The notes beneath the pieces were generated by a model. The model was not told where the DNA came from and searched no databases. It saw nothing but the letters and a program-made list of their open reading frames with translations. Shown piece after piece: positions 1 to 64,000 of a stretch of DNA of 64,000 nucleotides. Within the stretch, counting starts at the first letter, position 1, and every line of letters starts with the position of its first letter. Origin of the DNA: Haloplanus aerogenes (GTDB lineage: Archaea; Halobacteriota; Halobacteria; Halobacteriales; Haloferacaceae); assembly GCF_003856835.1 (NCBI RefSeq), contig NZ_CP034145.1, positions 1,116,001 through 1,180,000 of the forward strand, read 5' to 3'. Made by a program: the position numbers and the translations under genes.

Positions 1-1
1 C

Positions 2-1051
2 GGCCTGCGGATCCACACGGACGAGGGCATCACCGGCGAGTACGTCGGCGGGAACTCCCCGGGCGCCGCCCAGATCAACATCATCGCGCCGTATCTCGTC
101 GGGAAGAATCCGCTCGAACGCGAGAAACACTGGTCGGAGATCAAACGCTCCCTCCGGAAATACGACCGGATGGGGATGGGCCCCATCGACATCGCGCTCT
201 GGGATCTGGCTGGAAAACACTACGGCGCACCGATCCACGAACTGCTCGGCACCTACCGGGACCGCATTCCGGCCTACGCGTCGACGTACCACGGCGACGA
301 GGCGGGCGGGCTGGACTCACCAGAGGCGTTCGCGGACTTCGCCGAGGAGTGTCGCGACGCCGGCTTCGGCGGCTTCAAGATCCACGGGTGGGGTGGCGGC
401 GACGACACCCGTGACCTGCGCCGCGAAATCGAGGCCGTCCACGCCGTCGGTGACCGCGTCGGGTCGGAGATGGATCTCATGCACGATCCGGCGTGCGAAC
501 TGGAGACGTTCGCGGACGCGCTGAAACTCGGGCGCGCCCTCGACGAGGAGGGCTTTTTCTGGTACGAGGACCCCTTCCGTGACGGCGGCATCTCACAGCA
601 CGCCCACCGAAAACTCCGGGAGAAACTCGACACACCGATCCTCCAGACCGAACACGTCCGGGGATTGGAGATAAAGTCCGACTTCGCCGCCGGTGACGCG
701 ACCGATTTCCTGCGGGCGGACCCCGAGTACGACGCGGGCATCACGGGCGCGATGAAAGTGGCCCGGATGGCGGAGGCGTTCGGGCTCGACGTCGAGTTCC
801 ACGCCCCCGGGCCGGCACAGCGCCACTGCATCGCGGCCACCCGGAACACCAACTACTACGAACTCGCGCTGGTCCACCCCGTGTGTCAGAACACGCAACC
901 CCCCATCTACGAGGGAAGCTACTCCGACATGATGGATGCCGTCGACGCGGACGGAACGGTCTCCGTCCCCGACGGGCCGGGGCTGGGCGTCGAGTACGAC
1001 TGGGACTACATCGAGGCGAACGCGACGGGGTCGCGTCACGTCTACGACTAA
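2..1051 (+). CDS. Enolase-superfamily (mandelate racemase/muconate lactonizing type) acid-sugar dehydratase, 5' partial
   Basis: The reading frame is already open at base 2 and runs to TAA at 1049-1051, so the first part of the gene lies outside the window; 349 codons are present of about 400 usual for the family. Visible family landmarks, in order, are a lysine in FKIHGW, metal-ligand acidic residues in EMDLMHDP and WYEDPF, the QTEHVRG segment, and a histidine in FHAPGP. Members abstract a proton alpha to a carboxylate on acid sugars with a bound magnesium ion. The K-x-H pair (rather than K-x-K) is seen in several acid-sugar dehydratases, but the exact substrate cannot be assigned. It converges on mtnA with about 165 bp between the stops. 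Confidence 0.85.
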   Translation, partial: GLRIHTDEGITGEYVGGNSPGAAQINIIAPYLVGKNPLEREKHWSEIKRSLRKYDRMGMGPIDIALWDLAGKHYGAPIHELLGTYRDRIPAYASTYHGDEAGGLDSPEAFADFAEECRDAGFGGFKIHGWGGGDDTRDLRREIEAVHAVGDRVGSEMDLMHDPACELETFADALKLGRALDEEGFFWYEDPFRDGGISQHAHRKLREKLDTPILQTEHVRGLEIKSDFAAGDATDFLRADPEYDAGITGAMKVARMAEAFGLDVEFHAPGPAQRHCIAATRNTNYYELALVHPVCQNTQPPIYEGSYSDMMDAVDADGTVSVPDGPGLGVEYDWDYIEANATGSRHVYD

Positions 1052-1217
1052 GCGGGGATGGCGAGGCGTAGCGATACCCGACAGGCGACGAATGAGACGT
1101 TCGGGTCGTGCGGGAGCCGACACCAAGACGCCGACCGTCGCGGTCACCTGCGCCGAGTGGGTGGGCCGGACTCGTGTCGCCGGAACCAATCCCACAGTCG
1201 TGGACGCGGGCGTCCGC

Positions 1218-2285
1218 TCAGACCGTCGCCGGTTCGTCTGCCATCTCGAAGGCCACCCGATCCAGCGGCGGTTCGTACACGCCCGTCTCGGTGACGAGGT
1301 AGTCGACGAGTTCCATCGGCGTCGCGTCGAAGGCGGGGTTGTACACGTCGGTGTCCTCGGGCGCGTTCTGGACGCCGTAGATCTCCCGGAGTTCGTCGGG
1401 ATCGCGCTGCTCGATCTCCACCTCGTCGGCGCTTCGCTCGGTATCGATCGTCGCGTGCGGCGCGGCGACGACGAACGGCACGTCGTGGCGGTCGGCGATG
1501 ACCGCGTGGTTGTACGTGCCGATCTTGTTGAAGACGACGCCCTGATCGCCGAACGCCTCGCCGCCGTCGAGGACGATCCGATCGGCGCCGACGACGACGG
1601 CGTCGACGCGGCCTTCCTGCATACACAGTCCGCTCGCGCTGTCGGGGATGAGCGTCGTCTCGACGCCGTGTTCCAGAAGTTCGGTGGTCGTGATGCGCGC
1701 CCCCTGATTCAGCGGCCGTGTCTCGTTGGCGATGACTCGTACGTCCTTCCCCGCCTCCTGTGCGGAGTAGATCACGCCGAGTGCCGTCCCCCAGTCGACG
1801 GTCGCGAGAGCGCCCGCGTTGCAGTGGGTCATCACCGTGTCGCCGTCCGCGAGGAGGTCGGCGCCGTGTTCGCCGAGCCGTTTGTTTCGTGCCACGTCCG
1901 CGTCGGCGATCTCCTCGGCGCGAGCGAGCGTTCGCTCCCGCGCCTCGGGGATCGACGAACAGGCGTCGAGTTCGGCCAGCACCGTCTCGACCTCGCTGGA
2001 GAGGTTCACGGCCGTCGGGCGAGCGGTGGCGATGGCGTCGGCGTCGGCCCTGACCGCCTCGACGAACGCGTCGAACGCGTCCGCGTCGTTGCGCCGCGCT
2101 GCCAGTGCCACGCCGTAGGCGCCGGCCGCGCCGAGGGCCGGTGCGCCGCGAACCCGTAATAGCTGGATGCTCTCGATCAGGTCGGCCACCGTCTCGGCGT
2201 GGTAGGTCGTATACTCCGCGGGGAGTTTGGTCTGGTCGACCATTACGATGCAGTCGCGGTCGTCGTCCCACTCGATGGTTCTCAT
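1218..2285 (-). CDS. mtnA: S-methyl-5-thioribose-1-phosphate isomerase
   Basis: This 355-residue protein belongs to the eIF2B-like sugar-phosphate isomerase family. Diagnostic segments are RGAPALGAAGAYG near the N-terminus, THCNAGALATVDWG carrying the catalytic cysteine, NETRPLNQGAR, and VVGADRIVLDGG carrying the catalytic aspartate. These fit MtnA better than ribose-1,5-bisphosphate isomerase, which is the main alternative. The ATG at 2285 gives the normal N-terminus (MRTIEWDD); longer readings run into the 3' end of the upstream gene in a different frame style. A TTAAG-like element lies about 30 bases upstream. The aldolase gene is 49 bp upstream on the same strand, suggesting that the product, a ribulose-1-phosphate derivative, is cleaved by it. 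Confidence 0.9.
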   Translation of the reverse strand: MRTIEWDDDRDCIVMVDQTKLPAEYTTYHAETVADLIESIQLLRVRGAPALGAAGAYGVALAARRNDADAFDAFVEAVRADADAIATARPTAVNLSSEVETVLAELDACSSIPEARERTLARAEEIADADVARNKRLGEHGADLLADGDTVMTHCNAGALATVDWGTALGVIYSAQEAGKDVRVIANETRPLNQGARITTTELLEHGVETTLIPDSASGLCMQEGRVDAVVVGADRIVLDGGEAFGDQGVVFNKIGTYNHAVIADRHDVPFVVAAPHATIDTERSADEVEIEQRDPDELREIYGVQNAPEDTDVYNPAFDATPMELVDYLVTETGVYEPPLDRVAFEMADEPATV

Positions 2286-2334
2286 GCGTACTAGTAGCGG
2301 GCGACGCACCTTAACGCTCGCTCCGCCTCGACGC

Positions 2335-2994
2335 TCACTCCCCGTCCGGTCCGTAGTCGGCCAGTTTCCGCCCCACGCGGTCCAGTTCGGCCTCGGGAAG
2401 CGGTTCCGGCGTGCCGATTGCCAGCGCCTGACAGTAGACCTGCGCGACCGATTCGACGGCGACGGCGGTTTCCATCGCGCCGTCGAGGTCGTCACCGATG
2501 GCGACGAGGCCGTGATTGGCGAGCAGACACGCCGTCGCGTCGGCGTCGGTCATCGCGGCGACGACGTTCTCACCCAACTGTTCCGTCCCGTACGTCGCGT
2601 ACGCCGCGACGGGTACCTCTCCGCCAGCCAGCGAGAGCATGTAGTGAACGGGGGGAATCGGTTCTTGGAGGACGGCGAGCGTCGTCGCCCACGGCGAGTG
2701 GGCGTGAGCGACGGCGCCGGTGTCGAACGCCTCGTAACACGCCCGGTGGAGGGGGAGTTCGCTGGACGGCGCGTGATCGCCGTGGACCTCCCCGTCCGGG
2801 CCGACGACGGGCACGTCCGCGGCGTCGATGCGGTCGTACGGAACCCCGGAGGGCGTGATGGCGACGTGATCACCGCGACGAACGCTGAGGTTGCCGGTGC
2901 GGCCGGGCGTCAGCCTCGCGAGCGTCGAAACCGCCGTGGCGACCGTCTGGCGTTCGGCGTCGAGCATGGAGTCCTCATCGGCCGGCAGCGTCAT
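2335..2994 (-). CDS. Class II aldolase/adducin family protein (fuculose-phosphate-aldolase type)
   Basis: The product is 219 residues from the ATG at 2994 (MTLPADED); a second candidate start is at 2967. The fold is recognisable from GNLSVR, AITPSGVPYD, the catalytic glutamate in SSELPLH, two zinc-ligand histidines in VAHAHSPWAT, and a third in LANHGLVAIG. Such enzymes cleave a ketose-1-phosphate to DHAP and an aldehyde. In several bacteria and archaea the partner of MtnA in the DHAP shunt for methylthioadenosine or 5-deoxyadenosine is an aldolase of this type, and mtnA lies directly downstream. The substrate is inferred from this pairing. The gene is divergent from the kinase that starts at 3090. 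Confidence 0.85.
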   Translation of the reverse strand: MTLPADEDSMLDAERQTVATAVSTLARLTPGRTGNLSVRRGDHVAITPSGVPYDRIDAADVPVVGPDGEVHGDHAPSSELPLHRACYEAFDTGAVAHAHSPWATTLAVLQEPIPPVHYMLSLAGGEVPVAAYATYGTEQLGENVVAAMTDADATACLLANHGLVAIGDDLDGAMETAVAVESVAQVYCQALAIGTPEPLPEAELDRVGRKLADYGPDGE

Positions 2995-3089
2995 GGGGGT
3001 TTGGGTCGGTATCGTTGCCACGAGGCGCAAGCGGCCGCACGGGACGGCTAACCGATGAATTTTCACATCAGTAACACGTGGTGGGGATA

Positions 3090-5723
3090 ATGGGCGATTC
3101 CGTGCGCGTCCTTTACGTCGACGATCCGGGGCTCGTTGCGCGAGCGGCGACAGGACTCGGACGTGCGGATGCGCGGCTCACGGTGGAGACGGCGACCAGC
3201 GTCGACGAGGCGCTGGGCCGGGTCGACGACGCCGACTGTGTCGTCAGTGCCTACGACTTGTCGGACGGGGACGGGGTGGACTTCCTCGGCGCCGTCCGCG
3301 AGCGCGACCCCGACCGGCCTTTTATCCTCTTTACCGACGCGGGGAGCGAAGCCGTGGCGAGCGAGGCCATCTCGGCGGGCGTCACCGACTACGTGCGGAA
3401 AGACGCTGTCTCCGACCCGTGGCGACAGTTGGCGGACCGCGTCGTCGACGCCGCCGACCGCTCCCGCGACAGCGTCGACTACCGCGCAATCTTCGAGCAC
3501 AGTCCGGACGGCATCGTCGTCCAGAACCCCGACGGCTCCTTCGTCGACATGAACGACGCGTACGCGGACCTGTTCGGCTACGACCGCGAGGCGTTTCTCG
3601 AGGCCGACTTCGAGGCGGTTCATCCCGACGAACCGCCGTACACGCTGGACCACGCTCGGGAGCAGATTCGAGACGCGCTCGAATCCGGCCCGCGAACGTT
3701 CGAGTGGCCGGGCATCACGAGCGACGGTGAGCAGTTCTGGACCGAGGTCCACCTGACGCCGATCCGTCTCGACGGCGCCGACCGGGTGCTCGCGACCGTC
3801 CGTGACGTGACGGAGCGCAAGGAGCGAGAACGTGAGCTTCAGCGCGCTGAGCGCCGCTATCGGGCGATTCTCGACGATCCGAACATTCTCGCCGGCCTGC
3901 TCGACCCGGACGGGACGGTACTCGACGTCAACGAGACAGCGCTGGCGTACGTCGACGCGCCGCGGGAGGCGGTGATCGGGGTACCGTTCTGGGGGACGCC
4001 GTGGTTCGCGCAGGCGGACGCAGCGCGCGCAGGTATCAAAACGCGGATCGACCGGGCCGCCAGCGGCGAGTACGTCGAGTTCGAGGCCGACCTCACGGGC
4101 GCCGACGGGACCGTCCACGCCATCGAGGGCGTCTTCCGCCCCGTTGCGTCCGAGGACGAGGTGGTCTCCATCGTCGTCTCCGCGCGCGAGGTGACCGAGC
4201 GCAAGGAGCGTGAGCGCGAACTCGAACGGATTCGTGACTTCTTCATGGAGGCCGAACGCCTCGGCAACCTCGGCGCGTGGGAGTACGACGCCGACGACAA
4301 CGTCGTCTGGACGGAGGGGACCCGGCGGATTCACGGGGTCGACGACGACTTCGAGCCGACGGTTGCGGCGGGCCTCGATTTCATCCATCCCGACGACCGC
4401 GACCGCGTGGCCAGCGCCGTCGAAGCGGCGATGGAGATGGGTGAGCCGTACGATATCGAGGCGCGGCTGATCACGGCGAGCGGCGACACGCGCTGGATTC
4501 GGGCCCGTGGAGAACCCGTCGATACCGACGGCACCACCGTTCGGGGCTACATTCAGGACATCACGGACCAGAAGGAGCGCGAGCGGCAACTCCGCGAGGC
4601 GAAATCGCAACTGGAGGCGGCCATCGAAGCCGGCGCGCTCGGCACATGGGGATGGTCCATCCCCGAAGACCGGGTCGTCGTCGACCGCGCGTTCGCCGAG
4701 ACGTTCGGCATCGACCCGGACGCGGCGGCCGACGGCGTCCCCATCGATCGATTCCTCTCGGCGATTCACGAGGAGGACCGCGACCGGGTCGAGGACGCCA
4801 TCGACGCGGCGCTCGACGACTGCGGCGAGTACGCCGAGGAGTTCCGCGTTCGCGACGCCGTCGGCGACTTCCGCTGGGTCGTCGCCCGTGGGAACGTCGA
4901 GTGCGACGAGTCCGGGGCGCCAGTGACGTTCCCCGGGACGCTGACCGACATCACCGAGCGCAAGGCGTACGAACAGCGGCTCGAACGCCAGAACGAACGG
5001 CTCGAAACGTTCGCCAGCGTCGTCAGCCACGACCTGCGAAATCCGTTGACCGTGGCGCAGGGCCGGCTTCAGCTTGCCCGCTTGGCCTGTACCTGCGACT
5101 GCGACGAGTTCGACGCCATCGAGCGGGCCCACGAGCGGATGCGCGCGCTGATCGACGACCTCCTGACGCTGGCCCGGCAGGGCGAGGGTGTCGACGACAC
5201 CGAGCCGGTCCACCTGTCGTCGGTCGTGGCCTCGTGCTGGCGGACCGTCGACACCACGAACGCCGACCTGATCGTCGACACCGACCTGATCGTCGAGGCC
5301 GACCGGAGTCGGCTTCAGCAACTGCTGGAGAATCTGATTCGGAACGCCATCGAACATGGCTCGGCGGGCAGTCGGCTCGGCGCCGACGACGCCGTGGAAT
5401 ACCGCTCCACGGGCAACCGGACGCAGTCCGGTGACGCTGTCGAACACGGGCCGGACGACGACACCGTGACGATCACCATCGGTGACCTGGACGACGGGTT
5501 CTACGTCGCGGACGACGGCCCCGGAATCCCCGAGTCTGAGCGCGAGACGGTGTTCGAGGCGGGGCACACGACTCGCGAGGGCGGCACCGGCTTCGGCCTC
5601 TCCATCGTCGAACAAATCGCCGACGCCCACGGCTGGTCGGTCGCAGTGACCGCGAGCGACACCGGGGGTGCCCGCTTCGAGATCACCGGGGTCGAGCGCG
5701 TCGATCCGGACGCGTCGACCTGA
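3090..5723 (+). CDS. Multi-PAS sensor histidine kinase with degenerate receiver domain
   Basis: The 877-residue, apparently soluble kinase has a receiver-like domain at about 1-120, four PAS domains at about 130-625, a HisKA domain with the phospho-accepting histidine in VVSHDLRNPL (His647), and an HATPase domain whose G1 and G2 boxes are VADDGPGIP and GGTGFGLSIV. The PAS boundaries are marked by repeated RxVTERKERE-type linkers. The receiver keeps the acidic pair (VDD), the Thr and the Lys, but has Ala54 in VSAYDL where the phospho-acceptor Asp is expected, so it probably is not phosphorylated there. The ATG at 3090 is chosen over two GTGs at 3078 and 3081 because an AATTTT element sits about 30 bases upstream. 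It converges on a second kinase 9 bp away. Confidence 0.9.
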   Translation: MGDSVRVLYVDDPGLVARAATGLGRADARLTVETATSVDEALGRVDDADCVVSAYDLSDGDGVDFLGAVRERDPDRPFILFTDAGSEAVASEAISAGVTDYVRKDAVSDPWRQLADRVVDAADRSRDSVDYRAIFEHSPDGIVVQNPDGSFVDMNDAYADLFGYDREAFLEADFEAVHPDEPPYTLDHAREQIRDALESGPRTFEWPGITSDGEQFWTEVHLTPIRLDGADRVLATVRDVTERKERERELQRAERRYRAILDDPNILAGLLDPDGTVLDVNETALAYVDAPREAVIGVPFWGTPWFAQADAARAGIKTRIDRAASGEYVEFEADLTGADGTVHAIEGVFRPVASEDEVVSIVVSAREVTERKERERELERIRDFFMEAERLGNLGAWEYDADDNVVWTEGTRRIHGVDDDFEPTVAAGLDFIHPDDRDRVASAVEAAMEMGEPYDIEARLITASGDTRWIRARGEPVDTDGTTVRGYIQDITDQKERERQLREAKSQLEAAIEAGALGTWGWSIPEDRVVVDRAFAETFGIDPDAAADGVPIDRFLSAIHEEDRDRVEDAIDAALDDCGEYAEEFRVRDAVGDFRWVVARGNVECDESGAPVTFPGTLTDITERKAYEQRLERQNERLETFASVVSHDLRNPLTVAQGRLQLARLACTCDCDEFDAIERAHERMRALIDDLLTLARQGEGVDDTEPVHLSSVVASCWRTVDTTNADLIVDTDLIVEADRSRLQQLLENLIRNAIEHGSAGSRLGADDAVEYRSTGNRTQSGDAVEHGPDDDTVTITIGDLDDGFYVADDGPGIPESERETVFEAGHTTREGGTGFGLSIVEQIADAHGWSVAVTASDTGGARFEITGVERVDPDAST

Positions 5724-5732
5724 GACGACGAC

Positions 5733-7859
5733 TCACAGCCGCGGCACCCGCACACGGATGACCGTCCCGCTGGGGTCGTTGTCGGCGAATTCGACCGAGC
5801 CGCCGGCGATCTGAACGAGCCAGTGTGTCAGCCACAGCCCGAGCCCCTGACTGTGTTCGAGCGGCGTCTCCGCGCCAGTTTCGAGCACGCGCCGCTCCAT
5901 CGCGGGGAGTCCGGCCCCGTCGTCCGTGACGACGAACTCGAACTCGGCCGCGTCGATCAGGCGCACCTCGACCGTCACCGCCGTATCGCCGTTCGTGTGT
6001 TCGACCGCGTTCTCGACGAGTTCGACGAGTGCGTGGTCGATCACGTTCAACACCGCGCCGTCGACGGCCGGATCGACGGTGATCGTCACGCTCGCGTCGT
6101 CGAGTCGATCAGTCTCGCGCCGGAGGTTCGCGAGCACTTCCCACACCGGGCGGGGAGTGTACCGCTCCGCGTTCAACAGCGTCTGGAACCGTCGCGCTTT
6201 CTCGCTTTCCGCCAGCAACCGGTTGCACCGATCAGTCACCGTCTGGAGGGCGTCCCGGAGTTCGTCGTCGTCGACGCGCTCGGCGACGAAGTCGACGTGG
6301 CCCTGCACGACGTTGAGGCCGTTGCGGAGGTTGTGACGGAGCATCCGGTTGAGGACGCCGACCCGCTGTTCGTCGAGCAGTTCATCGGTGATGTCGGTCT
6401 GGATTGCCACGTAGCCCGTGATCGAGCCGTCGTCGACGATCGGACCGATGGTCTGGACGGCGGTGTACTTCTCTCCCGACCGGCGCTGGTCGACGATGGT
6501 TTCCTCCCAGACCTCGCCGCTCTCGACGGTCTCCCAGAGGTGCTGGTAGTACGCCGCGTCCTGTTCGCCGGAGTTGAGGATGCGGGTCGTCTCCCCGACC
6601 GCTTCCGCGCTCGTGTAGCCCGTCAGTTCCTCGAACGACGGGTTGACGTACTCGATCGTGCCGTCGGCATCGGTCATGTACACTGCGGCCCCGGTCTGGT
6701 CGATGGCCTGTTCGAGCCTCTGCAGTCGCGCCTCGCGTGCTTTGCGCTCGGTCACGTTCCGCGTGTTGACGAGGATGCCGTCGACCAGCGTCGAGTCGTT
6801 CGGGACGCGAGCGACGGACTCGACCCACGTCCACTCCCCGTCCGCGTGGTGAATGCGGTACTCGATCGGACCAGACTCCCGGGCCGACGCGTTCAGCAGT
6901 GGCTCGAACGCTTCGGCGACGCGTTCCCGGTCCGCCGGGTGCACTCGGTCGAGCGCCGCCGTCCCCACCAGCGCAGCCGGATCGCCGCCCGTGACCTGCT
7001 CGACCGAGGGGCTGATGTACGTGATCGTCCCCTCGTCGTCGACGATGGCGATGGTGTCGAGGGAGTGCTCGATGAGTTCGCGAAACCGCGCCAGATACTC
7101 GATCTGTTTCGTGATGTCGGTCAGGATGCCGATCATCCGCCGTCCATCGTCCCCGTCGTCGGTACAGTAGGCCCGTGCGAGCACGTACGCGTACGTGCCG
7201 TCTCCGTCCCGGAACCGGTAGACGTCCTCGTACTCGTCGAGGTCGCCGTCGGCGGCCATCGAGAGGTGTGTCGTCACGCGGTCGCGGTCGTCGGGGTGGA
7301 CGCGCTCGACCCACCAGTCGAACGACGGTTCCACCGCGGCCGGCGCGTAGCCGAACGTGTCGACGAAGCCGTCGCACCGGCGGACTGCGTTCGCGTCGAG
7401 ATCCCACTCCAGGAAGGCGTCGGCCGACGCGCGGGCGACGAGGTCGTATCGTTCGCGCGCTGCGGCCAGTTCCCGATCCGTCCGACATCGACCGACTGCG
7501 GTGGTGATCCGGGTCGCCAGCACGACTGGATCGGCCGCTCGTGGGACGTAGTCCGTGATCCCGGCGGCGAAGGCGTCGTCGGCGTCGATTTCGCCGTCCG
7601 TGAGCAGGAGAAACGGGCGGTCGGAGTCGCGGTTCCGGACGGCCGCGAGCAGATCACCCCCTCGTCGGTCGTCGAGGGGAACGCCGCTGACGACGCAGTC
7701 GACGGATCGTTCGTCGAGGATGGCCAGCCCCGCGGCCGCGCCGGATGCGGTGAGGACCTCGAATCGCGGGTGCTCGCGTTCGAGCGCTGTGGCCCGCTCG
7801 TCCACCCCGTTCCCGTCGACGAGAAGGACGAGTAGTGGCGTTCCGGGCCGTGTCGACAT
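5733..7859 (-). CDS. PAS sensor histidine kinase with degenerate receiver domain
   Basis: This is a 708-residue soluble kinase: a receiver-like domain (about 1-125), three PAS domains (about 135-490), a haloarchaeal HisKA segment with LRHNLRNGLN (His509) and an HATPase domain with VTDDGAGLP and SQGLGLWLTHW. In the receiver the acidic pair is reduced to VDG, the phospho-acceptor position is Gly59 (VVSGVPL), and the conserved Lys after the last strand is replaced (DYVPRA), so phosphotransfer to it looks impossible. The ligand and the partner regulator are unknown. It is tail-to-tail with the kinase ending at 5723. The upstream neighbour, TrkH, reads in the same direction but is 78 bp downstream of this gene's start, so the two are separate units. 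Confidence 0.9.
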   Translation of the reverse strand: MSTRPGTPLLVLLVDGNGVDERATALEREHPRFEVLTASGAAAGLAILDERSVDCVVSGVPLDDRRGGDLLAAVRNRDSDRPFLLLTDGEIDADDAFAAGITDYVPRAADPVVLATRITTAVGRCRTDRELAAARERYDLVARASADAFLEWDLDANAVRRCDGFVDTFGYAPAAVEPSFDWWVERVHPDDRDRVTTHLSMAADGDLDEYEDVYRFRDGDGTYAYVLARAYCTDDGDDGRRMIGILTDITKQIEYLARFRELIEHSLDTIAIVDDEGTITYISPSVEQVTGGDPAALVGTAALDRVHPADRERVAEAFEPLLNASARESGPIEYRIHHADGEWTWVESVARVPNDSTLVDGILVNTRNVTERKAREARLQRLEQAIDQTGAAVYMTDADGTIEYVNPSFEELTGYTSAEAVGETTRILNSGEQDAAYYQHLWETVESGEVWEETIVDQRRSGEKYTAVQTIGPIVDDGSITGYVAIQTDITDELLDEQRVGVLNRMLRHNLRNGLNVVQGHVDFVAERVDDDELRDALQTVTDRCNRLLAESEKARRFQTLLNAERYTPRPVWEVLANLRRETDRLDDASVTITVDPAVDGAVLNVIDHALVELVENAVEHTNGDTAVTVEVRLIDAAEFEFVVTDDGAGLPAMERRVLETGAETPLEHSQGLGLWLTHWLVQIAGGSVEFADNDPSGTVIRVRVPRL

Positions 7860-7937
7860 GCTGAGGATACGTGTCCGGCGAATAAAAACGCGCGGACGTG
7901 ACCGATACTGGAGACGGACGACAGCGCGTGATCGCCG

Positions 7938-9428
7938 TCACGACCGCCAGTACGACGGCGTCAACAGCACGAGAACGGGGATGATTTCGATGCGGCCGAT
8001 CCACATGAGAAACGTCATGGCGAGTTTCGTCGACGGCGGGAAAGGGGCGTAACTCTCCAGTGGCCCCGCGATGCCGAACGCCGGACCGACGTTGAAAAAC
8101 GTCGAGGCTGCGGCGCCCATCGCCTCGAATTCCGTGACGGTGAGGCCGACCCGCGAGGCGTCGACGACGACGAACACCGTCGCGAGGATGAAGATGACGA
8201 GGCTCACGAGGGTGTACGCGTAGATATCGCGGATCGTCTCCTCTTCGATGACGTCGCCGCTCAAGCGCACCGGCCGAACGGCGCTTGGGCTTGCGGCGAC
8301 GAACAGGTCACGGCGGAACGCCTTGAGCACGACCAGCCAGCGGAGCGTCTTGATCGAACACGTCGTACTCCCGGCCATGCCGCCGATGAACATACAGACG
8401 AAGAGGACGTGTTTGGCCCCCGACGACCAGAGGTTGAAATCGGTGCTCGCGTAGCCGGTGGTCGTGACGATGGAGACGACCTGAAACAGCGAGTGGCGGG
8501 CGACGGCCTCGACGCTCCCGTACGTCGCGTCGGCCGTTTCGACGGCCGCGACGACGACGGCGAAGAACCCGAGGATTCCGATGTAGAACCGGAACTCGTC
8601 GCTCTGGCGGAGGCGGTCGAAATCACCACGTAGAACGAAGTAGATGAGGACGAAGCTCGTGGCGCCGAGGATCATGAACGGGATTATCGCCCACTGGACG
8701 GCGGGCGAGAAGGCGGCGATACTCTCGGCACGCGGTGAGAATCCGCTGGTCGAGATGGTAGTGAACGCGTGCGCGACGGCGTCGTAGAGCGTCATTTCGG
8801 GGGCGACCCCGAGCAGGTGGAGTCCGTAGAGGACGGCCACCTGCAGCCCGGTCAGCCCGAGATAGAGTTTCCCGAGCAGACTGGCCGTCTCCGAGATACG
8901 TGGTGTGAGGCGGCCGCTATCGGCTGTTTGACTCTCGGTCTCCATCAACTGCGCCCCGCCGACGGAGAGTTGCGAGAGGATGGCCGTCGCGAGGACGAGG
9001 ATGCCGAGGCCGCCGATCCACTGCAGGATCGCCCGCCACAACAGGATCGCCCGCGAGTGACGGCCGAAGTCGCCGACGACCGTCGCCCCGGTCGTCGTGA
9101 TGCCACTCATGCTCTCGAACAGCGCGTTCACGGGGACGGCGAGTGCCCCCTGTCCGGCGAGGACGAACGGCGTCGCGCCGACGACGGCGACGCCGAGCCA
9201 CGTGAACGACACCATCAGGAACGCCTCGCGCGCCCGGAGGTCGCTCCGCTCGGTCAGTCGTTCGAGTCCGGCGCCGACGACGACGGTCCCGGCCATCGGC
9301 AAGAGGAACGGGCGGAGTGCACTCCCATCGAGGACGGCGACCCCGAGCGGGAGCACGAACGGCACCCAGAGCCACTTGAGGATCGTCCCGATCAGTCGAC
9401 CGCTCACTCGCCAGTCGACGCGGATCAT
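7938..9428 (-). CDS. trkH: TrkH family potassium uptake protein (first of two)
   Basis: The 496-residue integral membrane protein has the four-fold M1-P-M2 organisation of TrkH/KtrB channels. The four selectivity-filter loops are visible as SGITTTGATV, TISTSGFSP, IVTTTGYAS and FFNVGPAFG. It would conduct potassium into the cell, gated by cytosolic TrkA-type NAD/ATP-binding proteins; no TrkA gene is adjacent. Haloarchaea accumulate molar KCl, so several copies are normal. A second paralog lies at 42764-44311 with the same ending style (PSYWRS versus PSFWRW). Translation starts at the ATG at 9428 directly before a basic segment. Confidence 0.93.
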   Translation of the reverse strand: MIRVDWRVSGRLIGTILKWLWVPFVLPLGVAVLDGSALRPFLLPMAGTVVVGAGLERLTERSDLRAREAFLMVSFTWLGVAVVGATPFVLAGQGALAVPVNALFESMSGITTTGATVVGDFGRHSRAILLWRAILQWIGGLGILVLATAILSQLSVGGAQLMETESQTADSGRLTPRISETASLLGKLYLGLTGLQVAVLYGLHLLGVAPEMTLYDAVAHAFTTISTSGFSPRAESIAAFSPAVQWAIIPFMILGATSFVLIYFVLRGDFDRLRQSDEFRFYIGILGFFAVVVAAVETADATYGSVEAVARHSLFQVVSIVTTTGYASTDFNLWSSGAKHVLFVCMFIGGMAGSTTCSIKTLRWLVVLKAFRRDLFVAASPSAVRPVRLSGDVIEEETIRDIYAYTLVSLVIFILATVFVVVDASRVGLTVTEFEAMGAAASTFFNVGPAFGIAGPLESYAPFPPSTKLAMTFLMWIGRIEIIPVLVLLTPSYWRS

Positions 9429-9549
9429 CGTGGATTCGGGCTCGAGGACATCGTCGTCGGAACGACGGCGTGGATCGGGTTAAGTGATCTCCCGACTGCG
9501 GTCGGCTGCGACCACCCGACGTTTTCAGGACCGGGCCCGTAGCAAGTGT

Positions 9550-10002
9550 ATGGCCGGCCGCCGTGTCCACCTGCCGCTCGTTCCCCGGTCGATCCGCTGG
9601 CTGCTCGTGATCGCGGTGCTGGCGGCCATTCTCGTCTTCTCTATCGTGCGCCCGCCCGGAACGGGTCGGCTGGTTACCGGTCCCTTCGGCGTCCTCCCGC
9701 TCTCGACGTGGCTCCACGCCATCGGCTACGCGGGGTTGGCGCTCGTACTCGCGTACGCCCTCCAGAGCAGTCCCCGACCGAACTGGCAACTCCTCTGTCT
9801 CGTGTTCGGGTTCGCGACGGCGTACGGCGTCGGGATGGAGTTGATCCAGTCGACGCTCGCGTACCGGACGTTCGATCCGGCGGACATCCTCGTCAACGCC
9901 GTCGCCGCGGCGCTGACGGTGGTCGGCTGGACCCTGCTCGTGCGACGCGTCCGGTTCTATCGGTGCCGGCGGCTCGACGCGCTCCAGCCACCGCTCGGAT
10001 GA
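9550..10002 (+). CDS. VanZ-like family membrane protein
   Basis: The 150-residue protein has four predicted membrane segments and the VanZ-family signature with a charged residue inside a helix (GVGMELIQ), followed by DPADILVNAVAA. The biochemical role of VanZ-like proteins is not settled. An upstream in-frame ATG at 9484 would add 22 basic residues with no counterpart in the family, so the start at 9550 is preferred. The gene is divergent from trkH with 121 bp between start codons; I see no clear TATA element there. Confidence 0.75.
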   Translation: MAGRRVHLPLVPRSIRWLLVIAVLAAILVFSIVRPPGTGRLVTGPFGVLPLSTWLHAIGYAGLALVLAYALQSSPRPNWQLLCLVFGFATAYGVGMELIQSTLAYRTFDPADILVNAVAAALTVVGWTLLVRRVRFYRCRRLDALQPPLG

Positions 10003-10019
10003 CCGTCGTCCCACCAACC

Positions 10020-10024
10020 TATAT
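10020..10024 (+). promoter_or_regulatory. TATA-like element of the gene at 10051
   Basis: A CTATAT core lies 31 bases before the ATG at 10051, the spacing expected for a leaderless haloarchaeal transcript. Confidence 0.5.
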
Positions 10025-10050
10025 CCCGGTGCCACACACCCAACAGTACG

Positions 10051-10602
10051 ATGGCACTCTACGAGGCCTTCGACGAGGACGTGGAGGTCCACGGTCGGAC
10101 GATCCTCGCCGTCGTCGACGACGCGCTCTCCCGGTTCTCCGAATCCTACCGCGAGACGGCGTACGACGCCCTCGCGGCCAACGGCATCGACGACCCATCT
10201 CCCGACGAGTGGTATCCCCAGCAGGCGTGGCTGAACACCTTCGAAGTGCTCGCCGAGGAACTCGAACCGCACATTCTGGACCGCCTCGGCGAACAGATTC
10301 CCGACGTGGCCGAGTGGCCGACGGGCATCTCGTCGGTCGAGGACGGGTTACGGTCCATCGACGAGGCGTACCGACGCAACCACCGCGGCGGCGACATCGG
10401 CTCCTACCGGTTTACGTCGACCGGCGACCGGACTGGCGAGGTGACCTGTAAGAACCCCTATCCCTGCGAGTTCGACCGGGGGCTGATCCGGGCTGTCGCC
10501 CGGCGGTACGCGCCAGTCGAGTCGTTCGTCTTCGTCGAGGAACGTGGTGAGCGGTGTCGGCGCGACGGCGACGACGCCTGCGTCTACACCGTCTCCTGGT
10601 AG
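10051..10602 (+). CDS. Haloarchaeal protein of unknown function, possibly V4R/H-NOX-like
   Basis: The 183-residue soluble protein begins MALYEAFDEDVEVHG and ends with a short segment (EERGERCRRDGDDACVYTV) whose two cysteines around an Arg/Gly/Asp turn recall the C-terminal end of V4R (4-vinyl reductase) and related heme-NO-binding-fold domains. The N-terminal helical part (HGRTILAVVDDALSRFSESY) is also compatible with such small-molecule sensors. This is weak similarity seen by eye, so function is left open. It converges on a GbsR-type regulator, with stop codons directly abutting at 10602/10603. Confidence 0.7.
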   Translation: MALYEAFDEDVEVHGRTILAVVDDALSRFSESYRETAYDALAANGIDDPSPDEWYPQQAWLNTFEVLAEELEPHILDRLGEQIPDVAEWPTGISSVEDGLRSIDEAYRRNHRGGDIGSYRFTSTGDRTGEVTCKNPYPCEFDRGLIRAVARRYAPVESFVFVEERGERCRRDGDDACVYTVSW

Positions 10603-11121
10603 CTACTCTTCGTCGTACGCTTCGATTGCCGCGATCAGTTCGTCGACCGAGTGATCCATCGCGAGTTCGAGGAGTCGTTCGAACTCGTCGTACGTCTCGG
10701 CGAGGTCCTCGATACGGTCGCGTGTCCCGTCGGCGTCCGACTCGTCGAGTCGGCCCGCCGCGCGGTCGAGCGTCCGGCGGGTCGTCCCCATCTCCCGGGC
10801 GACGAACTGCTGGAACACGTCCTGCACGACGAACCAGAGGTCGGTCTCCGGTTCGAACTGGACGCGACGCCCCCCACCGCCGCTCGATCGGCGGCGTATC
10901 AGGCCGATGCGGGTGAGCTTTCGCGTCACGTTGCTAATCGTCGATTTCGCGTACCCCGTCTCCTCGACCAGTTCGGGAATCGATAGCGGTTCGGCCGCGA
11001 AGTAAAGGACGCCGTACACGCGCCCGGCGCTCCGACTCAATCCGTACACTTCGGCCGACCGCTCCATCGATTCGATCACGTCCTCCCGGACGGCCTCGGC
11101 AGCGTCCTCGTTCCCGCTCAT
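10603..11121 (-). CDS. GbsR/MarR family transcriptional regulator
   Basis: The 172-residue protein has a winged helix-turn-helix at about 35-85 (SIPELVEETGYAKSTISNVTRKLTRIGLI) preceded by YGLSRSAGRVYGVLYF, a hallmark of GbsR-type regulators, and a C-terminal coiled coil likely used for dimerisation. It probably binds DNA as a dimer and responds to a small molecule or membrane stress; the targets are unknown. The start at 11121 matches related proteins. A perfect 11-bp inverted repeat 85-112 bases upstream (11206-11233) is a good candidate operator for self-regulation. Confidence 0.85.
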   Translation of the reverse strand: MSGNEDAAEAVREDVIESMERSAEVYGLSRSAGRVYGVLYFAAEPLSIPELVEETGYAKSTISNVTRKLTRIGLIRRRSSGGGGRRVQFEPETDLWFVVQDVFQQFVAREMGTTRRTLDRAAGRLDESDADGTRDRIEDLAETYDEFERLLELAMDHSVDELIAAIEAYDEE

Positions 11122-11205
11122 CGTCGCCTCCCGACGCCCGTGTCCTCGATTCGCCCTGCGTTCACGTCTCTACCCGACGTACCGTAAGCATTAAATTGTT
11201 CGGTC

Positions 11206-11233
11206 TGTTTGTTCGGGACGAGCCGAACAAACA
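11206..11233. promoter_or_regulatory. Perfect 11-bp inverted repeat, candidate operator of the GbsR-like regulator
   Basis: TGTTTGTTCGG (11206-11216) and CCGAACAAACA (11223-11233) are exact reverse complements with a 6-base spacer. The arms also repeat the GTTCGG core (one more copy at 11198-11203). The site lies in the non-coding stretch upstream of the regulator gene (11121, minus strand), in a locally AT-richer stretch. A dyad of this size suits a dimeric winged-helix protein. Confidence 0.5.
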
Positions 11234-11345
11234 AAACAGACGGCTCATCCCTCTCCCGTATCCGACGGCCACTCCCCGCTCCGCTTCGGCCCTCACACGC
11301 TCCCCCTGGCCGTCGTGAACCAGCGTTCCCCGATACCCTCCGCCC

Positions 11346-11558
11346 ATGTACACGATCCCCCACACCCGCTCCCGATGCGAACGTCTCGCCGCCCGGACCG
11401 AGAGCGACTCGGCCGTGACCGCGCTGTTGATCGTTCCCCTCCTCGCACTCGTCCACCCCGCCGTGCCGGTGGCGCTTCTCGCCGCGCTGTCCGTCCGGTG
11501 GCTCGGCCGTGCCGCGCGCTCCCCGACGGGGCACGGCCGTGTTCGGCGGCCAGCGTAG
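11346..11558 (+). CDS. Possible small membrane protein, unsupported
   Basis: An open frame of 70 codons (MYTIPHTRSRCE...) contains one strongly hydrophobic stretch of about 28 residues (VTALLIVPLLALVHPAVPVA) followed by a basic tail. There is no clear TATA element or ribosome binding site, and GC-rich haloarchaeal DNA yields many chance frames, so this is only a candidate within the otherwise gene-free 11122-11613 stretch. Confidence 0.25.
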   Translation: MYTIPHTRSRCERLAARTESDSAVTALLIVPLLALVHPAVPVALLAALSVRWLGRAARSPTGHGRVRRPA

Positions 11559-11585
11559 TCCCGCCTTCTGCCGTTTCCACACCTT

Positions 11586-11592
11586 CTATAAG
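11586..11592 (+). promoter_or_regulatory. TATA element of uppP
   Basis: CTATAAG lies 28 bases before the ATG at 11614, a typical leaderless-promoter arrangement. Confidence 0.55.
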
Positions 11593-11613
11593 TGTTGACA
11601 GTTTCCTCACGGT

Positions 11614-12420
11614 ATGGACCCGCATCTGGTCGCCGTCGTCGTGGGCCTCCTGCAGGGAGTGTTCGAGTGGCTCCCCATCTCCAGCGAGGGCAACATCGCC
11701 ATCGCCTTGACGGCGCTCGGCACTGCGCCGAGCGTCGCCGTCTCGTACGCGCTGTTCGTCCACCTCGGGACAGCCTGCTCGGCCACGGCGTACTACCGCG
11801 ACGAGGTGCGGACGGCGCTCGCCTCGTGGTCCTCGTTTCAGCCCTCCTCGGCGTTCGACGGCGAGACGGCGACGCTCTCCTTCGTCGTCCTCGCGACTGC
11901 CGCCTCGTCGGCGGTGGGGCTCGTTGCGCTCCTCGCGCTGGAGGCGTTAGTGAGCGAACTGACGGGCGGCGCTTTCGTCGCACTCATCGGCGCCCTCCTC
12001 GTTGCCACCGGTCTCCTCCAGCGGTTCGCAGATGCGCGCTCGCTGGCAACACGGGAGACGCCGAACGCCTTCGACGCCCTCCTGGTCGGTGGTCTGCAGG
12101 GTCTCGCCATCCTGCCCGGCGTCTCCCGTTCCGGGACGACGACGAGCGCACTCCTCCTGCGCGGCCACGACGGTCCCGCCTCCTTCCGACTCTCGTTCCT
12201 GCTCAGTATCCCCGCCGCGCTCATCGGCGGGACCGTCGGCGTCGTCCGCGGGGGCGGTATCGGCGTCACGCCCACCGCGGGCCTCGTCGCCCTCGCTGTC
12301 GCTGCCGTCGTCGGCTACGCGACCATCGACCTCCTGATGCGCATCGTCCGCAGAGTGGCCGTTTGGGTCCTCTGTGTGGGTTTGGGAGCTCTCGCCATCG
12401 CCGGCGGCCTCCTCCTATAA
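11614..12420 (+). CDS. uppP: Undecaprenyl-diphosphatase family protein (UppP/BacA)
   Basis: The 268-residue membrane protein has both family signatures: LLQGVFEWLPISSEGN near the N-terminus (Glu pair and Ser region) and LPGVSRSGTT in the middle, with about seven hydrophobic helices. It dephosphorylates a polyprenyl diphosphate; in archaea the lipid is expected to be dolichyl diphosphate, recycled after glycan transfer. That fits the following genes for a phosphoglycosyl transferase and an oligosaccharyltransferase-like protein, although each has its own upstream gap (141 and 108 bp). Confidence 0.88.
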   Translation: MDPHLVAVVVGLLQGVFEWLPISSEGNIAIALTALGTAPSVAVSYALFVHLGTACSATAYYRDEVRTALASWSSFQPSSAFDGETATLSFVVLATAASSAVGLVALLALEALVSELTGGAFVALIGALLVATGLLQRFADARSLATRETPNAFDALLVGGLQGLAILPGVSRSGTTTSALLLRGHDGPASFRLSFLLSIPAALIGGTVGVVRGGGIGVTPTAGLVALAVAAVVGYATIDLLMRIVRRVAVWVLCVGLGALAIAGGLLL

Positions 12421-12561
12421 CCTTCGATTAACGACACGTTTCCCCGGGTAATGCGCGCCCTACCGATCCGTTCCGATCCCGTAGGCTCGTATTACTCTTC
12501 GACACGAATCGGCCACCAGCGTCAAGAGCAACGGTTAACCAGTAACTAACCAAATAGACGT

Positions 12562-13998
12562 ATGCACACTCCACTGGTAATGCTCTCGGGGTGGCGGTAC
12601 CGGCTCGTCAGTGGAATGGGGGCCGTAGCGCTCGCAGTGGGGAGTGTCAGTGTCGCGAACCACCCGGTCGTCCAGCAACTGGCCGTCATGGTGCCGGTGT
12701 TCAACCGGCTTCCGGCGACGACACTCTCTAACGGCGACCTCTCGCTCGCCCTCGCGACGATGTTGTTCGTCGTGCTCGCTGCGCTCGTTCCGCTGTTCAA
12801 GCCGCGCCCGCGACGCGTGCTCGACACGATCATGCTCGTCGAGCAGCGGGTGTTTCTCGCCGCCGTCGCACTCGCCGCCATCGGCTACTTCGACTACACC
12901 TACCGACTCCCGCGGACGACGCTCGTTCTCGCGACGCTCACGATGGGTGTTCTGTTCCCGGTGTGGTTCGTCGTCATCCGCCGGAGTCCGCGGATCGATC
13001 CCGAGCGGACGGTCGTCGTCGGCGACGATCCGGGAACGATCGAGGATGTGATTCGGGAGACGAACGTCCCGATCGAAGGCTACATTTCCTCGTTCGCGTC
13101 GCGATTCCGACGGCCACTTCACGAGGGTGGCACCGCTATCGCGACTCCCGACGGGGGGACGGTTAGCGTCGCGTCCGTCCCCGAGCAGGAGTGTCTCGGC
13201 GGGCTCGCCCGTCTCGAGGATGTACTCATCGAACGAGATATCGACACCGTCGTCTTCGCCTTCGAGTACCCGGACCAGGAGGAGTTCTTCGGGTCGCTCG
13301 ACACGTGCCATCGCATGGGCGTCAACGCCAAAGTCCACCACCGCCACGCCGATACGGTCCTCACGACGGGCCTCGAAACGGGTGAACTGGTGGATATCGA
13401 TGTCGAACCGTGGGACTGGCAGAGCCACGTTCTCAAGCGCGCGTTCGACATCGCGTTCGCACTCGCCGGCCTACTCGTCCTCGGGCCGGTCATGCTCCTC
13501 ATCGCCCTCGCGATCAAGCTCGACGACGGCGGCCCCGTCTTCTACGCGCAACAGCGCACGGCCGAGTTCGGGGATACGTTCACGGTCTACAAGTTCCGGA
13601 CCATGGTCCCCGAAGGCGAATCCGCGACGCCTCTCGACGACGAGGAGAACGACCGAATCACCCGAGTCGGGCGGATCCTCCGAAAGACGCATCTGGACGA
13701 GGTTCCACAGCTGCTAACGATCCTCAGTGGCCAGATGAGCGTCGTCGGACCGCGTGCGGTGTGGGTCGACGAGGAGGTCGAGATCGAGTCCGAAGTTAGC
13801 TCGTGGTGTCAGCGATGGTTCGTCAAACCGGGGCTCACCGGTCTCGCCCAGATAAACGGCGTGACGAGTACCGATCCCGACGAGAAGCTCCGGTACGACG
13901 TGGCGTACATCCGTAATCAGTCGTTCTGGTTCGACGTTCGAATCGTCATCCGACAGCTCTGGATGGTGTTCGTCGACGCGATCCGGCTCCTTCGATAG
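12562..13998 (+). CDS. Polyprenyl glycosylphosphotransferase (exopolysaccharide-type sugar transferase)
   Basis: The 478-residue protein has four N-terminal membrane segments (about 15-140), a central Rossmann-like region (about 145-275) and a C-terminal bacterial-sugar-transferase domain (about 285-478) beginning with the re-entrant helix of [20 protein letters not shown]. Typical features are YKFRTM, the Asp-Glu catalytic dyad in [19 protein letters not shown] and [13 protein letters not shown]. Such enzymes move a sugar-1-phosphate from a nucleotide sugar to a membrane polyprenol phosphate, starting surface-glycan synthesis. The acceptor and sugar are not known. The upstream sequence has a GGTTA-n9-TAACC dyad around 12534. 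Confidence 0.9.
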
Positions 13999-14032
13999 GA
14001 TCGTGCGCGGACGACGTTCAGTGACGGATCGA

Positions 14033-14038
14033 TTATAT
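14033..14038 (+). promoter_or_regulatory. TATA element before the STT3-like gene
   Basis: TTATAT lies about 33 bases before an ATG at 14066, not before the STT3-like start at 14107. This placement suggests that the transcript begins at or near a mini-gene, described separately. Confidence 0.5.
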
Positions 14039-14065
14039 GTGGCTGTATCTTCACTGTCCAATCGA

Positions 14066-14110
14066 ATGGTGGCGGAGAAACGAGATACGTCCGAGCGAGG
14101 TAGGCGATGA
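14066..14110 (+). CDS. Possible leaderless mini-ORF coupled to the STT3-like gene
   Basis: Fourteen codons (MVAEKRDTSERGRR) run from an ATG about 30 bases after a good TATA element to a TGA that overlaps the next start as ATGA. The arrangement would allow leaderless initiation followed by translational coupling. The coding evidence itself is minimal. Confidence 0.3.
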   Translation: MVAEKRDTSERGRR

Positions 14111-16209
14111 GTGAGGCCGAACGGTCCGACGATTCGCCGGAAGGGATCGACAGACAACGTCGCATCCCTGTCCGGACGGCGCTCTTGCTCGCCCTTTTGC
14201 TCGTCGTCCTCGTTCGTCTCCCGACGATTCAGGAAGTGTTTCGCGACGACTGGGTCGTCCTCGCCTCGAACGATCCCTACTTCTACCGCTATCTGGTCGA
14301 TCAGGCGTTGGCGAGCGGGCCGCTCCCGTCGCTTCCCGACCGGGCGATCCGTGGCGAACCGCTGCTCGCCGCGACGCTCTCGGTGGCGGCGTGGCCGTTC
14401 GGCGCGCGCACGTGGGGATCGGGGTTCGTCGTCGCGTGGTATCCCGTGGTCGCGGCGGTGCTGACGGCCGCCTTCGTCTACGGTGCTGCCACGCGGCTCA
14501 CCGGCGACGTGCGCGTCGGTCTCGCCTCGGCTGGACTCTTGGCCGTCACGCCGGCGCACGCCTACCGGACCGCACTCGGCGTGGCCGACCACCACGCCTT
14601 CGACTACGTGTGGCTCGCGCTGACGGCGCTGGCCGTGATCGAACTGCTCGCCCGGAGCGAGCGTGACCGCCGAACGTGGCTCGCCAGCGGCACCCTCGCT
14701 GTTGCGGTCGCGGCTCAGGCGCTCGCGTGGGAAGCCTCGCCGCTCCTGCTCGTCCCGCTCGCCCCCGCACTCGGCCTCGTGGCACTGGTCGAAATTCGTC
14801 GACCGGGACCGGAACGGCTCGCACCGGTCGTCGCCGGTCTCGTCGGCGGTGCAGCGCTCGCGCACCTCGTCCACATACTGCTCGGCTGGCAGTTCGAGGC
14901 CGTTATCTACGCACTCGACCTGCTCGCGCTCGGGAGCGTCGGGTTACTGGCGCTCGTCGTCGCCGTCCGACGGACCGGGGGCTCGTGGAGGTGGCTCGCG
15001 GCCGCCGAGGTGGTGTTCGGCGTCGTCGCCGCCGTCGCCGTCCGTCAGGTTCCGCCGATCGCGACCGAACTGGAGTTGGGCCTCGCCTTCTTCTTGCGGA
15101 GCGGCCCGGCCGAACTCGCGGGCGTCGGCGCCAACTACGGCGCGGTCGGCGTACTGGTCATCCTCGGCTTCGCGTCCGTGCTCGCGGCGCCGATACTGCC
15201 GTTCGCGGCCAAGTGGGGCTGGCAACGGCTCGAACCCGGGTGGCTCGTCGTCGGCGTCTACGCCCTCCACTTCGGCGTGCTGGCGGCGCTGCAGCGACGG
15301 TTCGCCGGAGAACTCGCACCCTTCGCGGCCATCCTCGGTGGGATGGGTTTCGTGATGCTCGCTTCGTGGTTCGACCTCGTCCAGCCGCCCGTGCCGCGCC
15401 GAGACGGGAGCGACGATACCGCGACTCCAGCTGTCGCCGCTGACGGTGGCGACGACGATCTCGTCGTTCCGGATCGAACCCGCGTGGCACTGCTCGCCGG
15501 CCTCGCAGGCGTCGCCGTCGGGTCCGGATCGCTCTACGCCGCGCTCATCGACCGACGACTCGTCATCACCGACGCCACCTACGACGCGGCGCGCTGGATC
15601 ACGGAGTACGTCGACGAGAGGGACATTCCCTATCCCGAGAGTTACGTCCTCAGCAAGTGGGGGCGCAACCGCGTCTACAACTACTTCGTGAACGGGGAAG
15701 CGGCGTCGTACTCGTACGCCGAGCGCCACTACGAGGACTTCCTGTTCTCCAACTCCAACAGTGCCGACGAGTGGTACGGGGAGTTCGAAGGTCGCGTCGG
15801 ATTCGTCGTCACCCGCGACCTGCCGCATCTCGGGTTGATCTCCTCGTCGACGATTCAGTCGACGCTCCACGACCGATTCGGGAGTGCCGAGATCAGTGAT
15901 ATCAGCGGCGTCGGGCACTTCCGCGCCCTGTTCGCTACCGAGGACGGCGCCCGGAAGGTGTTCCGGCTCGTCCCCGGCGCGACGATTCGTGGTCCGGCGC
16001 CGGACGACAGGGACCACGTTCGACTCGTCGCCGAGGTGTCGATCACCGGCGACGACTTCGAGTACGTGCGGCGAGCGCCGGTGACGGACGGCACGTTCGA
16101 GGTGACGGTCGCCAATCCGGGCACGTATCGGGTCGGTGCGGACGGACGGACCGTCGAAATCACCGAACGCATGGTCCAGTCGGGTGACACCGTGACCGTC
16201 GACGACTAA
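14107..16209 (+). CDS. STT3-like oligosaccharyltransferase paralog lacking the WWDYG motif
   Basis: The 700-residue protein has about 12 membrane helices (about 20-440) and a C-terminal exposed domain. The first luminal loop carries NDPYFYRYLVDQAL and the second GVADHHAFDYVW, both matching STT3/AglB metal- and lipid-binding motifs. Where AglB proteins have WWDYG, the corresponding segment here reads VLSKWGRNRVYNYFVNGE. The C-terminal part (about 590-700) resembles a small beta domain. It may transfer a glycan to an unusual acceptor, or act with a different chemistry. It follows a phosphoglycosyl transferase, so surface glycan transfer is the natural inference. Confidence 0.85.
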   Translation: MSEAERSDDSPEGIDRQRRIPVRTALLLALLLVVLVRLPTIQEVFRDDWVVLASNDPYFYRYLVDQALASGPLPSLPDRAIRGEPLLAATLSVAAWPFGARTWGSGFVVAWYPVVAAVLTAAFVYGAATRLTGDVRVGLASAGLLAVTPAHAYRTALGVADHHAFDYVWLALTALAVIELLARSERDRRTWLASGTLAVAVAAQALAWEASPLLLVPLAPALGLVALVEIRRPGPERLAPVVAGLVGGAALAHLVHILLGWQFEAVIYALDLLALGSVGLLALVVAVRRTGGSWRWLAAAEVVFGVVAAVAVRQVPPIATELELGLAFFLRSGPAELAGVGANYGAVGVLVILGFASVLAAPILPFAAKWGWQRLEPGWLVVGVYALHFGVLAALQRRFAGELAPFAAILGGMGFVMLASWFDLVQPPVPRRDGSDDTATPAVAADGGDDDLVVPDRTRVALLAGLAGVAVGSGSLYAALIDRRLVITDATYDAARWITEYVDERDIPYPESYVLSKWGRNRVYNYFVNGEAASYSYAERHYEDFLFSNSNSADEWYGEFEGRVGFVVTRDLPHLGLISSSTIQSTLHDRFGSAEISDISGVGHFRALFATEDGARKVFRLVPGATIRGPAPDDRDHVRLVAEVSITGDDFEYVRRAPVTDGTFEVTVANPGTYRVGADGRTVEITERMVQSGDTVTVDD

Positions 16210-16283
16210 TCGAGAAACGACGGCCATACGATGGTTAACGAGCAATTATCTATGAGCGACGCGATGTTCGATACGATCGACTC

Positions 16284-17111
16284 ATGTCTCTCAGTGAACG
16301 CGTACACCACCTCCGCCAGCCGGAGTACACGGGGGAGAATCGCTGTGTTCCGTGTACGGCCGTCAACCTGGTGATCGCCGTCGTCGTCAGCGGCCTCGTG
16401 GCGGTCGTCTCTCCGCCGATTGCCGTCCTCGTGTTCGTGGCATCCATCGCCGCGATCTATCTGCGGGGATATCTGGTACCCGGAACGCCGACGCTGACGA
16501 AGCGGTACTTCCCCGACTCCGTCCTCAAACTGTTCGACAAACACGAACTCCCCGATCCGCCGGCCATCGAGGACGACGCCGACATCGAAGCGTTCCTTCT
16601 CGAGGTCGACGCCGTCGAGGAGTGTCGCAACGGGACGGATCTCTGTCTCACCGACGAGTTCCGCGAGGCGTGGTACGACCGCATCGAGACCCTCCGCGAA
16701 CGGGGCGACGAGGACGACAGCGTTGCCGTGCTGTTCGATGGGCTCGATATCGACTCCGATCGGGTCCGCATCCAGTCCCACGGTGACGCGTACGAGGCGT
16801 ACATCGACGATACGCGCGTCGGACAGTGGGAATCACGGGCCGCCTATCTGGCCGATATCGCCGCCGAGGAAGAGTTCCGGGAGCGACACTCGGCGTGGCC
16901 CCGTCTGGGATTCGACGAGCGCACGGAGATCCTCGGGGCGCTGCGACTCTGGCTGGAGGAGTGCCCGGTGTGCGAGGAGCCAGTGACGCTGGGTGAGGAG
17001 ACCGTCGAGTCGTGCTGCCGGTCGATCGACGTTATCGCCGCCACCTGTGAGGGGTGTGGGGCCCGAGTGTTCGAAGCCCAGTTCTCCCCGGGAGCGATGG
17101 CGGCAGGATAA
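16284..17111 (+). CDS. Haloarchaeal membrane protein with cysteine-pair (zinc-ribbon-like) ends
   Basis: The 275-residue protein begins with an YTGENRCVPCTAVN segment, then two membrane helices (about 27-65), a long acidic cytoplasmic region, and a C-terminal cluster of Cys pairs (CPVCEE, CCRS, CEGCGARVFE) likely to bind zinc. I recognise it as a widespread haloarchaeal family of unknown function. An ATTATC element is about 35 bases upstream. It follows the STT3-like gene by 74 bp. Confidence 0.75.
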   Translation: MSLSERVHHLRQPEYTGENRCVPCTAVNLVIAVVVSGLVAVVSPPIAVLVFVASIAAIYLRGYLVPGTPTLTKRYFPDSVLKLFDKHELPDPPAIEDDADIEAFLLEVDAVEECRNGTDLCLTDEFREAWYDRIETLRERGDEDDSVAVLFDGLDIDSDRVRIQSHGDAYEAYIDDTRVGQWESRAAYLADIAAEEEFRERHSAWPRLGFDERTEILGALRLWLEECPVCEEPVTLGEETVESCCRSIDVIAATCEGCGARVFEAQFSPGAMAAG

Positions 17112-17162
17112 CCCACGGCGTTGTCACTCTCGGTAGTGTCCTACGTCGCTGACGCGGCTGAA

Positions 17163-17798
17163 TTATCCGTCGTGTTCGTCCAGAATCCGCTGGAAGTACG
17201 GCGTCATCGCTTCGCGCCCCTGCTCGTACTGTCGCGTGTCGTGGAGTTCGACTCCGAGCGCGTACCGCGTCGGCTCGGCACCGAAGCCACTCTGGCCATA
17301 CCGTGGCTTGTTGGGGTACTCCAGGTCCTGTAGTGCGACGCGGAGTTCGAGCATCTGGGCCTTCATCATCGGCGTCCAGTAATCGCCACCGATCTTGTGT
17401 TTGATCCACGCCTCGGTCGTGAGGGGTGCGTACTCAGGATCGATACCGACCACTTTGGCTCGGCGCTCGAAGCCTTCTTCGACCGCCGACCAGTCCGCCT
17501 CGGCGAGGCGCTCGGGATCGATCTCTCCGTCGTCGGGACTCCGACACGAATCCTCGACCTCGTCTTTGGCCCACAGTGCGTCGACGTAGCCTTCGGCGGC
17601 CTTGCGTGCTTCGACCTCGTCGAGATGCTGGAACTGCAACACGTCGACCTTGGTGAACGCTTCGATAGCTGCGTCACGCTCGCGACGGTCGTGGTGCAGG
17701 AATCCGCGGCCGAGTTGATCGGCCATGTACGGTGCGGACCGCTCGACTTTCGAGGGAAGGGGGGGTGCCTCCGTCCAGTCGCTCTGACTCTCACTCAT
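17163..17798 (-). CDS. Conserved hypothetical protein
   Basis: The 211-residue protein (from MSESQSDWTEAPP at 17798) has no membrane segment and no motif I can assign. It is rich in acidic residues, has a possible helical-repeat character (RRERDAAIEAFTKVDVLQF; DEVEARKAAEGYVDALW), and ends with IPYFQRILDEHDG-like sequence (TPYFQRILDEHDG). A TTTATTCTAA element lies about 30 bases upstream of the ATG on the minus strand, which supports this start over a longer one at 17837. Confidence 0.65.
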   Translation of the reverse strand: MSESQSDWTEAPPLPSKVERSAPYMADQLGRGFLHHDRRERDAAIEAFTKVDVLQFQHLDEVEARKAAEGYVDALWAKDEVEDSCRSPDDGEIDPERLAEADWSAVEEGFERRAKVVGIDPEYAPLTTEAWIKHKIGGDYWTPMMKAQMLELRVALQDLEYPNKPRYGQSGFGAEPTRYALGVELHDTRQYEQGREAMTPYFQRILDEHDG

Positions 17799-18012
17799 GG
17801 GTTCAGCCTTGAATGTGAGGCCAGTTAGAATAAACATTGGCTCATCAATATCTCCTGTGATAATTGGAGCCGATTATCGTTGAATTTCGAAATCGGCTTT
17901 TTTTAGCACTACAGGGGAGTTCTTCTAGGTTCTAGGATTTTCGTTCGGGGTAGGTGGATCAAAAATATCGCACAAGAAAGCCGGGCTTGATTAAGTTCGA
18001 CAGATTTCAAGG
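17799..18012. other. AT-rich intergenic stretch
   Basis: The 214 bases are much richer in A and T than the surroundings, with runs such as CTTTTTTTAG near 17898 and two CTAG tetranucleotides within 11 bases (17925 and 17932). There is no convincing gene. It carries the promoter of the minus-strand gene at 17798 and the downstream region of the DUF7344 gene. Confidence 0.6.
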
Positions 18013-18549
18013 TCATAATAACTGCTGAAGGTACAGCCATCGGCGCGACCAGAACTGGTAGAGCGTCGACACGGCGATGACGACGAGGAAGAAGCTTGCC
18101 CACAGCAGCGGATCGATCGCCGAGACCAGCGGCGTGTTGGTAGATGCGAGGACGATACTGAGGAGGGAGATCGTACCGAGCGCTCGATAGTAGGTCGCCC
18201 ACGTAACGCCGTAGCGGGTGACCACTTCCATATACAGATCGACTTGGCGGGCGGACTTTCGGAGGATGATCGTCTTTCGGTCGCTGTCGTAGTCAACGAT
18301 ACCTGCGTCGTCGAGCTTGGGGAGGTGCGTCTGATGGAGCGAGACGTACACGCTGTCTCGGATGTTGCTCGGTGGCGGCGACTCGTTCGTCTCGATTTCG
18401 GCGATGTGTTCCGCGAGATCACGGAGCGACACCTCGCGCCCCCGGTCCTGGAGGCACTTGATGACGTTTCTGCGACGGTCGTTTCGAAGAATATCGTGGA
18501 TATCCGTTTCGGGAAGTACGTCGTCGGTTTGGAGTAGTCCAATGTTCAT
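18013..18549 (-). CDS. DUF7344-type winged-helix regulator with two C-terminal membrane helices
   Basis: The 178-residue protein (from MNIGLLQTDD) has an N-terminal winged helix (about 15-95) with the family pattern LRNDRRRNVIKCLQDRG, VSLRDLAEHIAEIE, YVSLHQTHLPKLDDAGIVDYD, followed by two hydrophobic helices (about 120-165). This is the common haloarchaeal DUF7344 arrangement, a membrane-tethered DNA-binding protein. Genes of this family often sit next to SipW-type secreted proteins, as here, where it is divergent from the cluster starting at 18919. It is therefore the best local candidate for the regulator of the surface-protein operon. The ATG at 18549 is preferred to GTG at 18567. Confidence 0.8.
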   Translation of the reverse strand: MNIGLLQTDDVLPETDIHDILRNDRRRNVIKCLQDRGREVSLRDLAEHIAEIETNESPPPSNIRDSVYVSLHQTHLPKLDDAGIVDYDSDRKTIILRKSARQVDLYMEVVTRYGVTWATYYRALGTISLLSIVLASTNTPLVSAIDPLLWASFFLVVIAVSTLYQFWSRRWLYLQQLL

Positions 18550-18817
18550 GGCGACCGGGTCGACCACACCAACACGACAAAAGGGGATAGTTATCAGGAG
18601 CTTTCCCCGGAGACGGTCGAGCCTGAACCTGCGGCTAACCCGAAATTATGTAGTTCACCCAACCCAAAAATTCTCGGGTTTCAGTCCCTCTCGCTAGTTA
18701 ATCATTGGTTAACGCGCAGGTATGTGCGCGCACGACGACCGGACTCACTGCCGACGCAGGTAATCGAACCCTTACACCGCTTAGTGCGTCGTTATGTGTG
18801 AGAATTGGTGATTAGCT
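18550..18817. other. Intergenic regulatory stretch between the DUF7344 gene and the SipW-type cluster
   Basis: No gene is visible. It holds AACCCGA (18637-18643) and its exact complement TCGGGTT (18674-18680), a GTTAA-n7-TTAAC dyad (18697-18713) and a weak TATA-like TTATGTG at 18792-18798, 25 or so bases before an ATG at 18818. These are plausible operator and promoter pieces for the divergent genes. Confidence 0.4.
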
Positions 18818-18922
18818 ATGGGGGTGGGTGTTATGCATAGAGGTGTCGGAACACCCACGCTGGTCGCGACGACGGTTCGATTCCGTCGGTGGGCATCCCC
18901 TCACAGGGGAAACACACCATGA
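18818..18922 (+). CDS. Possible leaderless mini-ORF overlapping the first SipW-type gene
   Basis: A 34-codon frame starts at ATG 18818 and ends in TGA at 18920-18922, overlapping the ATG at 18919 as ATGA. It would run straight through T-arm-like element A. The peptide (MGVGVMHRGVG...) has no recognisable features. Support comes only from position and overlap. Confidence 0.25.
   Translation: MGVGVMHRGVGTPTLVATTVRFRRWASPHRGNTP
18824..18909 (+). promoter_or_regulatory. Structured leader element A with tRNA T-arm mimic
   Basis: A 5-bp stem GACGG/CCGTC (18871-18875, 18883-18887) closes a 7-base loop TTCGATT, which is a canonical tRNA T-loop. It is followed directly by GGTGGG (18888-18893), then CAT and a CCCC-n5-GGGG hairpin (18897-18909). 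The CCCAC at 18854-18858 can pair with GTGGG at 18889-18893, giving an acceptor/T-arm-like minihelix. The same CCCAC is also the end of AACACCCAC (18850-18858), a perfect 9-base complement of GTGGGTGTT (18824-18832). These two pairings exclude each other. The start codon follows 9 bases after the last hairpin. Confidence 0.6.
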
Positions 18923-20028
18923 CGGACGAACGATTCGACATATCACGGCGGAAGGCACTAGCTGCACTCGGCACCATCGGCGTAGCGTCGGCGGGTGCTG
19001 GTCTGGGCACGAGCGCGTACTTCTCCGACCAGGAGACGTTCGAGAACAACTCGCTCGTGGCCGGCACGCTCGACATGGGCGTCGGGTACACGGCGCACTA
19101 CTCGGACTGGAGCCCGGACGAGGACGGTGGTGACACGGAGACGACCGACGACGACGTCGACGTGATCATGTACGACGGCGGTCCCAACGAAACCGGGAGT
19201 GCCGGTGAGCTGCCCACGGTTAACGGTACGCAGTACACGGGCCTGCCCGCGAATGACGCGTGGCTGATCGCCGTCGACGACCCCGACCAGTTCCTCACGA
19301 ACACCCAGACCGGCGTCTATCCGAACGCCGGCGATACCGACGGCGATGGCGTCGACGATCAGGGCCCGGTCGAATGTGTCGACAACGGTGACGGTGCCCT
19401 CGTCGCGAACGCACAGGCCGACGACGCCACGAAGCCAGTGATCGAACTGGACGACGTGAAGCCGGGCGACTTCGGCGAGGTCACGTTCGACTTCGTGCTG
19501 TGTGACAACCCCGGCTACGTCTGGCTGAACGGCAGCGTCATCAGCGAGAGCGAGAACGGGATCACCGAACCGGAGGCCGACGACCCCGACGAAGAGGAGA
19601 CCGAAGAGCGACCGGCGAGCGAGGACAGCGAGAGCGACGTGGTCGAACTCCTCGACGTCGTGCAGGCTGCCGTCTGGGTCGACAACGGCAACAACTACCA
19701 AGACGGCGACGAGGGCGGCGTGATGCTCAACACGGGATCGCTCCGCGAGGTTCTGGGAATGGTCAGCGGGGGTTCGGCCGGATACGAACTCAACGGCAAC
19801 ATGAACGCGGAAGCCGGTGGCGGGACCGGCGACCAGGGGTGTTTCGAGGCGAACACCATGCACTCGCTCGCGTTCGCGTGGTGGGTTCCCATCGACCACG
19901 GCAACGAGATTCAGTCCGACTCCGCGACGTTCGACCTCGGCTTCTACACCGAGCAGTGCCGCCACAACGACGGCAGCGGCATGAACAACGAGGGCCTCGA
20001 AGACGAAGTCGACGACGACGCGGAATAA
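18919..20028 (+). CDS. SipW/TasA-type secreted surface protein
   Basis: The 369-residue acidic protein starts with a basic segment and hydrophobic core (SRRKALAALGTIGVASAGAG) followed by TSAYFSDQETFENNSLVAG, the pattern of SipW-processed TasA/camelysin precursors. The mature part contains DVKPGDFGEVTF, CDNPGYVWLNG, an acidic linker, WWVPIDHGNEIQSDSATFDLGFYTEQC and an acidic tail. In bacteria and in Pyrobaculum such proteins form extracellular fibres by donor-strand exchange; that role here is inferred. The matching signal peptidase is encoded at 23308. The downstream paralog at 20157 shares both ends of the protein, including a 43-base exact match. Start ATG 18919 is chosen because the signal peptide begins there. 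Confidence 0.85.
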   Translation: MTDERFDISRRKALAALGTIGVASAGAGLGTSAYFSDQETFENNSLVAGTLDMGVGYTAHYSDWSPDEDGGDTETTDDDVDVIMYDGGPNETGSAGELPTVNGTQYTGLPANDAWLIAVDDPDQFLTNTQTGVYPNAGDTDGDGVDDQGPVECVDNGDGALVANAQADDATKPVIELDDVKPGDFGEVTFDFVLCDNPGYVWLNGSVISESENGITEPEADDPDEEETEERPASEDSESDVVELLDVVQAAVWVDNGNNYQDGDEGGVMLNTGSLREVLGMVSGGSAGYELNGNMNAEAGGGTGDQGCFEANTMHSLAFAWWVPIDHGNEIQSDSATFDLGFYTEQCRHNDGSGMNNEGLEDEVDDDAE

Positions 20029-20041
20029 CGGACCCCTCACA

Positions 20042-20115
20042 CCCACTTGGAGACAGCGTCTCCCCCCGACGCTGACGGCGGTTCGATTCCGCCGGTGGGC
20101 ATCCCCGGGACGGGG
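20042..20115 (+). promoter_or_regulatory. Structured leader element B with tRNA T-arm mimic
   Basis: GGCGG/CCGCC (20077-20081, 20089-20093) closes the T-loop-like TTCGATT, followed by GGTGGGCAT and CCCC-n5-GGGG (20103-20115), the same order as element A. Compared with A the second stem pair is changed on both sides (A-T to G-C), which preserves pairing. CCCAC (20042-20046) can pair with GTGGG (20095-20099). Between them CAGCGTC (20054-20060) and GACGCTG (20068-20074) form a 7-bp stem with a 7-base loop, reminiscent of an anticodon arm, while GGAGAC-AGC-GTCTCC (20049-20063) is a competing hairpin. The element fills most of the gap before the gene at 20157. Confidence 0.6.
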
Positions 20116-20156
20116 AGTGAGGCCGCCTCAATGCGGTCGAACGAGAACACGAAACC

Positions 20157-22118
20157 ATGTCAAACAACGACTTCGAACTCTCACGGCGGAAAGCGCTCGC
20201 CGCTCTCGGTAGCATCGGCGTGGCGTCGGCTGGGGCCGGACTCGGAACGTCCGCGTTCTTCAGCGATCAGGAAACGTTCCAGAACAACCGACTCGTTGCG
20301 GGCGAACTCGACCTCAAGTTGGACTGGGAGGAGCACTACTCCAACTGGTCCGCGGACGAGAACGACGACCGGGAAGAGAACGACGGCGGTGACGGCGAAG
20401 GCGACGACGGCGTCGGCGAATTCGAAGTGACGATGGAGCGCCCGGATAATCCGGGGATGTACCGTCCGTTCCCGCCCGGGACGGAGGGCTTCGACAACGA
20501 TCAGGAGCCGCTTCTCTGGGTGCCCGAAGCGTACGTCGACGACTTCATGGACAACACGTCCATCGAAGCGTATCCCGATTCGAACAACGACGGCATCGCG
20601 GAGTTCCCGATCGAGGAAATGAACGATCGGGCTCCCTGTGACTACCTCGCCGACGTGGGCGCCAACGACGAGGGACTCGATCCGGACAGCGATCCGCTGG
20701 GCCGGACGGACAACGACGACACGCGTCTCGACGATGGCTCGCCGGCACCGATGATCCATCTGCAGGACGTGAAGCCGGGCGACTTCGGCGAGGTCACGTT
20801 CAGTACGCACCTCTGTGACAACCCCGGCTACCTCTGGATGAACATGCCGGGTGGTCTGGATGCGAGCGAGAACGGGTTCACCGAGCCTGAGCTCGACGAC
20901 CCCGACGAAGACGGACCCGGTGGTGAGGTCGAACTCGTCGACCAGATTCAGACTGCCCTCTGGTACGACGACTGTGACAACCTCTTCACCTGCGACGAAC
21001 TGATCGACCTGATGATCGTCGCAGACACGTCAAACAGCATCAACGGGGATCTGGACGAGGATACTGGCGGTCCCGGTGAGGACGACGAAAGTGTTCCCTC
21101 GGAGGCGGAGCTCCTCCGGGACGCGGGGAACGAGTTCATCACTGCACTCGAAAATGCGACCAGTGGTGATCAGGTCAGGGCCGGCTTCCTGACGTTCAAC
21201 GGCGCAGGCGATCCCGACGACGTTGACCCGTCCGGAACCGGGGTCTTCGGTCGTCCAGCTCTGCGCGCCGGTATGGGACCGCTCTCGCAGTTCGATCCGG
21301 ACAACACTGGTGGCCCCGACCTCGGCGAGTTCCTCCCCAACCAGGGGAACGGCAACACGCCGCTCCCGTACGCACTGGATCTGGCGCAACAGGTGCTCGA
21401 TGACCAGGGTCGATCCGGTGCGAAAAAAGTGATCCTGGTTGTCACGGACGGTCTTCCAGACTACGTCGGCGGTGGCAACACCGTGCCGTACACCGTCGAG
21501 GAGAACGAGGGAGGCCCGCTCACGCCCACTGGGAATACCTACACCTCCGCGGTCTACTCCGACGGCATTGCCGACGGTTCCTCCTCCCAGGCCGAACAGG
21601 ACGAGAGCGCGGCTGTCGCCACGGACATCCAGAACGACGGCACCATCATCCGCGTCGCCGGCATCGGTCTCACGCCGTCTGCGGACAACTTCCTGCGCGC
21701 CGGCATCGCCGGCACCGACGGCGATCCGACTTCCGCCGAGAGTGGGTTCTTCTACGACCCCATCGACTTCGCGAGCCTCGTCGACCTCGCCGAGACGATT
21801 GCCGGAGACATCACCGCGGGCGTCAACGGCTGCGAGGAGATCATCTTCTCCGGCACGCTTGGCGAGCTGGAGACCGCACTCACCGCCAACGACGGCCGCG
21901 GCATCCCGCTCGACGGGGAGCTCCCGGCCGAACAAGGCGGCGGGTCCGGTCGAAACTGTTTCGCTGCGAGCGCCACGCACTGCTTTGGCTTCTCGTGGTG
22001 GCTTCCGGTCGACCACGCGAACGAACTCCAATCTGACGGCGTTTCGTTCGACATCGGCTTCTACACCGAGCAGTGCCGCCACAACGACGGCAGCGGGATG
22101 AACAGCGAAGAGGTCTAA
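20157..22118 (+). CDS. SipW/TasA-type secreted protein with inserted von Willebrand A domain
   Basis: The 653-residue acidic protein has the same SipW-type N-terminus as its upstream neighbour (SRRKALAALGSIGVASAGAG, then TSAFFSDQETFQNN), the same DVKPGDFGEVTF and CDNPGYLWMN strands, and the same C-terminal WWLPVDHANELQSD and FYTEQCRHNDGSG. Between them, at about residues 285-560, lies a vWA domain with a full metal-ion site: DTSNS (Asp290, Ser292, Ser294), Thr401 in GNTPLPYAL and Asp431 in VTDGLPDY. vWA domains bind ligands through a metal ion, so this looks like an adhesive, possibly tip, member of the fibre set. It is co-directional with the genes on both sides. Confidence 0.87.
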   Translation: MSNNDFELSRRKALAALGSIGVASAGAGLGTSAFFSDQETFQNNRLVAGELDLKLDWEEHYSNWSADENDDREENDGGDGEGDDGVGEFEVTMERPDNPGMYRPFPPGTEGFDNDQEPLLWVPEAYVDDFMDNTSIEAYPDSNNDGIAEFPIEEMNDRAPCDYLADVGANDEGLDPDSDPLGRTDNDDTRLDDGSPAPMIHLQDVKPGDFGEVTFSTHLCDNPGYLWMNMPGGLDASENGFTEPELDDPDEDGPGGEVELVDQIQTALWYDDCDNLFTCDELIDLMIVADTSNSINGDLDEDTGGPGEDDESVPSEAELLRDAGNEFITALENATSGDQVRAGFLTFNGAGDPDDVDPSGTGVFGRPALRAGMGPLSQFDPDNTGGPDLGEFLPNQGNGNTPLPYALDLAQQVLDDQGRSGAKKVILVVTDGLPDYVGGGNTVPYTVEENEGGPLTPTGNTYTSAVYSDGIADGSSSQAEQDESAAVATDIQNDGTIIRVAGIGLTPSADNFLRAGIAGTDGDPTSAESGFFYDPIDFASLVDLAETIAGDITAGVNGCEEIIFSGTLGELETALTANDGRGIPLDGELPAEQGGGSGRNCFAASATHCFGFSWWLPVDHANELQSDGVSFDIGFYTEQCRHNDGSGMNSEEV

Positions 22119-22119
22119 C

Positions 22120-22193
22120 TGGGGACCACCTCGCTCCCCATCCCTTAGCCCGCGCAGGTCGCCAGTGCGACGGTTCGAATCCGTCGGTGGGTC
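22120..22193 (+). promoter_or_regulatory. Structured leader element C with tRNA T-arm mimic
   Basis: GACGG/CCGTC (22169-22173, 22181-22185) closes TTCGAAT, again a legal T-loop, followed by GGTGGGTC. CCACC (22126-22130) can pair with GGTGG (22186-22190); it sits in the loop of TGGGGA/TCCCCA (22120-22125, 22135-22140), so the two pairings would compete or form a pseudoknot. GCGC and GTGC (22152-22155, 22165-22168) can form a small arm just before the T-arm. The ATG at 22200 follows only 6 bases after the element. A TATA-like reading of TTCGAAT is possible here but does not fit the spacing of elements A and B. Confidence 0.55.
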
Positions 22194-22199
22194 TCTCAG

Positions 22200-23003
22200 A
22201 TGCCCCTGAACTCGCTCACGCGGCGACGGATCCTCGCCGCAGTCGGGAGTGCCGGTGCTCTCTATCTCGGTGTGGATCGAGCCGGGGCTACACTCGGACT
22301 CGATCCAATCGATATGAATCAGCGGACGGTGAACGGGACGTACGCGCAGACGAATGGATTCACCGACGCGCCGCCGCGGATCGCACTCTCCTGGCGCGAA
22401 ATCGTGAACGGCCAGGTGCAGGAAGATACGGGACTCACGACGGATACGGAGGGTGAGACGGGCGACGTGGGGCTGATCGTCGACGAGGCGGTGGTGCCCG
22501 GCGATAGCGGTTCGGTGACGATGCGGGTCGAACTCCTCGAACGGGACACCCCGACCGAGAACGCACAGCTCTATCTACTCTTCCGGCTCTCCGACACGTC
22601 CGAAAACGGAGTGAACGAACCCGAGTTTGATGCCGGCGACGATCCGAGTTCGTCCGAAGGTGAACTCGACGACGAGACGGAGATTTCCGTCTGGATCGAC
22701 GAAGGCATCCTCACCGGCAACGGTGAACTCGAACCGCTGCCGATCATCGGCGACGAGACGGTCGCGGAAGGGAGTCTTCGCCAGGTGTCTCGTGATCCCG
22801 CAGCGGGTGGGATCGGTGGCAACGCAGCCGAGAATACGGGTGGCTACCAGATCACCATCGACGGCGACACGTGTCTCTCCCCTGGCGACGAGGTGTACGT
22901 CTCGTTCCAGTGGCGGATTCCGGAGAGCGTCGGCAACATCATCCAAGGGGATTCGGCAACGTTTCAGGTCGTCTTCGATCCGCGGCCGTGCCCGGAGGGA
23001 TAA
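22200..23003 (+). CDS. Secreted protein of the SipW-type cluster
   Basis: The 267-residue protein has a twin-arginine-like or SipW-type N-terminus (LTRRRILAAVGSAGALYLGV) and an all-beta-looking acidic mature part with VPGDSGSVTMRVEL, LYLLFRLSDTSENGVNEPE and YVSFQWRIPESVGNIIQGDS. The last segment matches the WW[VL]P..H.NE.QSD strand of the two upstream paralogs, so it belongs to the same fold though more diverged and without the FYTEQC ending. It is probably a minor or terminating subunit. The ATG at 22200 directly follows leader element C. Confidence 0.75.
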   Translation: MPLNSLTRRRILAAVGSAGALYLGVDRAGATLGLDPIDMNQRTVNGTYAQTNGFTDAPPRIALSWREIVNGQVQEDTGLTTDTEGETGDVGLIVDEAVVPGDSGSVTMRVELLERDTPTENAQLYLLFRLSDTSENGVNEPEFDAGDDPSSSEGELDDETEISVWIDEGILTGNGELEPLPIIGDETVAEGSLRQVSRDPAAGGIGGNAAENTGGYQITIDGDTCLSPGDEVYVSFQWRIPESVGNIIQGDSATFQVVFDPRPCPEG

Positions 23004-23179
23004 CCATGTCGAAACCGGGGGTTAATGGATCATTAGACGCTCGTTCACACTCTTGTAGTGTGGACTCGGTCGGTCGATTCGCAGGAGTTCCCGCTCCTCT
23101 TACGTTCCGTGACCCCTCTCGTCGTCAGACCCCCCTTCAGGCTCCGCTTACCTCCTGGCGAGTCGTGTCAAAGCAGCGG
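23004..23179. other. Gene-free stretch before the sipW promoter
   Basis: About 175 bases after the stop of the secreted-protein gene show no coding sequence I can support. A pyrimidine-rich section (23090-23160) may act as a terminator region for the upstream operon. Confidence 0.35.
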
Positions 23180-23213
23180 ATAACTAAGGCCGGTACACTA
23201 CTCGATAGTAGTG
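23180..23213 (+). promoter_or_regulatory. Promoter and palindromic operator of the sipW operon
   Basis: ATAACTA at 23180-23186 is TATA-like. CACTACT (23196-23202) and AGTAGTG (23207-23213) form a perfect 7-bp dyad around CGAT, lying exactly between the TATA element and an ATG at 23214. A protein bound there would block polymerase, so this is a good repressor site candidate. The DUF7344 protein is the obvious suspect, but nothing in the sequence proves it. Confidence 0.5.
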
Positions 23214-23311
23214 ATGGACGAAACGGGGGCGAACGACGAGTGGTCGAGTCACATCGGGGGACGACTGTGATGATACCCGGACAGCGACGGATCGGGGGGT
23301 GTCGCGCGTGA
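23214..23311 (+). CDS. Two possible coupled leader peptides before sipW
   Basis: An 18-codon frame (MDETGANDEWSSHIGGRL) runs from 23214 to TGA at 23268-23270 and shares the A of its stop with the ATG of a 13-codon frame (MIPGQRRIGGCRA, 23270-23311), which overlaps the sipW GTG as GTGA. The first ATG lies about 30 bases after a TATA element, so it would be read as a leaderless message. The peptides have no known relatives that I recognise. Confidence 0.3.
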
Positions 23312-24450
23312 ACGCGCAGTCGACGACCGACAGGAACACGCTTCGCTTGGCGAAGAACGCGCTGGTAGTGCTCGTGTTGCTCGCCGTCGTCGCTCCCTTC
23401 GTCGTCTACGCGGTTCCGAGCGTCGTCGGGGCGGACCACGGACTCGTCGTTCTCTCCGGCAGTATGGAGCCGAAGATGAGCCCGGGTGATGCGGTCATCG
23501 TCCGGGAGGTGCCGGCCTCGGAGATCGAGCAGGGCGACATCATTACGTTCCAGCGGTCCGGGAGCGACACGCCGACGACTCACCGAGTGGTCGAGAAACA
23601 GCAGGCTGAGGACGGTGTCGCCTACGTCACCAAAGGCGACGCCAACGAGGAACGTGATCGGGGGACCGTTCCGCACGACCGGGTGGTGGGTGAAGTCATC
23701 TTCGTGATTCCGTTCATCGGTCACGTGATCCAGTTCGCCAACACGCAGGTCGGCTTCCTCGCGCTCGTGCTCACGCCGATGGTTCTGTTCGTCCTCTCGG
23801 AGCTCTGGGAGATGGCGAAGGAGATTCGCGAACCCAAATCGTCCAGCGCGACGGCGACCGACGGGCCGTCGGTTACGGCAGCGACTCGGACGACCACCGA
23901 CGCCAGTGTCGGCACCACTGGCACCGGCGGCGGCGAGAGTGACGGATTCACGCTCACGCGGTCGAGCCTCCAACTGCTCTTGCTCCTGTTCGGACTGTAC
24001 ATGCCGTACAGCGGGTACGTCGCGTACACGATGCAGGAAGCAGTGCCGATAGCCGTCGCGACCGCGACGACGATCGCGTTCCTGTTCTGTCTCGTGATCT
24101 ATCTAGCCAGTCGTGGGGCAGAAAGCGACTCGGCCGGTTCGGCGACCCGTTCGATCGAGGGCGTCGTCCGACAGGGCGAACTCCCAGCGCGGATCGGTGA
24201 GCGTACCACGATCCCGCTGGACTCGGTCGAGTCGCTGGTTCAGATGGCTCTCGACCGCGACGACTGGGTCATCTACGACGACGAGCAGGACACGTACTAC
24301 ATGGCTCGGGACGACGCGCTGTATCTGCACCGTGCGGCGCCCGAAACCGACGGGGGGACGGTCGCCGACGGCGACACGACGGAGACGGTCGAACCGGATC
24401 GGCGGTCGACCGACGACAGTCCGTCCACGACGGGTGGTGGTGGAACGTGA
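23308..24450 (+). CDS. sipW: SipW-type signal peptidase I (archaeal/ER type) with extra C-terminal domain
   Basis: The 380-residue protein has an N-terminal membrane anchor, then the catalytic domain with Ser52 in LSGSMEPKMSPGD, His92 in TTHRVVE and aspartates in TKGDANEERD (Asp111, Asp117); His instead of Lys marks the ER/SipW class. Further helices at about 140-165 and 215-270 are followed by a cytoplasmic domain with DSVESLVQMALDRDDWVIYDD, a segment common to several haloarchaeal S26 proteins. It should cleave the precursors at 18919, 20157 and probably 22200, 24447 and 25512. GTG 23308 is preferred (GTG 23299 is possible). Its stop overlaps the next start by 4 bases. Confidence 0.88.
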   Translation: MNAQSTTDRNTLRLAKNALVVLVLLAVVAPFVVYAVPSVVGADHGLVVLSGSMEPKMSPGDAVIVREVPASEIEQGDIITFQRSGSDTPTTHRVVEKQQAEDGVAYVTKGDANEERDRGTVPHDRVVGEVIFVIPFIGHVIQFANTQVGFLALVLTPMVLFVLSELWEMAKEIREPKSSSATATDGPSVTAATRTTTDASVGTTGTGGGESDGFTLTRSSLQLLLLLFGLYMPYSGYVAYTMQEAVPIAVATATTIAFLFCLVIYLASRGAESDSAGSATRSIEGVVRQGELPARIGERTTIPLDSVESLVQMALDRDDWVIYDDEQDTYYMARDDALYLHRAAPETDGGTVADGDTTETVEPDRRSTDDSPSTTGGGGT

Positions 24451-25511
24451 CCGACGGCCGCGACCTGTCGCGCCGGAAGCTCCTCTGGGCGATGGCTACC
24501 GCCGGAGCTGCGGCGTCGGCCGGGAGCGGCACCGCGGCGATGATGCAGGACTCCGAGAACTTCGACTCAGAAATGATTGCAGGCATAGTCGACCTCGACA
24601 CCGAGCCATCGTGGGGGACCGATTCGAGTTTCGGCACGGCGTCGGAAGGCGATAGTGGGACGGAGACGGTCACGCTCTCGGTTTCGGACAACCCGTCCTA
24701 TCTCTGGTTTCGGACGAAATGCGCTCAGTGTGAGGCGGTCGAAGAGGCGCTGTTCGTTCGCTTCGGTATCGATACCGATGGCGACGGCACCGTCGATCGG
24801 TGGCTCTCCAGCGACTACCTGTCGCTTCGGGAGGCACGCGAGCAGTTCGGCGAGGGGATCAATCTCGGCGAACTCGATCCCACGGATACGTGGGAACTCG
24901 TCGTCGAGTGGGAAGTCCGCGACGGTATTCGAGACGACACTAACGTCGACTTCGACTTCGACTTCTACGCTACCCAGTCACGCCACGTCATGAACACGGA
25001 CTCCGTTGCCCCCGACTGGCAGTGCCCCGGTAGCTGTGGTGGTACGGGTGGCGATCCGGACGAGGAATCCGGGATCAGCTGGGTCGCGTTCTGTAGTTCG
25101 GAAACGTTCTCCAAACGCGATATCGGCTTCGAGCGGAGCGACGACGAACGGAAGCTGGGGATTCGAAGCCTGCCTGCTTCGATCGACACCATCGTCATCA
25201 AGTACGGCACCAACTTGGACGTGTTCGACGTCAGTTCCCGGGGCGGTCAGTTTTCGCTCACGGTCGGCGACGGCACCACGCACACCCAAGAAGGCGACTC
25301 GTACGCCGGCACCGACCGGAGCAATTCGCTCCCGTGCCCCGACAGTTACGGGTGCAAGTACGACTTCCCGGGCCGGAATGACCCGGGTGGCTGGGAGTGT
25401 AAAGACTCCCGAGACGACACGAACATGCAAGACAGAGACTCCGATCCCGGTAGCTGGTCCTTTCACTCGCTCACGGAAACCGGTGGCAGCTTGATAGGGG
25501 GTGAGCGCTGA
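24447..25511 (+). CDS. Secreted protein with SipW-type signal, downstream of sipW
   Basis: The 354-residue protein starts with GTG overlapping the sipW stop (GTGA). Its N-terminus LSRRKLLWAMATAGAAASAG followed by MMQDSENFDSEMIAGIVDLD matches the consensus of SipW substrates. The mature part has SVSDNPSYLWFRTKCAQCE, an FDFDFYATQSRHV segment equivalent to the FYTEQCRHN strand of the major proteins, then a Cys-rich C-terminal extension (about 195-354) with about eight cysteines in acidic context. The extension is unknown to me. Coupling to sipW suggests co-production with the peptidase. Confidence 0.78.
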   Translation: MTDGRDLSRRKLLWAMATAGAAASAGSGTAAMMQDSENFDSEMIAGIVDLDTEPSWGTDSSFGTASEGDSGTETVTLSVSDNPSYLWFRTKCAQCEAVEEALFVRFGIDTDGDGTVDRWLSSDYLSLREAREQFGEGINLGELDPTDTWELVVEWEVRDGIRDDTNVDFDFDFYATQSRHVMNTDSVAPDWQCPGSCGGTGGDPDEESGISWVAFCSSETFSKRDIGFERSDDERKLGIRSLPASIDTIVIKYGTNLDVFDVSSRGGQFSLTVGDGTTHTQEGDSYAGTDRSNSLPCPDSYGCKYDFPGRNDPGGWECKDSRDDTNMQDRDSDPGSWSFHSLTETGGSLIGGER

Positions 25512-27509
25512 ATGTCGCTCCGAGACCTCGATATCACGTGGAAGACCGTCGCCATACTCCTCCTCGCGTTCGTAGTTATCGCTTCGGCGTCCGGCGGTGC
25601 GACGTACACGGTGCTGTCCGACGCGGAATCTACGTCTGGGATTTTGACCGTCGAGGCGCAGTTCTCGAACGGCATGTACCAGCTCAAGCCGATTCCCTGT
25701 CAGCAGGCCGAATCGGCACGTGCCACGGGTGTGACTCCCGATCCGGACGACCAGAAGAAACTCAAGCAGTTCGACGTGGCCGGCAACGGAGGTTGTGCGA
25801 AGATTTCGTTCTGGCTCGCCCCCTTCTGGTTCGGCGATACGTCGCCGTCGAAAGCGACTATCGGTCACCAAGACGAGAGCACCGGGAAGTGGTTGTTCTT
25901 GGAGACCACCGTGGGCAGGCACACCGATCGGACGGTTAGACTCGACGCCGTCACGACCGGGTTCAGTCCGTTCGCGGTGTTCGTGCCTAACGAGACCCAA
26001 AGCCAACCCGTGACGAACGTCGATCCGACGAACGGGACGGCGACGGCATCCACCGATAACGGGACGGCGACGCCGACGCCGACATCGACATCGACGCCGA
26101 CGCCGACATCGACGCCGACGCCGACTCCCACCGAATCGGGTGACCAGTCCACCAGCTCCGGTTCGGCCGGCGCCGGGGCAGTCGATAGTTCGGACGACTC
26201 GTCGGAGTCGGACGAGAGCGAGACGGACTCCACGTTCGACAGCGACTCCGATTCCAGTGACTCCGACGACGGGACGGCAGACGACGAATCGACGTCGTCC
26301 GAGGACGGTTCGGACCCCGACTCCGACTCGTCGGAGGAGTCGACGACGGACAACTCAACGACGGACAACTCGCCGGAGGAATCGACGCCGGACAACTCGC
26401 CGGAGGAGTCGCCGGACAACTCGACGGATGAGTCGCCGGACAACTCGACGGATGAGTCGCCGGAGGAGTCGCCGGACAACTCGCCGGAGGAGTCGCCGGA
26501 GGAGTCGCCGGACAACTCGCCGGAGGAGTCGCCGGAGGAGTCGCCGGACAACTCGCCGGAGGAGTCGCCGGAGGAGTCGCCGGACAACTCGACGGACGAG
26601 TCGCCGGAGGAGTCGCCGGATGATTCCACGACGGATGAGTCGCCGGATGATTCCACGACGGATGAGTCGCCGGATGATTCCACGACGGATGAGTCGCCGG
26701 ATGATTCCACGACGGATGAGTCGCCGGACGAGTCGCCGGACGACTCGGAGGGAGATGATTCGACGCCGGACGACTCGGAGGGAGATGATTCGACGCCGGA
26801 CGACTCGGAGGGAGATGATTCGACGCCGGACGACTCGCCGGATGATTCGCCGGACGACTCGGAGGGAGATGAGTCGCCGGAGGAGTCGCCGGATGATTCC
26901 ACGACGGATGAGTCGCCGGACGAGTCGCCGGACGACTCGGAGGGAGATGATTCGACGCCGGACGACTCGCCGGATGAGTCGCCGGACGACTCGGAGGGAG
27001 ATGATTCGACGCCGGACGACTCGCCGGATGAGTCGCCGGACGAGTCGCCGGACGACTCGGAGGGAGATGATTCGACGCCGGACGACTCGCCGGATGAGTC
27101 GCCGGACGACTCGGAGGGAGAGGAGTCGCCGGATGAGTCGCCGGACGACTCGGAGGGAGATGAGTCGCCGGACGACTCGGAGGGAGATGAGTCGCCGGAG
27201 GAGTCGCCGGATGATTCCACGACGGATGAGTCGCCGGAGGAGTCGCCGGATGATTCCACGACGGATGAGTCGCCGGACGACTCGGAGGGAGATGATTCGA
27301 CGCCGGACGACTCGGAGGGAGATGATTCGACGCCGGACGACTCGCCGGATGAGTCGCCGGACGAGTCGCCGGACGACTCGGAGGGAGATGATTCGACGCC
27401 GGACGACTCGCCGGACGAGTCGCCGGACGACAGTTCCTCCTCGGGCGGCGACACGGATTCGTCCAGCACCGACGATGGAGACGACTCCTCCGACGGCGGG
27501 TCACAATGA
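25512..27509 (+). CDS. Ser/Asp/Glu/Pro-repeat surface protein with SipW-type signal and PGF-pre-PGF-like segment
   Basis: The 665-residue protein begins one base after the upstream stop. Residues about 8-40 form a membrane or signal segment ending in GGATYTVLSDAESTSG, like a SipW substrate. Residues about 80-160 (ISFWLAPFWFG, TGFSPFAVFVP) resemble the PGF-pre-PGF domain found in archaeal surface proteins. From about 175 the chain is a Thr/Pro stretch and then over 400 residues built only from S, D, E, P, T, N and G. No archaeosortase PGF-CTERM tail is present; it ends DDSSDGGSQ. Such a chain would be extended and extremely acidic, fitting a stalk or wall-spanning spacer. Confidence 0.8.
   Translation: MSLRDLDITWKTVAILLLAFVVIASASGGATYTVLSDAESTSGILTVEAQFSNGMYQLKPIPCQQAESARATGVTPDPDDQKKLKQFDVAGNGGCAKISFWLAPFWFGDTSPSKATIGHQDESTGKWLFLETTVGRHTDRTVRLDAVTTGFSPFAVFVPNETQSQPVTNVDPTNGTATASTDNGTATPTPTSTSTPTPTSTPTPTPTESGDQSTSSGSAGAGAVDSSDDSSESDESETDSTFDSDSDSSDSDDGTADDESTSSEDGSDPDSDSSEESTTDNSTTDNSPEESTPDNSPEESPDNSTDESPDNSTDESPEESPDNSPEESPEESPDNSPEESPEESPDNSPEESPEESPDNSTDESPEESPDDSTTDESPDDSTTDESPDDSTTDESPDDSTTDESPDESPDDSEGDDSTPDDSEGDDSTPDDSEGDDSTPDDSPDDSPDDSEGDESPEESPDDSTTDESPDESPDDSEGDDSTPDDSPDESPDDSEGDDSTPDDSPDESPDESPDDSEGDDSTPDDSPDESPDDSEGEESPDESPDDSEGDESPDDSEGDESPEESPDDSTTDESPEESPDDSTTDESPDDSEGDDSTPDDSEGDDSTPDDSPDESPDESPDDSEGDDSTPDDSPDESPDDSSSSGGDTDSSSTDDGDDSSDGGSQ
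26380..27430 (+). repeat. Minisatellite encoding S/D/E/P repeats
   Basis: Tandem units interleave: a 36-base unit encoding EESPEESPDNSP (three copies, about 26464-26590), a 27-base unit encoding DDSTTDESP (four copies, about 26617-26730) and a 30-base unit encoding DDSEGDDSTP (three copies, about 26738-26830), followed by mixed blocks. Copies are nearly identical at DNA level, which points to recent slippage or unequal exchange. All six frames stay open across it. Confidence 0.9.
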
Positions 27510-27724
27510 CGCTCGGTAGCGTCGAACTCTCGCGTGTCGTCCGACGATTCCGACGAGCCGTCCGCGACCCCTCGGAATACCGGTGGCTCCACCCGTTACT
27601 CGCCACCAGTGCGTGGCTGCTCAAACTCCCCGGGATGCGACCACGCGCGCCGAAACGAAACGTGATCTTGGGGCTGATATACCTCTACGGGTTGCTCGTC
27701 CTGCTCTCTATTGGTTCCGTCTGA
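27506..27724 (+). CDS. Small basic membrane protein coupled to the repeat protein
   Basis: The 72-residue protein starts with an ATG that overlaps the preceding stop as ATGA. It has an unusually basic N-terminal half for a haloarchaeal protein (SRVVRRFRRAVRD; PRAPKRNV) and a hydrophobic C-terminal helix (ILGLIYLYGLLVLLSIG). I do not recognise the family. The tight coupling argues that it is real and acts with the repeat protein, perhaps in export or anchoring. Confidence 0.6.
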   Translation: MTLGSVELSRVVRRFRRAVRDPSEYRWLHPLLATSAWLLKLPGMRPRAPKRNVILGLIYLYGLLVLLSIGSV

Positions 27725-27799
27725 CTGTCGTAACGCCTAATAGTCGAACACCCCTTTTTTCGACAATGAGAGCAACACGAACGCAACGGAGGTGGGACC

Positions 27800-28504
27800 G
27801 TGGGAGTTGAAATAAAGGAGTCCGCCGTTCCGGACGCGGAGTTCGAGGAGATGAAGCAGTTCGTCTCGGATTATCTCGCTGCGAGCGTCGAGAACGAGGA
27901 GGACGGCGGCCGGATGCGCTGGTATCCGTGGCACAGCGCCGAATACCGGTTCAACCACACGCTCAACGTGGTCGAACTCGCGACGGATATCGCTCGCCGC
28001 GAGGGCGCCGATATCGACGTGGTTCGTGTGGCCGCGCTGTTTCACGACATCGCGAAACTCGAAGCCGAGCAGGAACGCCACGCCGACGAGGGCGCGCGTG
28101 TCGCGCGCGAGTATCTCACTACCCGCGGCGACTACCCCCAGTCGTTCGTCGATCAGGTGACCCAGTCGATCCGCGAACACTCGTATCAGGGACCGCTCGG
28201 TGATGTCTCCCTGGAGACGCAGTGTCTCATCGAGGCCGACATCCTCGACAAGATCGGGGCCAACGGCGCCGTGTTGATGCTCCTGCGGATGGGCTACGAG
28301 TCGCGCACGCACATGGACGCCGGCGAGATGATCGACCGCGTCCTCGAACGCGGCCGTGACGCCGCTTGTCGGGTCGAGAGCGACGCCGCCGAGAGCGTCG
28401 CCCACCAGCGGCTGAAACGGGTGAAGTGGTTCCGCGAATGGCTCGAAGCGGAAGTGCCGGGCATCGACGCCCAGGACCCGGATAGCGGTTCGGACGACGC
28501 ATAG
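27800..28504 (+). CDS. HD-domain phosphohydrolase
   Basis: The 234-residue soluble protein carries the HD metal-binding set: His in YRFNHTLNVVELA, His-Asp in AALFHDIAKLEAE and Asp in DILDKIGA. HD proteins hydrolyse phosphate esters, often of nucleotides; the substrate here is not known. It starts with GTG at 27800 preceded by a strong Shine-Dalgarno sequence GGAGGTG (27788-27794), so unlike many neighbours it seems to be made from a leadered transcript. It converges on gltB across a hairpin. Confidence 0.85.
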   Translation: MGVEIKESAVPDAEFEEMKQFVSDYLAASVENEEDGGRMRWYPWHSAEYRFNHTLNVVELATDIARREGADIDVVRVAALFHDIAKLEAEQERHADEGARVAREYLTTRGDYPQSFVDQVTQSIREHSYQGPLGDVSLETQCLIEADILDKIGANGAVLMLLRMGYESRTHMDAGEMIDRVLERGRDAACRVESDAAESVAHQRLKRVKWFREWLEAEVPGIDAQDPDSGSDDA

Positions 28505-28598
28505 CGTCGCCGTCGAGTGTCGAAGAACGTAGTTTTTGCTGGCTATTCAGTGCCCGCGTAGCCGGCGGGTCGCTCTCCCGGCTTGTACGTCCGTGGTT

Positions 28599-28626
28599 CG
28601 ATTCGACACTCCGACGTGTCGAATCG
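28599..28626. terminator. Perfect 11-bp hairpin between convergent genes
   Basis: CGATTCGACAC (28599-28609) and GTGTCGAATCG (28616-28626) are exact complements with a 6-base loop. It lies 95 bases after the HD gene and 20 bases past the gltB stop on the minus strand. A T5 run at 28532-28536 lies nearer the HD gene. Archaeal terminators usually need only T-runs, so the hairpin might instead stabilise transcript ends. Confidence 0.45.
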
Positions 28627-28645
28627 CGCCATACGACCGACAGTC

Positions 28646-31600
28646 TCAGTCGTCGCCAGTCTGGACCGTCCCGGCGCCGACTTCGGCGCCGCCGACCGGC
28701 GACGCGGGTTCGGGAAGGTCGTTGCGCACGTCCTCGCGGCTCTCCTCGGCGATGACCTCGGCGTAGGCGTCGGGCATCACCTTCGTGAAGTTCCGCACTT
28801 CGGAGCCCCAGTCGGCGAGTAGCGCCTGTGCGCGGTCGCTGTCGGTGTACTCGGCGTGGTTCTCGACCATGCGTCGGAGCATGGCCTCGTCGGACTCTTC
28901 GAGGTCGTCGTGGATCGTCACCATGCCCTTGTTGACGCGGTCTTCGAAGTCGCCGTCGGGGTCGTAGACGTAGGCGATGCCGCCGGACATACCGGCCGCG
29001 AAGTTCCGCCCCGTCTCGCCGAGAACGGCGACGACGCCGCCGGTCATGTACTCACAGCCGTGGTCACCGACGCCCTCGACGACGGCTTTCACGCCGCTGT
29101 TGCGGACGGCGAAGCGTTCGCCGGCGAGGCCGTTGACGTACAGTTCGCCCTGTGTGGCGCCGTAGAGACAGACGTTGCCGACGAGGATGTTCTCCTCGGG
29201 TTCGTAGGCCGCCGTTTCTGGCGTCCGGACGATCACCTTGCCACCGGAGAGCCCCTTGCCCACGTAGTCGTTGGCGGCGCCGACGAGTTCCATCGTCACG
29301 CCGTTGGCGAGGAAGGCGCCGAAGCTCTGGCCGGCAATGCCGTCGAAGGTGCAGGAGATGGTGTCCTCGGGCAGGCCACTCTCGCCGTAGCGTTGCGAGA
29401 TGCGGTTCGACAGCATGGCACCCACCGCGCGGTCCTGATTCGAGATGTCCTGACGCAGGTGGATGGGTTCGCCTTCCTCGATGGCGCCGGACGCCTCGCC
29501 GATCAGGCCACGGTCGAGGTGGTTCTCGACGTCCGTGTGTTTCTGTTCACGGACCTTGTGGCGCTCGCCACCTTCGGGTTCGGCGATGATGGCCGAAAGA
29601 TCGAGGTGTTTGGCCTTCGGGTGGTCGGTCTCGACCTGTTCGAGGAGACCGGGACGGCCGATCATCTCGCCGACCGTCCGGAAGCCGAGTTCGGCCATGA
29701 TCTCACGCAGTTCCTGCGCGAGGAACACCATGTAGTTGATGACGTGATCCGGCTGCCCGGAGAAGCGCTCGCGGAGGTCTTCGTCCTGCGTGGCGACGCC
29801 CGTCGGGCAGTTGTTGGTGTGACAGATGCGCGCCATCACACAGCCCGAGGTGATGAGGCTGGCAGTGCCGAAGACGTACTCCTCGGCGCCCAGGAGCGCG
29901 GCGACGGCCACGTCGCGGCCCGTCATCATGCCGCCGTCGGTGGAGATGCGGATGCGGTCGCGCAGGCCCGTCGCGCGGAGCATCTGGTTGGCCTCGGCGA
30001 GGCCGAGTTCCCACGGCAGACCGGCGTTCTTGATCGAGGTCTTCGGCGATGCGCCGGTGCCGCCGGAGTGACCCGAGATGTGGACCACGTCGGCGTTGGC
30101 CTTGGCGACGCCGGCGGCGATGGTGCCGATGCCCGCCTCCGCGACGAGTTTCACGTTGATGTCGGCCTCGGGGTTGGCCGTCTTCAGGTCGTGAATCAGC
30201 TGTTTGAGGTCCTCGATGGAGTAGATGTCGTGGAGCGGGGGCGGCGAGATGAGGCCGACGCCCGGCGTGGAGTAGCGGACGTGGGCGATCATCTCGTTGA
30301 CCTTCTTGCCGGGGAGGTGGCCGCCCTCGCCGGGCTTGGAGCCCTGAGCCATCTTGATCTGGAGTTCCTCGGCGGAGGAGAGGTAGTTCGACGTGACGCC
30401 GAACCGGCCGGAGGCGACCTGCTTGATGTTACACTCCTTCTCGGTCCCGAACCGCTCTGGCGGTTCGCCACCTTCGCCGGTGTTCGACTTGCCGCCGATG
30501 CGGTTCATCGCGATGGAGTTCGTCTCGTGAGCCTCCGGCGAGAGCGACCCGAGCGACATGGCGGCCGTCGAGAAGCGTTCCACGATTTCGTGGACCGGTT
30601 CGACCTCGTCGAGGGGGACGGGGTCGCGGTCGCTGTCGAACTCCAGTAGTCCGCGGAGGGTGTGGAGTTCCTCCCGCTGGTCGTTGATCAGGTCCGCGAA
30701 CTCCTGATACTTCTCGTAATTGCCGGAGCGAACCGCCTGCTGGAGCGTCCCGACCGTCTTGGGGTTCCACTGGTGGTGGATGCCGTTCGAGCGGTGTTCG
30801 TACTCGCCCTGGCGTTCGAGTTCCGGATCGGTGCCGTAGGCGACGGCGTGACGCGTCAGGAGATCCTCTTCGAGTTCGGGGATGCTGATCCCTTCCGTCC
30901 GAATCTCCGTCCCTTCGAAGTACTCGCGGACGAAGTCGGAGGAGAGCCCGACCGCCTCGAAGATCTGCGCCCCCTGGTAGCTCTCCACGGTGGAGATGCC
31001 CATCTTCGCCATCGTCTTCAGCAGGCCGTCTTCGAGCGCCTTCGTGTAGTGGGAGATGGCCTCGGACTCGTCGGCCCCGTCGGGGCCGGCGACGATGTCG
31101 CAGATGGTCTGGTAGGCGAGGTAGGGGTTGACCGCGTCGGCGCCGTAGCCGACGAGCGTGGCGAGGTGGTGGACCTCGCGGGGGTCGCCGGATTCGACGA
31201 CGAGACCGGCGTGGTTGCGGAGGCCGTTCCGCACGAGCGCGTGGTGGACCCCGCCGGTCGCGAGCAGGCTCGGAATCGGCACGCGGTCCGGCCCGGTGTT
31301 CCGGTCGGAGAGGACGACGATGTCCGCGCCGTCCTCGATAGCTTCGCGGGCGTCGCGGCGGAGGCGCTCGACGGCCTCTTCGAGGTCGCTCTCCGTTTCG
31401 TAGGTCATGTCGACGACGGCCGTGCTGAACTCGCCGTCGAGGTCCTTGATCGCCGCAGTCTGGGCGTCGGTCAGGACCGGCGAGTCGACGACGAGTTGTC
31501 GGGCGTGTTCCGGTGTCTCGTCGAGGAGGTTGCGCTGGGGACCGAGCCGTGACTCCAGACTCGTCACCAGTTCCTCGCGGATGTAGTCGATCGGCGGGTT

Positions 31601-33178
31601 CGACACCTGCGCGAACAGCTGTTTGAAGTAGGTGAACAGCGGTCGGTTGAAGTCGGAAAGGACCGACAGCGGCGTGTCGTCACCCATCGAGCCGACGGGG
31701 TCTTTGCCCTCTTTGGCCATCGGTTCGATGAGGTGGTCGAGCTGGTCGTAGGTGTAGCCGAACGCGGCTTGCTGGGCACGGAGCGACCCCACTTCGTCGC
31801 GAGGTTCGTAGTCCGTCTTGGCCGACTCGCCGAGGTGGCGCTGTTCCTGTTCGATCCACTCGCCGTACTTCTCGTCCGTGAGGTCGTCGAACACCTCGTC
31901 GTCGGGGACGACTTCGCCGCGTTCGGGGTCGGCGACGAGCAACTGACCGGGCTGGAGTCGGTGGCGTTCCTCGATGTCCGCGGGGTCGATGTCGAGCGCG
32001 CCAGCCTCGCTCGCCATGATCAGTCGGTTGTCCTTCGTCACGTCGTACCGACAGGGCCGAAGCCCGTTTCGGTCGAGGGCGGCAGCGATCTGCTCACCGT
32101 CGGTGCCGACGACGAGCGCCGGGCCGTCCCACGGCTCGACGAGGCTCGCGTGGTAGTCGTAGAAGTCCTTGCGCTCCTGGCTCATCTCGTCGTTCTTGCG
32201 GAACGCTTCGGGGATGAGCATCCGGAGAGCGTGAGGCAGGTCACGGCCGCCCTGAACGAGGAGTTCGAGGGCGTTGTCGACCGAGGCGGTGTCGGACTGG
32301 TTCGGGTCGTTGATGATCGGCTTCAGCGTGTCGATGTCGTCGCCGAAGTCGGGATGTTCGAGGTCCGTCTCGCGGGCCCGCATCCAGTTGATGTTCCCGC
32401 GGATGGTGTTGAATTCGCCGTTGTGGATGATGTTGCGGTAGGGGTGGGCGAGATGCCACGCCCCGAGCGTGTTCGTCGAGAAGCGCGCGTGGACGAGCAC
32501 GAGCGTCGACTTGACGCGCTCGTCGACGAGGTCGGGGTAGTAGGTCGGGAGCTGCGTCGCCTTGAGCAGGCCCTTGTAGACGAGGGTCTTGCGGTCGAGC
32601 GAACAGATGTAGAACCGCCCGGCACCGGCCGAGTCGAGTTCCTCGATGGCGTTTTCGACCGCTCGGCGGGCGACGTACAGCGCGCGGTCGAACGCGTCCT
32701 CGTCCATCCCCTCGGTCGGCTGGACGAACGGCTGGTAGACGTTGGGCTCGGAGTCGAGCGCCGTCTGCCCGAGTTCGGAGTTGTCCGTGGGCACGTCGCG
32801 CCAGTGGAACACGTCCAGCCCGTGTTCGGCCAGCGTCCGCTCGAAGATGGTCATGAGGCCCTGTCGGGCGGCGCCGTCCTGGGGCATAAACACCGAGCCG
32901 ACGGCGTACGTGTCGGGGAGGTCGGCGTCGACGACGGCCTCGAAGAACTCGTCCGGCCGCTGGATCATGATCCCGGCGCCGTCGCCGGTGGCCTCCTCGG
33001 CACCCGTCGTTCCACGGTGTTCGAGGTTGATGAGCAGGTCGATACCGTCGGCGACCGTCTGGTGGGAGTCGCCGCCGTCGAGGTCGAGAACGACGCCTAC
33101 GCCACAGTTTGATCGCTCGTCGGTGGGGTCAGCCAGCCCCCGCTGATCGGCGTGGGCGTCTCTCCGCGGCTTGGTCAT
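28646..33178 (-). CDS. gltB: Glutamate synthase, large subunit
   Basis: The 1510-residue protein has the full large-subunit architecture: class II glutamine amidotransferase domain with the nucleophile Cys25 in ERSNCGVGVV (exposed after propeptide removal), central domain, FMN-binding synthase barrel (STDGGMMTGRDVAVAALLGA) with the 3Fe-4S cysteines in CHTNNCPTG, and the C-terminal beta-helix domain (VGDHGCEYMTGG). It makes glutamate from 2-oxoglutarate and glutamine with reduced ferredoxin or NADPH. No small subunit is nearby, which suggests a ferredoxin-dependent or separately encoded partner. Together with glutamine synthetase it would form the ammonia-assimilation route. Confidence 0.97.
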   Translation of the reverse strand: MTKPRRDAHADQRGLADPTDERSNCGVGVVLDLDGGDSHQTVADGIDLLINLEHRGTTGAEEATGDGAGIMIQRPDEFFEAVVDADLPDTYAVGSVFMPQDGAARQGLMTIFERTLAEHGLDVFHWRDVPTDNSELGQTALDSEPNVYQPFVQPTEGMDEDAFDRALYVARRAVENAIEELDSAGAGRFYICSLDRKTLVYKGLLKATQLPTYYPDLVDERVKSTLVLVHARFSTNTLGAWHLAHPYRNIIHNGEFNTIRGNINWMRARETDLEHPDFGDDIDTLKPIINDPNQSDTASVDNALELLVQGGRDLPHALRMLIPEAFRKNDEMSQERKDFYDYHASLVEPWDGPALVVGTDGEQIAAALDRNGLRPCRYDVTKDNRLIMASEAGALDIDPADIEERHRLQPGQLLVADPERGEVVPDDEVFDDLTDEKYGEWIEQEQRHLGESAKTDYEPRDEVGSLRAQQAAFGYTYDQLDHLIEPMAKEGKDPVGSMGDDTPLSVLSDFNRPLFTYFKQLFAQVSNPPIDYIREELVTSLESRLGPQRNLLDETPEHARQLVVDSPVLTDAQTAAIKDLDGEFSTAVVDMTYETESDLEEAVERLRRDAREAIEDGADIVVLSDRNTGPDRVPIPSLLATGGVHHALVRNGLRNHAGLVVESGDPREVHHLATLVGYGADAVNPYLAYQTICDIVAGPDGADESEAISHYTKALEDGLLKTMAKMGISTVESYQGAQIFEAVGLSSDFVREYFEGTEIRTEGISIPELEEDLLTRHAVAYGTDPELERQGEYEHRSNGIHHQWNPKTVGTLQQAVRSGNYEKYQEFADLINDQREELHTLRGLLEFDSDRDPVPLDEVEPVHEIVERFSTAAMSLGSLSPEAHETNSIAMNRIGGKSNTGEGGEPPERFGTEKECNIKQVASGRFGVTSNYLSSAEELQIKMAQGSKPGEGGHLPGKKVNEMIAHVRYSTPGVGLISPPPLHDIYSIEDLKQLIHDLKTANPEADINVKLVAEAGIGTIAAGVAKANADVVHISGHSGGTGASPKTSIKNAGLPWELGLAEANQMLRATGLRDRIRISTDGGMMTGRDVAVAALLGAEEYVFGTASLITSGCVMARICHTNNCPTGVATQDEDLRERFSGQPDHVINYMVFLAQELREIMAELGFRTVGEMIGRPGLLEQVETDHPKAKHLDLSAIIAEPEGGERHKVREQKHTDVENHLDRGLIGEASGAIEEGEPIHLRQDISNQDRAVGAMLSNRISQRYGESGLPEDTISCTFDGIAGQSFGAFLANGVTMELVGAANDYVGKGLSGGKVIVRTPETAAYEPEENILVGNVCLYGATQGELYVNGLAGERFAVRNSGVKAVVEGVGDHGCEYMTGGVVAVLGETGRNFAAGMSGGIAYVYDPDGDFEDRVNKGMVTIHDDLEESDEAMLRRMVENHAEYTDSDRAQALLADWGSEVRNFTKVMPDAYAEVIAEESREDVRNDLPEPASPVGGAEVGAGTVQTGDD

Positions 33179-33493
33179 AACCCCCCTTCTATGTTCCCAC
33201 TTATCAGCCTGTCCCTGTTACCGTAAGGCTTCACTAGTCACATACAAGGCAATATATATCATACTAAGCCGCCCAAAGACCTTAGCGAATTTGTATAATG
33301 ATTAATTTCCCACTGTATCTCCGATACGCGAAACATGTTCGTCGACCGCCGAGCGCTCGAATCCCGTCATCGTGTACTTCTCGTCACCCCGTGTGGATAA
33401 GACACACTCGACAGTGATGGTCGTACTATCGGCTGTCCCTGTTTCACGAAAGTCACCACCGCGAATAGTGTATGCGACGTGCGGCCGGCCGTA
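33179..33493. other. gltB upstream region with AT-rich part and an in-frame coding-like tail of proS
   Basis: Positions 33230-33310 are AT-rich, with CAATATATATC at about 33249-33259 and a CTAG at 33233; the gltB promoter probably lies here or at the CTGATAAG-like element nearer the start. On the minus strand, after the proS stop (33494-33496), the same frame stays open for 63 more codons to TAA at 33302-33304 and reads like protein (for instance VECVLSTRGDEKYTMTGFER) although it has no start codon. It may be the remnant of a lost gene. Confidence 0.4.
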
Positions 33494-34969
33494 TCAGTAC
33501 GACTTGGCGAAGTAGGCCGTCTCCACCGCCTCGTCGCCACAGATGGCACAGGTTTCGCCATCGTGGATCGATTCCGTGTCGCTCTCCGACCCCTCGAAGG
33601 GGACGAGGACGATTTCGGCCGCGATCTGGTCCTTGATCTCCCCTTCGCAGTCCTCGTCACCGCACCACGGTGCCTTCACGTAGCCGCCGTGCTGGCCGAT
33701 GGTGCCCAGAATCTCCGCGCGGTCGGACGCCTCGCGGACGCCTCCCTCCAGGTTCTCCTCCGCCGCCGCGTAGAGTTTGGCGTACACCGTATCGAGGTGG
33801 TCGTGGACGGTGTCGACGATGCCGGCGCGGTCCTCGTTGACCGACTCGCCGTCCGGCCGGTGGACGAGCGTCGCCGTCTCCTCCTCCACTTCGTTCGGAC
33901 CGATCTCGATCCGCAGGGGGACACCTTTCAGCTCCCACTCGTTGAACTTGAAGCCGGGGTTGCGCTCGTCGCGGTCGTCGAGTTCGACGCGGACGTCCGC
34001 CTCGCGCAGGTCGGTTGCGATACCCTCGGCGTAGTCGAGTACGTCTTCCTTGGTCTCCTCCTGCCAGATAGGGACGATCACGACCTGCTCGGGGGCGACC
34101 GTCGGCGGTAGGACGAGCCCCTGATCGTCGCTGTGGGTCATGATGAGGGCGCCGAGCGCCCGCCACGACAGCCCCCACGATGTCGTGTGGGCCACTCGCT
34201 CCTCTTCGTCTTCGGCGGTGTAGGTGATGTCGAACGCCTCCGCGAAGCTCTGACCGAGGTAGTGGCTCGTCGCGCCCTGCACCGACTTACCGTCGGGCAT
34301 CAGCGCCTCGACCGTCGTCGTCGTGTCCGCGCCGGGGAACTTGTCGTGTTCCGGCTTTTTGCCTCGCAGCACGGGGATAGCGAGGACGTCCTCGTACACC
34401 TCCTCGTACTGGTCGAGGCGAGTCGTCGTCTCCGACCACGCATCGTCTTCGCTCGCGTGCGCGGTGTGACCCTCCTGCCAGAGGAACTCCTTGGTGCGGA
34501 AGAAGGGCTTGGTTTCCGTGGCCTCCCACCGGATCACGCTACACCACTGGTTGACACGCATCGGGAGATCACGGTAGCTCCGGATCCACTGGCTCAGATA
34601 CGGCGCGATGATGCTCTCGCTGGTCGGGCGGACGGCGAGGCGTTCCTCCAGTTCCTCGTACCCGCCGTGGGTGACCCACGCCACTTCGGGGTCGAACCCC
34701 TCGACCACGTCCTTCTCGCGTTCCAGATACGACTCCGGAATGAGCATCGGGAAGTACGCGTTCTGGACGCCGGTTGCCTTGAACCGGCCGTCGAGTTCGT
34801 TCTGGACGGCCTCCCACAACGCGTACCCGCGCGGGCGCGTCACGATGAATCCACTCATGCCCTCGGGGCCGTAGTTCGCGAGGCCGGCCTTCTGGACGAC
34901 TTCGGCGTACCACTCCCCGGTGCTGTGTTCTTTCGACTCGGTGATCCCGAGTTCCTGATCGTCGGTCAT
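33494..34969 (-). CDS. proS: Prolyl-tRNA synthetase (archaeal/eukaryotic type)
   Basis: The 491-residue class II synthetase has the class II motifs (motif 2 in IRWEATETKPFFRTKEFLWQEGHTAH, motif 3 in SWGLSWRALGALIMTHSDDQGL) and substrate-pocket sequences RPTSESII and TSHYLGQSF. The C-terminal domain has a Cys4-type zinc site (WCGDEDCEG, CAICG), and the chain ends in Tyr (FAKSY), the conserved terminal residue of this ProS type. It charges tRNA-Pro. The start ATG at 34969 fits the family N-terminus. Confidence 0.96.
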   Translation of the reverse strand: MTDDQELGITESKEHSTGEWYAEVVQKAGLANYGPEGMSGFIVTRPRGYALWEAVQNELDGRFKATGVQNAYFPMLIPESYLEREKDVVEGFDPEVAWVTHGGYEELEERLAVRPTSESIIAPYLSQWIRSYRDLPMRVNQWCSVIRWEATETKPFFRTKEFLWQEGHTAHASEDDAWSETTTRLDQYEEVYEDVLAIPVLRGKKPEHDKFPGADTTTTVEALMPDGKSVQGATSHYLGQSFAEAFDITYTAEDEEERVAHTTSWGLSWRALGALIMTHSDDQGLVLPPTVAPEQVVIVPIWQEETKEDVLDYAEGIATDLREADVRVELDDRDERNPGFKFNEWELKGVPLRIEIGPNEVEEETATLVHRPDGESVNEDRAGIVDTVHDHLDTVYAKLYAAAEENLEGGVREASDRAEILGTIGQHGGYVKAPWCGDEDCEGEIKDQIAAEIVLVPFEGSESDTESIHDGETCAICGDEAVETAYFAKSY

Positions 34970-35014
34970 TACCGAACGGTGACGGAGATACGGCTTAAAA
35001 CGTGCGAAGCCCCC

Positions 35015-35779
35015 CTACACCTTCGCTTTGCACTCGTCGGCGTACGCGTCCGCCAGCCGCGTCGGCTCCGGAAGTTTGTACCCTCCACACAGCCGTGCCA
35101 CGAGGTCGACCGTCGTCTCGGCGCTCACGCGGTGGCCGGGGCTGATGTAGAGGGGGTTGATCACGGGGTTCGACTCGTACTGGCGGGACTGGTAGGCGTA
35201 GCCGATGACGGTCCCCGTGGGGGCGTCGACCCGGTCGTTCGCGACGACCGGCGCCCGCCAGCCCTCTGGGCGGCCGTCCACGTCGCCCTCGACCCGGCCA
35301 CAGAGGAGGTTCTTGGCGACGCCGATACTCGGCACGTCGAGGACGACGCCGAGGTGGGTAGCGAGGCCGGCCTGCCGGAAGTGGATGCGGCCGCTTCCGT
35401 CGAAGACCACGAGGTCGGGGGTCGTGTCGAGTGCCTCGAACGCCGCGAGGATCGGCCCGCCCTCGCGGAAGGAGAGGAGGCCGGGCACGTAGGGAACCGA
35501 GAGGTCGGTCACGGCGTGGGCGCGTTCGACTACCTCGCCGCCACGCAGGCAGACGACGGCGCTGACCGCCCGGTCGTCGTCGAGGAAGGCCTGATCCACG
35601 CCCGCGACGAGGGGACGCTCACCGGTGAGCGCGGTGTCTCGCCCGACCGAGACGGCCGCCGGATCGAAGGCGAAGTCGTCGGCGAACGTCGCGGCGGCGG
35701 CCACCTCGCGCTGGAGCGCCTCCATCTCCTCGCGGGACTGGGACGGATCGGGGACGAATTCGGGGCGGGCAGGGGTCAC
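35015..35779 (-). CDS. nfi: Endonuclease V
   Basis: The 254-residue protein has the three catalytic carboxylates in their usual contexts: Asp in LVAGVDQAF, Glu in VPYVPGLLSFREG and Asp in VVFDGSGRIHFRQAGLATHLG. The enzyme nicks DNA near deaminated bases such as hypoxanthine. The start is taken as GTG at 35779, 7 bases after the rhomboid stop, because longer readings translate the Gly/Pro/Arg-rich rhomboid tail in another frame. The two genes probably form an operon. Confidence 0.9.
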   Translation of the reverse strand: MTPARPEFVPDPSQSREEMEALQREVAAAATFADDFAFDPAAVSVGRDTALTGERPLVAGVDQAFLDDDRAVSAVVCLRGGEVVERAHAVTDLSVPYVPGLLSFREGGPILAAFEALDTTPDLVVFDGSGRIHFRQAGLATHLGVVLDVPSIGVAKNLLCGRVEGDVDGRPEGWRAPVVANDRVDAPTGTVIGYAYQSRQYESNPVINPLYISPGHRVSAETTVDLVARLCGGYKLPEPTRLADAYADECKAKV

Positions 35780-35786
35780 GGGGCGC

Positions 35787-36722
35787 TCACCGCCGTCGGC
35801 CGGGGCCGCCCGGACCACCCGGACCACCCGGACCACCACCGCCACCGAACGTCAATCGGTCGGGCACCCGTCGCGGCTGCTTGATCCGTTTGCCGTACGC
35901 CAGCCCGATGACGAGACCGATCAGGTGGGCGAGGTGGGCGACGTTGCCCTGGTTGGCCGCCGACGCGGTCTGTGGCTGGAGGAAGAAAAGCACCGAGATG
36001 ACGGCGAAGGCGGCGGTGAACAGCCAGAGTGGGATGGGGATGATGAAGTAGAGGTAGATGCGGAGTTTGGGGTTGAGGACGGTCAGCACGCCGAGGACGG
36101 CGAAGATGGCTCCGCTGGCGCCGACGACGGAGACGCCCGTGGCGCCGAGGACGATGCTGGCGACGACGAAGCCGAGGCCGGCGAGGACGCCGCTCGCGAT
36201 GAACAGAGCAGCGAAGCGTTTCGACCCGGTGTAGCGCTCGACGAGGGGGCCGAAGAAGTACAGCACGATGCTGTTGCCGGCGATGTGGTAGAGGCCGCCG
36301 TGGGCGAAGATGGAGGTCACCCACGTCCAGACGTAGAACAGGCGGTCGGACTGCAGGACGAAGAGGGTCTCCATCGCCCCACGTCCCAGCAGTCCCCCGA
36401 CGAGGAACTGGAGTGCGAACGTGATCCACATGAGGGCGAGGAACAGATACGCGACGTTGCCACGGAAGTAACCGAGGACGCCGCCCGTCCCGGTCAGCGA
36501 TCCGAGCCCCGGAATCCGGTCACCGAGGCTCCGGCTGTCGCCTTCGTCCTGAACGCTGTCGTCGAAGCCGCTGTCGAAGACTCCGGACGGATCGTTCCAC
36601 TCGTTCAGGCCGGGACACTCGTGGTTTTCGGGCAACCGGTGTTCCGCACAGAACGTGCCGCCGCAGCGCCGACACTGATACGGCAGGTTCTCGTGACTGC
36701 CGCACTCGTCGCACTGAGCCAT
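35787..36722 (-). CDS. Rhomboid intramembrane protease with N-terminal AN1-like zinc finger
   Basis: The 311-residue protein starts with a Cys/His cluster (CDECGSHENLPYQCRRCGGTFCAEHRLPENHECPG segment, residues 4-38) of the AN1 type, then a linker and six membrane helices. The rhomboid signatures are HGGLYHIAGNSIVLYFFG, the nucleophile Ser in VGASGAIFA and the catalytic His in VAHLAHLIG. The C-terminus is a Gly/Pro run (GGGGPGGPGGPGGPG). It should cleave membrane proteins within the bilayer. This zinc-finger fusion is common in haloarchaea. Confidence 0.92.
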   Translation of the reverse strand: MAQCDECGSHENLPYQCRRCGGTFCAEHRLPENHECPGLNEWNDPSGVFDSGFDDSVQDEGDSRSLGDRIPGLGSLTGTGGVLGYFRGNVAYLFLALMWITFALQFLVGGLLGRGAMETLFVLQSDRLFYVWTWVTSIFAHGGLYHIAGNSIVLYFFGPLVERYTGSKRFAALFIASGVLAGLGFVVASIVLGATGVSVVGASGAIFAVLGVLTVLNPKLRIYLYFIIPIPLWLFTAAFAVISVLFFLQPQTASAANQGNVAHLAHLIGLVIGLAYGKRIKQPRRVPDRLTFGGGGGPGGPGGPGGPGRRR

Positions 36723-36782
36723 TATCCATCCCTAACGGCGGCGCCGATAAAAAGGGGTGCGTTCGTTGCCGGTGTCGTCCGG

Positions 36783-36881
36783 CTATCGATCCGGCCGCCC
36801 GTCGCCCGGCGCCTCCTCGTCCCCGTCGTAGTTCGACGGGACGACCGTCACGTGATAGAGGCCGGGATGGGTGTCGTTCAT
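36783..36881 (-). CDS. Possible small protein
   Basis: A 32-codon frame (MNDTHPGLYHVTVVPSNYDG...) ends in an acidic tail. Composition fits haloarchaeal proteins and an AT-richer TAATCTTTT stretch lies about 30 bases upstream of its ATG, but nothing else supports it. It occupies part of the otherwise empty 36723-37029 stretch, which also holds a TGTGCC-n4-GGCACA dyad at 36935-36950. Confidence 0.35.
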   Translation of the reverse strand: MNDTHPGLYHVTVVPSNYDGDEEAPGDGRPDR

Positions 36882-37029
36882 ACGAGTTCCTACGGCACGT
36901 TCGCCCAAAAGATTACCCATGCGCATAATACATCTGTGCCGGCGGGCACATAACCGACGGGAATCGCCGCGTCGAGCGTCGGTCGACTGTTCGGTCACAC
37001 GGCTGCGCCGAAAAAACGGGATTGCTCGC

Positions 37030-37563
37030 TCAGGCGAACTTCTCGTCGTAGAGGTCGAGCGCGTGTTCGATGGCGTCTTTCGCGGCCGCCTTGTCCTCCC
37101 AGCCCAGCGTCTCGACTTCCTTGCCCTCCTCGAGGTTCTTGTAGGTCGAGAAGAACTCGTCGATCTCGTCGATCGTCTGCTGAGGGATGTCGTCGAGGTC
37201 CTCGATGTGGTCGAACCGGGGGTCCTCGCTCGGGACTGCGATGACCTTATCGTCCTGCTCGCCGTCGTCGTCCATCTTCATGAGGGCGACGGGGCGCGCT
37301 TCGACGATGCAGCCGGGGAACGTCTGATCCTCGACGAGCACCAGCACGTCGAAGGGGTCGTCGTCGTCGTAGTACGACTGCGGGATGAACCCGTAGTCGT
37401 ACGGGTAGTGGACGTTGCTGTGGAGGACGCGGTCGAGGACGATGCCGGGCACGTCCTTGTCGTACTCGTACTTGTTGCGCTCGCCCTTGAGACACTCGAC
37501 GACGGCGTGGATGGTCTCGGGTGGGTTCGGGCCGGACTCCAAATCGGTCCACAGGTTCACCAT
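37030..37563 (-). CDS. ppa: Inorganic pyrophosphatase (family I)
   Basis: The 177-residue soluble enzyme has the family I active-site sequences: KYEYDK, YPYDYGFIPQSYYDDDDPFDVLVL with the metal-binding aspartates, and KDDKVIAV-like EQDDKVIAVPSED. It hydrolyses pyrophosphate and so pulls forward biosynthetic reactions. A CATATT element about 25-30 bases upstream of the ATG at 37563 indicates a leaderless promoter. Confidence 0.97.
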   Translation of the reverse strand: MVNLWTDLESGPNPPETIHAVVECLKGERNKYEYDKDVPGIVLDRVLHSNVHYPYDYGFIPQSYYDDDDPFDVLVLVEDQTFPGCIVEARPVALMKMDDDGEQDDKVIAVPSEDPRFDHIEDLDDIPQQTIDEIDEFFSTYKNLEEGKEVETLGWEDKAAAKDAIEHALDLYDEKFA

Positions 37564-37719
37564 ACTGATACGACGGCCGAACCGCCCAATATGCCTTTCG
37601 GGATGGTCCTAATACGAATGAAAAGGTACATGAACGGCCGCACCTCAGGTCATGTAACTGCTACGAACGGTCGGCCGGACGCGCCGGTCGGCCGTCCCGC
37701 CGGGCACGCGACGGAGCCA

Positions 37720-37747
37720 GCCGGTGACGACCGGGCAGTCGTCACCG
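37720..37747. promoter_or_regulatory. Perfect 11-bp inverted repeat between ppa and the PadR regulator
   Basis: CCGGTGACGAC (37720-37730) and GTCGTCACCGG (37737-37747) are exact complements with a 6-base spacer. The site is in the 322-bp divergent region 37564-37885, upstream of both genes, so it is more likely an operator or structured RNA than a terminator. The rest of this stretch holds no gene I can support. Confidence 0.45.
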
Positions 37748-37854
37748 GGACACGCCGATCAGAACTGGTTCGGTGAGCGATGTGTCTCGCGCTGATAACG
37801 TCGCATTCTCGCGCTGTGGGGGCTGACGTGTGCGTTGAAGGACGAGTTGAGAAA

Positions 37855-37891
37855 GGTTAAATATCTCCATGACATGTTGATAAGCATGTCA
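37855..37891 (+). promoter_or_regulatory. Promoter and overlapping palindrome of the PadR regulator
   Basis: GGTTAAATAT (37855-37864) is a TATA element about 27 bases before the ATG at 37886. TGACATG (37870-37876) and CATGTCA (37885-37891) form a perfect 7-bp dyad around 8 bases, spanning the start codon. It is placed where bound protein would block initiation, so autorepression is likely. Confidence 0.55.
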
Positions 37892-38245
37892 GAGGCACAA
37901 ACAGTCAGTAGCAGCCCCGGCATCGTTCGCGACCTCACCGCGTTCCAGCACAACATCCTCGTCATCCTCTCCGAGGAACCGATGTACGGTCTGGCGATCA
38001 AACGCCAGCTCGAGGAGTACTACGGCACTGAAGTGAACCACGGCCGCCTGTACCCCAACCTCGACAACCTCGTCGAGATGGGCCTCGTCGAGAAGAGTGA
38101 ACTCGACAAGCGGACGAATCAGTACGAACTGACCGAGGACGGCCACGAAGCCGTGCTCACCCGCCTGAACTGGGTTCTCTCGAAGTTCGTCACCGACGAC
38201 GACCGCGCCGACTCGGTCCGCGACCTCATCGACGCGCAGCAGTAA
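37886..38245 (+). CDS. PadR-family regulator, RosR-like
   Basis: The 119-residue winged-helix protein has the PadR core: DLTAFQHNILVILSEEPMYGLAIKRQLEEYYGTEVNHGRLYPNLDNLVEMGLVEKSE, here about residues 17-75, with the recognition helix around HGRLYPNLD and a C-terminal dimerisation helix. It closely resembles the oxidative-stress regulator RosR of Halobacterium as I remember it, but targets here are not known. Its 3' end overlaps the convergent gene by 20 bases. Confidence 0.85.
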   Translation: MSEAQTVSSSPGIVRDLTAFQHNILVILSEEPMYGLAIKRQLEEYYGTEVNHGRLYPNLDNLVEMGLVEKSELDKRTNQYELTEDGHEAVLTRLNWVLSKFVTDDDRADSVRDLIDAQQ

Positions 38246-38789
38246 ACTCGGGCAGTGCCGTCTCCGTGACGGCGAAGACGTGTTCGAGCGACTGCGTGAC
38301 GGCATCGCGCTCTTCCTCGCTCGGCCACGCGTTCCGTGGATAGTACTCCGTCAGAAACTCCTCGAGTTCCGCGGCCGTCGCCGTCTCCACTCGCCGCGCG
38401 TAGTGATTCCCCATGAAGTCGGCGAACGCCCGCGCGTTCGCCGCGTGAATCTCGCCCGTGCGCTCGGCCACCTGCGCGACCACCTCGGCGTTGTGGGTCT
38501 CTACGTCGTCCCATTCTTCGGGGTCGCCGCTGCCCGAGAGCGGTACCTCGACCGCGCGGTCGGTGTCCTCGATCCGGTCCATTCGCGCCGTGTCTCCATC
38601 CAGCCACTCGGCCGGGTGGAGAACGAGCGTGTCGTCGCTCTCGCGGATGCGCGCGGTGAAGCCGTATTCGTCGAGCCGTTCGTCCCGGTCGCGTTCGTAC
38701 GCGGCCGCTTCCGCGTCGTCGACCGCCCGACGGGCCAGTCGGGTCAGCCGCTCCGCCGCGTCCACGACCTCGCGTGGCAGGTCAGTCAT
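38226..38789 (-). CDS. Conserved haloarchaeal protein next to RNase HI
   Basis: The 187-residue soluble acidic protein starts MTDLPREVVDAAERLTRLA. I recognise it as a conserved haloarchaeal family commonly found beside rnhA, without known activity. The ATG at 38789 overlaps the end of rnhA by 8 bases (38782-38789), so the two are translationally linked. No membrane segment or metal-binding motif is apparent; LPEFTAARR is the C-terminus. Confidence 0.75.
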   Translation of the reverse strand: MTDLPREVVDAAERLTRLARRAVDDAEAAAYERDRDERLDEYGFTARIRESDDTLVLHPAEWLDGDTARMDRIEDTDRAVEVPLSGSGDPEEWDDVETHNAEVVAQVAERTGEIHAANARAFADFMGNHYARRVETATAAELEEFLTEYYPRNAWPSEEERDAVTQSLEHVFAVTETALPEFTAARR

Positions 38790-39375
38790 CGTCCAGCGCT
38801 TCGTTCGCCAGTTGGTCGGCGCGGTCGTTTATCTCTCGCGGTACGTGTTCCAGCGACCAGCGGTCGAAGCCGTCGAGCAACTCCCGGGCCCGGACCCGCC
38901 GTTCGCGCAGGTCGGGATCGTTCGTGTTCCACGCTCCGCGCACTTGCTTGACGATCAACTCGGAGTCGCCGCGCACGTCCACTTCGTCGAAGCCGTGATC
39001 CCGGGCCATTTCGAGCGCCCGGATCAGCGCCTCGTACTCCGCGCGGTTGTTCGTCGTCCGGCCGATGGTCTCGCTGCCCTCGTCGACGATGCCGTCGCCC
39101 GAGACGATGACCCACCCCACCGCCCCGGGACCGGGGTTGCCGCGACTCGCGCCGTCGAAGTAGACGTGGGCCCGCCCACCAGACTCGGAGAGGAGTGCGG
39201 TCAGATCCGTCGGGCGCGCCCCCTGAACGACCACCGTATCGTCGTAGGCGACCGCGACCGCATCGCCGCGTTCGGCGCGCCACCGTTCGTGTTCCGTGTT
39301 CCCCGGCCCGATTTCGACGCCGGCCTCCTCCAGCCGCCGTCGAGCCACCGCTGGATCGCAGTCGAGAGTCGGCAT
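38782..39375 (-). CDS. rnhA: Ribonuclease HI
   Basis: The 197-residue protein has a short N-terminal domain (about 1-65, MPTLDCDPAVARRRLEEAG) and an RNase H domain with the four catalytic acids: Asp in YFDGASRGNPGPGAVGWV, Glu in NNRAEYEALI, Asp in RGDSELIVKQ and Asp in NDRADQLAN. It degrades RNA in RNA-DNA hybrids. The ATG at 39375 is chosen because upstream codons run into a tandem repeat. A TTTGAG element is about 30 bases upstream. Confidence 0.93.
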   Translation of the reverse strand: MPTLDCDPAVARRRLEEAGVEIGPGNTEHERWRAERGDAVAVAYDDTVVVQGARPTDLTALLSESGGRAHVYFDGASRGNPGPGAVGWVIVSGDGIVDEGSETIGRTTNNRAEYEALIRALEMARDHGFDEVDVRGDSELIVKQVRGAWNTNDPDLRERRVRARELLDGFDRWSLEHVPREINDRADQLANEALDDD

Positions 39376-39419
39376 TGGCGGTTCTTCGTCGGACCGACTC
39401 AAAGGCCGTTCGTTACGTG

Positions 39420-39500
39420 TGCGAAGCGACGGCTTCGCAGGTGCGTGTGCGAAGCGACGGCTTCGCAGGTGCGTGTGCGAAGCGACGGCTTCGCAGGTGT
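39420..39500. repeat. Three 28-base tandem repeats, each with a perfect 8-bp palindrome
   Basis: Units start at 39421, 39449 and 39477 and are identical over their shared length. Each contains TGCGAAGC-GACG-GCTTCGCA (39420-39439, 39448-39467, 39476-39495). The array lies in the divergent region between rnhA (start 39375) and the hydrolase (start 39530), close to both promoters. Regular 28-base spacing (between two and three helical turns) could suit cooperative binding of a dimeric protein. Confidence 0.8.
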
Positions 39501-39529
39501 TTTTCCGTTCCGCTCGCGATCCGCCGACG

Positions 39530-40396
39530 ATGGACGCCGCCCACCCTCCCTCCACCGAGTCCGTCGACTGCGTGCCGATCGACGACGACCGCCACGTCGC
39601 CTACGCCGAGTACGGCGACCCCACCGGACGCCCCGTCCTCTTCCTTCACGGGACGCCGGGCTCTCACCGCCTCGGACGACTGTTCGACGACACGGCCCGA
39701 CGTGAGGGTGTCCGTCTCCTCGCCATCGACCGGCCCGGATACGGCCGATCCTCGCCGTGGCCGACACGCGACCTGACCGACACCGGCGCGTTCGTCGTGC
39801 CCGTCCTCGACGACGTGGGGGTCGACCGCGCGGGCGTCGTCGGCTTCTCCGGCGGCGGTCCGCACGCCCTCGCCCTCGCGGCGACACACGGCGCTCGCGT
39901 CGAACGCGTCGACGTGGTGTCGGGTGCGACGCCGCCGTCGGTCGGGGAAACGCCGACGACACAGCGGCTGCTCGAAACGCTGGCGTCGACGGCACCCTCG
40001 CTTCTGCGCGGCCTGTTTCGCGGGCAGGCGACGCTCGCGGAGTTCTTCCCGCCCGCCGTCGTGGTCTCACAGTACACCACCGCGGAGGGGCGGGCGTCGC
40101 TGTCCGACGACGTGGCGGCACTCGTCGCCCGCGACTTCGTCGAGGCGTTCGCGCAGACGCGACGCGGAGCCGTCACCGAACTTCGCTTGCTCTCGGCGCC
40201 GTGGCCGTTCTCGCTGTCGACGCTCGACGTTTCCGTCAACCTCTGGCACGGCGCGAACGACACGAACGTCCCCGTCGAGGGCGTCCGACGCTTCTGTGAC
40301 CGTCTGCCCGACGCCCAACTCACGGTGTTCGAGGACGCCGACCACCTGACCACGCTCCTCCGGAGTCGGTCGTCGGTGGTCGCGGACGTCGGATAG
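39530..40396 (+). CDS. Alpha/beta hydrolase
   Basis: The 288-residue protein has HGTPGSHRLG (oxyanion-hole His-Gly region), the nucleophile elbow GFSGGGPHAL, an acidic residue in LWHGANDTNVPVEG and the catalytic His in EDADHLTT. It is a serine hydrolase acting on an ester, amide or similar substrate that cannot be named. The ATG at 39530 is chosen because the frame upstream translates the repeat array. Confidence 0.88.
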   Translation: MDAAHPPSTESVDCVPIDDDRHVAYAEYGDPTGRPVLFLHGTPGSHRLGRLFDDTARREGVRLLAIDRPGYGRSSPWPTRDLTDTGAFVVPVLDDVGVDRAGVVGFSGGGPHALALAATHGARVERVDVVSGATPPSVGETPTTQRLLETLASTAPSLLRGLFRGQATLAEFFPPAVVVSQYTTAEGRASLSDDVAALVARDFVEAFAQTRRGAVTELRLLSAPWPFSLSTLDVSVNLWHGANDTNVPVEGVRRFCDRLPDAQLTVFEDADHLTTLLRSRSSVVADVG

Positions 40397-40452
40397 ACCC
40401 CACTCGACGGCGTCCGCGTGTGGCGGTCGGGAGCGGCACGCACGGCCGAGGA

Positions 40453-40460
40453 TTTAAGTA
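40453..40460 (+). promoter_or_regulatory. TATA-like element of the TFB gene
   Basis: TTTAAGTA lies about 33 bases before the ATG at 40488. A second AT-rich TATAAAA run (40476-40482) is too close to the start codon to be the main TATA box. Confidence 0.45.
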
Positions 40461-40487
40461 TGCGCAAAATACGAGTATAAAAACGCG

Positions 40488-41453
40488 ATGACACGGCCCA
40501 CCCGCCAGCGGGAAGACCGGACGCGATGGCAGGGCGAGGAGGAGGAGGAAGCCGACGAAGACGTCGACCTCGACGATCTCGATCCCGAAGATCTCGTCAG
40601 GACGGCCGACGGCGAACTGATTCACGAGGAAACCGGGCTCATTATCGAGGAAGAACAGATCGACCCGGGCCCGGAGTGGCGGGCGTTCAACCACCAGGAA
40701 CGGCAGGAGAAATCGCGGGTGGGGGCCCCGACCACCCAGACGATGCACGACAAGGGGCTGACGACGACGATCGACTGGAAAGACAAAGACGCCTACGGGC
40801 GCTCTATCTCCTCGCGGAAGCGCTCGCAGATGCACCGCCTCCGCAAGTGGCAGGAACGGATTCGGACGAAGGACGCGGGCGAGCGCAACCTACAGTTCGC
40901 GCTCTCTGAGATCGACCGGATGGCGTCCGCGCTGGGCGTCCCGCGCTCCGTCCGCGAGGTCGCCTCGGTGATCTATCGGCGCGCGCTCAACGAGGACCTG
41001 ATTCGTGGCCGCTCCATCGAGGGCGTCGCCACCGCCGCCCTCTACGCCGCCTGTCGGAAGGAGGGTATCCCCCGCTCGCTGGAGGAAATTTCGGAGGTCT
41101 CGCGGGTCGAACGCAAGGAGATCGGTCGCACCTACCGCTACATCTCGCAGGAACTCGGACTGGAGATGAAGCCGGTCGACCCCAAGAAGTACGTCCCCCG
41201 ATTCTGTTCGGAACTCGATCTGAGCGAGGAGGTGCAGGCGAAGGCCAACGAGATCATCGAGACCACGGCGGAGAAGGGCCTGCTCTCGGGCAAGTCGCCC
41301 ACCGGCTACGCCGCCGCTGCCATCTACGCCGCCTCCCTGCTCTGTAACGAGAAGAAGACCCAGCGCGAGGTGGCGGATGTGGCGCAGGTGACCGAGGTCA
41401 CCATTCGCAACCGGTATCAGGAACAGATCGAGGCGATGGGCATCCACAGCTAG
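40488..41453 (+). CDS. tfb: Transcription initiation factor B lacking zinc-ribbon cysteines
   Basis: The 321-residue protein has the TFB B-finger/linker ([33 protein letters not shown]) and two cyclin repeats (about 110-310) with HTH near [13 protein letters not shown]. It recruits RNA polymerase with TBP. In place of the N-terminal CxxC...CxxC zinc ribbon the segment reads [14 protein letters not shown] and [12 protein letters not shown], keeping the flanking residues but none of the four cysteines. Haloarchaea have many TFBs; a variant without the ribbon should contact polymerase differently. The rest is highly conserved. Confidence 0.95.
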
Positions 41454-41491
41454 CGCGATAGGTTCAAATCCCGGCCCGCGCAATCGCCTCT

Positions 41492-42742
41492 ATGCGCCTC
41501 GACGAGTTCATCGACATCGAGGCCAACGAACGCGCCGAGCGACGGCGTCTCGCGAAAGAGAAATCCTACGACATCCTCGATCACGTCGAGAGCGTCGCCG
41601 ACCGGATCGAACGGTCCGTCTCCGGCGACGCCATCGTCGGCAGCGTCTCGCCCTCCATCTTCGTCGGCCGCTCGAACTACCCCGAGGTGTCGACCGGCAT
41701 CCTCTCGCCCGTCGGCAACGAGGGCGACGCCGCCCGGTTCGCCACCAGCGGCGCGTGGTACGAGGAAGGCGTGGATTTAGACGAGGTGTTTCGGCGGCGG
41801 ACTAGCCTGCTGAACTCCCGGCGTTCGTCCCCGGTCGATGTCCACGACACGTGGGACGGCTTCGTCGGCGTCGGCCGGGAAGTCGCCATCGCGGACCGCC
41901 CGGTCGACGTGGAGATCGGCCTCGACGGCGACCCGAAGGTGAGTTTCGACGCCGACGGTGTCTCGACGCCCACGGGGCCGAGCGCACCCGCCCGCTCGGC
42001 CCAACTGGGCGAGAACCCGCACGTCCCCAGAGCGGTCGAGAAGACGCTGGAGGACGACGACTGGCGGGCCGAAGGGGCAATAAATTACCTCTACCGACGC
42101 GGATTCGACGTGTACGAGGTGAACACCATCCTCTCGGCGGGGGCGCTGGGACAGCGCGAGAACCGCCGTCTCGTCCCGACGCGGTGGTCGATCACCGCCG
42201 TCGACGACACCGTCGGGCAGTTCCTCCGGGGGTCGCTCCGCGACGCGCGAAGTATATCCGAGGTGGAGATCCACCGTGACGAGTTCCTCGGCAACGCCTA
42301 CTGGGTGATCCTCGCCCCCGGCCAGTGGGAGTACGAACTCGTCGAGTTGAAGGCGCCGGGCAGCGTCTGGAATCCCGATCCCGAGGCGGGGATGTGGCTC
42401 GCGGCCGACTACGAGGGCTACGAGGGCCGCACCGGCTACGTCGACGAGACGGCGGGCGCGTATCACGCCGCCCGTCTGGCCGTCCTCGAACACCTCGACG
42501 ACCGCGGACGGCAGGCGAAGTGTCTCGTTCTCCGACACGTCTCGGACGACTACTGGGGGCCGGCGGGCGTCTGGCAGGTGCGCGAGGGCGTCCGCCACGC
42601 CTTCGAGGGCGACCACGCCACCGCCGAGACGCTCGCCGACGCGGTCCGGGGCGTCGTCGACTACGTACCCACGTCGATGGCGGCGTTGCGACGGAAATCC
42701 GCGATGGTCGCAGGGCTGCAGACGACGCTCGATCAGTTCTGA
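41492..42742 (+). CDS. nreA: DNA repair protein NreA with C-terminal PIP box
   Basis: The 416-residue protein matches the archaeal Nre family (SVSPSIFVGRSNYPEVSTGILSP-type N-terminal region, TTWDGF-like HDTWDGFVGVG, NAYWVILAPG, DDYWGPAGVWQVREGVR). The chain ends QTTLDQF, a consensus PCNA-interacting peptide (QxxLxxF). Family members act with PCNA in DNA damage repair. TTCAAAT about 28 bases before the ATG serves as a TATA element. Confidence 0.93.
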   Translation: MRLDEFIDIEANERAERRRLAKEKSYDILDHVESVADRIERSVSGDAIVGSVSPSIFVGRSNYPEVSTGILSPVGNEGDAARFATSGAWYEEGVDLDEVFRRRTSLLNSRRSSPVDVHDTWDGFVGVGREVAIADRPVDVEIGLDGDPKVSFDADGVSTPTGPSAPARSAQLGENPHVPRAVEKTLEDDDWRAEGAINYLYRRGFDVYEVNTILSAGALGQRENRRLVPTRWSITAVDDTVGQFLRGSLRDARSISEVEIHRDEFLGNAYWVILAPGQWEYELVELKAPGSVWNPDPEAGMWLAADYEGYEGRTGYVDETAGAYHAARLAVLEHLDDRGRQAKCLVLRHVSDDYWGPAGVWQVREGVRHAFEGDHATAETLADAVRGVVDYVPTSMAALRRKSAMVAGLQTTLDQF

Positions 42743-42763
42743 GCGGTAGTAATCCCCGTCGGC

Positions 42764-44311
42764 TCACCAACGCCAGAACGACGGCGTGAAGATGACGAGT
42801 ACCGAGAGTACCTCCAGCCGGCCGATCCACATCAGAAAGATCATATAGAGCTTCGCAGCGTCGGAGAAAGGCAGGAAGCTGTTCATCGGCCCGACGACGC
42901 CGAAGCCGGGGCCGACGTTCCCCAGCGTGGCGATGGCGACGCTCATCGCGTCCAGTCCGGACAGCGAGATTTCGGGCGTCCGGAAGCTATCGAGATAGAG
43001 GACGACCGTCGAGAAGGCAAACAGCGCCAGAAAGAGGAGGACGAACACAAAGACGTCACGGATCGTCTCCTCGTCGACGGCCTCCCCTTCTAGCCGGAGC
43101 GGTCTGATGGCTTGGGGGTGGACGGACGTGTACAGCGACCGGCCGATGGCTCGCTTGACGAGCACCCACCGCACGATCTTGACCGATCCGGCGGCCGAGC
43201 CCGCGGAGCCCCCGAGGAAGTACGCGAACAACAGGATCGTCTGTGCGGAGCCGTCCCAAGCGTTGACGTCCATGCTCGCGTATCCGGTCGTCGTCACGAT
43301 GGCGATTACCTGAAAGAGCCCTTGCCGGAGCGCGCTCTCAACGTTTCCGGGGATCACGGCGACGTTCGACGGCATCTCCGCGAGGCCGACGCCGAGGTAG
43401 AGCACCGCCGAGATGACGGCCCCGAAGCCGGCGACGGCGAGCAGATACGACCGGAACTCGGTGTTGCCGGTCAGTCGGTTCGGCTTCCCCTTGAGGACGT
43501 ACCAGAACAGGGCGAAGTTGGTTCCAGCGACGAGCATGAACGGCATCATCACCCACTGGGCGGCGGGGGCGAACGCCTCGGCGCTCCGGGCTTCGGGCGA
43601 GAATCCGCCGGTCGGCATCGTCGTGAGCGCGTGAGCGACCGCGTTGTAGAGGTCCATGTTTGGCGCGGTGCCGGCCAGATGCAGCCCGTAGTAGACCGCC
43701 GCGGTGAGGACGGTGACCCCGGCGTAAATACTCCACAGGACGCGTGCAGTCTCTTGGATTCGCGGCGTCAGTTTCTCCAGCGCAAGCCCCGGCGCCTCTT
43801 GGTTGATGACCTGTGCCCCGCCCACGGACAGTTCCGGCAGGATAGCGATCATCAACACAAGGATACCCATTCCGCCGAGCCACTGGGTGAGCTGGCGCCA
43901 CAGCAACATCGCGTGACCGTGGCGTTCGACCGAGATTTCCCCGAGGACGGTTGCTCCGGTCGTTGTGAACCCACTCATGCTCTCGAACATCGCGTTGACG
44001 GGAGTTGCGACGGTTCCCGTCCCGGCGACAAGGTACGGGACGGTTCCCAAGAGGGGGACGACCAGCCAGGCCAGGCTCACCAGCAGGAACGCCTCTCGGT
44101 TGCCCAAATCGCCGTCGCCGCGAACCCGCTCGAGGAGGGCACCGCTTCCGATCATGACGACGCTCGTTGCGACGAACGGGACCGGATCTTCGCCGTAGTA
44201 GAGTGCCAGCACGAGCGGAAACGCCGGCGTGACACCGATATACTTGAGCACCGTCCCGACGTAGGCCACGGTCACCCGGTAGTCGACGTACGCGCGCTGG
44301 CTGCGAGCCAT
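42764..44311 (-). CDS. trkH: TrkH family potassium uptake protein (second of two)
   Basis: The 515-residue channel subunit has the four filter loops SGFTTTGATV, TTMPTGGFSP, IVTTTGYAS and TLGNVGPGFG. It parallels the copy at 7938-9428 but has diverged in loops and sequence, so it is an old paralog. A universal stress protein gene follows upstream on the same strand after the DUF302 gene; UspA-like proteins often regulate potassium transporters in halophiles, but that link is only suggestive. Confidence 0.93.
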   Translation of the reverse strand: MARSQRAYVDYRVTVAYVGTVLKYIGVTPAFPLVLALYYGEDPVPFVATSVVMIGSGALLERVRGDGDLGNREAFLLVSLAWLVVPLLGTVPYLVAGTGTVATPVNAMFESMSGFTTTGATVLGEISVERHGHAMLLWRQLTQWLGGMGILVLMIAILPELSVGGAQVINQEAPGLALEKLTPRIQETARVLWSIYAGVTVLTAAVYYGLHLAGTAPNMDLYNAVAHALTTMPTGGFSPEARSAEAFAPAAQWVMMPFMLVAGTNFALFWYVLKGKPNRLTGNTEFRSYLLAVAGFGAVISAVLYLGVGLAEMPSNVAVIPGNVESALRQGLFQVIAIVTTTGYASMDVNAWDGSAQTILLFAYFLGGSAGSAAGSVKIVRWVLVKRAIGRSLYTSVHPQAIRPLRLEGEAVDEETIRDVFVFVLLFLALFAFSTVVLYLDSFRTPEISLSGLDAMSVAIATLGNVGPGFGVVGPMNSFLPFSDAAKLYMIFLMWIGRLEVLSVLVIFTPSFWRW

Positions 44312-44412
44312 TGAACGTCTGCAACTGTTACGAAGGACGGATGACAGTTTCGACTGTGCAGAGGTCGTCCGCCGACCCCGTCACGTTACCCACCGCCGGA
44401 CGCCCGGGACCG

Positions 44413-44853
44413 CTACAGCGCCGCGTACGCGGCGTCGACCATTTCACCCGTCTCCGCGATGATGTCGGCCATCCCCTCGTCGTCGGGCGCCATGCCGAGC
44501 AGGCGGCCGATCCGCATGATGCTGACGTGGTAGACGGTCTGGACGCCCGGCCGTTCCTCCCAGACGACGACGTTGCAGGGCATGATCGCGCCCACCCGCC
44601 CCTCGCTGGCGTCGAGGACGCGGTCGGCCATCGAGGGGTTGCACGCGCCGAGGACGTAGTAGGGGTCGCGGCCGGCGTCGATCTTCTCGTTCAACATCTC
44701 GGACACCGAGAACTCAACGGGGACGCCGAAACCGGCGGCCTCGAACGTCTCGCGGACGTGTTCGACCGCCTCCTCGTGATCCATCTCGAGTGTCGCGCGC
44801 TGTTCGCCGATGTCGCTGGCTTCGAGGGTCGCGGGGTCGATAGGGAGCGCCAT
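44413..44853 (-). CDS. DUF302 family protein
   Basis: The 146-residue protein has the DUF302 fold signatures: FGVPVEFSVSEMLNEKI, YVLGACNPSMADRVLDA with the conserved Cys, and IMPCNVVVWEE with a second Cys. Members are small dimeric proteins of unknown activity, sometimes linked to redox or metal stress. The downstream uspA gene is on the same strand 30 bases away. Confidence 0.9.
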   Translation of the reverse strand: MALPIDPATLEASDIGEQRATLEMDHEEAVEHVRETFEAAGFGVPVEFSVSEMLNEKIDAGRDPYYVLGACNPSMADRVLDASEGRVGAIMPCNVVVWEERPGVQTVYHVSIMRIGRLLGMAPDDEGMADIIAETGEMVDAAYAAL

Positions 44854-44883
44854 AGCGAGGGGTACGGTCCGGAAGGGGAAAAA

Positions 44884-45312
44884 TCAGACCGTGTGGACCG
44901 GAATCGACGATGCCTGGACGACCCGACGGGCGGTGTTCCCGATGATGGGCTTGTCGGGGTCGCGCTTGCCGTGTTTACCGAGGGCGATCAGGTCGACCCC
45001 GTGATCCTCGGCGTAGTCGACGATGGCCTCGTCGGCGATGCCCGTGACGACCGCCGTCTCGCACTCGACGCCCGCTTCCTCGGCCATCTCCCGAATCTCG
45101 TCGACGAGTTCCTCGCCTTTCTTTCGGATGCGATCCTTGGTCTCCGCGATGTCGCTCGGTACCGCCACGTAGTCGGCGTCGCCCATGTCGATGACGTAGA
45201 GGGCGGTGATCGTCCCCTCGGAGTCGGCAACGAGGTCGATCGCGTGGTCGGCCGCGCGCTTCGCCGCCTTGCTCCCGTCGGTCGGGACGAGAACGTGTTG
45301 GAACGTAGCCAT
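44884..45312 (-). CDS. Universal stress protein (UspA family)
   Basis: The 142-residue protein begins MATFQHVLVPTDGS and has the nucleotide-binding pattern GKHGKRDPDKPIIGNTARRV, so it likely binds ATP. It is one Usp domain. It lies upstream of the DUF302 gene on the same strand with a 30-base gap, and downstream of the CPBP gene. The ATG at 45312 is preferred over GTG-type extensions. Confidence 0.93.
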   Translation of the reverse strand: MATFQHVLVPTDGSKAAKRAADHAIDLVADSEGTITALYVIDMGDADYVAVPSDIAETKDRIRKKGEELVDEIREMAEEAGVECETAVVTGIADEAIVDYAEDHGVDLIALGKHGKRDPDKPIIGNTARRVVQASSIPVHTV

Positions 45313-45354
45313 GAGTGGCGAAACGACCCTCGTCGACATAAATCCACACCGCCA

Positions 45355-46017
45355 TTACAGCGGAATGGGGAGCCACGACAGTGCCCGAACGACCGTCGCC
45401 GTCGGGACGAGTGGCGGGTGGAGGACGAGCCAATCGAGTAACGCGAGGCCGAGGCCGTGGGCGACGACGGAGGGCAGGATGGAGGCGCTCCGGTAGTCGA
45501 CGGCGCCGAAGAGTACGTCCGTCGGCGCCGACAGCAGGAGTTCGATCGGCGGCTTGTGGATGTGGTGGAAGGCGTAGACGACGGGACTGATGAAGACGCT
45601 CTTGAACCCCACCTCGCGGACGCCGACACAGAGCAGGCCCCGGTAGTACGTCTCGGCGGCGGCGGCGACGACGAACTGCGCGGCGGCGTGAGGGAGGAAG
45701 ACGGCGAGGGCGGTGTCGGTCGCCCACATCGGGTAGTACGCTCGGATCGTCGGGAGCGACGAGCCGACGACGTAGAAGGGGGTGACGAAGAGTGCGAGCA
45801 AGACGGTGTTGCGGAGGGCGCGGCGGTCCACTCGCCAGCCCAGATCACGGCCGCGAACGAGCGCGAGCGTACCTGGCAGACCGATGAACACCACCACGTC
45901 GCGGACGAGGCGGGCGTCGAGGCTCGTGGGTGGGACACGCCAGAGCGACCAGACGACGCCGAGACAGAGTCCGACGAGCAGCGACGTTTGCACCCAGGAG
46001 AGCCGAGTGAGGCGCAT
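45355..46017 (-). CDS. CPBP family intramembrane metalloprotease-like protein
   Basis: The 220-residue protein has six or so membrane helices. Motif 1, normally EExxxR, reads AAETYYRGLL (first Glu replaced by Ala), motif 2 is AFHHIHK and motif 3 AHGLGLALLD. Loss of the first Glu may reduce catalysis. Family members act as CAAX or bacteriocin-immunity proteases. ATG at 46017 is preferred to GTG 46020. Confidence 0.8.
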   Translation of the reverse strand: MRLTRLSWVQTSLLVGLCLGVVWSLWRVPPTSLDARLVRDVVVFIGLPGTLALVRGRDLGWRVDRRALRNTVLLALFVTPFYVVGSSLPTIRAYYPMWATDTALAVFLPHAAAQFVVAAAAETYYRGLLCVGVREVGFKSVFISPVVYAFHHIHKPPIELLLSAPTDVLFGAVDYRSASILPSVVAHGLGLALLDWLVLHPPLVPTATVVRALSWLPIPL

Positions 46018-46160
46018 CACCTAGACGTGGTCGTCAGGCGTGATATAGTGACGGTCGAAACCGTTTGCACACCCGATCGCAAGACTGGACCCGAGCGTGT
46101 GCGATGACGTTCGACCATTACGATAGCTCCTTGCCGTCACGAGGCCGTAGAACGGGTTGC

Positions 46161-46451
46161 TCACTCCTCGGCAGTGGGGATCGGGCCGGTCCCGATCTCC
46201 GACCGGACTTCGGTGAGGAAGGTCTGTCGCGTGTCGAAGTACGTCTCGTCGACGGCGTCGAGGACCGAATCGAGGGTTCGCGGACCGTCTGGCGTTCGGA
46301 TCGTCGCGTCGCCCTCCTTCGTCCGCACCCCACTGGCCTCCTGCGGCCAGGTGAGTCGCGATGCCACGCGTGCGAGTGGCGCCCCCTCGACCGGTTCGCC
46401 CTCGCCGAGTTCGACCGCGGGTTCCGCCTCCTCGTCCGTGTCGTCGCTCAT
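46161..46451 (-). CDS. DUF5789 family protein
   Basis: The 96-residue acidic protein contains LGEGEPVEGAPLARVASRLTWP and RTPDGPRTLDSVLDAVDETYF, the signature of a haloarchaeal DUF5789 family with unknown function. It is flanked by gaps of 143 and 123 bp with no further features. Confidence 0.85.
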   Translation of the reverse strand: MSDDTDEEAEPAVELGEGEPVEGAPLARVASRLTWPQEASGVRTKEGDATIRTPDGPRTLDSVLDAVDETYFDTRQTFLTEVRSEIGTGPIPTAEE

Positions 46452-46574
46452 GCGCGGCGATACTGCCCCCCGCGAGTTAACGTCTTCGAAGCGACCGGCT
46501 CGCTATCCATTCCACGGCGCCGTCACACGCCCGTCTGACGTAGGGTTTTGTGTGAGGCGGCTGTAGCACTGGTT

Positions 46575-47486
46575 ATGACCAGTCTCGGGGAGGTCTACCA
46601 CGGGGACGACCGGAGCGGCCCGAGTCTCCGGCAGATCTACGCAGGGTCGGCCCTGTTCGTCGTCGGCATCGTCCTCGTCGTCGCGGGTATCGTCGTCGCC
46701 ACGACCGACGTGCTACTCGGCGGAGGAACCACGCTGTTCGAGGTGCGCGAGTACGGGGGTATCCTCGCCGGCCTCGGCGTCCCCTCCGTCTTCCTCGGTA
46801 TCTCGGCCGTCCTGCCCGCCGAACGCTCGACGCGCGCCGCCGCAGGTATCGGCGCCAGCGTCGCCGTTCTCGGCGTCGCCCTCTTCGCGCACGCCTACCC
46901 GTGCCGGTGGTCCGGCGCCAACTGCGCCCCCGGCATGGTCGACCTCACCCTCCCCACCGTCGGCGTCTACTTCCTCGGCGCGCTCACCACCTTCTGGTGT
47001 CTGTTCGTCGGCATCGCCAACTTCAAAACGCGGAACGATCCCGGCGGCACCGTCACCATGGAGGTCACGCGGCAGGGCGAGACGAAAGTGATCGAAGTGG
47101 ATCGGTCGAAAGGCCACGGAAGCGTCGGCCTCGGCGGCAGCAGTTCCACGCCGACGGCGAGCGTCGGCGCACAGGTGAGCGACGGCGGGAGCGACGACGA
47201 CGATATCCGCGAGGTGGCGTCCGTCTCGTCCGCCTCCTCGTCGCCCTCTCACGCCAACACTTCCCAGAGCGGTGGCGGCGGTACGGCCACCGCATCCGGC
47301 GGCGGTAGCGAAGTCTGGAAGTCGACCACAGCGACCGACGCGACCACCGACAACGCCGACCGCTACTGCGGCAACTGCGAACACTTCGAGTACGTGCGCA
47401 CTGAGCGCGGTATCCAGCCCTACTGTGGCTTCCACGGCGGCGTCATGGCCGACATGGACGCCTGTGAGGACTGGAGCGGTCGTTAG
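46575..47486 (+). CDS. DUF7139-like membrane protein with zinc-ribbon-like C-terminus
   Basis: The 303-residue protein has four membrane helices (about 20-155), a Ser/Gly-rich linker and a C-terminal motif YCGNCEHFEYVRTERGIQ followed by YCGFHGGVMADMDACEDW, likely a metal site. I recognise it as a haloarchaeal family of unknown function. Its end overlaps the convergent Mut7-C gene by 4 bases. Confidence 0.85.
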   Translation: MTSLGEVYHGDDRSGPSLRQIYAGSALFVVGIVLVVAGIVVATTDVLLGGGTTLFEVREYGGILAGLGVPSVFLGISAVLPAERSTRAAAGIGASVAVLGVALFAHAYPCRWSGANCAPGMVDLTLPTVGVYFLGALTTFWCLFVGIANFKTRNDPGGTVTMEVTRQGETKVIEVDRSKGHGSVGLGGSSSTPTASVGAQVSDGGSDDDDIREVASVSSASSSPSHANTSQSGGGGTATASGGGSEVWKSTTATDATTDNADRYCGNCEHFEYVRTERGIQPYCGFHGGVMADMDACEDWSGR

Positions 47487-47920
47487 GGAAGCCGTTCCTG
47501 CACGTCGTCCCAGTGACTCCCTTTCCAGAAGTGCTGTCCACACCGCTCGCACCGCCAGACGCTCGTCTCCGCGGGGTCGGGCGCATCGGCCGGCGTCTCT
47601 GCCTCGTCCGCAACTGGTTCGAGCCGTCCGTTACACCGGCCACACCGCGTCGGCGTCGCGGGGAGCGAGAGCGAGACGCCGGCCGCGTCGAGTTCCCGTA
47701 ACTGATCCTCGATATCCCGGGCCGAGAGGCAGATTGCGCCGTCGGTTCGGGCTGCGAGGTCGGCATCGCGGGTGAGAAGGCGCCGATCCTCCTGCAGTGC
47801 CACCTCGCGGACGGCGTCGTCGGCCTCCACGCCCCGATCCAGCGCGTACGCCGTATCGTGGCCGCACATCCGGAGATAGCGCGCCAGTTTGCCGAGCATC
47901 GCGTCACAGAGGAATCGCAT
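47483..47920 (-). CDS. Mut7-C family RNase-like protein
   Basis: The 145-residue protein begins MRFLCDAMLGKLARYLRMCGHDT and has the acidic PIN-like residues (DAM, DRGVEADD, LTRDADLA) followed by a C-terminal zinc ribbon (CGRCNGRLEP, CERCGQHFWKGSHWDD). Mut7-C proteins are probable ribonucleases. It starts at the last base of the PolX stop (TGATG), so it is translated together with PolX. Confidence 0.9.
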   Translation of the reverse strand: MRFLCDAMLGKLARYLRMCGHDTAYALDRGVEADDAVREVALQEDRRLLTRDADLAARTDGAICLSARDIEDQLRELDAAGVSLSLPATPTRCGRCNGRLEPVADEAETPADAPDPAETSVWRCERCGQHFWKGSHWDDVQERLP

Positions 47921-49671
47921 CACTCCAGCCACGACCGCACGTCCGCGGCCGACCGAGTGTTGAGTACTTCGCCCGTTTCGGCCCATCCGCGCCGCGCCGT
48001 GTGGACGCCGTAGCGCCGGAGGGGCAGTTCGCCGGTGCCGTGGGCGTCGGTGTTGATCGCGATCGTCGCTCCCGCTTCGACGGCGGTCCGCACCGCCTCG
48101 TCGTTCAGGTCGAGGCGGTGGGGGTTGGCGTTGACCTCTAGCGCCGTCTTGGCGTCGGCCGCGGCCACCGCGAGCCGATCCATGTCGGGCGCGAGGCCGG
48201 GCCGATCGTTGATGAGGCGCCCGGTCGGGTGGCCGAGGATATCCGTCTCCGGGTGTTCGACCGCCGCGACGAGGCGGTCGGTCGCCACCTCCCGATCCGC
48301 GTCGAGGCCGCTGTGGGGCGAGGCGATCACGATGTCCAGTTCGGCGAGTACGTCGTCCCCAACCGAGAGACCGCCGTCGGCGTCGATGTTGGCCTCGACG
48401 CCGTGGAACACGTCGATGTCGGCGTCGGCGGCGGCCTCGGCCACGGCGTCCATCTGTTCGCGCAACTCGCCGTCGTCGAGACCGACGCCGCCGACCATCC
48501 CCGGGCCGGTCGCGTGATCGGAGATGCAGATGTAGTCGTCGCCGCGCTCGTCGGCCCCCGCGATCATCGTCTCGATGGATTCGCCGCCGTCGGACCAGTC
48601 GGTGTGGGTGTGGAGGTCACCGCGCAGCTCCCCTGCTTCCAGCAGGTCGGGCAACTCGCCTGCCTGTGCCGCCTCGATTTCGCCACGGTCCTCCCGGAGT
48701 TCCGGCGGGACGAGCGGGAGGTCGAGGGCGTCGTACATCTCGGCCTCCGTCTCGCCGCCGATGCGGCGGCCGGCGCGCTGGCCGGCCTCGTCGGCGTCTT
48801 CCACCTCGCTAACGTCGAACACGCCGTACTCGTTCATCTTCAGATCGCGGTCGATGGCGAGGTTGCGCAAGTGGACGTTGTGGTCCTTGCTCCCAGTGAA
48901 ATACTGGAGCGCGGACCCGAACTCCTCGGGGACGACGACCCGGAGGTCGACCCGCATGTCGCGGGCGCGGACGCTCGCTTTCGTCGTCCCCGACTCGATC
49001 CGTTCGTCCACCGCGGCCCAGTCGAGGAAGGCGTCGACGGCCGCCTCGCCGGTCGAACTCGCCACGAGTACGTCCACGTCGCCGATGGTCTCGCGCCAGC
49101 GCCGGAGCGACCCCGCCACGTCCGCGCGCTCGACGGGGTCGGCGGCGCGGAGGTAGTCGAGCAACTCCTCCGCGACGGGACGAGCGTCACCGAGGAGTTC
49201 CCGCTCCTGTGCCTGCCGGGCGAAGGGGATGTTCTCCAGGATGTTCGATTCGGTCTTCGCGCCGAAGCCCGACACCTCCCGAATCTCGCCGTCGCGGGCG
49301 GCGGCTTCGAGTTCGTCGAGCGTCGTGATTCCGAGCGCCTCGTAGAGCGTCCCGACCGTCTTCGGTCCCACCCCTTCGACGCTCGTGAGCGCCGCCATGT
49401 CGACGGGTAGCTGATCGCGCAGGTCCTCCAACTCCTCGATTTCGCCCGTCTCGACGTACTCGACGACCTTCGAGGCGAGGGCATCACCGACGCCGTCGAT
49501 CTCCTCGACTGCCGCTTTCCCCTCCGCGGCCAGGTCCTCGATCGGCGTCGGATGCTCCCGGATGTTCTCGGCGGCCCGGCGGTAGCTTCGGGGTTTGTAC
49601 TCCACGTCCTGTGCCTCCAGTAGGTCGGCCATCTCCTCGAACCGGGCCGCGACTTCGGCGTTCCGGCTCAC
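47920..49671 (-). CDS. polX: DNA polymerase X family protein with PHP domain
   Basis: The 583-residue protein has helix-hairpin-helix repeats and the Pol X domain (about 1-315; ADVAGSLRRWRETIGDVDVLV with catalytic aspartates, VRARDMRVDLRVV, TGSKDHNVHLR) followed by a PHP phosphoesterase domain (about 340-580; DLHTHTDWSDG, CISDHATG, HGVEANIDADG, ASPHSGL, LGHPTGRL, NTDAHG). It should combine gap-filling synthesis with a 3' exonuclease or phosphatase activity in base-excision repair. The DUF5788 stop overlaps its ATG by 4 bases, and Mut7-C follows. Confidence 0.95.
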   Translation of the reverse strand: MSRNAEVAARFEEMADLLEAQDVEYKPRSYRRAAENIREHPTPIEDLAAEGKAAVEEIDGVGDALASKVVEYVETGEIEELEDLRDQLPVDMAALTSVEGVGPKTVGTLYEALGITTLDELEAAARDGEIREVSGFGAKTESNILENIPFARQAQERELLGDARPVAEELLDYLRAADPVERADVAGSLRRWRETIGDVDVLVASSTGEAAVDAFLDWAAVDERIESGTTKASVRARDMRVDLRVVVPEEFGSALQYFTGSKDHNVHLRNLAIDRDLKMNEYGVFDVSEVEDADEAGQRAGRRIGGETEAEMYDALDLPLVPPELREDRGEIEAAQAGELPDLLEAGELRGDLHTHTDWSDGGESIETMIAGADERGDDYICISDHATGPGMVGGVGLDDGELREQMDAVAEAAADADIDVFHGVEANIDADGGLSVGDDVLAELDIVIASPHSGLDADREVATDRLVAAVEHPETDILGHPTGRLINDRPGLAPDMDRLAVAAADAKTALEVNANPHRLDLNDEAVRTAVEAGATIAINTDAHGTGELPLRRYGVHTARRGWAETGEVLNTRSAADVRSWLE

Positions 49672-50111
49672 ATCCGCCCCCGCGTGTTGTGGCTGGTGTC
49701 CTTGCGGCCCAGCGCCTTCTTGAGGAAGGACATCCAGCGCTTGCGGTCGGCGGCCTCCTGAGCCTGCGCCTCGCGTTCGAGGTCCGCGGGGCCCAGTTGT
49801 TCGAGGGCGTTGAGCGCGCGGTCGATGCCGATGATGCTCTCGACCAACCGCTCTCCCTCCTCGTAGCTCACCTCGTTGTCTTCGATCCGCTGGAGGCGCT
49901 GGAGGCGTTCGCGCCGCAGGTTCTTTTTCGCCCGCTCGACCCGCTCGCGCTCACCCGCGGGCACCGTGTCCCGGCGCTTGATCTCGAAGACGAACTGCTG
50001 GAGGTCCACCTCTTCGTCCTGCACCTCGATACGCTCGGGGATGTCCGCGCCCACCGTCGCCCCCTCGCGGTTGACGCGTTCGAGGAGCTGCTTGCGCTCG
50101 AACTCTTTCAC
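49668..50111 (-). CDS. DUF5788 family protein
   Basis: The 147-residue charged, helical protein (MKEFERKQLLERVNREGATVGADIPERIEV-type start, residues 1-30) is a haloarchaeal family of unknown function. It lies directly upstream of polX with a 4-base overlap, so it may take part in the same DNA metabolism. A coiled-coil segment with AKKNLRRERLQRLQRIED is visible. Confidence 0.85.
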   Translation of the reverse strand: MKEFERKQLLERVNREGATVGADIPERIEVQDEEVDLQQFVFEIKRRDTVPAGERERVERAKKNLRRERLQRLQRIEDNEVSYEEGERLVESIIGIDRALNALEQLGPADLEREAQAQEAADRKRWMSFLKKALGRKDTSHNTRGRM

Positions 50112-50132
50112 GAGTCGTCGTTGGCAGGCCGT

Positions 50133-50690
50133 TCACTTCGCTCCTTCGCCCCGCTCGCCCGCCCGCTTCGGATCGGTGTCGGTGTACGGCTCCTCGATAT
50201 CGGGATCGCCACCCATCATCGCCCCTGCCCGCCGTGTGACGAAGTCGAAGACGATCACGATGGGCAGGAGGAGACGCTCGACGATCCGGACGGGGCGTGC
50301 CGCCGTCAGCGACCACGACTCGGCGTGGCCGAGGCCGTACGCCTTCGGCAGGATTTCACCGAATACGAGGACGACACTCCCCGCGACGACGGTCGTCAGC
50401 ACGACGGCGACGCCACCGGAGAACCGGTCTGCGAGGAGGACCGCAAGGATGCTGGAGATGGCGACGTTGACGACGTTGTTACCGACGAGCAGCGTCACGA
50501 GGAGGCGGTGGGGGTCGTCGCGGAGTTCGGCGAGGATCGACGCCCGTCGATCCTTTGCGGCGACGCGCTCGTCCAGCCACGTTCGCGACAGTGAGAAGAC
50601 GGCGATTTCCGTACTGGAGAAGAAGGCACTCGCCCCCAACAGGCCGATCAGCACGACGACGCTGAGCACCGTCGAATCGAACGCAGTCAT
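50133..50690 (-). CDS. DUF21 (CNNM/CorC-type) membrane protein without CBS domains
   Basis: The 185-residue protein has the DUF21 transporter fold: three to four helices with FFSSTEIAVFSLSRTWLDE, LVGNNVVNVAISSILAVLLAD and FGEILPKAYGLGHAE. Complete CNNM/CorC proteins continue into CBS and CorC domains that are absent here; the chain ends in an acidic tail. It may transport or sense magnesium. The long open frame upstream is an antisense shadow of aglD, so the ATG at 50690 is the start. Confidence 0.85.
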   Translation of the reverse strand: MTAFDSTVLSVVVLIGLLGASAFFSSTEIAVFSLSRTWLDERVAAKDRRASILAELRDDPHRLLVTLLVGNNVVNVAISSILAVLLADRFSGGVAVVLTTVVAGSVVLVFGEILPKAYGLGHAESWSLTAARPVRIVERLLLPIVIVFDFVTRRAGAMMGGDPDIEEPYTDTDPKRAGERGEGAK

Positions 50691-50771
50691 ACGTCTCGTC
50701 GTGTCGGCGGCGTGAAAAGGGTGGGGACGGAGACAGAAAGTTCTTGAACGCGGCCCGACCATCCCCGGCAA

Positions 50772-52607
50772 ATGGACCCGTCCGGCGTGGAAGTGAGCGT
50801 CGTCCTCCCCGCGTACAACGAGGAGCGGACCATCGAGCGGACGGTGGAGACGACGCTCGATACGCTCGCAGCCTTCCTCCCGGCCGGGACGTTCGAAGTG
50901 ATCGTCGCGGAAGACGGCTGTGACGACCGCACGCCGGAGATAGCGGACCGACTCGCGGCCGAGGACGACCGCGTCCGCCACTTCCACAGCGACGAACGCC
51001 TCGGCCGCGGCGGCGCCCTCGAACACGCCTTTGCGGCCGCCGATGGCGACACCCTCGTCTACTTCGACACCGACCTCGCGACGGACATGCAGCATCTGGA
51101 GGAACTGGTCGAACGGGTGCGGTCCGGCGAGGCCGACGTGGCCACCGGGTCGCGCTGGATGCCCGGCCAGGTCGCCGACCGCCCGGCCAAACGCGGCGTT
51201 CCCTCGCGGGTGTACAACGGCCTCGTGCGCTTCGTCCTCCGCTCGCCGCTCCGCGACCACCAGTGCGGGTTCAAGGCGCTGAGCCGCGAGGCGTTCGAGC
51301 GCCTGCACGCGGACGTGGAGGACGAACACTGGTTCTGGGACACGGAACTCCTCGTTCGTGCCCAGCGGGCGGGGCTGGAGGTGGCCGAGTTCCCCGTCGA
51401 GTGGGAGCCGAAAGGCGACACCAAGGTCGACCTCGTCCGCGACGTGTTCGGCATGGGGAGTCAGATCCTCCGGCTGTGGTGGCAGCTCTCGGTCAGCCCA
51501 CGGATCACCCGGCGGGTGAGCATCGGTGCCGGTGCGCTCCTGACGGTCGTCGCCCTCGCGCTGATGACGCTGTATCTCGACCCGCAGGCCGTCCTGACCG
51601 AACTGGAGGGGGCCGACCTCCGACTCGTCGCGCTGGCGGGCGCCGTCTATCTCCTGTCGTGGCCGCTCCGCGGTGCCCGCTACCGCGACATCCTCGCCGA
51701 ACTCGGCTACCGCGAACGCCTCGGCTTCCTCACGGGTGCGGTGTTCATCAGCCAGACCGGCAACCTCGTCTTCCCCGCGCGGGCGGGCGACGCGGTTCGT
51801 GCGTACGTGGTGAAGGCTCGGCGAGGCATCCCCTACCCGACCGGGTTCGCGTCCCTCGCCGTCGAGCGCGTCTTCGACCTGCTGACGATCACCGTCCTCG
51901 GCGGCACCGTCTTGGTCGGCTTCCTGCTTACGGGCGCGACCGGACAGGTGGTGTCGGCCGTCTCGCAGGGCGTCCCCGGGATCGACCCGCGGAGCGCCCG
52001 GATCGCCCTCACCGTTGCGGCGGGCGTCGCCGCAGCGGCCGTCCTCGCCGTCGTCGTCATCGTCGTCAGCGCGCGCCGCGAGGGCAACCTCGTCCGGCGA
52101 GTCGTCACCGGCGTGAGCTCCGACTCCTACGCCGACTACGTGGCGGGCGTGCTGGAGCGATTCGTCGCCGACGTACAGACGGTGGCCGCTGACCGCGCCG
52201 CCTTCGCCCGCGTGGGGGTGAGCAGCCTCGCTATCTGGTCGCTCGACGTGGTGACCGCCGTCCTCGTCCTCGCGGCCTTTCACGTCTCGCTTGCGCCGAC
52301 GACGCTCGTCGCCATCGGCTTCTTCGCGGTGAGCGTCGGCAACCTCGCGAAGGTGCTCCCACTCTCCCCCGGCGGGATCGGCCTCTACGAGGCGGCCTTT
52401 ACCATCCTCGTCGCGGGGCTGACGCCCGTTACCGGCCCGACGGCCTTCGGCGCCGCGGTGCTCGATCACGCGGTGAAGAACCTCGTCACCGTCGCCGGCG
52501 GCGTCGTCTCGATGCTCGCGCTCAACGTCTCGCTGACGAACGCGGTGGACGAGACATCCGGGGCGGGGACGGACGCGCAACCGGACCCCGATCCGGACGT
52601 CGAGTAA
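50772..52607 (+). CDS. aglD: Dolichol-phosphate glycosyltransferase with flippase-like domain, AglD-like
   Basis: The 611-residue protein has an N-terminal GT2 domain (about 1-230; VVLPAYNEERTIERT, DGCDDRT, YFDTDLATDM with the DxD metal site, HQCGFKALSRE) and a C-terminal lysylphosphatidylglycerol-synthase/UPF0104-like membrane domain (about 255-590; FPARAGDAVRAYVVKARRG, LPLSPGGIGLYEAAF). This fusion matches AglD, which charges dolichol phosphate with the terminal mannose of the N-glycan in Haloferax. The assignment is by architecture and sequence style. Confidence 0.85.
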   Translation: MDPSGVEVSVVLPAYNEERTIERTVETTLDTLAAFLPAGTFEVIVAEDGCDDRTPEIADRLAAEDDRVRHFHSDERLGRGGALEHAFAAADGDTLVYFDTDLATDMQHLEELVERVRSGEADVATGSRWMPGQVADRPAKRGVPSRVYNGLVRFVLRSPLRDHQCGFKALSREAFERLHADVEDEHWFWDTELLVRAQRAGLEVAEFPVEWEPKGDTKVDLVRDVFGMGSQILRLWWQLSVSPRITRRVSIGAGALLTVVALALMTLYLDPQAVLTELEGADLRLVALAGAVYLLSWPLRGARYRDILAELGYRERLGFLTGAVFISQTGNLVFPARAGDAVRAYVVKARRGIPYPTGFASLAVERVFDLLTITVLGGTVLVGFLLTGATGQVVSAVSQGVPGIDPRSARIALTVAAGVAAAAVLAVVVIVVSARREGNLVRRVVTGVSSDSYADYVAGVLERFVADVQTVAADRAAFARVGVSSLAIWSLDVVTAVLVLAAFHVSLAPTTLVAIGFFAVSVGNLAKVLPLSPGGIGLYEAAFTILVAGLTPVTGPTAFGAAVLDHAVKNLVTVAGGVVSMLALNVSLTNAVDETSGAGTDAQPDPDPDVE

Positions 52608-52706
52608 CCCACGCTGGCCGGCGTCTCCGGGCATCCGTGGCGCGGGTGGGATCGACGGAGCGAGGCCACGAATACGCTTATCGACGGTCGCGCCGTGGTC
52701 GTCGTC

Positions 52707-53387
52707 ATGACGAACCCCACGTCACCTGCGGTCAGTCGACTCGGATTCTGGTCGGCCCTCTTTGCGACGCTGTTCAGCGTCAGTTACGTCGTCGCGCAGG
52801 TGGCCGAATGGGTCGGATTGCTGGGTTCGGCGGGTGGCCCGGAGAGTGCGAGCACGCCGTTCGGACTCGTCGTGCTTCTCACTCCCTCGCTGTTCCTCGG
52901 CACGGCGTTCGTGATTCTGATGGTCAGCATCCACTACTACGCGCCAGCGGAGCGACAGATATGGAGCCACCTCGGCCTCGTCTTCGCGACGATATACACG
53001 GTGTTGATCAGCATCAACTACTACGTCCAACTCACGTTCGTCGTCCCGAACCTCCTCGACAGGACGGCCGAAAGCGTTCGACTCCAGCCGTTCCTGTTCG
53101 TCTCCTTCGACTCGTTTCTCTACTCGGTGGATCTCCTCGGCTACAGTTTCATGAGTCTCGCCACGCTCTTTGCCGCGTTCGCGTTCACGGGTGAGGGGCT
53201 CGAACGAACCGTTCGGTGGTTTCTGATCGCGAACGGCCTCCTCCTCCCGTTTCTCGCGCTCCAGATCTACTATCACCCGTTGATCTGGCTCGCTTCGGCG
53301 TGGGCGATCACGTTTCCCGGCTCGAAGATCGCGCTGGCCGTCCTGTTCAGACGGTCCGCGCAGTCGACGCCGACAGCCGTCTCCTGA
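52707..53387 (+). CDS. Membrane protein of unknown function
   Basis: The 226-residue protein has six hydrophobic segments starting at SRLGFWSALFATLFSVSYVV and including LVFATIYTVLISINYYVQLTF. I cannot assign a family; it has the look of DUF4386-type or similar small membrane proteins. A CTTATC element about 30 bases before ATG 52707 supports the start. It converges on the BtuF-like gene with 3 bases between stops. Confidence 0.7.
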   Translation: MTNPTSPAVSRLGFWSALFATLFSVSYVVAQVAEWVGLLGSAGGPESASTPFGLVVLLTPSLFLGTAFVILMVSIHYYAPAERQIWSHLGLVFATIYTVLISINYYVQLTFVVPNLLDRTAESVRLQPFLFVSFDSFLYSVDLLGYSFMSLATLFAAFAFTGEGLERTVRWFLIANGLLLPFLALQIYYHPLIWLASAWAITFPGSKIALAVLFRRSAQSTPTAVS

Positions 53388-53390
53388 CCG

Positions 53391-54122
53391 TTAGAACAGC
53401 TCTGCCAGCCGTTCGGCTCCGTCGATCAGGTTCGGACTCGGCTGGTTCAGGAGCCGGTCGTCGACGACGTGGACCGTGGCGTCCACGTCCCAGTCGCGGT
53501 CGGTGAACGTCGCGGGATCGACCTGCGACCCGTGGTCACAGAGGTGGAGGACGACGTGGTCCGGATCGGCTGCCTCGACAGCATCCTGTGTGATCGCTCG
53601 CGAGCGTTCGCCGGGTTCGACGAACGGGTGGTGGCCACCCGCGGCCTCGACGACTTCGGGTATCCAGTTGCCGGCGGCCATCGGGGGCTCTGCCCACTCC
53701 TCGCAGTAGACGGTCGGCCGGTCGGCGGGTCGGCGCTCGCGGAGGCGATCCAGTCGCTCGCGGCTTCGCTCGGCCAGTCGTTCCCCCTCGCTCCCGCGGC
53801 CCACGGCGTCCCCGAGGGCGGCGAACCCCTCGATCACGGTGGGGAGCGTTCGCGCGTCCATGTGGTAGACCCGGATGCCGCGCTCGCGGATGGCGTCCCG
53901 AACCACGGCTTGCAGGCCGTCGCTCGTGCAGACGAGGTCGGGATCGAGCGTCTCCAGTTCGTCCAGATCGGGGTCGAGCCACCCGCCGAGGACGGCGGGA
54001 TCACCGTCGAGTTCGGATCGGCAGTGGGTCGTGATTCCCACCAGCCGATCCGCAACGCCGAGTTCGCGGCAGGTCGCGGTGGCGGCAGGGGCGAGTGAGA
54101 CGATGCGATCTGGCGGGGACAT
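53391..54122 (-). CDS. Cobalamin-binding-protein-like (BtuF type) without signal peptide
   Basis: The 243-residue protein starts MSPPDRIVSLAPAATATCRELG and has BtuF features (CRELGVADRLVGITTHC, YCEEWAEPPMAAGNWIPEVVEAAGG). Usual BtuF proteins are secreted lipoproteins; no signal or lipobox is seen, and longer frames go into the antisense of the methyltransferase leader. It may be a cytoplasmic relative, for instance in cobamide salvage. No BtuCD genes are near. Confidence 0.85.
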   Translation of the reverse strand: MSPPDRIVSLAPAATATCRELGVADRLVGITTHCRSELDGDPAVLGGWLDPDLDELETLDPDLVCTSDGLQAVVRDAIRERGIRVYHMDARTLPTVIEGFAALGDAVGRGSEGERLAERSRERLDRLRERRPADRPTVYCEEWAEPPMAAGNWIPEVVEAAGGHHPFVEPGERSRAITQDAVEAADPDHVVLHLCDHGSQVDPATFTDRDWDVDATVHVVDDRLLNQPSPNLIDGAERLAELF

Positions 54123-54202
54123 GGTCGGTGTTCGGTGCGGAGCAACAAGAGCACGGTGGCGACCGGCGATGCCGGAACCGACACCGATACCTGCCGGGGG
54201 CA

Positions 54203-54209
54203 GGGAGGT
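54203..54209 (+). promoter_or_regulatory. Shine-Dalgarno sequence of the DNA methyltransferase gene
   Basis: GGAGGTG ends 7 bases before the ATG at 54217. It decides this start against much longer upstream readings of the frame and shows a leadered transcript. Confidence 0.7.
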
Positions 54210-54216
54210 GACACCG

Positions 54217-55287
54217 ATGCGGACCACGCACGTCCTGCACGCTGGCGACGCGGCCGAGATGAACGCCGTCGACGACGAGTCGGTCCACCTCGTCGTCACG
54301 TCGCCGCCGTACCCGATGATCGAACTCTGGGACGACCTCTTCGCGTCGCGGGACCCGGACGTGCGAGCGGCGCTCGACGCCGGCGACGGCGACGCCGCCT
54401 TCGATCTGATGCACGCTCAACTCGACGCCGTCTGGGACGAGGTCGAACGCGTCCTCGCCCCCGGCGGCATGGCCTGTATCAACGTCGGCGACGCCACCCG
54501 CTCCGTCGACGGCACGTTCCAGCAGTACCCCAACCACGTCCGGATTATCGACGCCCTCCGATCGCGGGGGCTGACACCCCTCCCCGACGTGCTCTGGCGC
54601 AAGCCGACCAACAGCCACACCAAGTTCATGGGGTCGGGCACGCTCCCCCCGAACGCCTACGTCACCCTCGAACACGAGTACGTTCTCATCTTCCGGAAGG
54701 GCGGCACCCGGTCGTTCCCGCCGGGCGACGACCAGCGGTACGAGAGCGCCTTCTTCTGGGAGGAGCGCAACCGCTGGTTCTCCGATCTCTGGGAGCTTCG
54801 AGGCGAGGGTCAGGCGCTCGACGCCGGCGGGAGCGACGACCGGCGCGATCGGTCCGCGGCCTTTCCGCTGGAGATTCCCCTGCGCCTGATCCGGATGTTC
54901 TCGGTTCACGGAGACCGGGTGCTCGACCCGTTCGCGGGGACGGGCACGACGGCGCTCGCCGCGATGCACGCCGCCCGGAACTCGGTCGGCTACGACCTCG
55001 ACGCCGACCTGTTCGCGGCGCTTGACGACCGCTTGACCGATTTACCGGCCGCGTCCCGGCGGCAGGTCGCGTCGCGACTCGACCGCCACCGGACGGCGAT
55101 GGTCGACCGCGACGGCGGCTACGAGGCCGAACACTACGATTTCCGGGTGGTGACGAAACGGGAGCGGCGCATCCGTCCCTACGTCGTCGAGGCGGTCACG
55201 GAGCGATCCACGGCCGACGGCCGGCGGTACGTCCTCGATCACGTCCCGGCCGACGAGGAGTTTAATGGCGACCCCGCCGAGGGGTGA
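54217..55287 (+). CDS. Orphan DNA methyltransferase, probable N4-cytosine type (CTAG)
   Basis: The 356-residue protein has motif IV TSPPYPMIELWDD near the N-terminus and motif I DPFAGTGTTALAAM near residue 240, the beta-class order typical of N4-cytosine and N6-adenine methylases. It resembles the haloarchaeal zim-like enzyme that I recall as the CTAG methylase HVO_0794 of Haloferax, also near aglD. No restriction gene is adjacent. CTAG is rare in this window. The specificity rests on recollection of homologs and context, not on a test. Confidence 0.8.
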   Translation: MRTTHVLHAGDAAEMNAVDDESVHLVVTSPPYPMIELWDDLFASRDPDVRAALDAGDGDAAFDLMHAQLDAVWDEVERVLAPGGMACINVGDATRSVDGTFQQYPNHVRIIDALRSRGLTPLPDVLWRKPTNSHTKFMGSGTLPPNAYVTLEHEYVLIFRKGGTRSFPPGDDQRYESAFFWEERNRWFSDLWELRGEGQALDAGGSDDRRDRSAAFPLEIPLRLIRMFSVHGDRVLDPFAGTGTTALAAMHAARNSVGYDLDADLFAALDDRLTDLPAASRRQVASRLDRHRTAMVDRDGGYEAEHYDFRVVTKRERRIRPYVVEAVTERSTADGRRYVLDHVPADEEFNGDPAEG

Positions 55288-55290
55288 GGC

Positions 55291-55971
55291 ATGGACTTCG
55301 ATTCGCTGGTTCTCGCGGCGGCGACGGCCGACCTGGCCGACGAACCCGCGGCCCGCGACCACGCAGACGCCGTCGAGTTCCGAATGGATCTCGCGAGCGA
55401 TCCGCTCGCCGCACTCGACGACTACGACGGCGACCTGCCGCTCATCGCCACGAATCGCGATCCGGCGGAGGGGGGCGAAGCCGACGCGCCGGAGCGGGAG
55501 CGACTGGCCGTACTGGAGGAGGCGAGCGCCCACGACGCCGTCGGCGCCGTCGACATCGAGTTGGCGAGTCTGCGTGACGACCCCGGTACTGCGGCGGCGG
55601 CGACGGCCCGCGACAACGGTGCGCGGGTGATCGCGTCGGTCCACGACTTCGAGGCGACGCCCGCCGCGGCGCGCTTGGCGGCGTTGCTCACCGAGGCGGC
55701 CGACCACGGCGACGTGGGGAAGGCGGCGGTGACGGCGACCGACCGCGACGACGCGTTGCGGGTGCTCTCGGCGACCCACGCGGCGACGGAGCGTGGCGAC
55801 CGGGTGGCGACGATGGCGATGGGTGAAGCCGGTCGGCACACCCGGGCGGTCGCGCCGCTCTACGGGTCGAAGATCGGCTACGCCCCGGTCGATCCGGCGG
55901 AGGCGACGGCGCCGGGCCAGTACGATCTGGCGACGCTCGCGGACCTGATCGACCGCCTCGGCGGTCGGTAG
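55291..55971 (+). CDS. aroD: 3-dehydroquinate dehydratase, type I
   Basis: The 226-residue enzyme has EFRMDLAS near residue 30, the catalytic His in SVHDF, the Schiff-base Lys in GDVGKAAV and the C-terminal APLYGSKIGYAPV loop. It dehydrates 3-dehydroquinate in the shikimate pathway. The ATG is 3 bases after the methyltransferase stop, so the genes are cotranscribed. Confidence 0.93.
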   Translation: MDFDSLVLAAATADLADEPAARDHADAVEFRMDLASDPLAALDDYDGDLPLIATNRDPAEGGEADAPERERLAVLEEASAHDAVGAVDIELASLRDDPGTAAAATARDNGARVIASVHDFEATPAAARLAALLTEAADHGDVGKAAVTATDRDDALRVLSATHAATERGDRVATMAMGEAGRHTRAVAPLYGSKIGYAPVDPAEATAPGQYDLATLADLIDRLGGR

Positions 55972-55986
55972 CGCACTGGGGGCGAG

Positions 55987-55994
55987 AATATAAG
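55987..55994 (+). promoter_or_regulatory. TATA element of the gene at 56020
   Basis: AATATAAG lies 26-33 bases before the ATG at 56020, as expected for a leaderless transcript. Confidence 0.55.
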
Positions 55995-56019
55995 CAGGTG
56001 GCGACCCCTCTTTCGGACG

Positions 56020-56448
56020 ATGGCTAACACGGAGCGACGGGTGGCTCTCACCGTCGTCGTGAGCGTGGTCGGTTCGGTGATCGGTATCGCCGGCGCCGGC
56101 CACGCCTACCTCCGGGAGTGGGGGCGGGCGTTCGCGTGGTTCTCGTTGGTCCTCGGTGCCGGTCTCGTCCTCACGGCGTCGTTCGCGGACCCCGAGACGG
56201 CGACGCTGTCGACGCTCCCGCTTCGCGTGACGGGGCCGATCCTCCTCTTGCTCACGCTGAACACGGTCGACGCGTACTTCGTCGCCCGTCGGTCACAGTC
56301 GACCAACGTGGTGGCCGCCGACCCGACCGACGAGGACGGCCCGTCGGTGACGTGTCCGTCGTGTGGCCGGGACTTCGATCCCGACCTCTCCTTCTGTCCA
56401 TGGTGCGCTGACTCACGGGACGGAGAGCGGGTCGAGGATCGAGAGTAG
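56020..56448 (+). CDS. Small membrane protein with zinc ribbon
   Basis: The 142-residue protein has three membrane helices (about 8-90) and a C-terminal zinc ribbon with CPSCGRDFDPDLSFCPWC. This is a common haloarchaeal type (DUF7575-like) without known function. It has its own TATA element and converges on the winged-helix gene with 29 bases between. Confidence 0.8.
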   Translation: MANTERRVALTVVVSVVGSVIGIAGAGHAYLREWGRAFAWFSLVLGAGLVLTASFADPETATLSTLPLRVTGPILLLLTLNTVDAYFVARRSQSTNVVAADPTDEDGPSVTCPSCGRDFDPDLSFCPWCADSRDGERVEDRE

Positions 56449-56477
56449 AAAGAGCGCCGTTCGGCTTTCGGACTCTC

Positions 56478-56750
56478 TCAGGTCCGCAGGAAGTAGACCT
56501 GCTTCCGAGCGTCCTTGAAGCTGTAGCGAGAGCCGACGATGTCGGACTCCTCCAGACGGTTCAGCGCGTAGCGAACCGTCCGGTCAGGGAGCAGCGACTC
56601 CTCGGCGAGTTGCCCCTGCGAGAGCGGCGAGTCGCTCTCGAGCACCTTGGCAACGAGTTTCGCACTCGGCGGGAGTTCGCGCAGTCGTTCGCGGTATTCG
56701 CTGGTCGTCAGTCGGTCGTCGCCGACGGAGTCGGCTGCTGTGGTGCTCAT
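56478..56750 (-). CDS. Winged-helix DNA-binding protein (MarR-like)
   Basis: The 90-residue protein is almost all winged helix: LPPSAKLVAKVLESDSPLSQGQLAEESLLPDRTVRYALNRLEESDIV, here about residues 27-72, followed by the wing SRYSFKDARKQVYFL. It is a conserved haloarchaeal regulator of unknown target. The ATG at 56750 (MSTTAADSV) is preferred; a CCTTTACC element sits about 30 bases upstream. The 56751-56943 gap also has a TTATATGG element near 56817. Confidence 0.85.
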   Translation of the reverse strand: MSTTAADSVGDDRLTTSEYRERLRELPPSAKLVAKVLESDSPLSQGQLAEESLLPDRTVRYALNRLEESDIVGSRYSFKDARKQVYFLRT

Positions 56751-56943
56751 ACCTGTTCGTCCGCATCGGTGTTGGTAAAGGTTGTCTCCATATGCGTGAA
56801 AACACACGAGACACCTTATATGGCATTAAATGCAAAAAGAGGCAGTCATTTGTCAACAGTCCCCCACTCTTCGACTCCGAAGTCGGGTGCCGCCGACAGT
56901 ACATCCAGTACGGTTTTAGTCTTCGGGCAGAGAGACGGGTAGC

Positions 56944-57648
56944 GTGAAAGGAGAGGAGTGGTATCAGGCGGACGAAGTCGCCCAGGAGTACGATGTCAAG
57001 CGGTTCTCCCGCGGTGGGCGTCTCATCGACCGTCGCGAAAAGCGGGCCGTCCTCGAAGCGCTGAACCCGCTCGAAGACCGGAGCGTACTCGAAATTGCTT
57101 GTGGGACGGGCCGGTTCACGGTCATGCTGGCCGAACGCGGCGCGGACATCGTCGGTCTGGACATCTCCTCGGCGATGATGGCGGAGGGTCGGAAGAAAGC
57201 TCGCGCGGCGGGCGTCGCCGACCGCATCGAGTTCCTGCGTGGCGACGCCGCCCGCCTGCCGTTTCCGGACAACCACTTCGACACCGTCTTCGCGATGCGA
57301 TTCTTCCACCTCGCGGACACGCCGGCGAAGTTCCTCGCCGAAATGTGTCGCGTCTCGAAGGATCAGGTGTTTTTCGACACGTTCAACGACCGCAGTACGC
57401 GCGTGCTCTACAACTGGCTGCTCCCGATGGGCTCGCGGCTCTACGGTCGCGGGGAGGTCGAGCGACTCATCGACGGTGCCGGCCTGACGCTCGTCGACGC
57501 GAGCCACGATTTCGTCCTTCCGTACGGCTTCTACCGGAAGATTCCGAATCAGCTGGCCGGCGCGTTCCGCTCCGCCGACACCGCCATCGGCGACACGCCG
57601 CTCGGCACCCACCTTGCCTCGGTCTCGTACTGGAACGCGCACGTGTAG
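56944..57648 (+). CDS. Class I SAM-dependent methyltransferase
   Basis: The 234-residue protein has the SAM-binding motif LEIACGTGRFTVMLAERGADIVGLD in its first third (here about residues 48-72), RGDAARLPFPDNHFDTVFAMRFFH and a C-terminal region unlike ubiquinone methylases. The substrate is not evident; the GT2 gene 39 bases downstream suggests a lipid or glycan. It starts with GTG. Confidence 0.85.
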   Translation: MKGEEWYQADEVAQEYDVKRFSRGGRLIDRREKRAVLEALNPLEDRSVLEIACGTGRFTVMLAERGADIVGLDISSAMMAEGRKKARAAGVADRIEFLRGDAARLPFPDNHFDTVFAMRFFHLADTPAKFLAEMCRVSKDQVFFDTFNDRSTRVLYNWLLPMGSRLYGRGEVERLIDGAGLTLVDASHDFVLPYGFYRKIPNQLAGAFRSADTAIGDTPLGTHLASVSYWNAHV

Positions 57649-57687
57649 GTGCGAACCGTTATGGTCGCTGAGTCGGTGTGGTCGGAT

Positions 57688-58587
57688 ATGGACCTCTCGG
57701 TAGTGATACCCACTCTCAACGGCCGGGACCGGCTTGCCGCCTGCCTCGACGGCGTAGCCGCCCACGCCCCGGACGCGGAGGTCGTCGTCGTCAACGGTCC
57801 ATCCACCGACGGCACTACCGGGATGATTCGAGAACGCGACGACGTGGACGTACTGGTCGAGGTGTCGACCCGGACGGGGAACGTCGCTCGCAACGCCGGC
57901 CTCGAAGTCGCCACCGGCGACGTGATCGCTTTCCTGCAGTACGACCTCGTGGTCGAACCGACGTGGCTCGCGGGACTCTCCGACGGCCTCGACGACGCGC
58001 CGGTCGTCACCGGGCCGACTCACCGGACGCTCGACGGCGGGATGACTACCGAGGAGTCCGAACGGCGACAGATCGGCTCTCGCGAGGTGACTTACTTCAA
58101 CGGCGGCAACGTCGCCTTCCGACGCCCCGTCCTCGACGCCCTCGACGGCTTCGACGAGTATCTGGAGGCCGGCGGTGACCGCGACGCCGCCCACCGCCTC
58201 GCTGGCCTCGACTACGAGGTGGCGTGGCGCCCCGAGATGTGCGTCCGGCAGGAGTATTCGGCCGACGGCGGGACGATCGCCGACCGCGGCGTCGAGTTTC
58301 GGGCACTCACCTACCGCCTCGTGAAAAACTACGGCATCCGGCCGGCCGCGGCGACGGGGACGACCCGACGCGCCCTGCGGGACGCCCTCGTCGCCGCCGG
58401 CGACGTGCTCCGTGGCGACCTGCAACCGACCGAGTGGCTCGCGACCGGCCGCGCCGTCGTCACCGGCGTCGCCCGCGGCGCCGCCGACGGCCTCGTCGCG
58501 CGCCTCAGGGATCGCTCGCCGGTGCGCAACCCCCACGGTATCTCCGACCGCTCGGACCGCGCCGTCGCGCGGTACGACTGGCGCTAA
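57688..58587 (+). CDS. Family 2 glycosyltransferase
   Basis: The 299-residue protein starts MDLSVVIPTLNGRDRLAACLDG, has NGPSTDGTTGMI, FLQYDLVVEPTW at the metal-binding position (YD rather than a clear DxD) and FNGGNVAFRRPVLDALDGFDE. It transfers a sugar from a nucleotide donor; acceptor unknown. The ATG at 57688 is preferred over 57661 because a TTATGG element lies about 30 bases before it. Confidence 0.87.
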   Translation: MDLSVVIPTLNGRDRLAACLDGVAAHAPDAEVVVVNGPSTDGTTGMIRERDDVDVLVEVSTRTGNVARNAGLEVATGDVIAFLQYDLVVEPTWLAGLSDGLDDAPVVTGPTHRTLDGGMTTEESERRQIGSREVTYFNGGNVAFRRPVLDALDGFDEYLEAGGDRDAAHRLAGLDYEVAWRPEMCVRQEYSADGGTIADRGVEFRALTYRLVKNYGIRPAAATGTTRRALRDALVAAGDVLRGDLQPTEWLATGRAVVTGVARGAADGLVARLRDRSPVRNPHGISDRSDRAVARYDWR

Positions 58588-58633
58588 TCGGCCGTCTCCG
58601 GTGCTGTCGCGTGCTATCATACGTCCGACAACG

Positions 58634-58642
58634 CATATATAG
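58634..58642 (+). promoter_or_regulatory. TATA element of the thermosome gene
   Basis: CATATATAG is 27-35 bases before the ATG at 58669 and is one of the best TATA boxes in the window, in line with a strongly expressed chaperonin. Confidence 0.6.
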
Positions 58643-58668
58643 AACCGCAAGCGTCTGTCTCTCTGTCT

Positions 58669-60237
58669 ATGAGTACCCGTATGCAGCAACCGCTGTACAT
58701 TCTGACCGAAGACACGCAGCGGACCCAGGGCCGAAACGCTCAGGATTCGAACATCCGCGCGGGGAAAGCCGTCGCGAACGCCGTACGCACCACGCTCGGG
58801 CCGCGTGGGATGGACAAGATGCTCGTCGACGCCTCCGGCACCGTCGTCGTGACCAACGATGGCGCGACCATCCTCGGCGAGATGGACATCGAACACCCCG
58901 CCGCGAAGATGATCGTCGAAGTCGCCGAGACACAGGAGGAGTCGGTCGGTGACGGCACGACCACCGCGGCCGTCCTCGCGGGCGAACTCCTCGCCCGCGC
59001 CGAGGATCTCCTCGACAGCGACCTCCACCCGACCGTCGTGGTCGAAGGGTACGACGAGGCCGTCGGCATCGCGCTGACCGCCATCGGCGAGATGACACTG
59101 GAGGCCGACCTCGACGACGACCTGCTCGCTCGCGTCGCGGAGTCGAGCATGACGGGCAAGGGAACCGGCGACGTGTCCGCGGAGATTCTCGCGGAGCGTG
59201 TCGTCGCGGCCGTTCGCCACGTCACCACTGACGGCGACATCGACCACGACAGCATCCACATCACCACGCACACGGGCGCGAGTTCGAGCGCGACCCGCCT
59301 CGTCGAGGGCGTCGTCGTCGACAAGGATCCCCTCGTCGACGCCATGCCCCGTTCCGTCGAGGAGGCGACCGTGGCGGTCGTCGACGTCAAACTCGACGTG
59401 CGCAAGAGTTCGGTCGACACCGAGTACGCGATCACCAGCGTCGACCAGCTCGACGCGGCGCTCGACGCCGAGGAGACGGAACTCCGCGGCTACGCATCCG
59501 CCCTCGCCGACGCCGGCGTCGACGTGGTCTTCTGCACCAAAAAGGTGGACGACCGCGTCGCCAACCACCTCGCCCGTGCCGGCATCCTCGCGTTCGGCAA
59601 CGTGAAGGGCAGTGACGCGACGGCCATCGCCCGCGCCGTCGGCGCGCGTCGACTCGGCACCGTGGCCGACATCGATCCCGACGACCTCGGCTACGCCGAC
59701 TCGGTCGACATCGAACGCTTCGGCACCGACGACCTCGTGGTCGTCGAGGGCGGCGCGGCCGCCGCGGCCGTGACGCTCCTCCTCCGGGGCGGCACCGAAC
59801 ACGTCGTGGACGAACTCGAACGCGCGGTGACGGACGCCGTCGACGGCGTCGTCGCCGCGGTAGAATCGGGCGGCGTCGTGCCCGGCGCCGGCGCGACCGA
59901 AATCGCCGTCGTCAGCCGCGTCCGCGAGGCGGCCGCGCGGATCGCCGGCCGGAAACAACTCGCCGTCGAGGCGTTCGCCGACGCCGTCGAGGCGCTCCCG
60001 CGCACGCTCGCAGAGAACACGGGCATGGACCCCATCGACGCGATGGTCGACCTGCGCACCCACCACGAACGCGAGGGCCGCGCGGGCATCATCTCCGGCG
60101 GACGCACCGGGAGCGTCGGCGACCCCGTCGAGTACGGCATCCTCGACCCCGCGGCGGTGAAGCGGGAGGCCGTCGGCTCCGCGGCCGAGGCGGCGACGAT
60201 GATCCTCCGTATCGACGACGTGATCGCGGCGCGCTAA
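58669..60237 (+). CDS. ths: Thermosome (group II chaperonin) subunit, Cct3-like
   Basis: The 522-residue protein has the chaperonin ATPase sequences [47 protein letters not shown] and [11 protein letters not shown]. It lacks the GGM-rich C-terminal tail of the main thermosome subunits and ends IDDVIAAR. Its length agrees with the third, smaller subunit of Haloferax (about 524 residues). It folds proteins in a double-ring complex. Confidence 0.92.
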
Positions 60238-60241
60238 ACGC

Positions 60242-61021
60242 TCAGGCCACGCCGTCGATTTCTACCGTATTCCCCGGCGAGAGGCCGAACCACTCGTCGC
60301 CGCGGCCGCCGTTCACGTCGCACTCGACGTAGCCGTGGCTGCCGACGACGACCAGCGGACTGCCGGGATCGACGGCGCCGAACGTCGCCCCGACGGGGAC
60401 GCGCTGGCCGTTCACACGGACGACCTCCCGGCCGTCGAGGAAGTCGCCGGGAACGTTCGTGACGACGTTGCCGAAGTCGTCGACGGCGAGGACCCACCCA
60501 TCGGCCCGGTCGTCCTCGACCGTCGCCTCCGGAAGCCGGCAGTCGACCGGCCCGTCGATTGCGGTCAGGCGGTCGTGGGTTCCGAGGGCGCCGACGCCCG
60601 CGTCCGCGACGAACTCGTGTATCGTCGCCGCGAGCGGGGCGAACACGTCCCGGCCGTGGAAGGTGCTGGAGGTGGGTTCGCCGGGGTCGGCGTGGAACCA
60701 GTCCACGTCGGCGTCCGCGCCGTCCGCGATCCGACGCACTGCGGGTGCGAGCAGACCGTTGTCCGGGCTGACGAATGTGTGTTCGCCCGCGCGGGCGACG
60801 AGGACGCCGCGGTCGGTGCCGACGCCGGGATCGACGACCGCAAGGTGGGTCGCCGGCGGGAAGGTGGGCAGGACTTCGCGGAGCCAGAAGGCCGATTCGC
60901 GGATCGCCCCGCGGGGCAGGTCGTGGCTCACGTCGACGAGGCGGGCGTCCGTCCGCCGCAACAGGGCGCCTTTCATCGCGGCCGGATACGGCGTGCCGAA
61001 GTCGGACGCGAGCGTGATCAT
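60242..61021 (-). CDS. S-adenosyl-L-methionine hydrolase (adenosine-forming, DUF62)
   Basis: The 259-residue protein has the family motifs TLASDFGTPYPAAMKG, DVSHDLPRG, VVDPGVGTDRGVLV, VSPDNGLLAP, STFHGRDVFAPLAA and DDFGNVVTN. The Asp-Arg-His set marks SAM hydroxide adenosyltransferases, which split SAM to adenosine and methionine. The start ATG at 61021 overlaps the end of nadM by 4 bases; a huge upstream open frame is the antisense of lonB. Confidence 0.93.
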   Translation of the reverse strand: MITLASDFGTPYPAAMKGALLRRTDARLVDVSHDLPRGAIRESAFWLREVLPTFPPATHLAVVDPGVGTDRGVLVARAGEHTFVSPDNGLLAPAVRRIADGADADVDWFHADPGEPTSSTFHGRDVFAPLAATIHEFVADAGVGALGTHDRLTAIDGPVDCRLPEATVEDDRADGWVLAVDDFGNVVTNVPGDFLDGREVVRVNGQRVPVGATFGAVDPGSPLVVVGSHGYVECDVNGGRGDEWFGLSPGNTVEIDGVA

Positions 61022-61533
61022 GGGCCGTTGCTGTCGGTTTCGCTCACCCGTTGGATACGCTCGATGCCGCCGATTTCGTCGATGACCTCGACGACCGCGT
61101 CGGGGACGAGATGCTGCCACTCGCCGCCCTCGATCATGCGCTCGCGGAGTTCCGTCCCCTCTAGCACATCGCGGTTGAACATGGGTGACTGGCGCACCTC
61201 GACGCCTGCCTCCTCGAACAACTGGATGACGAGCGGGTTGTTGGAGTAGGCGAGGTCGAAGGAGGGCGACATGCTCCGGACGTGGCTCACCCAGACGGAG
61301 TTGCGGTCCAGATCCTCGATAGGGACCACGTAGGTCGTGAGATCGAATTCGGCGACCGATTTCGTGACCATCATCACGCGCTCGCCCGCCGTGAAGGGAT
61401 TGCGCGTCGTGTGCGAGTGGCCGGCGCTCCCGATCCCGAGGACGAGTTCGTCGACCTCGTCGACGATCTCGGCGACCATCCGGTGGTGACCGTCGTGATA
61501 CGGCTGGAACCGGCCGATGTAGAACCCCCGCAT
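61018..61533 (-). CDS. nadM: Nicotinamide-nucleotide adenylyltransferase
   Basis: The 171-residue protein has MRGFYIGRFQPYHDGHHRMV with the HxGH-type nucleotide motif, GIGSAGHSHTTRNPFTAGER and VSHVRSMSP. It makes NAD from NMN and ATP. The ATG at 61533 gives the normal archaeal start. The stop overlaps the SAM hydrolase start (ATGA), an arrangement common in haloarchaea. It is divergent from lonB. Confidence 0.93.
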   Translation of the reverse strand: MRGFYIGRFQPYHDGHHRMVAEIVDEVDELVLGIGSAGHSHTTRNPFTAGERVMMVTKSVAEFDLTTYVVPIEDLDRNSVWVSHVRSMSPSFDLAYSNNPLVIQLFEEAGVEVRQSPMFNRDVLEGTELRERMIEGGEWQHLVPDAVVEVIDEIGGIERIQRVSETDSNGP

Positions 61534-61699
61534 GATGACGACGTGTACGCGAGCATTTATAAAATCCGCGAGTCGTCGGCTCGGCGGAATTCGGACGGAA
61601 GCGGGGTTCACACCGCCGAAGCTGGCCTTCACCAATGATGTCCGGGGGGAGAAAGTATATCAGGCGCGCACCCTTCAGTTCGACCAACGATACCGTTCT

Positions 61700-63817
61700 A
61701 TGAACGACGACACGAACACGGACGAGCGCCCGGCCGGCGGCGCGGAGCGGGTCGACGACGACCCGCCCCGTGAGGACTCCGGCGGGGCCGACGAATGGGA
61801 AGACGACGTCCCTGTCCCGTCCGACCCGGACCCCGGCGACGACCCGGGTGACGGTGCGGACGACGGGTCCATCGACGACCTCGGCAGCGACGTTCAGATC
61901 GACGCCGAAATCGACGAGGACGCGGAGGACGACCTCCTCGGCGGGCTTCAGATCGACTCGACCGCCGAGATCAAAGTTCCCGACCGACTCGTCGACCAGG
62001 TGATCGGACAGGAACACGCCCGCGACGTCGTCATGAAGGCGGCCAAACAGCGCCGTCACGTCATGATGATCGGCTCGCCCGGGACGGGCAAGTCGATGCT
62101 CGCGAAGGCGATGAGCGAACTCCTCCCGAAGGAGGAACTGCAGGACGTCCTCGTCTACCACAACCCCGACGACGGCAACGAACCGAAGGTTCGGACGGTG
62201 CCCTCGGGGAAGGGCGATCAGATCGTCGAGGCCCACAAGGAGGAAGCCCGCAAGCGCAACCAGATGCGCTCGTTCCTCATGTGGATCATCATCGCCATCG
62301 TGCTGGGCTACTCCCTCATCATCGCCGGGAACATCCTGCTCGGCATCCTCGCGGCGGGTATCATCTACCTCGCGTTCCGCTACGGCTCCCGTGGCTCCGA
62401 CGCGATGATCCCGAACCTGATCGTGAACAACGCGGATCAGCAGACGGCGCCGTTCGAGGACGCGACGGGTGCCCACGCCGGCGCCCTGCTGGGCGACGTG
62501 CGCCACGACCCGTTCCAGTCCGGTGGCATGGAGACGCCGTCCCACGACCGCGTGGAGCCGGGGGCCATCCACAAGGCAAACAAGGGCGTGCTGTTCGTCG
62601 ACGAGATCAACACGCTCGACGTGCGTTCCCAGCAGCACCTGATGACGGCGATTCAGGAGGGCGAGTTCGGCATCACGGGCCAGTCCGAGCGCTCCTCGGG
62701 CGCGATGGTCCAGACCGAACCCGTCCCCTGTGACTTCATCATGATCGCCGCGGGGAACCTCGACGCGATGGAGAACATGCACCCGGCACTCCGCTCGCGG
62801 ATCAAGGGCTACGGCTACGAGGTGTACATGGACGACACCATCGAAGACACGCCCGAGATGCGCCGGAAGTACGCCCGGTTCATCGCGCAGGAAGTGGAGA
62901 AGGACGGCCGCCTGCCCCACTTCACCGACGACGCCATCGAGGAAGTCATCCTCGAAGCGCGCCGTCGCGCGGGCCGGAAGGGTCACCTGACGCTCGAACT
63001 CCGTAACCTCGGCGGCCTCGTCCGCGTCGCGGGCGACATCGCTCGCGCCGACGACGCCGACTACACGACCCGCGACCACGTCCTGCAGGCGAAGGGTCGC
63101 TCCCGCAGCATCGAACAGCAGCTCGCGGACGACTTCATCCAGCGCCGCAAGGACTACGAACTGCAGGTCAGCGACGGCTTCGTCGTCGGCCGCGTCAACG
63201 GCCTGGCCGTCATGGGCGAGGACTCCGGTATCGTCCTCCCCGTCATGGCCGAGGTGACGCCCTCGCAGGGCCCCGGAGAGGTCATCGCCACGGGACAGCT
63301 GAAGGAGATGGCGCAGGAGGCAGTTTCGAACGTCTCCGCCATCATCAAGAAGTTCTCCGACGAGGACATCACCCAGAAGGACATCCACATCCAGTTCGTC
63401 CAGGCGGGTGAGGGCGGCGTCGACGGCGACTCCGCCTCCATCACTGTCGCGACGGCGGTCATCAGCGCCCTCGAAGGCGTCGGCGTCGACCAGTCGCTCG
63501 CCATGACCGGATCGCTCTCGGTCCGCGGCGACGTGCTCCCGGTCGGCGGCGTCACGCACAAAATCGAGGCCGCCGCCAAGACCGGCTGTACTCGGGTTAT
63601 CATCCCCGAGGCCAACATGCAGGACGTGATGATCGAGGACGAGTACGAGGAGATGATCGAAATCATCCCCGTCAGCCACATCAGCGAAGTCCTCGACGTG
63701 GCGCTCGAAGGCGAGCCCGAGAAGGACTCGCTGGTCGACCGCCTCAAGCAGATCACGGGCTCCGCGCTCGATCAGCAGAGCGTCAGCAAGGGCCCGAGCA
63801 GTCCCAGCCCGCAGTAA
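61700..63817 (+). CDS. lonB: Membrane-anchored ATP-dependent protease LonB
   Basis: The 705-residue protein has an acidic N-terminus, AAA+ domain with Walker A GSPGTGKSML, two membrane helices inserted in that domain (about 190-235), Walker B GVLFVDEIN and a C-terminal Lon protease domain with Ser578 in GDGDSASIT and Lys621 in GGVTHKIEAA. It degrades misfolded and regulatory proteins and in Haloferax is essential. An AGTATATC element lies about 40 bases before the ATG at 61700. Confidence 0.97.
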   Translation: MNDDTNTDERPAGGAERVDDDPPREDSGGADEWEDDVPVPSDPDPGDDPGDGADDGSIDDLGSDVQIDAEIDEDAEDDLLGGLQIDSTAEIKVPDRLVDQVIGQEHARDVVMKAAKQRRHVMMIGSPGTGKSMLAKAMSELLPKEELQDVLVYHNPDDGNEPKVRTVPSGKGDQIVEAHKEEARKRNQMRSFLMWIIIAIVLGYSLIIAGNILLGILAAGIIYLAFRYGSRGSDAMIPNLIVNNADQQTAPFEDATGAHAGALLGDVRHDPFQSGGMETPSHDRVEPGAIHKANKGVLFVDEINTLDVRSQQHLMTAIQEGEFGITGQSERSSGAMVQTEPVPCDFIMIAAGNLDAMENMHPALRSRIKGYGYEVYMDDTIEDTPEMRRKYARFIAQEVEKDGRLPHFTDDAIEEVILEARRRAGRKGHLTLELRNLGGLVRVAGDIARADDADYTTRDHVLQAKGRSRSIEQQLADDFIQRRKDYELQVSDGFVVGRVNGLAVMGEDSGIVLPVMAEVTPSQGPGEVIATGQLKEMAQEAVSNVSAIIKKFSDEDITQKDIHIQFVQAGEGGVDGDSASITVATAVISALEGVGVDQSLAMTGSLSVRGDVLPVGGVTHKIEAAAKTGCTRVIIPEANMQDVMIEDEYEEMIEIIPVSHISEVLDVALEGEPEKDSLVDRLKQITGSALDQQSVSKGPSSPSPQ

Positions 63818-63818
63818 G

Positions 63819-64000
63819 GTGCCCGAGTGGACGGCGTTCGCCGGCTTCGTCGGCGTCGTCCTCGCCGGACTCCTCTTTCTCGCACGCGCGTCGACGCAGG
63901 CCGTGACGGCACCGTCCGCATCGTCGGCCGAGACGCAGACCTCGGAGTTTCCACCGACCCTCACCGAGCGCGTCGTCGACGCGCCGGACCGTGACGCCCG
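63819..64000 (+). CDS. Start of a probable CPBP-family protease, 3' partial
   Basis: A GTG 1 base after the lonB stop opens a frame to the window end: VPEWTAFAGFVGVVLAG, one membrane helix, then an acidic-polar stretch. In haloarchaea a CPBP intramembrane protease often follows lonB, and this N-terminus is compatible, but no motif is yet reached. Confidence 0.55.
   Translation, partial: MPEWTAFAGFVGVVLAGLLFLARASTQAVTAPSASSAETQTSEFPPTLTERVVDAPDRDA

Follow-up and report, generated by a model that had tools for sequence, protein, structure and literature searches.

The 64-kb window (the whole stretch of DNA that we analysed) carries on its forward strand a cluster of genes for exported or exported-looking proteins. 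Gene 1 (18919-20028, 369 aa) encodes a SipW-type signal-peptide protein that matches TIGR04088 above its cut-off (7.7e-8) as well as Peptidase_M73, and gene 2 (20157-22118, 653 aa) is likewise SipW-type, with TIGR04088 above cut-off and a weak VWA-like similarity for which the VWA match itself stays below cut-off. Gene 3 (22200-23003) encodes an exported-looking RRR protein (MPLNSLTRRRILAAVGS...) that has no NCBIfam or Pfam match. An initial, sequence-only reading of this DNA had placed a SipW-type gene behind each of three tRNA T-arm mimics, which is borne out for genes 1 and 2 but not for gene 3, where TIGR04088 finds no match. Further downstream lie a signal peptidase I gene of the archaeal/SipW kind (23299-24450; TIGR02228, 2.2e-33) and gene 4 (24447-25511), which overlaps it by 4 nt, encodes a further exported-looking protein and has no tRNA-like element (t-element). 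A promoter-like stretch, TTAGCTATGGGGGTGG, is found upstream of gene 1 (18815-18830, forward strand), and since sequence comparison shows similar GATTAGCTAT and G-rich stretches preceding other first genes of such clusters, it may well serve as a promoter.

The three T-arms lie exactly where the letters had been read, at 18871-18893, 20077-20099 and 22169-22191, all on the forward strand. Element 1 begins with the acceptor 5' strand CCCAC (18854-18858), which covaries with GTGGG across the family, followed after 3 nt by a GG (18862-18863) that would mimic the D-loop G18-G19 through a tertiary contact, by a T-arm (18870-18888) with the 6-bp stem CGACGG/CCGTCG and the loop TTCGATT, and by the acceptor 3' strand GTGGG (18889-18893). 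By homology to the t-element in front of 5S rRNA, tRNase Z is predicted to cut at 18895/18896, so that the hairpin TCCCC-TCACA-GGGGA(A) at 18896-18911 would form the new 5' end of the gene 1 mRNA. In element 2 the acceptor 5' strand CCCAC (20042-20046) is followed by TT, a GG (20049-20050), a variable side arm with the hairpin CAGCGUC/GACGCUG (20051-20075), the T-arm (20076-20094) and the acceptor 3' strand GTGGG (20095-20099), with a predicted cut at 20101/20102 and the hairpin TCCCC-GGGAC-GGGGAG at 20102-20117. Element 3 has the acceptor 5' strand CCCGC (22149-22153), then GCA, a GG (22157-22158), the T-arm (22168-22186) and the acceptor 3' strand GTGGG (22187-22191), with a predicted cut at 22193/22194 that would leave gene 3 a processed leader of 6 nt only. 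An upstream acceptor partner is thus present for all three elements, as had been proposed, although the third is this CCCGC, with one G-U pair, and not CCACC. Similarly, GTGGG does pair as an acceptor strand, but the first G of the GGTGGG hexamer falls outside the acceptor pairing and faces the base just 5' of the T-arm, usually as a C-G pair, giving a helix of 5+6 bp. We find no complete tRNA in the window, either with ARAGORN or with the Rfam tRNA family, in agreement with the initial reading, and no Rfam family scores above its gathering score there, a relaxed threshold giving weak unrelated matches only. When folded in isolation, elements 1 and 3 do no better than shuffles, and in element 1 GGUG pairs with a downstream CACC rather than with CCCAC.

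Conservation of the fold

Across the family, the structure is an 11-bp helix of acceptor and T-arm, as compared to 12 bp in tRNA, in which 8 of the 11 pairs show changes on both sides. The number of double-changed cells is 49, against 12.4 in shuffles, and none of 500 shuffles reached as high a value; these compensatory changes indicate selection on the fold, and substantiate the proposal of an acceptor and T-arm mimicry in which pairing is kept. In 26 elements the 3' acceptor strand is a variant one; 14 of these have the exact 5' partner followed by N2-3 and GG, where 1.5 would be expected, with CCGAC/GTCGG, CCCGC/GCGGG, CTCAC/GTGAG and CCCGG/CCGGG as examples of such pairs. The combination of partner strand and GG is found in 75% of elements, as opposed to 4.6% of shuffles and 0.4% of coding controls, with a spacing of 2-3 nt between strand and GG (222 scorable elements); the exact partner strand or the hairpin is absent from some elements. 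The GG resembles the D-loop GG that contacts the T-loop in tRNA, and we predict such a contact here. Between GG and T-arm lies a side arm that varies among elements, and, taken over the family, such arms give better folds than shuffles do.

Distribution of the element

Allowing up to 3 mismatches, the pattern GRCGGTTCGANTCCGYCGGTGGG has 12 matches in the 3.5-Mb genome and the reversed pattern none. All 12 genomes of the genus contain matches (2-11 per genome), the reversed control giving 0-1 per genome and one match in total. A 28-nt covariance model trained without any 5S element finds, in the same genome, 11 matches scoring 32-46 bits ahead of exported-protein genes and ranks both elements that precede 5S rRNA genes (28.7 bits) above all noise (at most 22.9 bits), which gives 11 elements before exported-protein genes and 2 before 5S rRNA genes. 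In total we gathered 256 distinct copies, haloarchaeal with few exceptions, the majority of which lie upstream of SipW-type or DUF1102-type exported-protein genes; the same gene class is preceded by elements across many genera. The model by itself yielded 83 distinct elements: 48 lie before a SipW-type N-terminus, 14 before a DUF1102-like one and 1 before a 5S rRNA gene. In a sample of the phylum, matches beyond the order were weak and occurred singly, and the 7 that were tested are intact tRNA-Gln genes. The covariance-model search suggested by the sequence-only reading thus ties the element to SipW-type genes and shows strong covariation, the one amendment being that the linked genes also include the DUF1102-type and other exported proteins. 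Our literature searches, for which most subscription papers were out of reach, returned no description of t-elements before SipW-type or DUF1102 genes.

Relation to the 5S rRNA t-element

The initial reading, which knew of no description in haloarchaeal surface-protein operons, overlooked that the 5S rRNA genes of this genome are preceded by this element as well and that it is a published t-element in Haloferax volcanii. Hoelzle et al. reportedly described this t-element upstream of 5S rRNA in 2008 (RNA) and 2012 (Biochimie). Experiments show it to be a substrate of tRNase Z and RNase P, and two further papers make use of it (PMC4326828, PMC4946936). In our data, 5S rRNA as delimited by Rfam starts no more than one nucleotide away from the predicted cut. 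The published H. volcanii primer ACCGATATTGGTATGGCAACC has the layout of strand, N3 and GG that recurs in the pre-5S elements of a genus related to the window's, probably Haloferax or one close to it, in six genomes of which the placeable model matches are pre-5S; a search pattern derived from the H. volcanii primer gave no matches, probably owing to the guessed bases by which it had been extended.

The elements before exported-protein genes are identical in architecture to the pre-5S t-element: both have the acceptor strand, 2-3 nt, GG, a short middle, a T-arm with TTCGANT, the acceptor 3' strand, two unpaired nucleotides and a T at nucleotide 74, both have an 11-bp helix, and one common model describes them. 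They differ in that the pre-5S element carries CCGAC/GTCGG, whereas the others mostly carry CCCAC/GTGGG, often with a long side arm, and with a hairpin that begins at nucleotide 74. Furthermore, the pre-5S element precedes a non-coding RNA and its cleavage has been shown in H. volcanii, while the exported-gene elements precede protein genes and their cleavage is predicted.

Predicted cleavage site and leaders

At the three sites, the cut 3' of nucleotide 73 is predicted by homology with the pre-5S element. T occupies nucleotide 74 in 229/251 elements, nucleotides 72-73 vary, and among the 217 elements that have a hairpin its outermost pair begins exactly at nucleotide 74 in 181. In none of 251 elements do nucleotides 74-76 read CCA, a sequence that in tRNAs blocks tRNase Z. 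The predicted leaders, measured from cut to start codon, are mostly 8-60 nt long; in 165/217 leaders the element lies 11-30 nt from the start codon, and some elements lie only 1-10 nt away, several of these without a hairpin.

First and following genes

Outside the genus, the element is found mainly on the following genes of a cluster, whereas in the window's genome first genes and genes that stand alone can have it too, gene 1 being one of them. In 21 stretches, which were coded by hand and whose clusters were partly chosen for their elements, it precedes 41 of 46 following genes compared with 2 of 14 first genes. Among 44 genes picked regardless of elements the contrast shrinks to 11/19 following versus 8/25 first genes (p = 0.13), the element-bearing first genes coming mostly from the window's own genome. 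These counts, taken with the existence of such first genes, do not establish cistron separation as the only role. Nor is the element required for the TIGR04088 protein class, as about half of these genes, sampled without bias, have none.

Discussion

We assign a probability of roughly 0.7 to the reading that these sites are t-elements, which the enzymes of tRNA maturation would treat as pre-tRNAs and thereby punctuate or trim mRNAs. The transcript would adopt a minimal tRNA-like fold (acceptor and T-arm helix, T-loop, GG contact, and a side arm in place of the anticodon arm), tRNase Z would cut behind nucleotide 73, immediately ahead of each exported-protein gene, and RNase P would probably cut 5' of the acceptor strand. 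An intergenic element would separate neighbouring cistrons, while one heading a transcription unit would trim its 5' end. The released mRNA would begin either with the hairpin, its outermost pair formed by the new 5' nucleotide, or with just a few nucleotides of leader, and the hairpin might plausibly shield the message from 5'-end-dependent decay. Separation of messages by tRNase Z or RNase P was one of the functions initially put forward; cutting appears to be the leading candidate, with separation only a part of it, as gene 1 and lone genes are headed as well. The wider proposal, that a dedicated haloarchaeal tRNA-like family punctuates the mRNAs of multi-gene exported-protein clusters, each message being excised with its 5' end closed by a hairpin, we regard as probable, if with less assurance.

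Control of translation, in which fold and hairpin mask or uncover a G-rich stretch for ribosome binding, GTGGG pairs with CCCAC or with downstream C-rich sequence, and the fold or a tRNA-handling protein acts as the switch, seems unlikely to us. It would fit the 11-30 nt that separate most elements from the start codon, the GGGG(A) of the hairpin 3' arm, which is near a Shine-Dalgarno sequence, and the competing downstream fold of element 1. A switch, however, has no need of an acceptor and T-loop that obey tRNA rules in detail. Moreover, the hairpin starts in register with the tRNase Z site, some elements leave no more than 1-10 nt before the start codon (several of these without a hairpin), and the same element stands before the non-coding 5S rRNA. 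Still less probable is that a tRNA-modifying or tRNA-binding protein holds the structure and stabilises or localises the mRNA with no cleavage: T-loop and GG are indeed the parts of a tRNA read by elbow-binding proteins, but the element most closely related, that of 5S rRNA, is cleaved. Both alternatives had been raised in the initial reading, and neither gained positive evidence.

An origin as attachment-site copies or decayed tRNA gene remnants, which a T-arm with an acceptor 3' end, the usual att core, might bring to mind, is very improbable. No tRNA of the genome matches the pattern or scores above noise with the model, the other matches all lie before exported-protein or 5S genes, and the compensatory changes and the recurrence before the same gene class across many genera rule it out. 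None of the three outcomes by which the initial reading said it would be refuted (scattered hits, lack of covariation, attachment-site copies of a tRNA gene) has come about. Chance likeness in GC-rich leaders is the least credible of all: the genome is GC-rich and the fold energies of elements 1 and 3 are ordinary, but the reversed-pattern, shuffle and coding controls given above refute it.

The preferred reading, processing as t-elements, has parallels elsewhere. In mitochondria, RNase P and tRNase Z cut between messages to free mRNAs, as is predicted for the haloarchaeal elements, although in another compartment and with other enzymes, whereas the haloarchaeal elements are linked to one exported-protein gene class and have a phased hairpin. 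In plant mitochondria, a t-element is cut by PRORP, and tRNAs or tRNA-like structures lie between messages (PMC4919922, PMC9181182). The tRNA-like structures of MALAT1 and MEN-beta (mascRNA, menRNA) stand at the 3' end of animal non-coding RNA, as opposed to 5' of coding regions. E. coli RNase P cleaves polycistronic mRNAs, as cited in PMC4919922. The likeness here is that RNase P acts on operon messages. We know of no bacterial RNase P operon site with a repeated, covarying tRNA-like element bearing a T-loop.

A tRNA-like cut signal in these archaea, previously known for a ribosomal RNA, is here most likely used on mRNAs of exported, probably cell-surface, proteins. If true, archaea would have their own equivalent of mitochondrial tRNA punctuation, reserved for one functional class of proteins. 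Processing by tRNase Z and RNase P in archaea would then reach beyond tRNA and 5S rRNA to a family of messages from many haloarchaeal genera, and would offer a tangible way in which operons of related exported proteins yield separate mRNAs with defined 5' ends. The question can be put to the test directly in H. volcanii, for which the enzymes, t-element assays from the literature and RNA-end mapping are all available. ARAGORN called two elements of the family as tRNA genes, and some elements may thus be miscalled in automatic annotation.

A conserved tRNA-like element upstream of exported-protein genes

Inspection of the sequence found all three T-arms that the sequence-only reading had placed in the window, at 18871-18893, 20077-20099 and 22169-22191 (elements 1-3, before genes 1-3), and its claim that no complete tRNA is present holds, the window being free of any tRNA by ARAGORN and Rfam. 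The pattern of a T-arm followed by GGTGGG matches 12 times in the window's genome against 0 in the backward control, and occurs in 12 of the 12 genomes of the genus; a chance origin is therefore excluded. A model of 28 positions (three nucleotides, T-arm, GGTGGG, two nucleotides) was seeded with 52 elements, none linked to 5S rRNA, and all with T54, T55, C56 and A58 in the T-loop. Run on the same genome, it scored 11 elements in front of exported-protein genes at 32-46 bits and, next, the two sites immediately preceding 5S rRNA at 28.7 bits, with noise beginning at 22.9 bits and falling from there. Matches were found in 90/119 genomes and 26/28 genera of the family and in 60/155 genomes of the order; in the phylum sample, those outside the order were single and weak, and the seven that we checked as candidate elements were all tRNA-Gln genes. 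A scan of named genomes gave matches mainly in haloarchaea (Halorubrum, Halobellus, Haloarchaeobius, Halobacterium and others), together with some bacterial sites, only part of which are explained. ARAGORN calls two elements tRNAs (stretches L073:1459-1528 and L411:3814-3893), one as undetermined and one as "tRNA-Arg tcg"; public genomes may carry such elements under a mistaken tRNA annotation.

The 5′ acceptor strand is not part of the model, which makes its presence an independent test. In 75% of 264 elements, the 80 nt upstream include an exact acceptor partner with GG 2-3 nt after it, compared with 4.6% of shuffled and 0.4% of coding sequences. A 3′ strand other than GTGGG occurs in 26 elements; an exact partner to that variant strand was present in 14 of them, where 1.5 would be expected. 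The covariation check proposed with the sequence-only reading used 91 distinct cores, in which the 5′ strand was picked without regard to the 3′ strand; changes on both sides appeared in 8 of 11 pairs, a result equalled in 0 of 500 shuffles. The proposed pairing of acceptor and T-arm thus stands, although not the 5-bp T-stem: in most copies the first G of GGTGGG pairs with the base preceding the T-arm, so that the T-stem has 6 bp and the acceptor 5 bp. The middle of the element measures 3-79 nt, and longer middles form hairpins much more readily than shuffles do (mean z -2.3; -0.2 for coding controls). That the elements form a conserved, structured, tRNA-like RNA family is as good as certain.

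Probable kinship with the t-element and predicted processing

RNase P and tRNase Z both act on the t-element of Haloferax volcanii, the latter enzyme yielding the 5′ end of 5S rRNA, and paired t-elements have served to release crRNAs in vivo (PMC4326828, PMC4946936). A t-element primer printed there, ACCGATATTGGTATGGCAACC, fits the element layout and is nearly identical to pre-5S elements of a related genus. Pre-5S elements share the layout of the pre-gene elements, with acceptor strands CCGAC/GTCGG, and the Rfam 5S match begins ≤1 nucleotide from the predicted cut. By structure, the elements very likely belong to the t-element kind, although the known t-element is followed by 5S rRNA and those of the window by exported-protein genes.

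By tRNA numbering, with the cut after nucleotide 73, elements 1-3 would be cut at 18895/18896, 20101/20102 and 22193/22194 (all +). Nucleotide 74 is T in 229/251 elements, nucleotides 72 and 73 are variable, and CCA at positions 74-76 was never found (0/251). A hairpin starts 0-4 nt from nucleotide 74 in 84% of cases, against 27% of shuffles and 38% of downstream sequence, and its outermost pair falls exactly at nucleotide 74 in 181/217 (G-U pairs allowed); where inspected, first genes lacking an element mostly lack such a hairpin and have other leaders. Homology and the phase of the hairpin make cutting by tRNase Z or RNase P likely, and the hairpin might then protect the 5′ end. From nucleotide 74 to the ATG, leaders are mostly 11-30 nt; gene 3, at a predicted 6 nt, is among the short ones (≤10 nt in 15/217).

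Target genes and position within clusters

Behind 83 distinct model-only elements, classed by our own text patterns, lie 48 genes with a SipW-type N-terminus, as the sequence-only reading had anticipated, 14 genes with a DUF1102-like one, 1 5S rRNA and 20 others, many of the last being further exported proteins of the same clusters. Gene 3 of the window is one of these; of the three genes labelled SipW-type in the sequence-only reading, genes 1 and 2 match TIGR04088 above cut-off. Among the genes of the window cluster is one for an archaeal-type signal peptidase I. In a 12.5 kb stretch of one related genome (L407), six DUF1102-type or similar exported-protein genes stand in a row, each with its own element. 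Conversely, about 19/44 TIGR04088 genes picked regardless of elements have one. In six further stretches (L099, L163, L107, L162, L186, L338), elements precede exported-looking proteins that the text patterns do not class as SipW-type, one of them matching DUF1102 plus CARDB; such targets suggest a wider set of genes. Past the window cluster, at 25512-27509, a protein has a long D/E/S/P-rich repetitive region (SPDDS/SPEES-like repeats).

In hand-coded clusters, whose choice was biased, an element precedes 41/46 following genes versus 2/14 first genes, and is absent in 6/6 genes overlapping or almost touching their predecessor. The unbiased set gave 11/19 versus 8/25 (p = 0.13), its element-bearing first genes coming mostly from the window's genome. 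The element is therefore typical of intergenic spacers, and in this genus also heads single genes. Upstream of gene 1 lies a divergently oriented neighbour, and a promoter-like stretch stands about 25-40 nt ahead of the gene's element. A stretch of this promoter-like kind, GATTAGCTATG or similar, with a G-rich run after it, recurs some 60-110 nt ahead of the start codon in first genes of SipW-type clusters (window 18813-18830; stretches L405, L413, L417, L418, L424), possibly reflecting a shared regulator or promoter type.

Follow-up and report, generated by a model that had tools for sequence, protein, structure and literature searches.

The open reading frame at 20157–22118 on the forward strand of the window, the 64,000-nucleotide stretch of Haloplanus aerogenes DNA analysed here, encodes a protein of 653 residues (P0001) in which a vWA domain is nested within a TasA-like scaffold. 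P0001 is probably a minor subunit with an adhesive role in a TasA-type, SipW-dependent surface fibre, and would display the vWA domain outward from a fixed insertion point termed port B. The layout of the protein is as follows.

20157..22118, forward strand: P0001, TasA/SipW-type subunit with a nested vWA domain; SipW-dependent signal peptide by TIGR04088 (21.4 bits against a cut-off of 19)
20157..20255, forward strand: residues 1–33, twin-arginine-like SRRK and SipW-type signal sequence (TIGR04088 at residues 18–49), with cleavage predicted before residue 34
20256..20315, forward strand: residues 34–53 (FFSDQETF...AGELDL), predicted to form the N-terminal donor strand on the basis of a Peptidase_M73 match (residues 22–56) and of the TasA donor strand described in PMC9674648
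20316..20999, forward strand: residues 54–281, first part of the scaffold, its last strand at 265–271 (QTALWYD), by BLASTP and AlphaFold2
21000..21839, forward strand: residues 282–561, inserted vWA domain, by BLASTP, AlphaFold2 and structure matches
21840..22109, forward strand: residues 562–651, second part of the scaffold with the last strands and the C-terminal end FYTEQCRHNDGSGMNSE, by BLASTP and AlphaFold2

When compared by BLASTP with the 369-residue paralogue encoded at 18919, P0001 resolves into two colinear blocks, residues 1–281 at 39% identity (E 2e-41) and residues 562–651 at 51% identity (E 1e-28), and the intervening residues 282–561 have no counterpart in the paralogue. The alignment of both ends with this neighbour, which an earlier note had read from the letters alone, thus stands, as does the presence of a vWA insert between them, the length of which is 280 residues and not the 270 first given.

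The AlphaFold2 model of P0001, built from 25 sequences (mean pLDDT 71.7, pTM 0.65), has most of the core strands and helices of the vWA domain at pLDDT 80–94, the long vWA loops lower, and residues 1–49, including the predicted donor strand, below 50. Scaffold strands at 562–567, 607–615 and 628–639 follow the vWA domain, so that the insertion does lie before the last strands of the scaffold, and structure prediction, proposed in the earlier note as a check, returns a nested and not an end-to-end arrangement. The vWA domain is flanked by strands 265–271 and 562–567, whose equivalents in the model of the plain neighbour (249–255 and 268–274; mean pLDDT 65.2) are consecutive; in the models, the vWA domain thus replaces the turn of one β-hairpin, and would for this reason fold outside the scaffold. 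Nesting is confirmed insofar as sequence alignment and predicted structure agree upon it. Some family members do carry a vWA domain as a C-terminal addition (L061, VWA_4 E 9e-13, and L068), which would favour reading P0001 as an end-to-end fusion mistaken for a nested one, but that reading is so improbable as to be discounted, for the last 90 residues of P0001 align at 51% identity with the end of the plain paralogue and the modelled scaffold strands resume after the vWA domain.

Residues 280–557 of the AlphaFold2 model superpose on the integrin alpha2 I domain with a Z score of 20.9 (rmsd 2.4, 185 residues), on SpaC of Lactobacillus rhamnosus GG with 20.9 (210 residues), and on Mfa5 with 19.5. 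Foldseek likewise ranks SpaC first (E 9e-11), with PitA, RrgA and GBS104 also among the matches. As modelled, the insert is thus similar both to integrin I domains and to the pilus-tip adhesins SpaC, Mfa5 and RrgA. At the level of Pfam profiles the match is weak, P0001 falling under the cut-offs of both VWA_2 (E 1.6e-4; 22.7 bits against 27) and VWA (18.5 against 23.8). The metal-site residues of a vWA domain with a MIDAS, namely DxSxS, Thr and Asp, are all present in P0001 (D290, S292, S294, T401 and D431):

21024..21038, forward strand: MIDAS motif 1, DTSNS (D290–S294), by translation and alignment
21357..21359, forward strand: MIDAS Thr401, by translation and alignment
21447..21449, forward strand: MIDAS Asp431, by translation and alignment

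In an alignment of 12 homologues (A1), D290, S292, S294 and D431 do not vary, and 11 of the 12 sequences have Thr or Ser at position 401, which bears out the earlier description of an intact DTSNS, Thr401 and Asp431.

The scaffold was compared with solved structures through the plain neighbour; in the structure search made with P0001 itself, the vWA domain masked the scaffold. The top three matches to the model of the 18919 protein (pLDDT 65) were all TasA, 8aur (Z 8.6, 168 residues, rmsd 5.8), 5of1 (Z 8.5, 138 residues, rmsd 3.6) and 5of2 (Z 8.1), scores that are barely over 8 and are followed by the next unrelated structure at Z 6.6; Foldseek places TasA at ranks 1–2 (E 1.2e-3). Among solved structures, the modelled scaffold therefore resembles TasA best, in support of the earlier proposal that a TasA-like scaffold hosts the nested domain. 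Sequence relationships are more distant. The Pfam family Peptidase_M73 is matched by the neighbour at 23.6 bits, over the cut-off of 22.5, and by P0001 at 17.8 bits, under it, and PDB sequence searches with either protein gave no match. A PDB profile search with alignment A3 returned vWA proteins among the best 60 matches, and is uninformative on the scaffold because most sequences in A3 carry a vWA domain.

The genes around P0001 give the scaffold a context:

18013..18567, reverse strand: divergent DUF7344 winged-helix-like regulator (PF24035, E 2e-32)
18919..20028, forward strand: plain paralogue without insert, 369 residues, candidate main subunit (Peptidase_M73, SipW-type signal, BLASTP, structure search)
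22200..23003, forward strand: small TasA-like protein, 267 residues, candidate anchor or cap by its weak scaffold match (segment HMMs M and C)
23299..24450, forward strand: SipW-like archaeal signal peptidase fused to a DUF5305-like tail (TIGR02228, 115 bits against 51.85)
24447..25511, forward strand: predicted Tat-signal protein, 354 residues (weak match)
25512..27509, forward strand: open reading frame whose 665-residue product has a long Ser/Asp/Glu/Pro repeat region and may be a stalk or an anchor that spans the wall

Together, 18013–27509 looks like a complete fibre locus, with the roles given to the products of 24447 and 25512 being guesses, and the choice of the 18919 product as candidate main subunit following from its absence of an insert. 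The peptidase at 23299–24450 scores 101.5 bits with the Bacillus SipW model, under that model's own cut-off of 190, and a similar peptidase occurs within the fetched stretch of 13 of the 30 haloarchaeal loci described below. Long open reading frames in other frames at 25512–27509 look like by-products of the repeat.

This combination of features is shared with the TasA/camelysin fibres of Bacillus (PF12389; 8aur, 5of1, 5of2), which likewise have a SipW-type signal, a linked SipW-like peptidase, a strand region after the signal and, as far as the model of the plain neighbour indicates, a jelly-roll-like fold. The haloarchaeal scaffold differs in being longer, in belonging to a large paralogue family, and in carrying inserts or tails of about 130–430 residues at fixed ports; no nested domain is described in the passages of the TasA literature examined. 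It is unlikely that these proteins form no fibre at all and are monomeric or cell-anchored surface proteins, in which a TasA-like export module has been joined to assorted binding domains. Such an arrangement would agree with the Pfam-level sequence relation to TasA, which is confined to the signal region, and with the literature searched, in which no experimental filament of this scaffold family was found; against it stand the linked SipW-like peptidase, the resemblance to the TasA fold and the N-terminal strand region. The archaeal bundling pilus AbpA of Pyrobaculum, of a type reported to be TasA-related in PMC9674648, is a further point of comparison. Its solved structure (7ueg) is archaeal and appears among the structure matches, but the chain has 180 residues and its match to the 18919 model (Z 5.7) is level with unrelated folds and not above background.

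P0001 is one of about 15 scaffold paralogues in its genome. A search of this genome gave 42 matching places, from which 13 clear scaffold proteins were obtained, and segment HMMs added four more distant ones (two in L042, one each in L051 and L052). The insertion point of P0001 is occupied by a vWA domain in one other paralogue (1650424) and by a Cys-rich region in another (1465588). Three paralogues carry inserts at an earlier loop, port A (1053499, 1638141 and 3408616), the first of these inserts being a choice-of-anchor L domain (E 5e-56), and five have long C-terminal additions, which include a Laminin_G_3 domain (3e-24) in 1247459 and a copper-binding domain (Copper-bind, 1e-8) in 2728741. 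Paralogues without an insert are the 18919 protein and 1652420.

Beyond this genome, P0001 as a query finds matches at E 1e-5 or better in 163 of 391 genomes of the class, and a search of viral contigs gave no relative, which counts against a viral origin. A scan of genome contigs yielded 39 loci, 30 of them haloarchaeal and nine in bacterial assemblies, most of which are titled as Patescibacteria-type. The bacterial loci (L083–L091) encode proteins with the DVKPGDFG scaffold motif. Inserts were surveyed in 148 scaffold proteins from loci L001–L082, delimited by three segment HMMs; the bacterial loci L083–L091 were excluded, and open reading frames touching the end of a locus or without both M and C segments were dropped. 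Of the 148, 58 have no detectable H segment and do not enter the counts for ports A and B (n = 90).

Within this set, gap lengths are bimodal at fixed ports, with no intermediate values (n = 90, 90 and 148 for port A, port B and the tail, respectively). Port A is short in 84 proteins and long in six (281–361 residues); port B is short in 26 and long in 64 (183–324), a count that includes the slightly later inserts between 'GIPL' and 'CF' which define port D; and the tail is short in 111 and long (129 residues or more) in 37. A vWA domain occupies port B in 42 of the 90 proteins with all segments, so that the insertion point of P0001 recurs across haloarchaea, as the earlier note had proposed to check, at a frequency that 42 of 90 overstates because the query used to collect the loci itself carried a vWA domain. 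The other 48 comprise 20 without an internal insert, 11 with a port D insert, six with a port A insert, five others, and six with a port B insert called propeller-like from a reading of the sequence and without a family match. In the 42 proteins labelled as having vWA at port B, 6–21 residues (median 15) separate the end of the H segment ('xDN') from the MIDAS Asp, and DxSxS is present in 41, a count that is partly circular because the labels themselves use an HMM or the DxSxS pattern; the third metal-site pattern matched helices in some sequences of this set and was put aside. Further domain matches were to choice-of-anchor L (3.5e-61) and choice-of-anchor W (8e-21). The vWA domain is thus one of several domain types, and port B one of about four ports.

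Two observations concern the other inserts. Those at port D share a VKGGxxANVYSY motif (L023, L027, L031, L057, L071, L079 and others), and in the one such protein scanned (L027) the insert had no Pfam or NCBIfam match. Inside port A inserts, a second Tat-like signal is seen in L046:6617-8710, L060:9876-12386, L071:4273-6288 and L041:4142-6196, and these look as if a whole secreted protein had been spliced, with its signal, into the loop.

On a quick maximum-likelihood tree of the scaffold columns alone (194), which is weakly resolved and has two very long branches, insert class changes at least 18 times among six classes; the mean after shuffling was 43.8, and 5 is the smallest number possible. 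Gain or loss of the vWA domain accounts for at least six events when only branches with support of 95 or more are counted, and one propeller-like protein (L071_884) groups with two vWA proteins at a support of 98. These changes indicate that domains have repeatedly been exchanged at the port, and, as judged from sequence, that the scaffold is a modular subunit whose domains have moved between lineages many times. The scaffold would then serve as a general display platform: port B takes vWA, propeller-like and Cys-rich domains among others, two further loops take different domains again, and the C-terminus bears lectin-like, copper-binding, beta-helix or vWA domains.

For P0001 itself, the pre-protein would be exported and its signal removed by the linked SipW-like peptidase. 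If TasA is a guide, donor-strand assembly with the plain 18919 subunit would then proceed through the N-terminal strand so released and the predicted jelly-roll scaffold, and the vWA domain, standing in place of a hairpin turn, would be carried outward with its MIDAS exposed. The biochemistry of vWA domains suggests that the coordination of a divalent metal would be complete once a ligand, on a surface or on another cell, is bound.

Although vWA domains can serve structural or signalling roles without adhesion, the conserved MIDAS and the part played by vWA domains in pili make metal-dependent adhesion the likeliest role for P0001. The vWA-bearing type IV pilin PilB of Streptococcus sanguinis is an adhesin according to PMC8179133, which also reports that PilB binds two ligands in vitro without the need for metal, a caution for the metal-dependent reading. 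It is quite improbable that the domain is structural, with metal binding used to stabilize neighbouring fibres or cross-link them into bundles without an external ligand. A surface loop of TasA (residues 174–177) mediates bundling, as described in PMC9674648, and the inserts considered here replace a turn; the MIDAS positions are nonetheless retained, and the many different domains found at one port argue for diversity of ligands over a single bundling role.

Where in the fibre an adhesive P0001 would sit is a separate matter. A tip-specific adhesin, laid down first and capping the distal end in the manner of RrgA, SpaC or PilB instead of decorating the shaft, is somewhat unlikely, though it has several points in its favour: the closest solved relatives of the vWA domain are pilus-tip proteins (SpaC, Mfa5, RrgA and GBS104), P0001 comes after the plain paralogue in the cluster, and S. 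sanguinis PilB is reported, in PMC8179133, to be compatible only with the tip. P0001 nevertheless keeps its predicted donor strand and, to the extent that the model shows it, the scaffold, so that insertion into the shaft is possible, and several clusters encode at least two different insert-bearing subunits in a row, which is hard to square with one tip each. Given the retained donor region and the several insert-bearing genes per cluster, we lean towards a shaft or mixed placement.

Other pili display comparable modules on unrelated scaffolds. The tip adhesins of sortase-assembled pili (SpaC, RrgA, PitA and GBS104) also place a MIDAS-bearing vWA domain in a pilus protein, but their scaffold has another fold and is anchored by sortase, whereas the P0001 translation has no LPXTG sorting motif. 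The modular type IV pilins PilB and PilC of S. sanguinis likewise carry modules (vWA and lectin) on a pilin in many architectures; as set out in PMC8179133, these differ in having a class III signal and a module that is joined through a loop at the end of the pilin and not nested. P0001 has neither a class III prepilin signal nor an N-terminal pilin helix, matches no pilin family, and bears a SipW-type/twin-arginine-like signal instead. The haloarchaeal proteins would thus extend the idea of the modular pilin to a third, unrelated type of fibre and to archaea, with modules nested instead of joined end-to-end and with a catalogue of about 15 presentation subunits in one genome. The fixed ports could also act as natural display sites.

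The fibre genes of the window are further distinguished by their leaders. Three copies of GGTTCGANTCCNNCGGTGGG precede 18919, 20157 and 22200, against a chance expectation of 0.08 in the window with up to two mismatches allowed. The repeat comprises a T-arm (five pairs and a seven-nucleotide loop) and then a strand that pairs with an upstream CCCAC or its equivalent, and the leader has the shape of the top half of a tRNA without a D-arm. These tRNA-like t-elements, with their predicted cut sites, are as follows.

18852..18909, forward strand: t-element before the plain subunit (covariance model E 2.8e-8; putative tRNase Z cut after 18895)
20040..20115, forward strand: t-element before P0001 and start of a CCCC/GGGG hairpin (E 7.7e-8; putative tRNase Z cut after 20101)
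22147..22197, forward strand: t-element before the small TasA-like gene (E 0.009; putative tRNase Z cut after 22193)

The T-arm, sought with at least four of its five pairs, was found in 83 of 146 leaders, 59 of which have a 5' strand defined by context, and the leader alignment (A4) contains 43 of these 59, omitting 15 with longer loops and the third copy of the window. Over the 12 pairs of the acceptor-like helix and T-arm, 94.2% of cells are paired, a percentage favoured by the search itself, which required T-arm pairs and a 5' strand with pyrimidines at four places. Compensatory changes are less affected by this selection, and eight of the 12 pairs are altered on both sides somewhere in the alignment. 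Slid versions of the alignment reach 38–54% pairing, and none of 500 shuffles was as high as the original. A first pairing test, in which six pairs were allowed anywhere in 110 nucleotides with G-U included, was uninformative (60 of 72 consensus leaders partnered against a shuffled mean of 52.7, and seven of 11 variant leaders against a swap-control mean of 9.0) and was replaced by the context-defined alignment. Folding energies of single leaders are mostly unremarkable, with z values of -1.5, -2.3 and -0.2, and -0.8 for an element before 5S rRNA, which when folded alone is predicted without its acceptor pairing. No Rfam family reaches its cut-off in 18600–25600, and ARAGORN finds no tRNA within the window; elsewhere, in L096, it makes one poor 'tRNA-???' call, which overlies the element at 1654557.

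Within the genome of the window, the covariance model gives 11 hits with E below 0.01, three of which belonged to the training set, and all precede TasA-like genes with a SipW or Tat signal. The next two hits (E 0.07), in L099 and L102 near position 1500 (G000:C1:310877 and 3103664), lie just ahead of a sequence that we take to be 5S rRNA. A fourteenth hit lies at G000:C1:1080165-1080252 (E 0.22). Hits occur in 22 of 59 genomes of the class. Outside this genome, 28 loci were considered: in 14 the element leads into a scaffold protein recognized by HMM, and in four more (L125, L134, L144 and L146) into one recognized by its reading frames; five (L123, L126, L129, L133 and L136) lead into a family of surface proteins starting MxRR...GAFTSVEADR, presumably DUF1102-like, and the other five (L127, L128, L141, L142 and L149) have no gene assigned. 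Some of the fibre-gene elements may already be listed in the study of Haloferax volcanii tRNA-like elements by Hoelzle et al. 2012.

Among the surveyed genes, a t-element stands before 49 of the 55 that are internal to a cluster, before 23 of the 51 that come first or are isolated, and before three of 377 other open reading frames of 200 residues or more, two of these three being relatives of the 22200 protein by their N-termini. A role as operon separators only is weakened by the 23 of 51 first or isolated genes that also have one. The H. volcanii t-element that immediately precedes 5S rRNA is processed by tRNase Z (PMC4326828), and RNase P as well as tRNase Z accepts t-elements as substrates (PMC4326828, PMC7714728 and PMC3296008). 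The fibre-gene elements share with these a tRNA-like structure directly upstream of the mature RNA, but they precede protein-coding genes, one each, and a CCCC/GGGG hairpin comes after them, then the start codon. Processing of the fibre-gene mRNAs at their t-elements is predicted, the cut positions given above being placed by analogy.

A tentative but plausible model unites the two sets of observations: a modular haloarchaeal fibre system would combine a TasA-type scaffold, with exchangeable domains at about four ports, and a t-element before nearly every cluster-internal gene, at which tRNase Z and RNase P would divide the transcript into mRNAs of one gene each, with short hairpins as leaders, and so set the stoichiometry of the subunits. 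In the open-licence literature searched, on TasA/SipW in archaea, archaeal bundling pili, vWA domains at pilus tips and t-elements in mRNAs, and including PMC10151520, PMC9715654, PMC4946936 and PMC13082335, neither nested modules in TasA-type subunits nor t-elements before fibre genes were found described. Cutting of the leaders, if it occurs, would be a rare instance in which tRNA-processing enzymes influence how surface-fibre genes are expressed, and the exact cut positions that are predicted open the model to direct test. A separate motif, ATTA(A/G)CTA, lies upstream of 13 of the 51 scaffold genes that are first or isolated, for example at 18811–18818 of the window (attagcta), and of none of 55 internal genes; it is a candidate promoter or operator.
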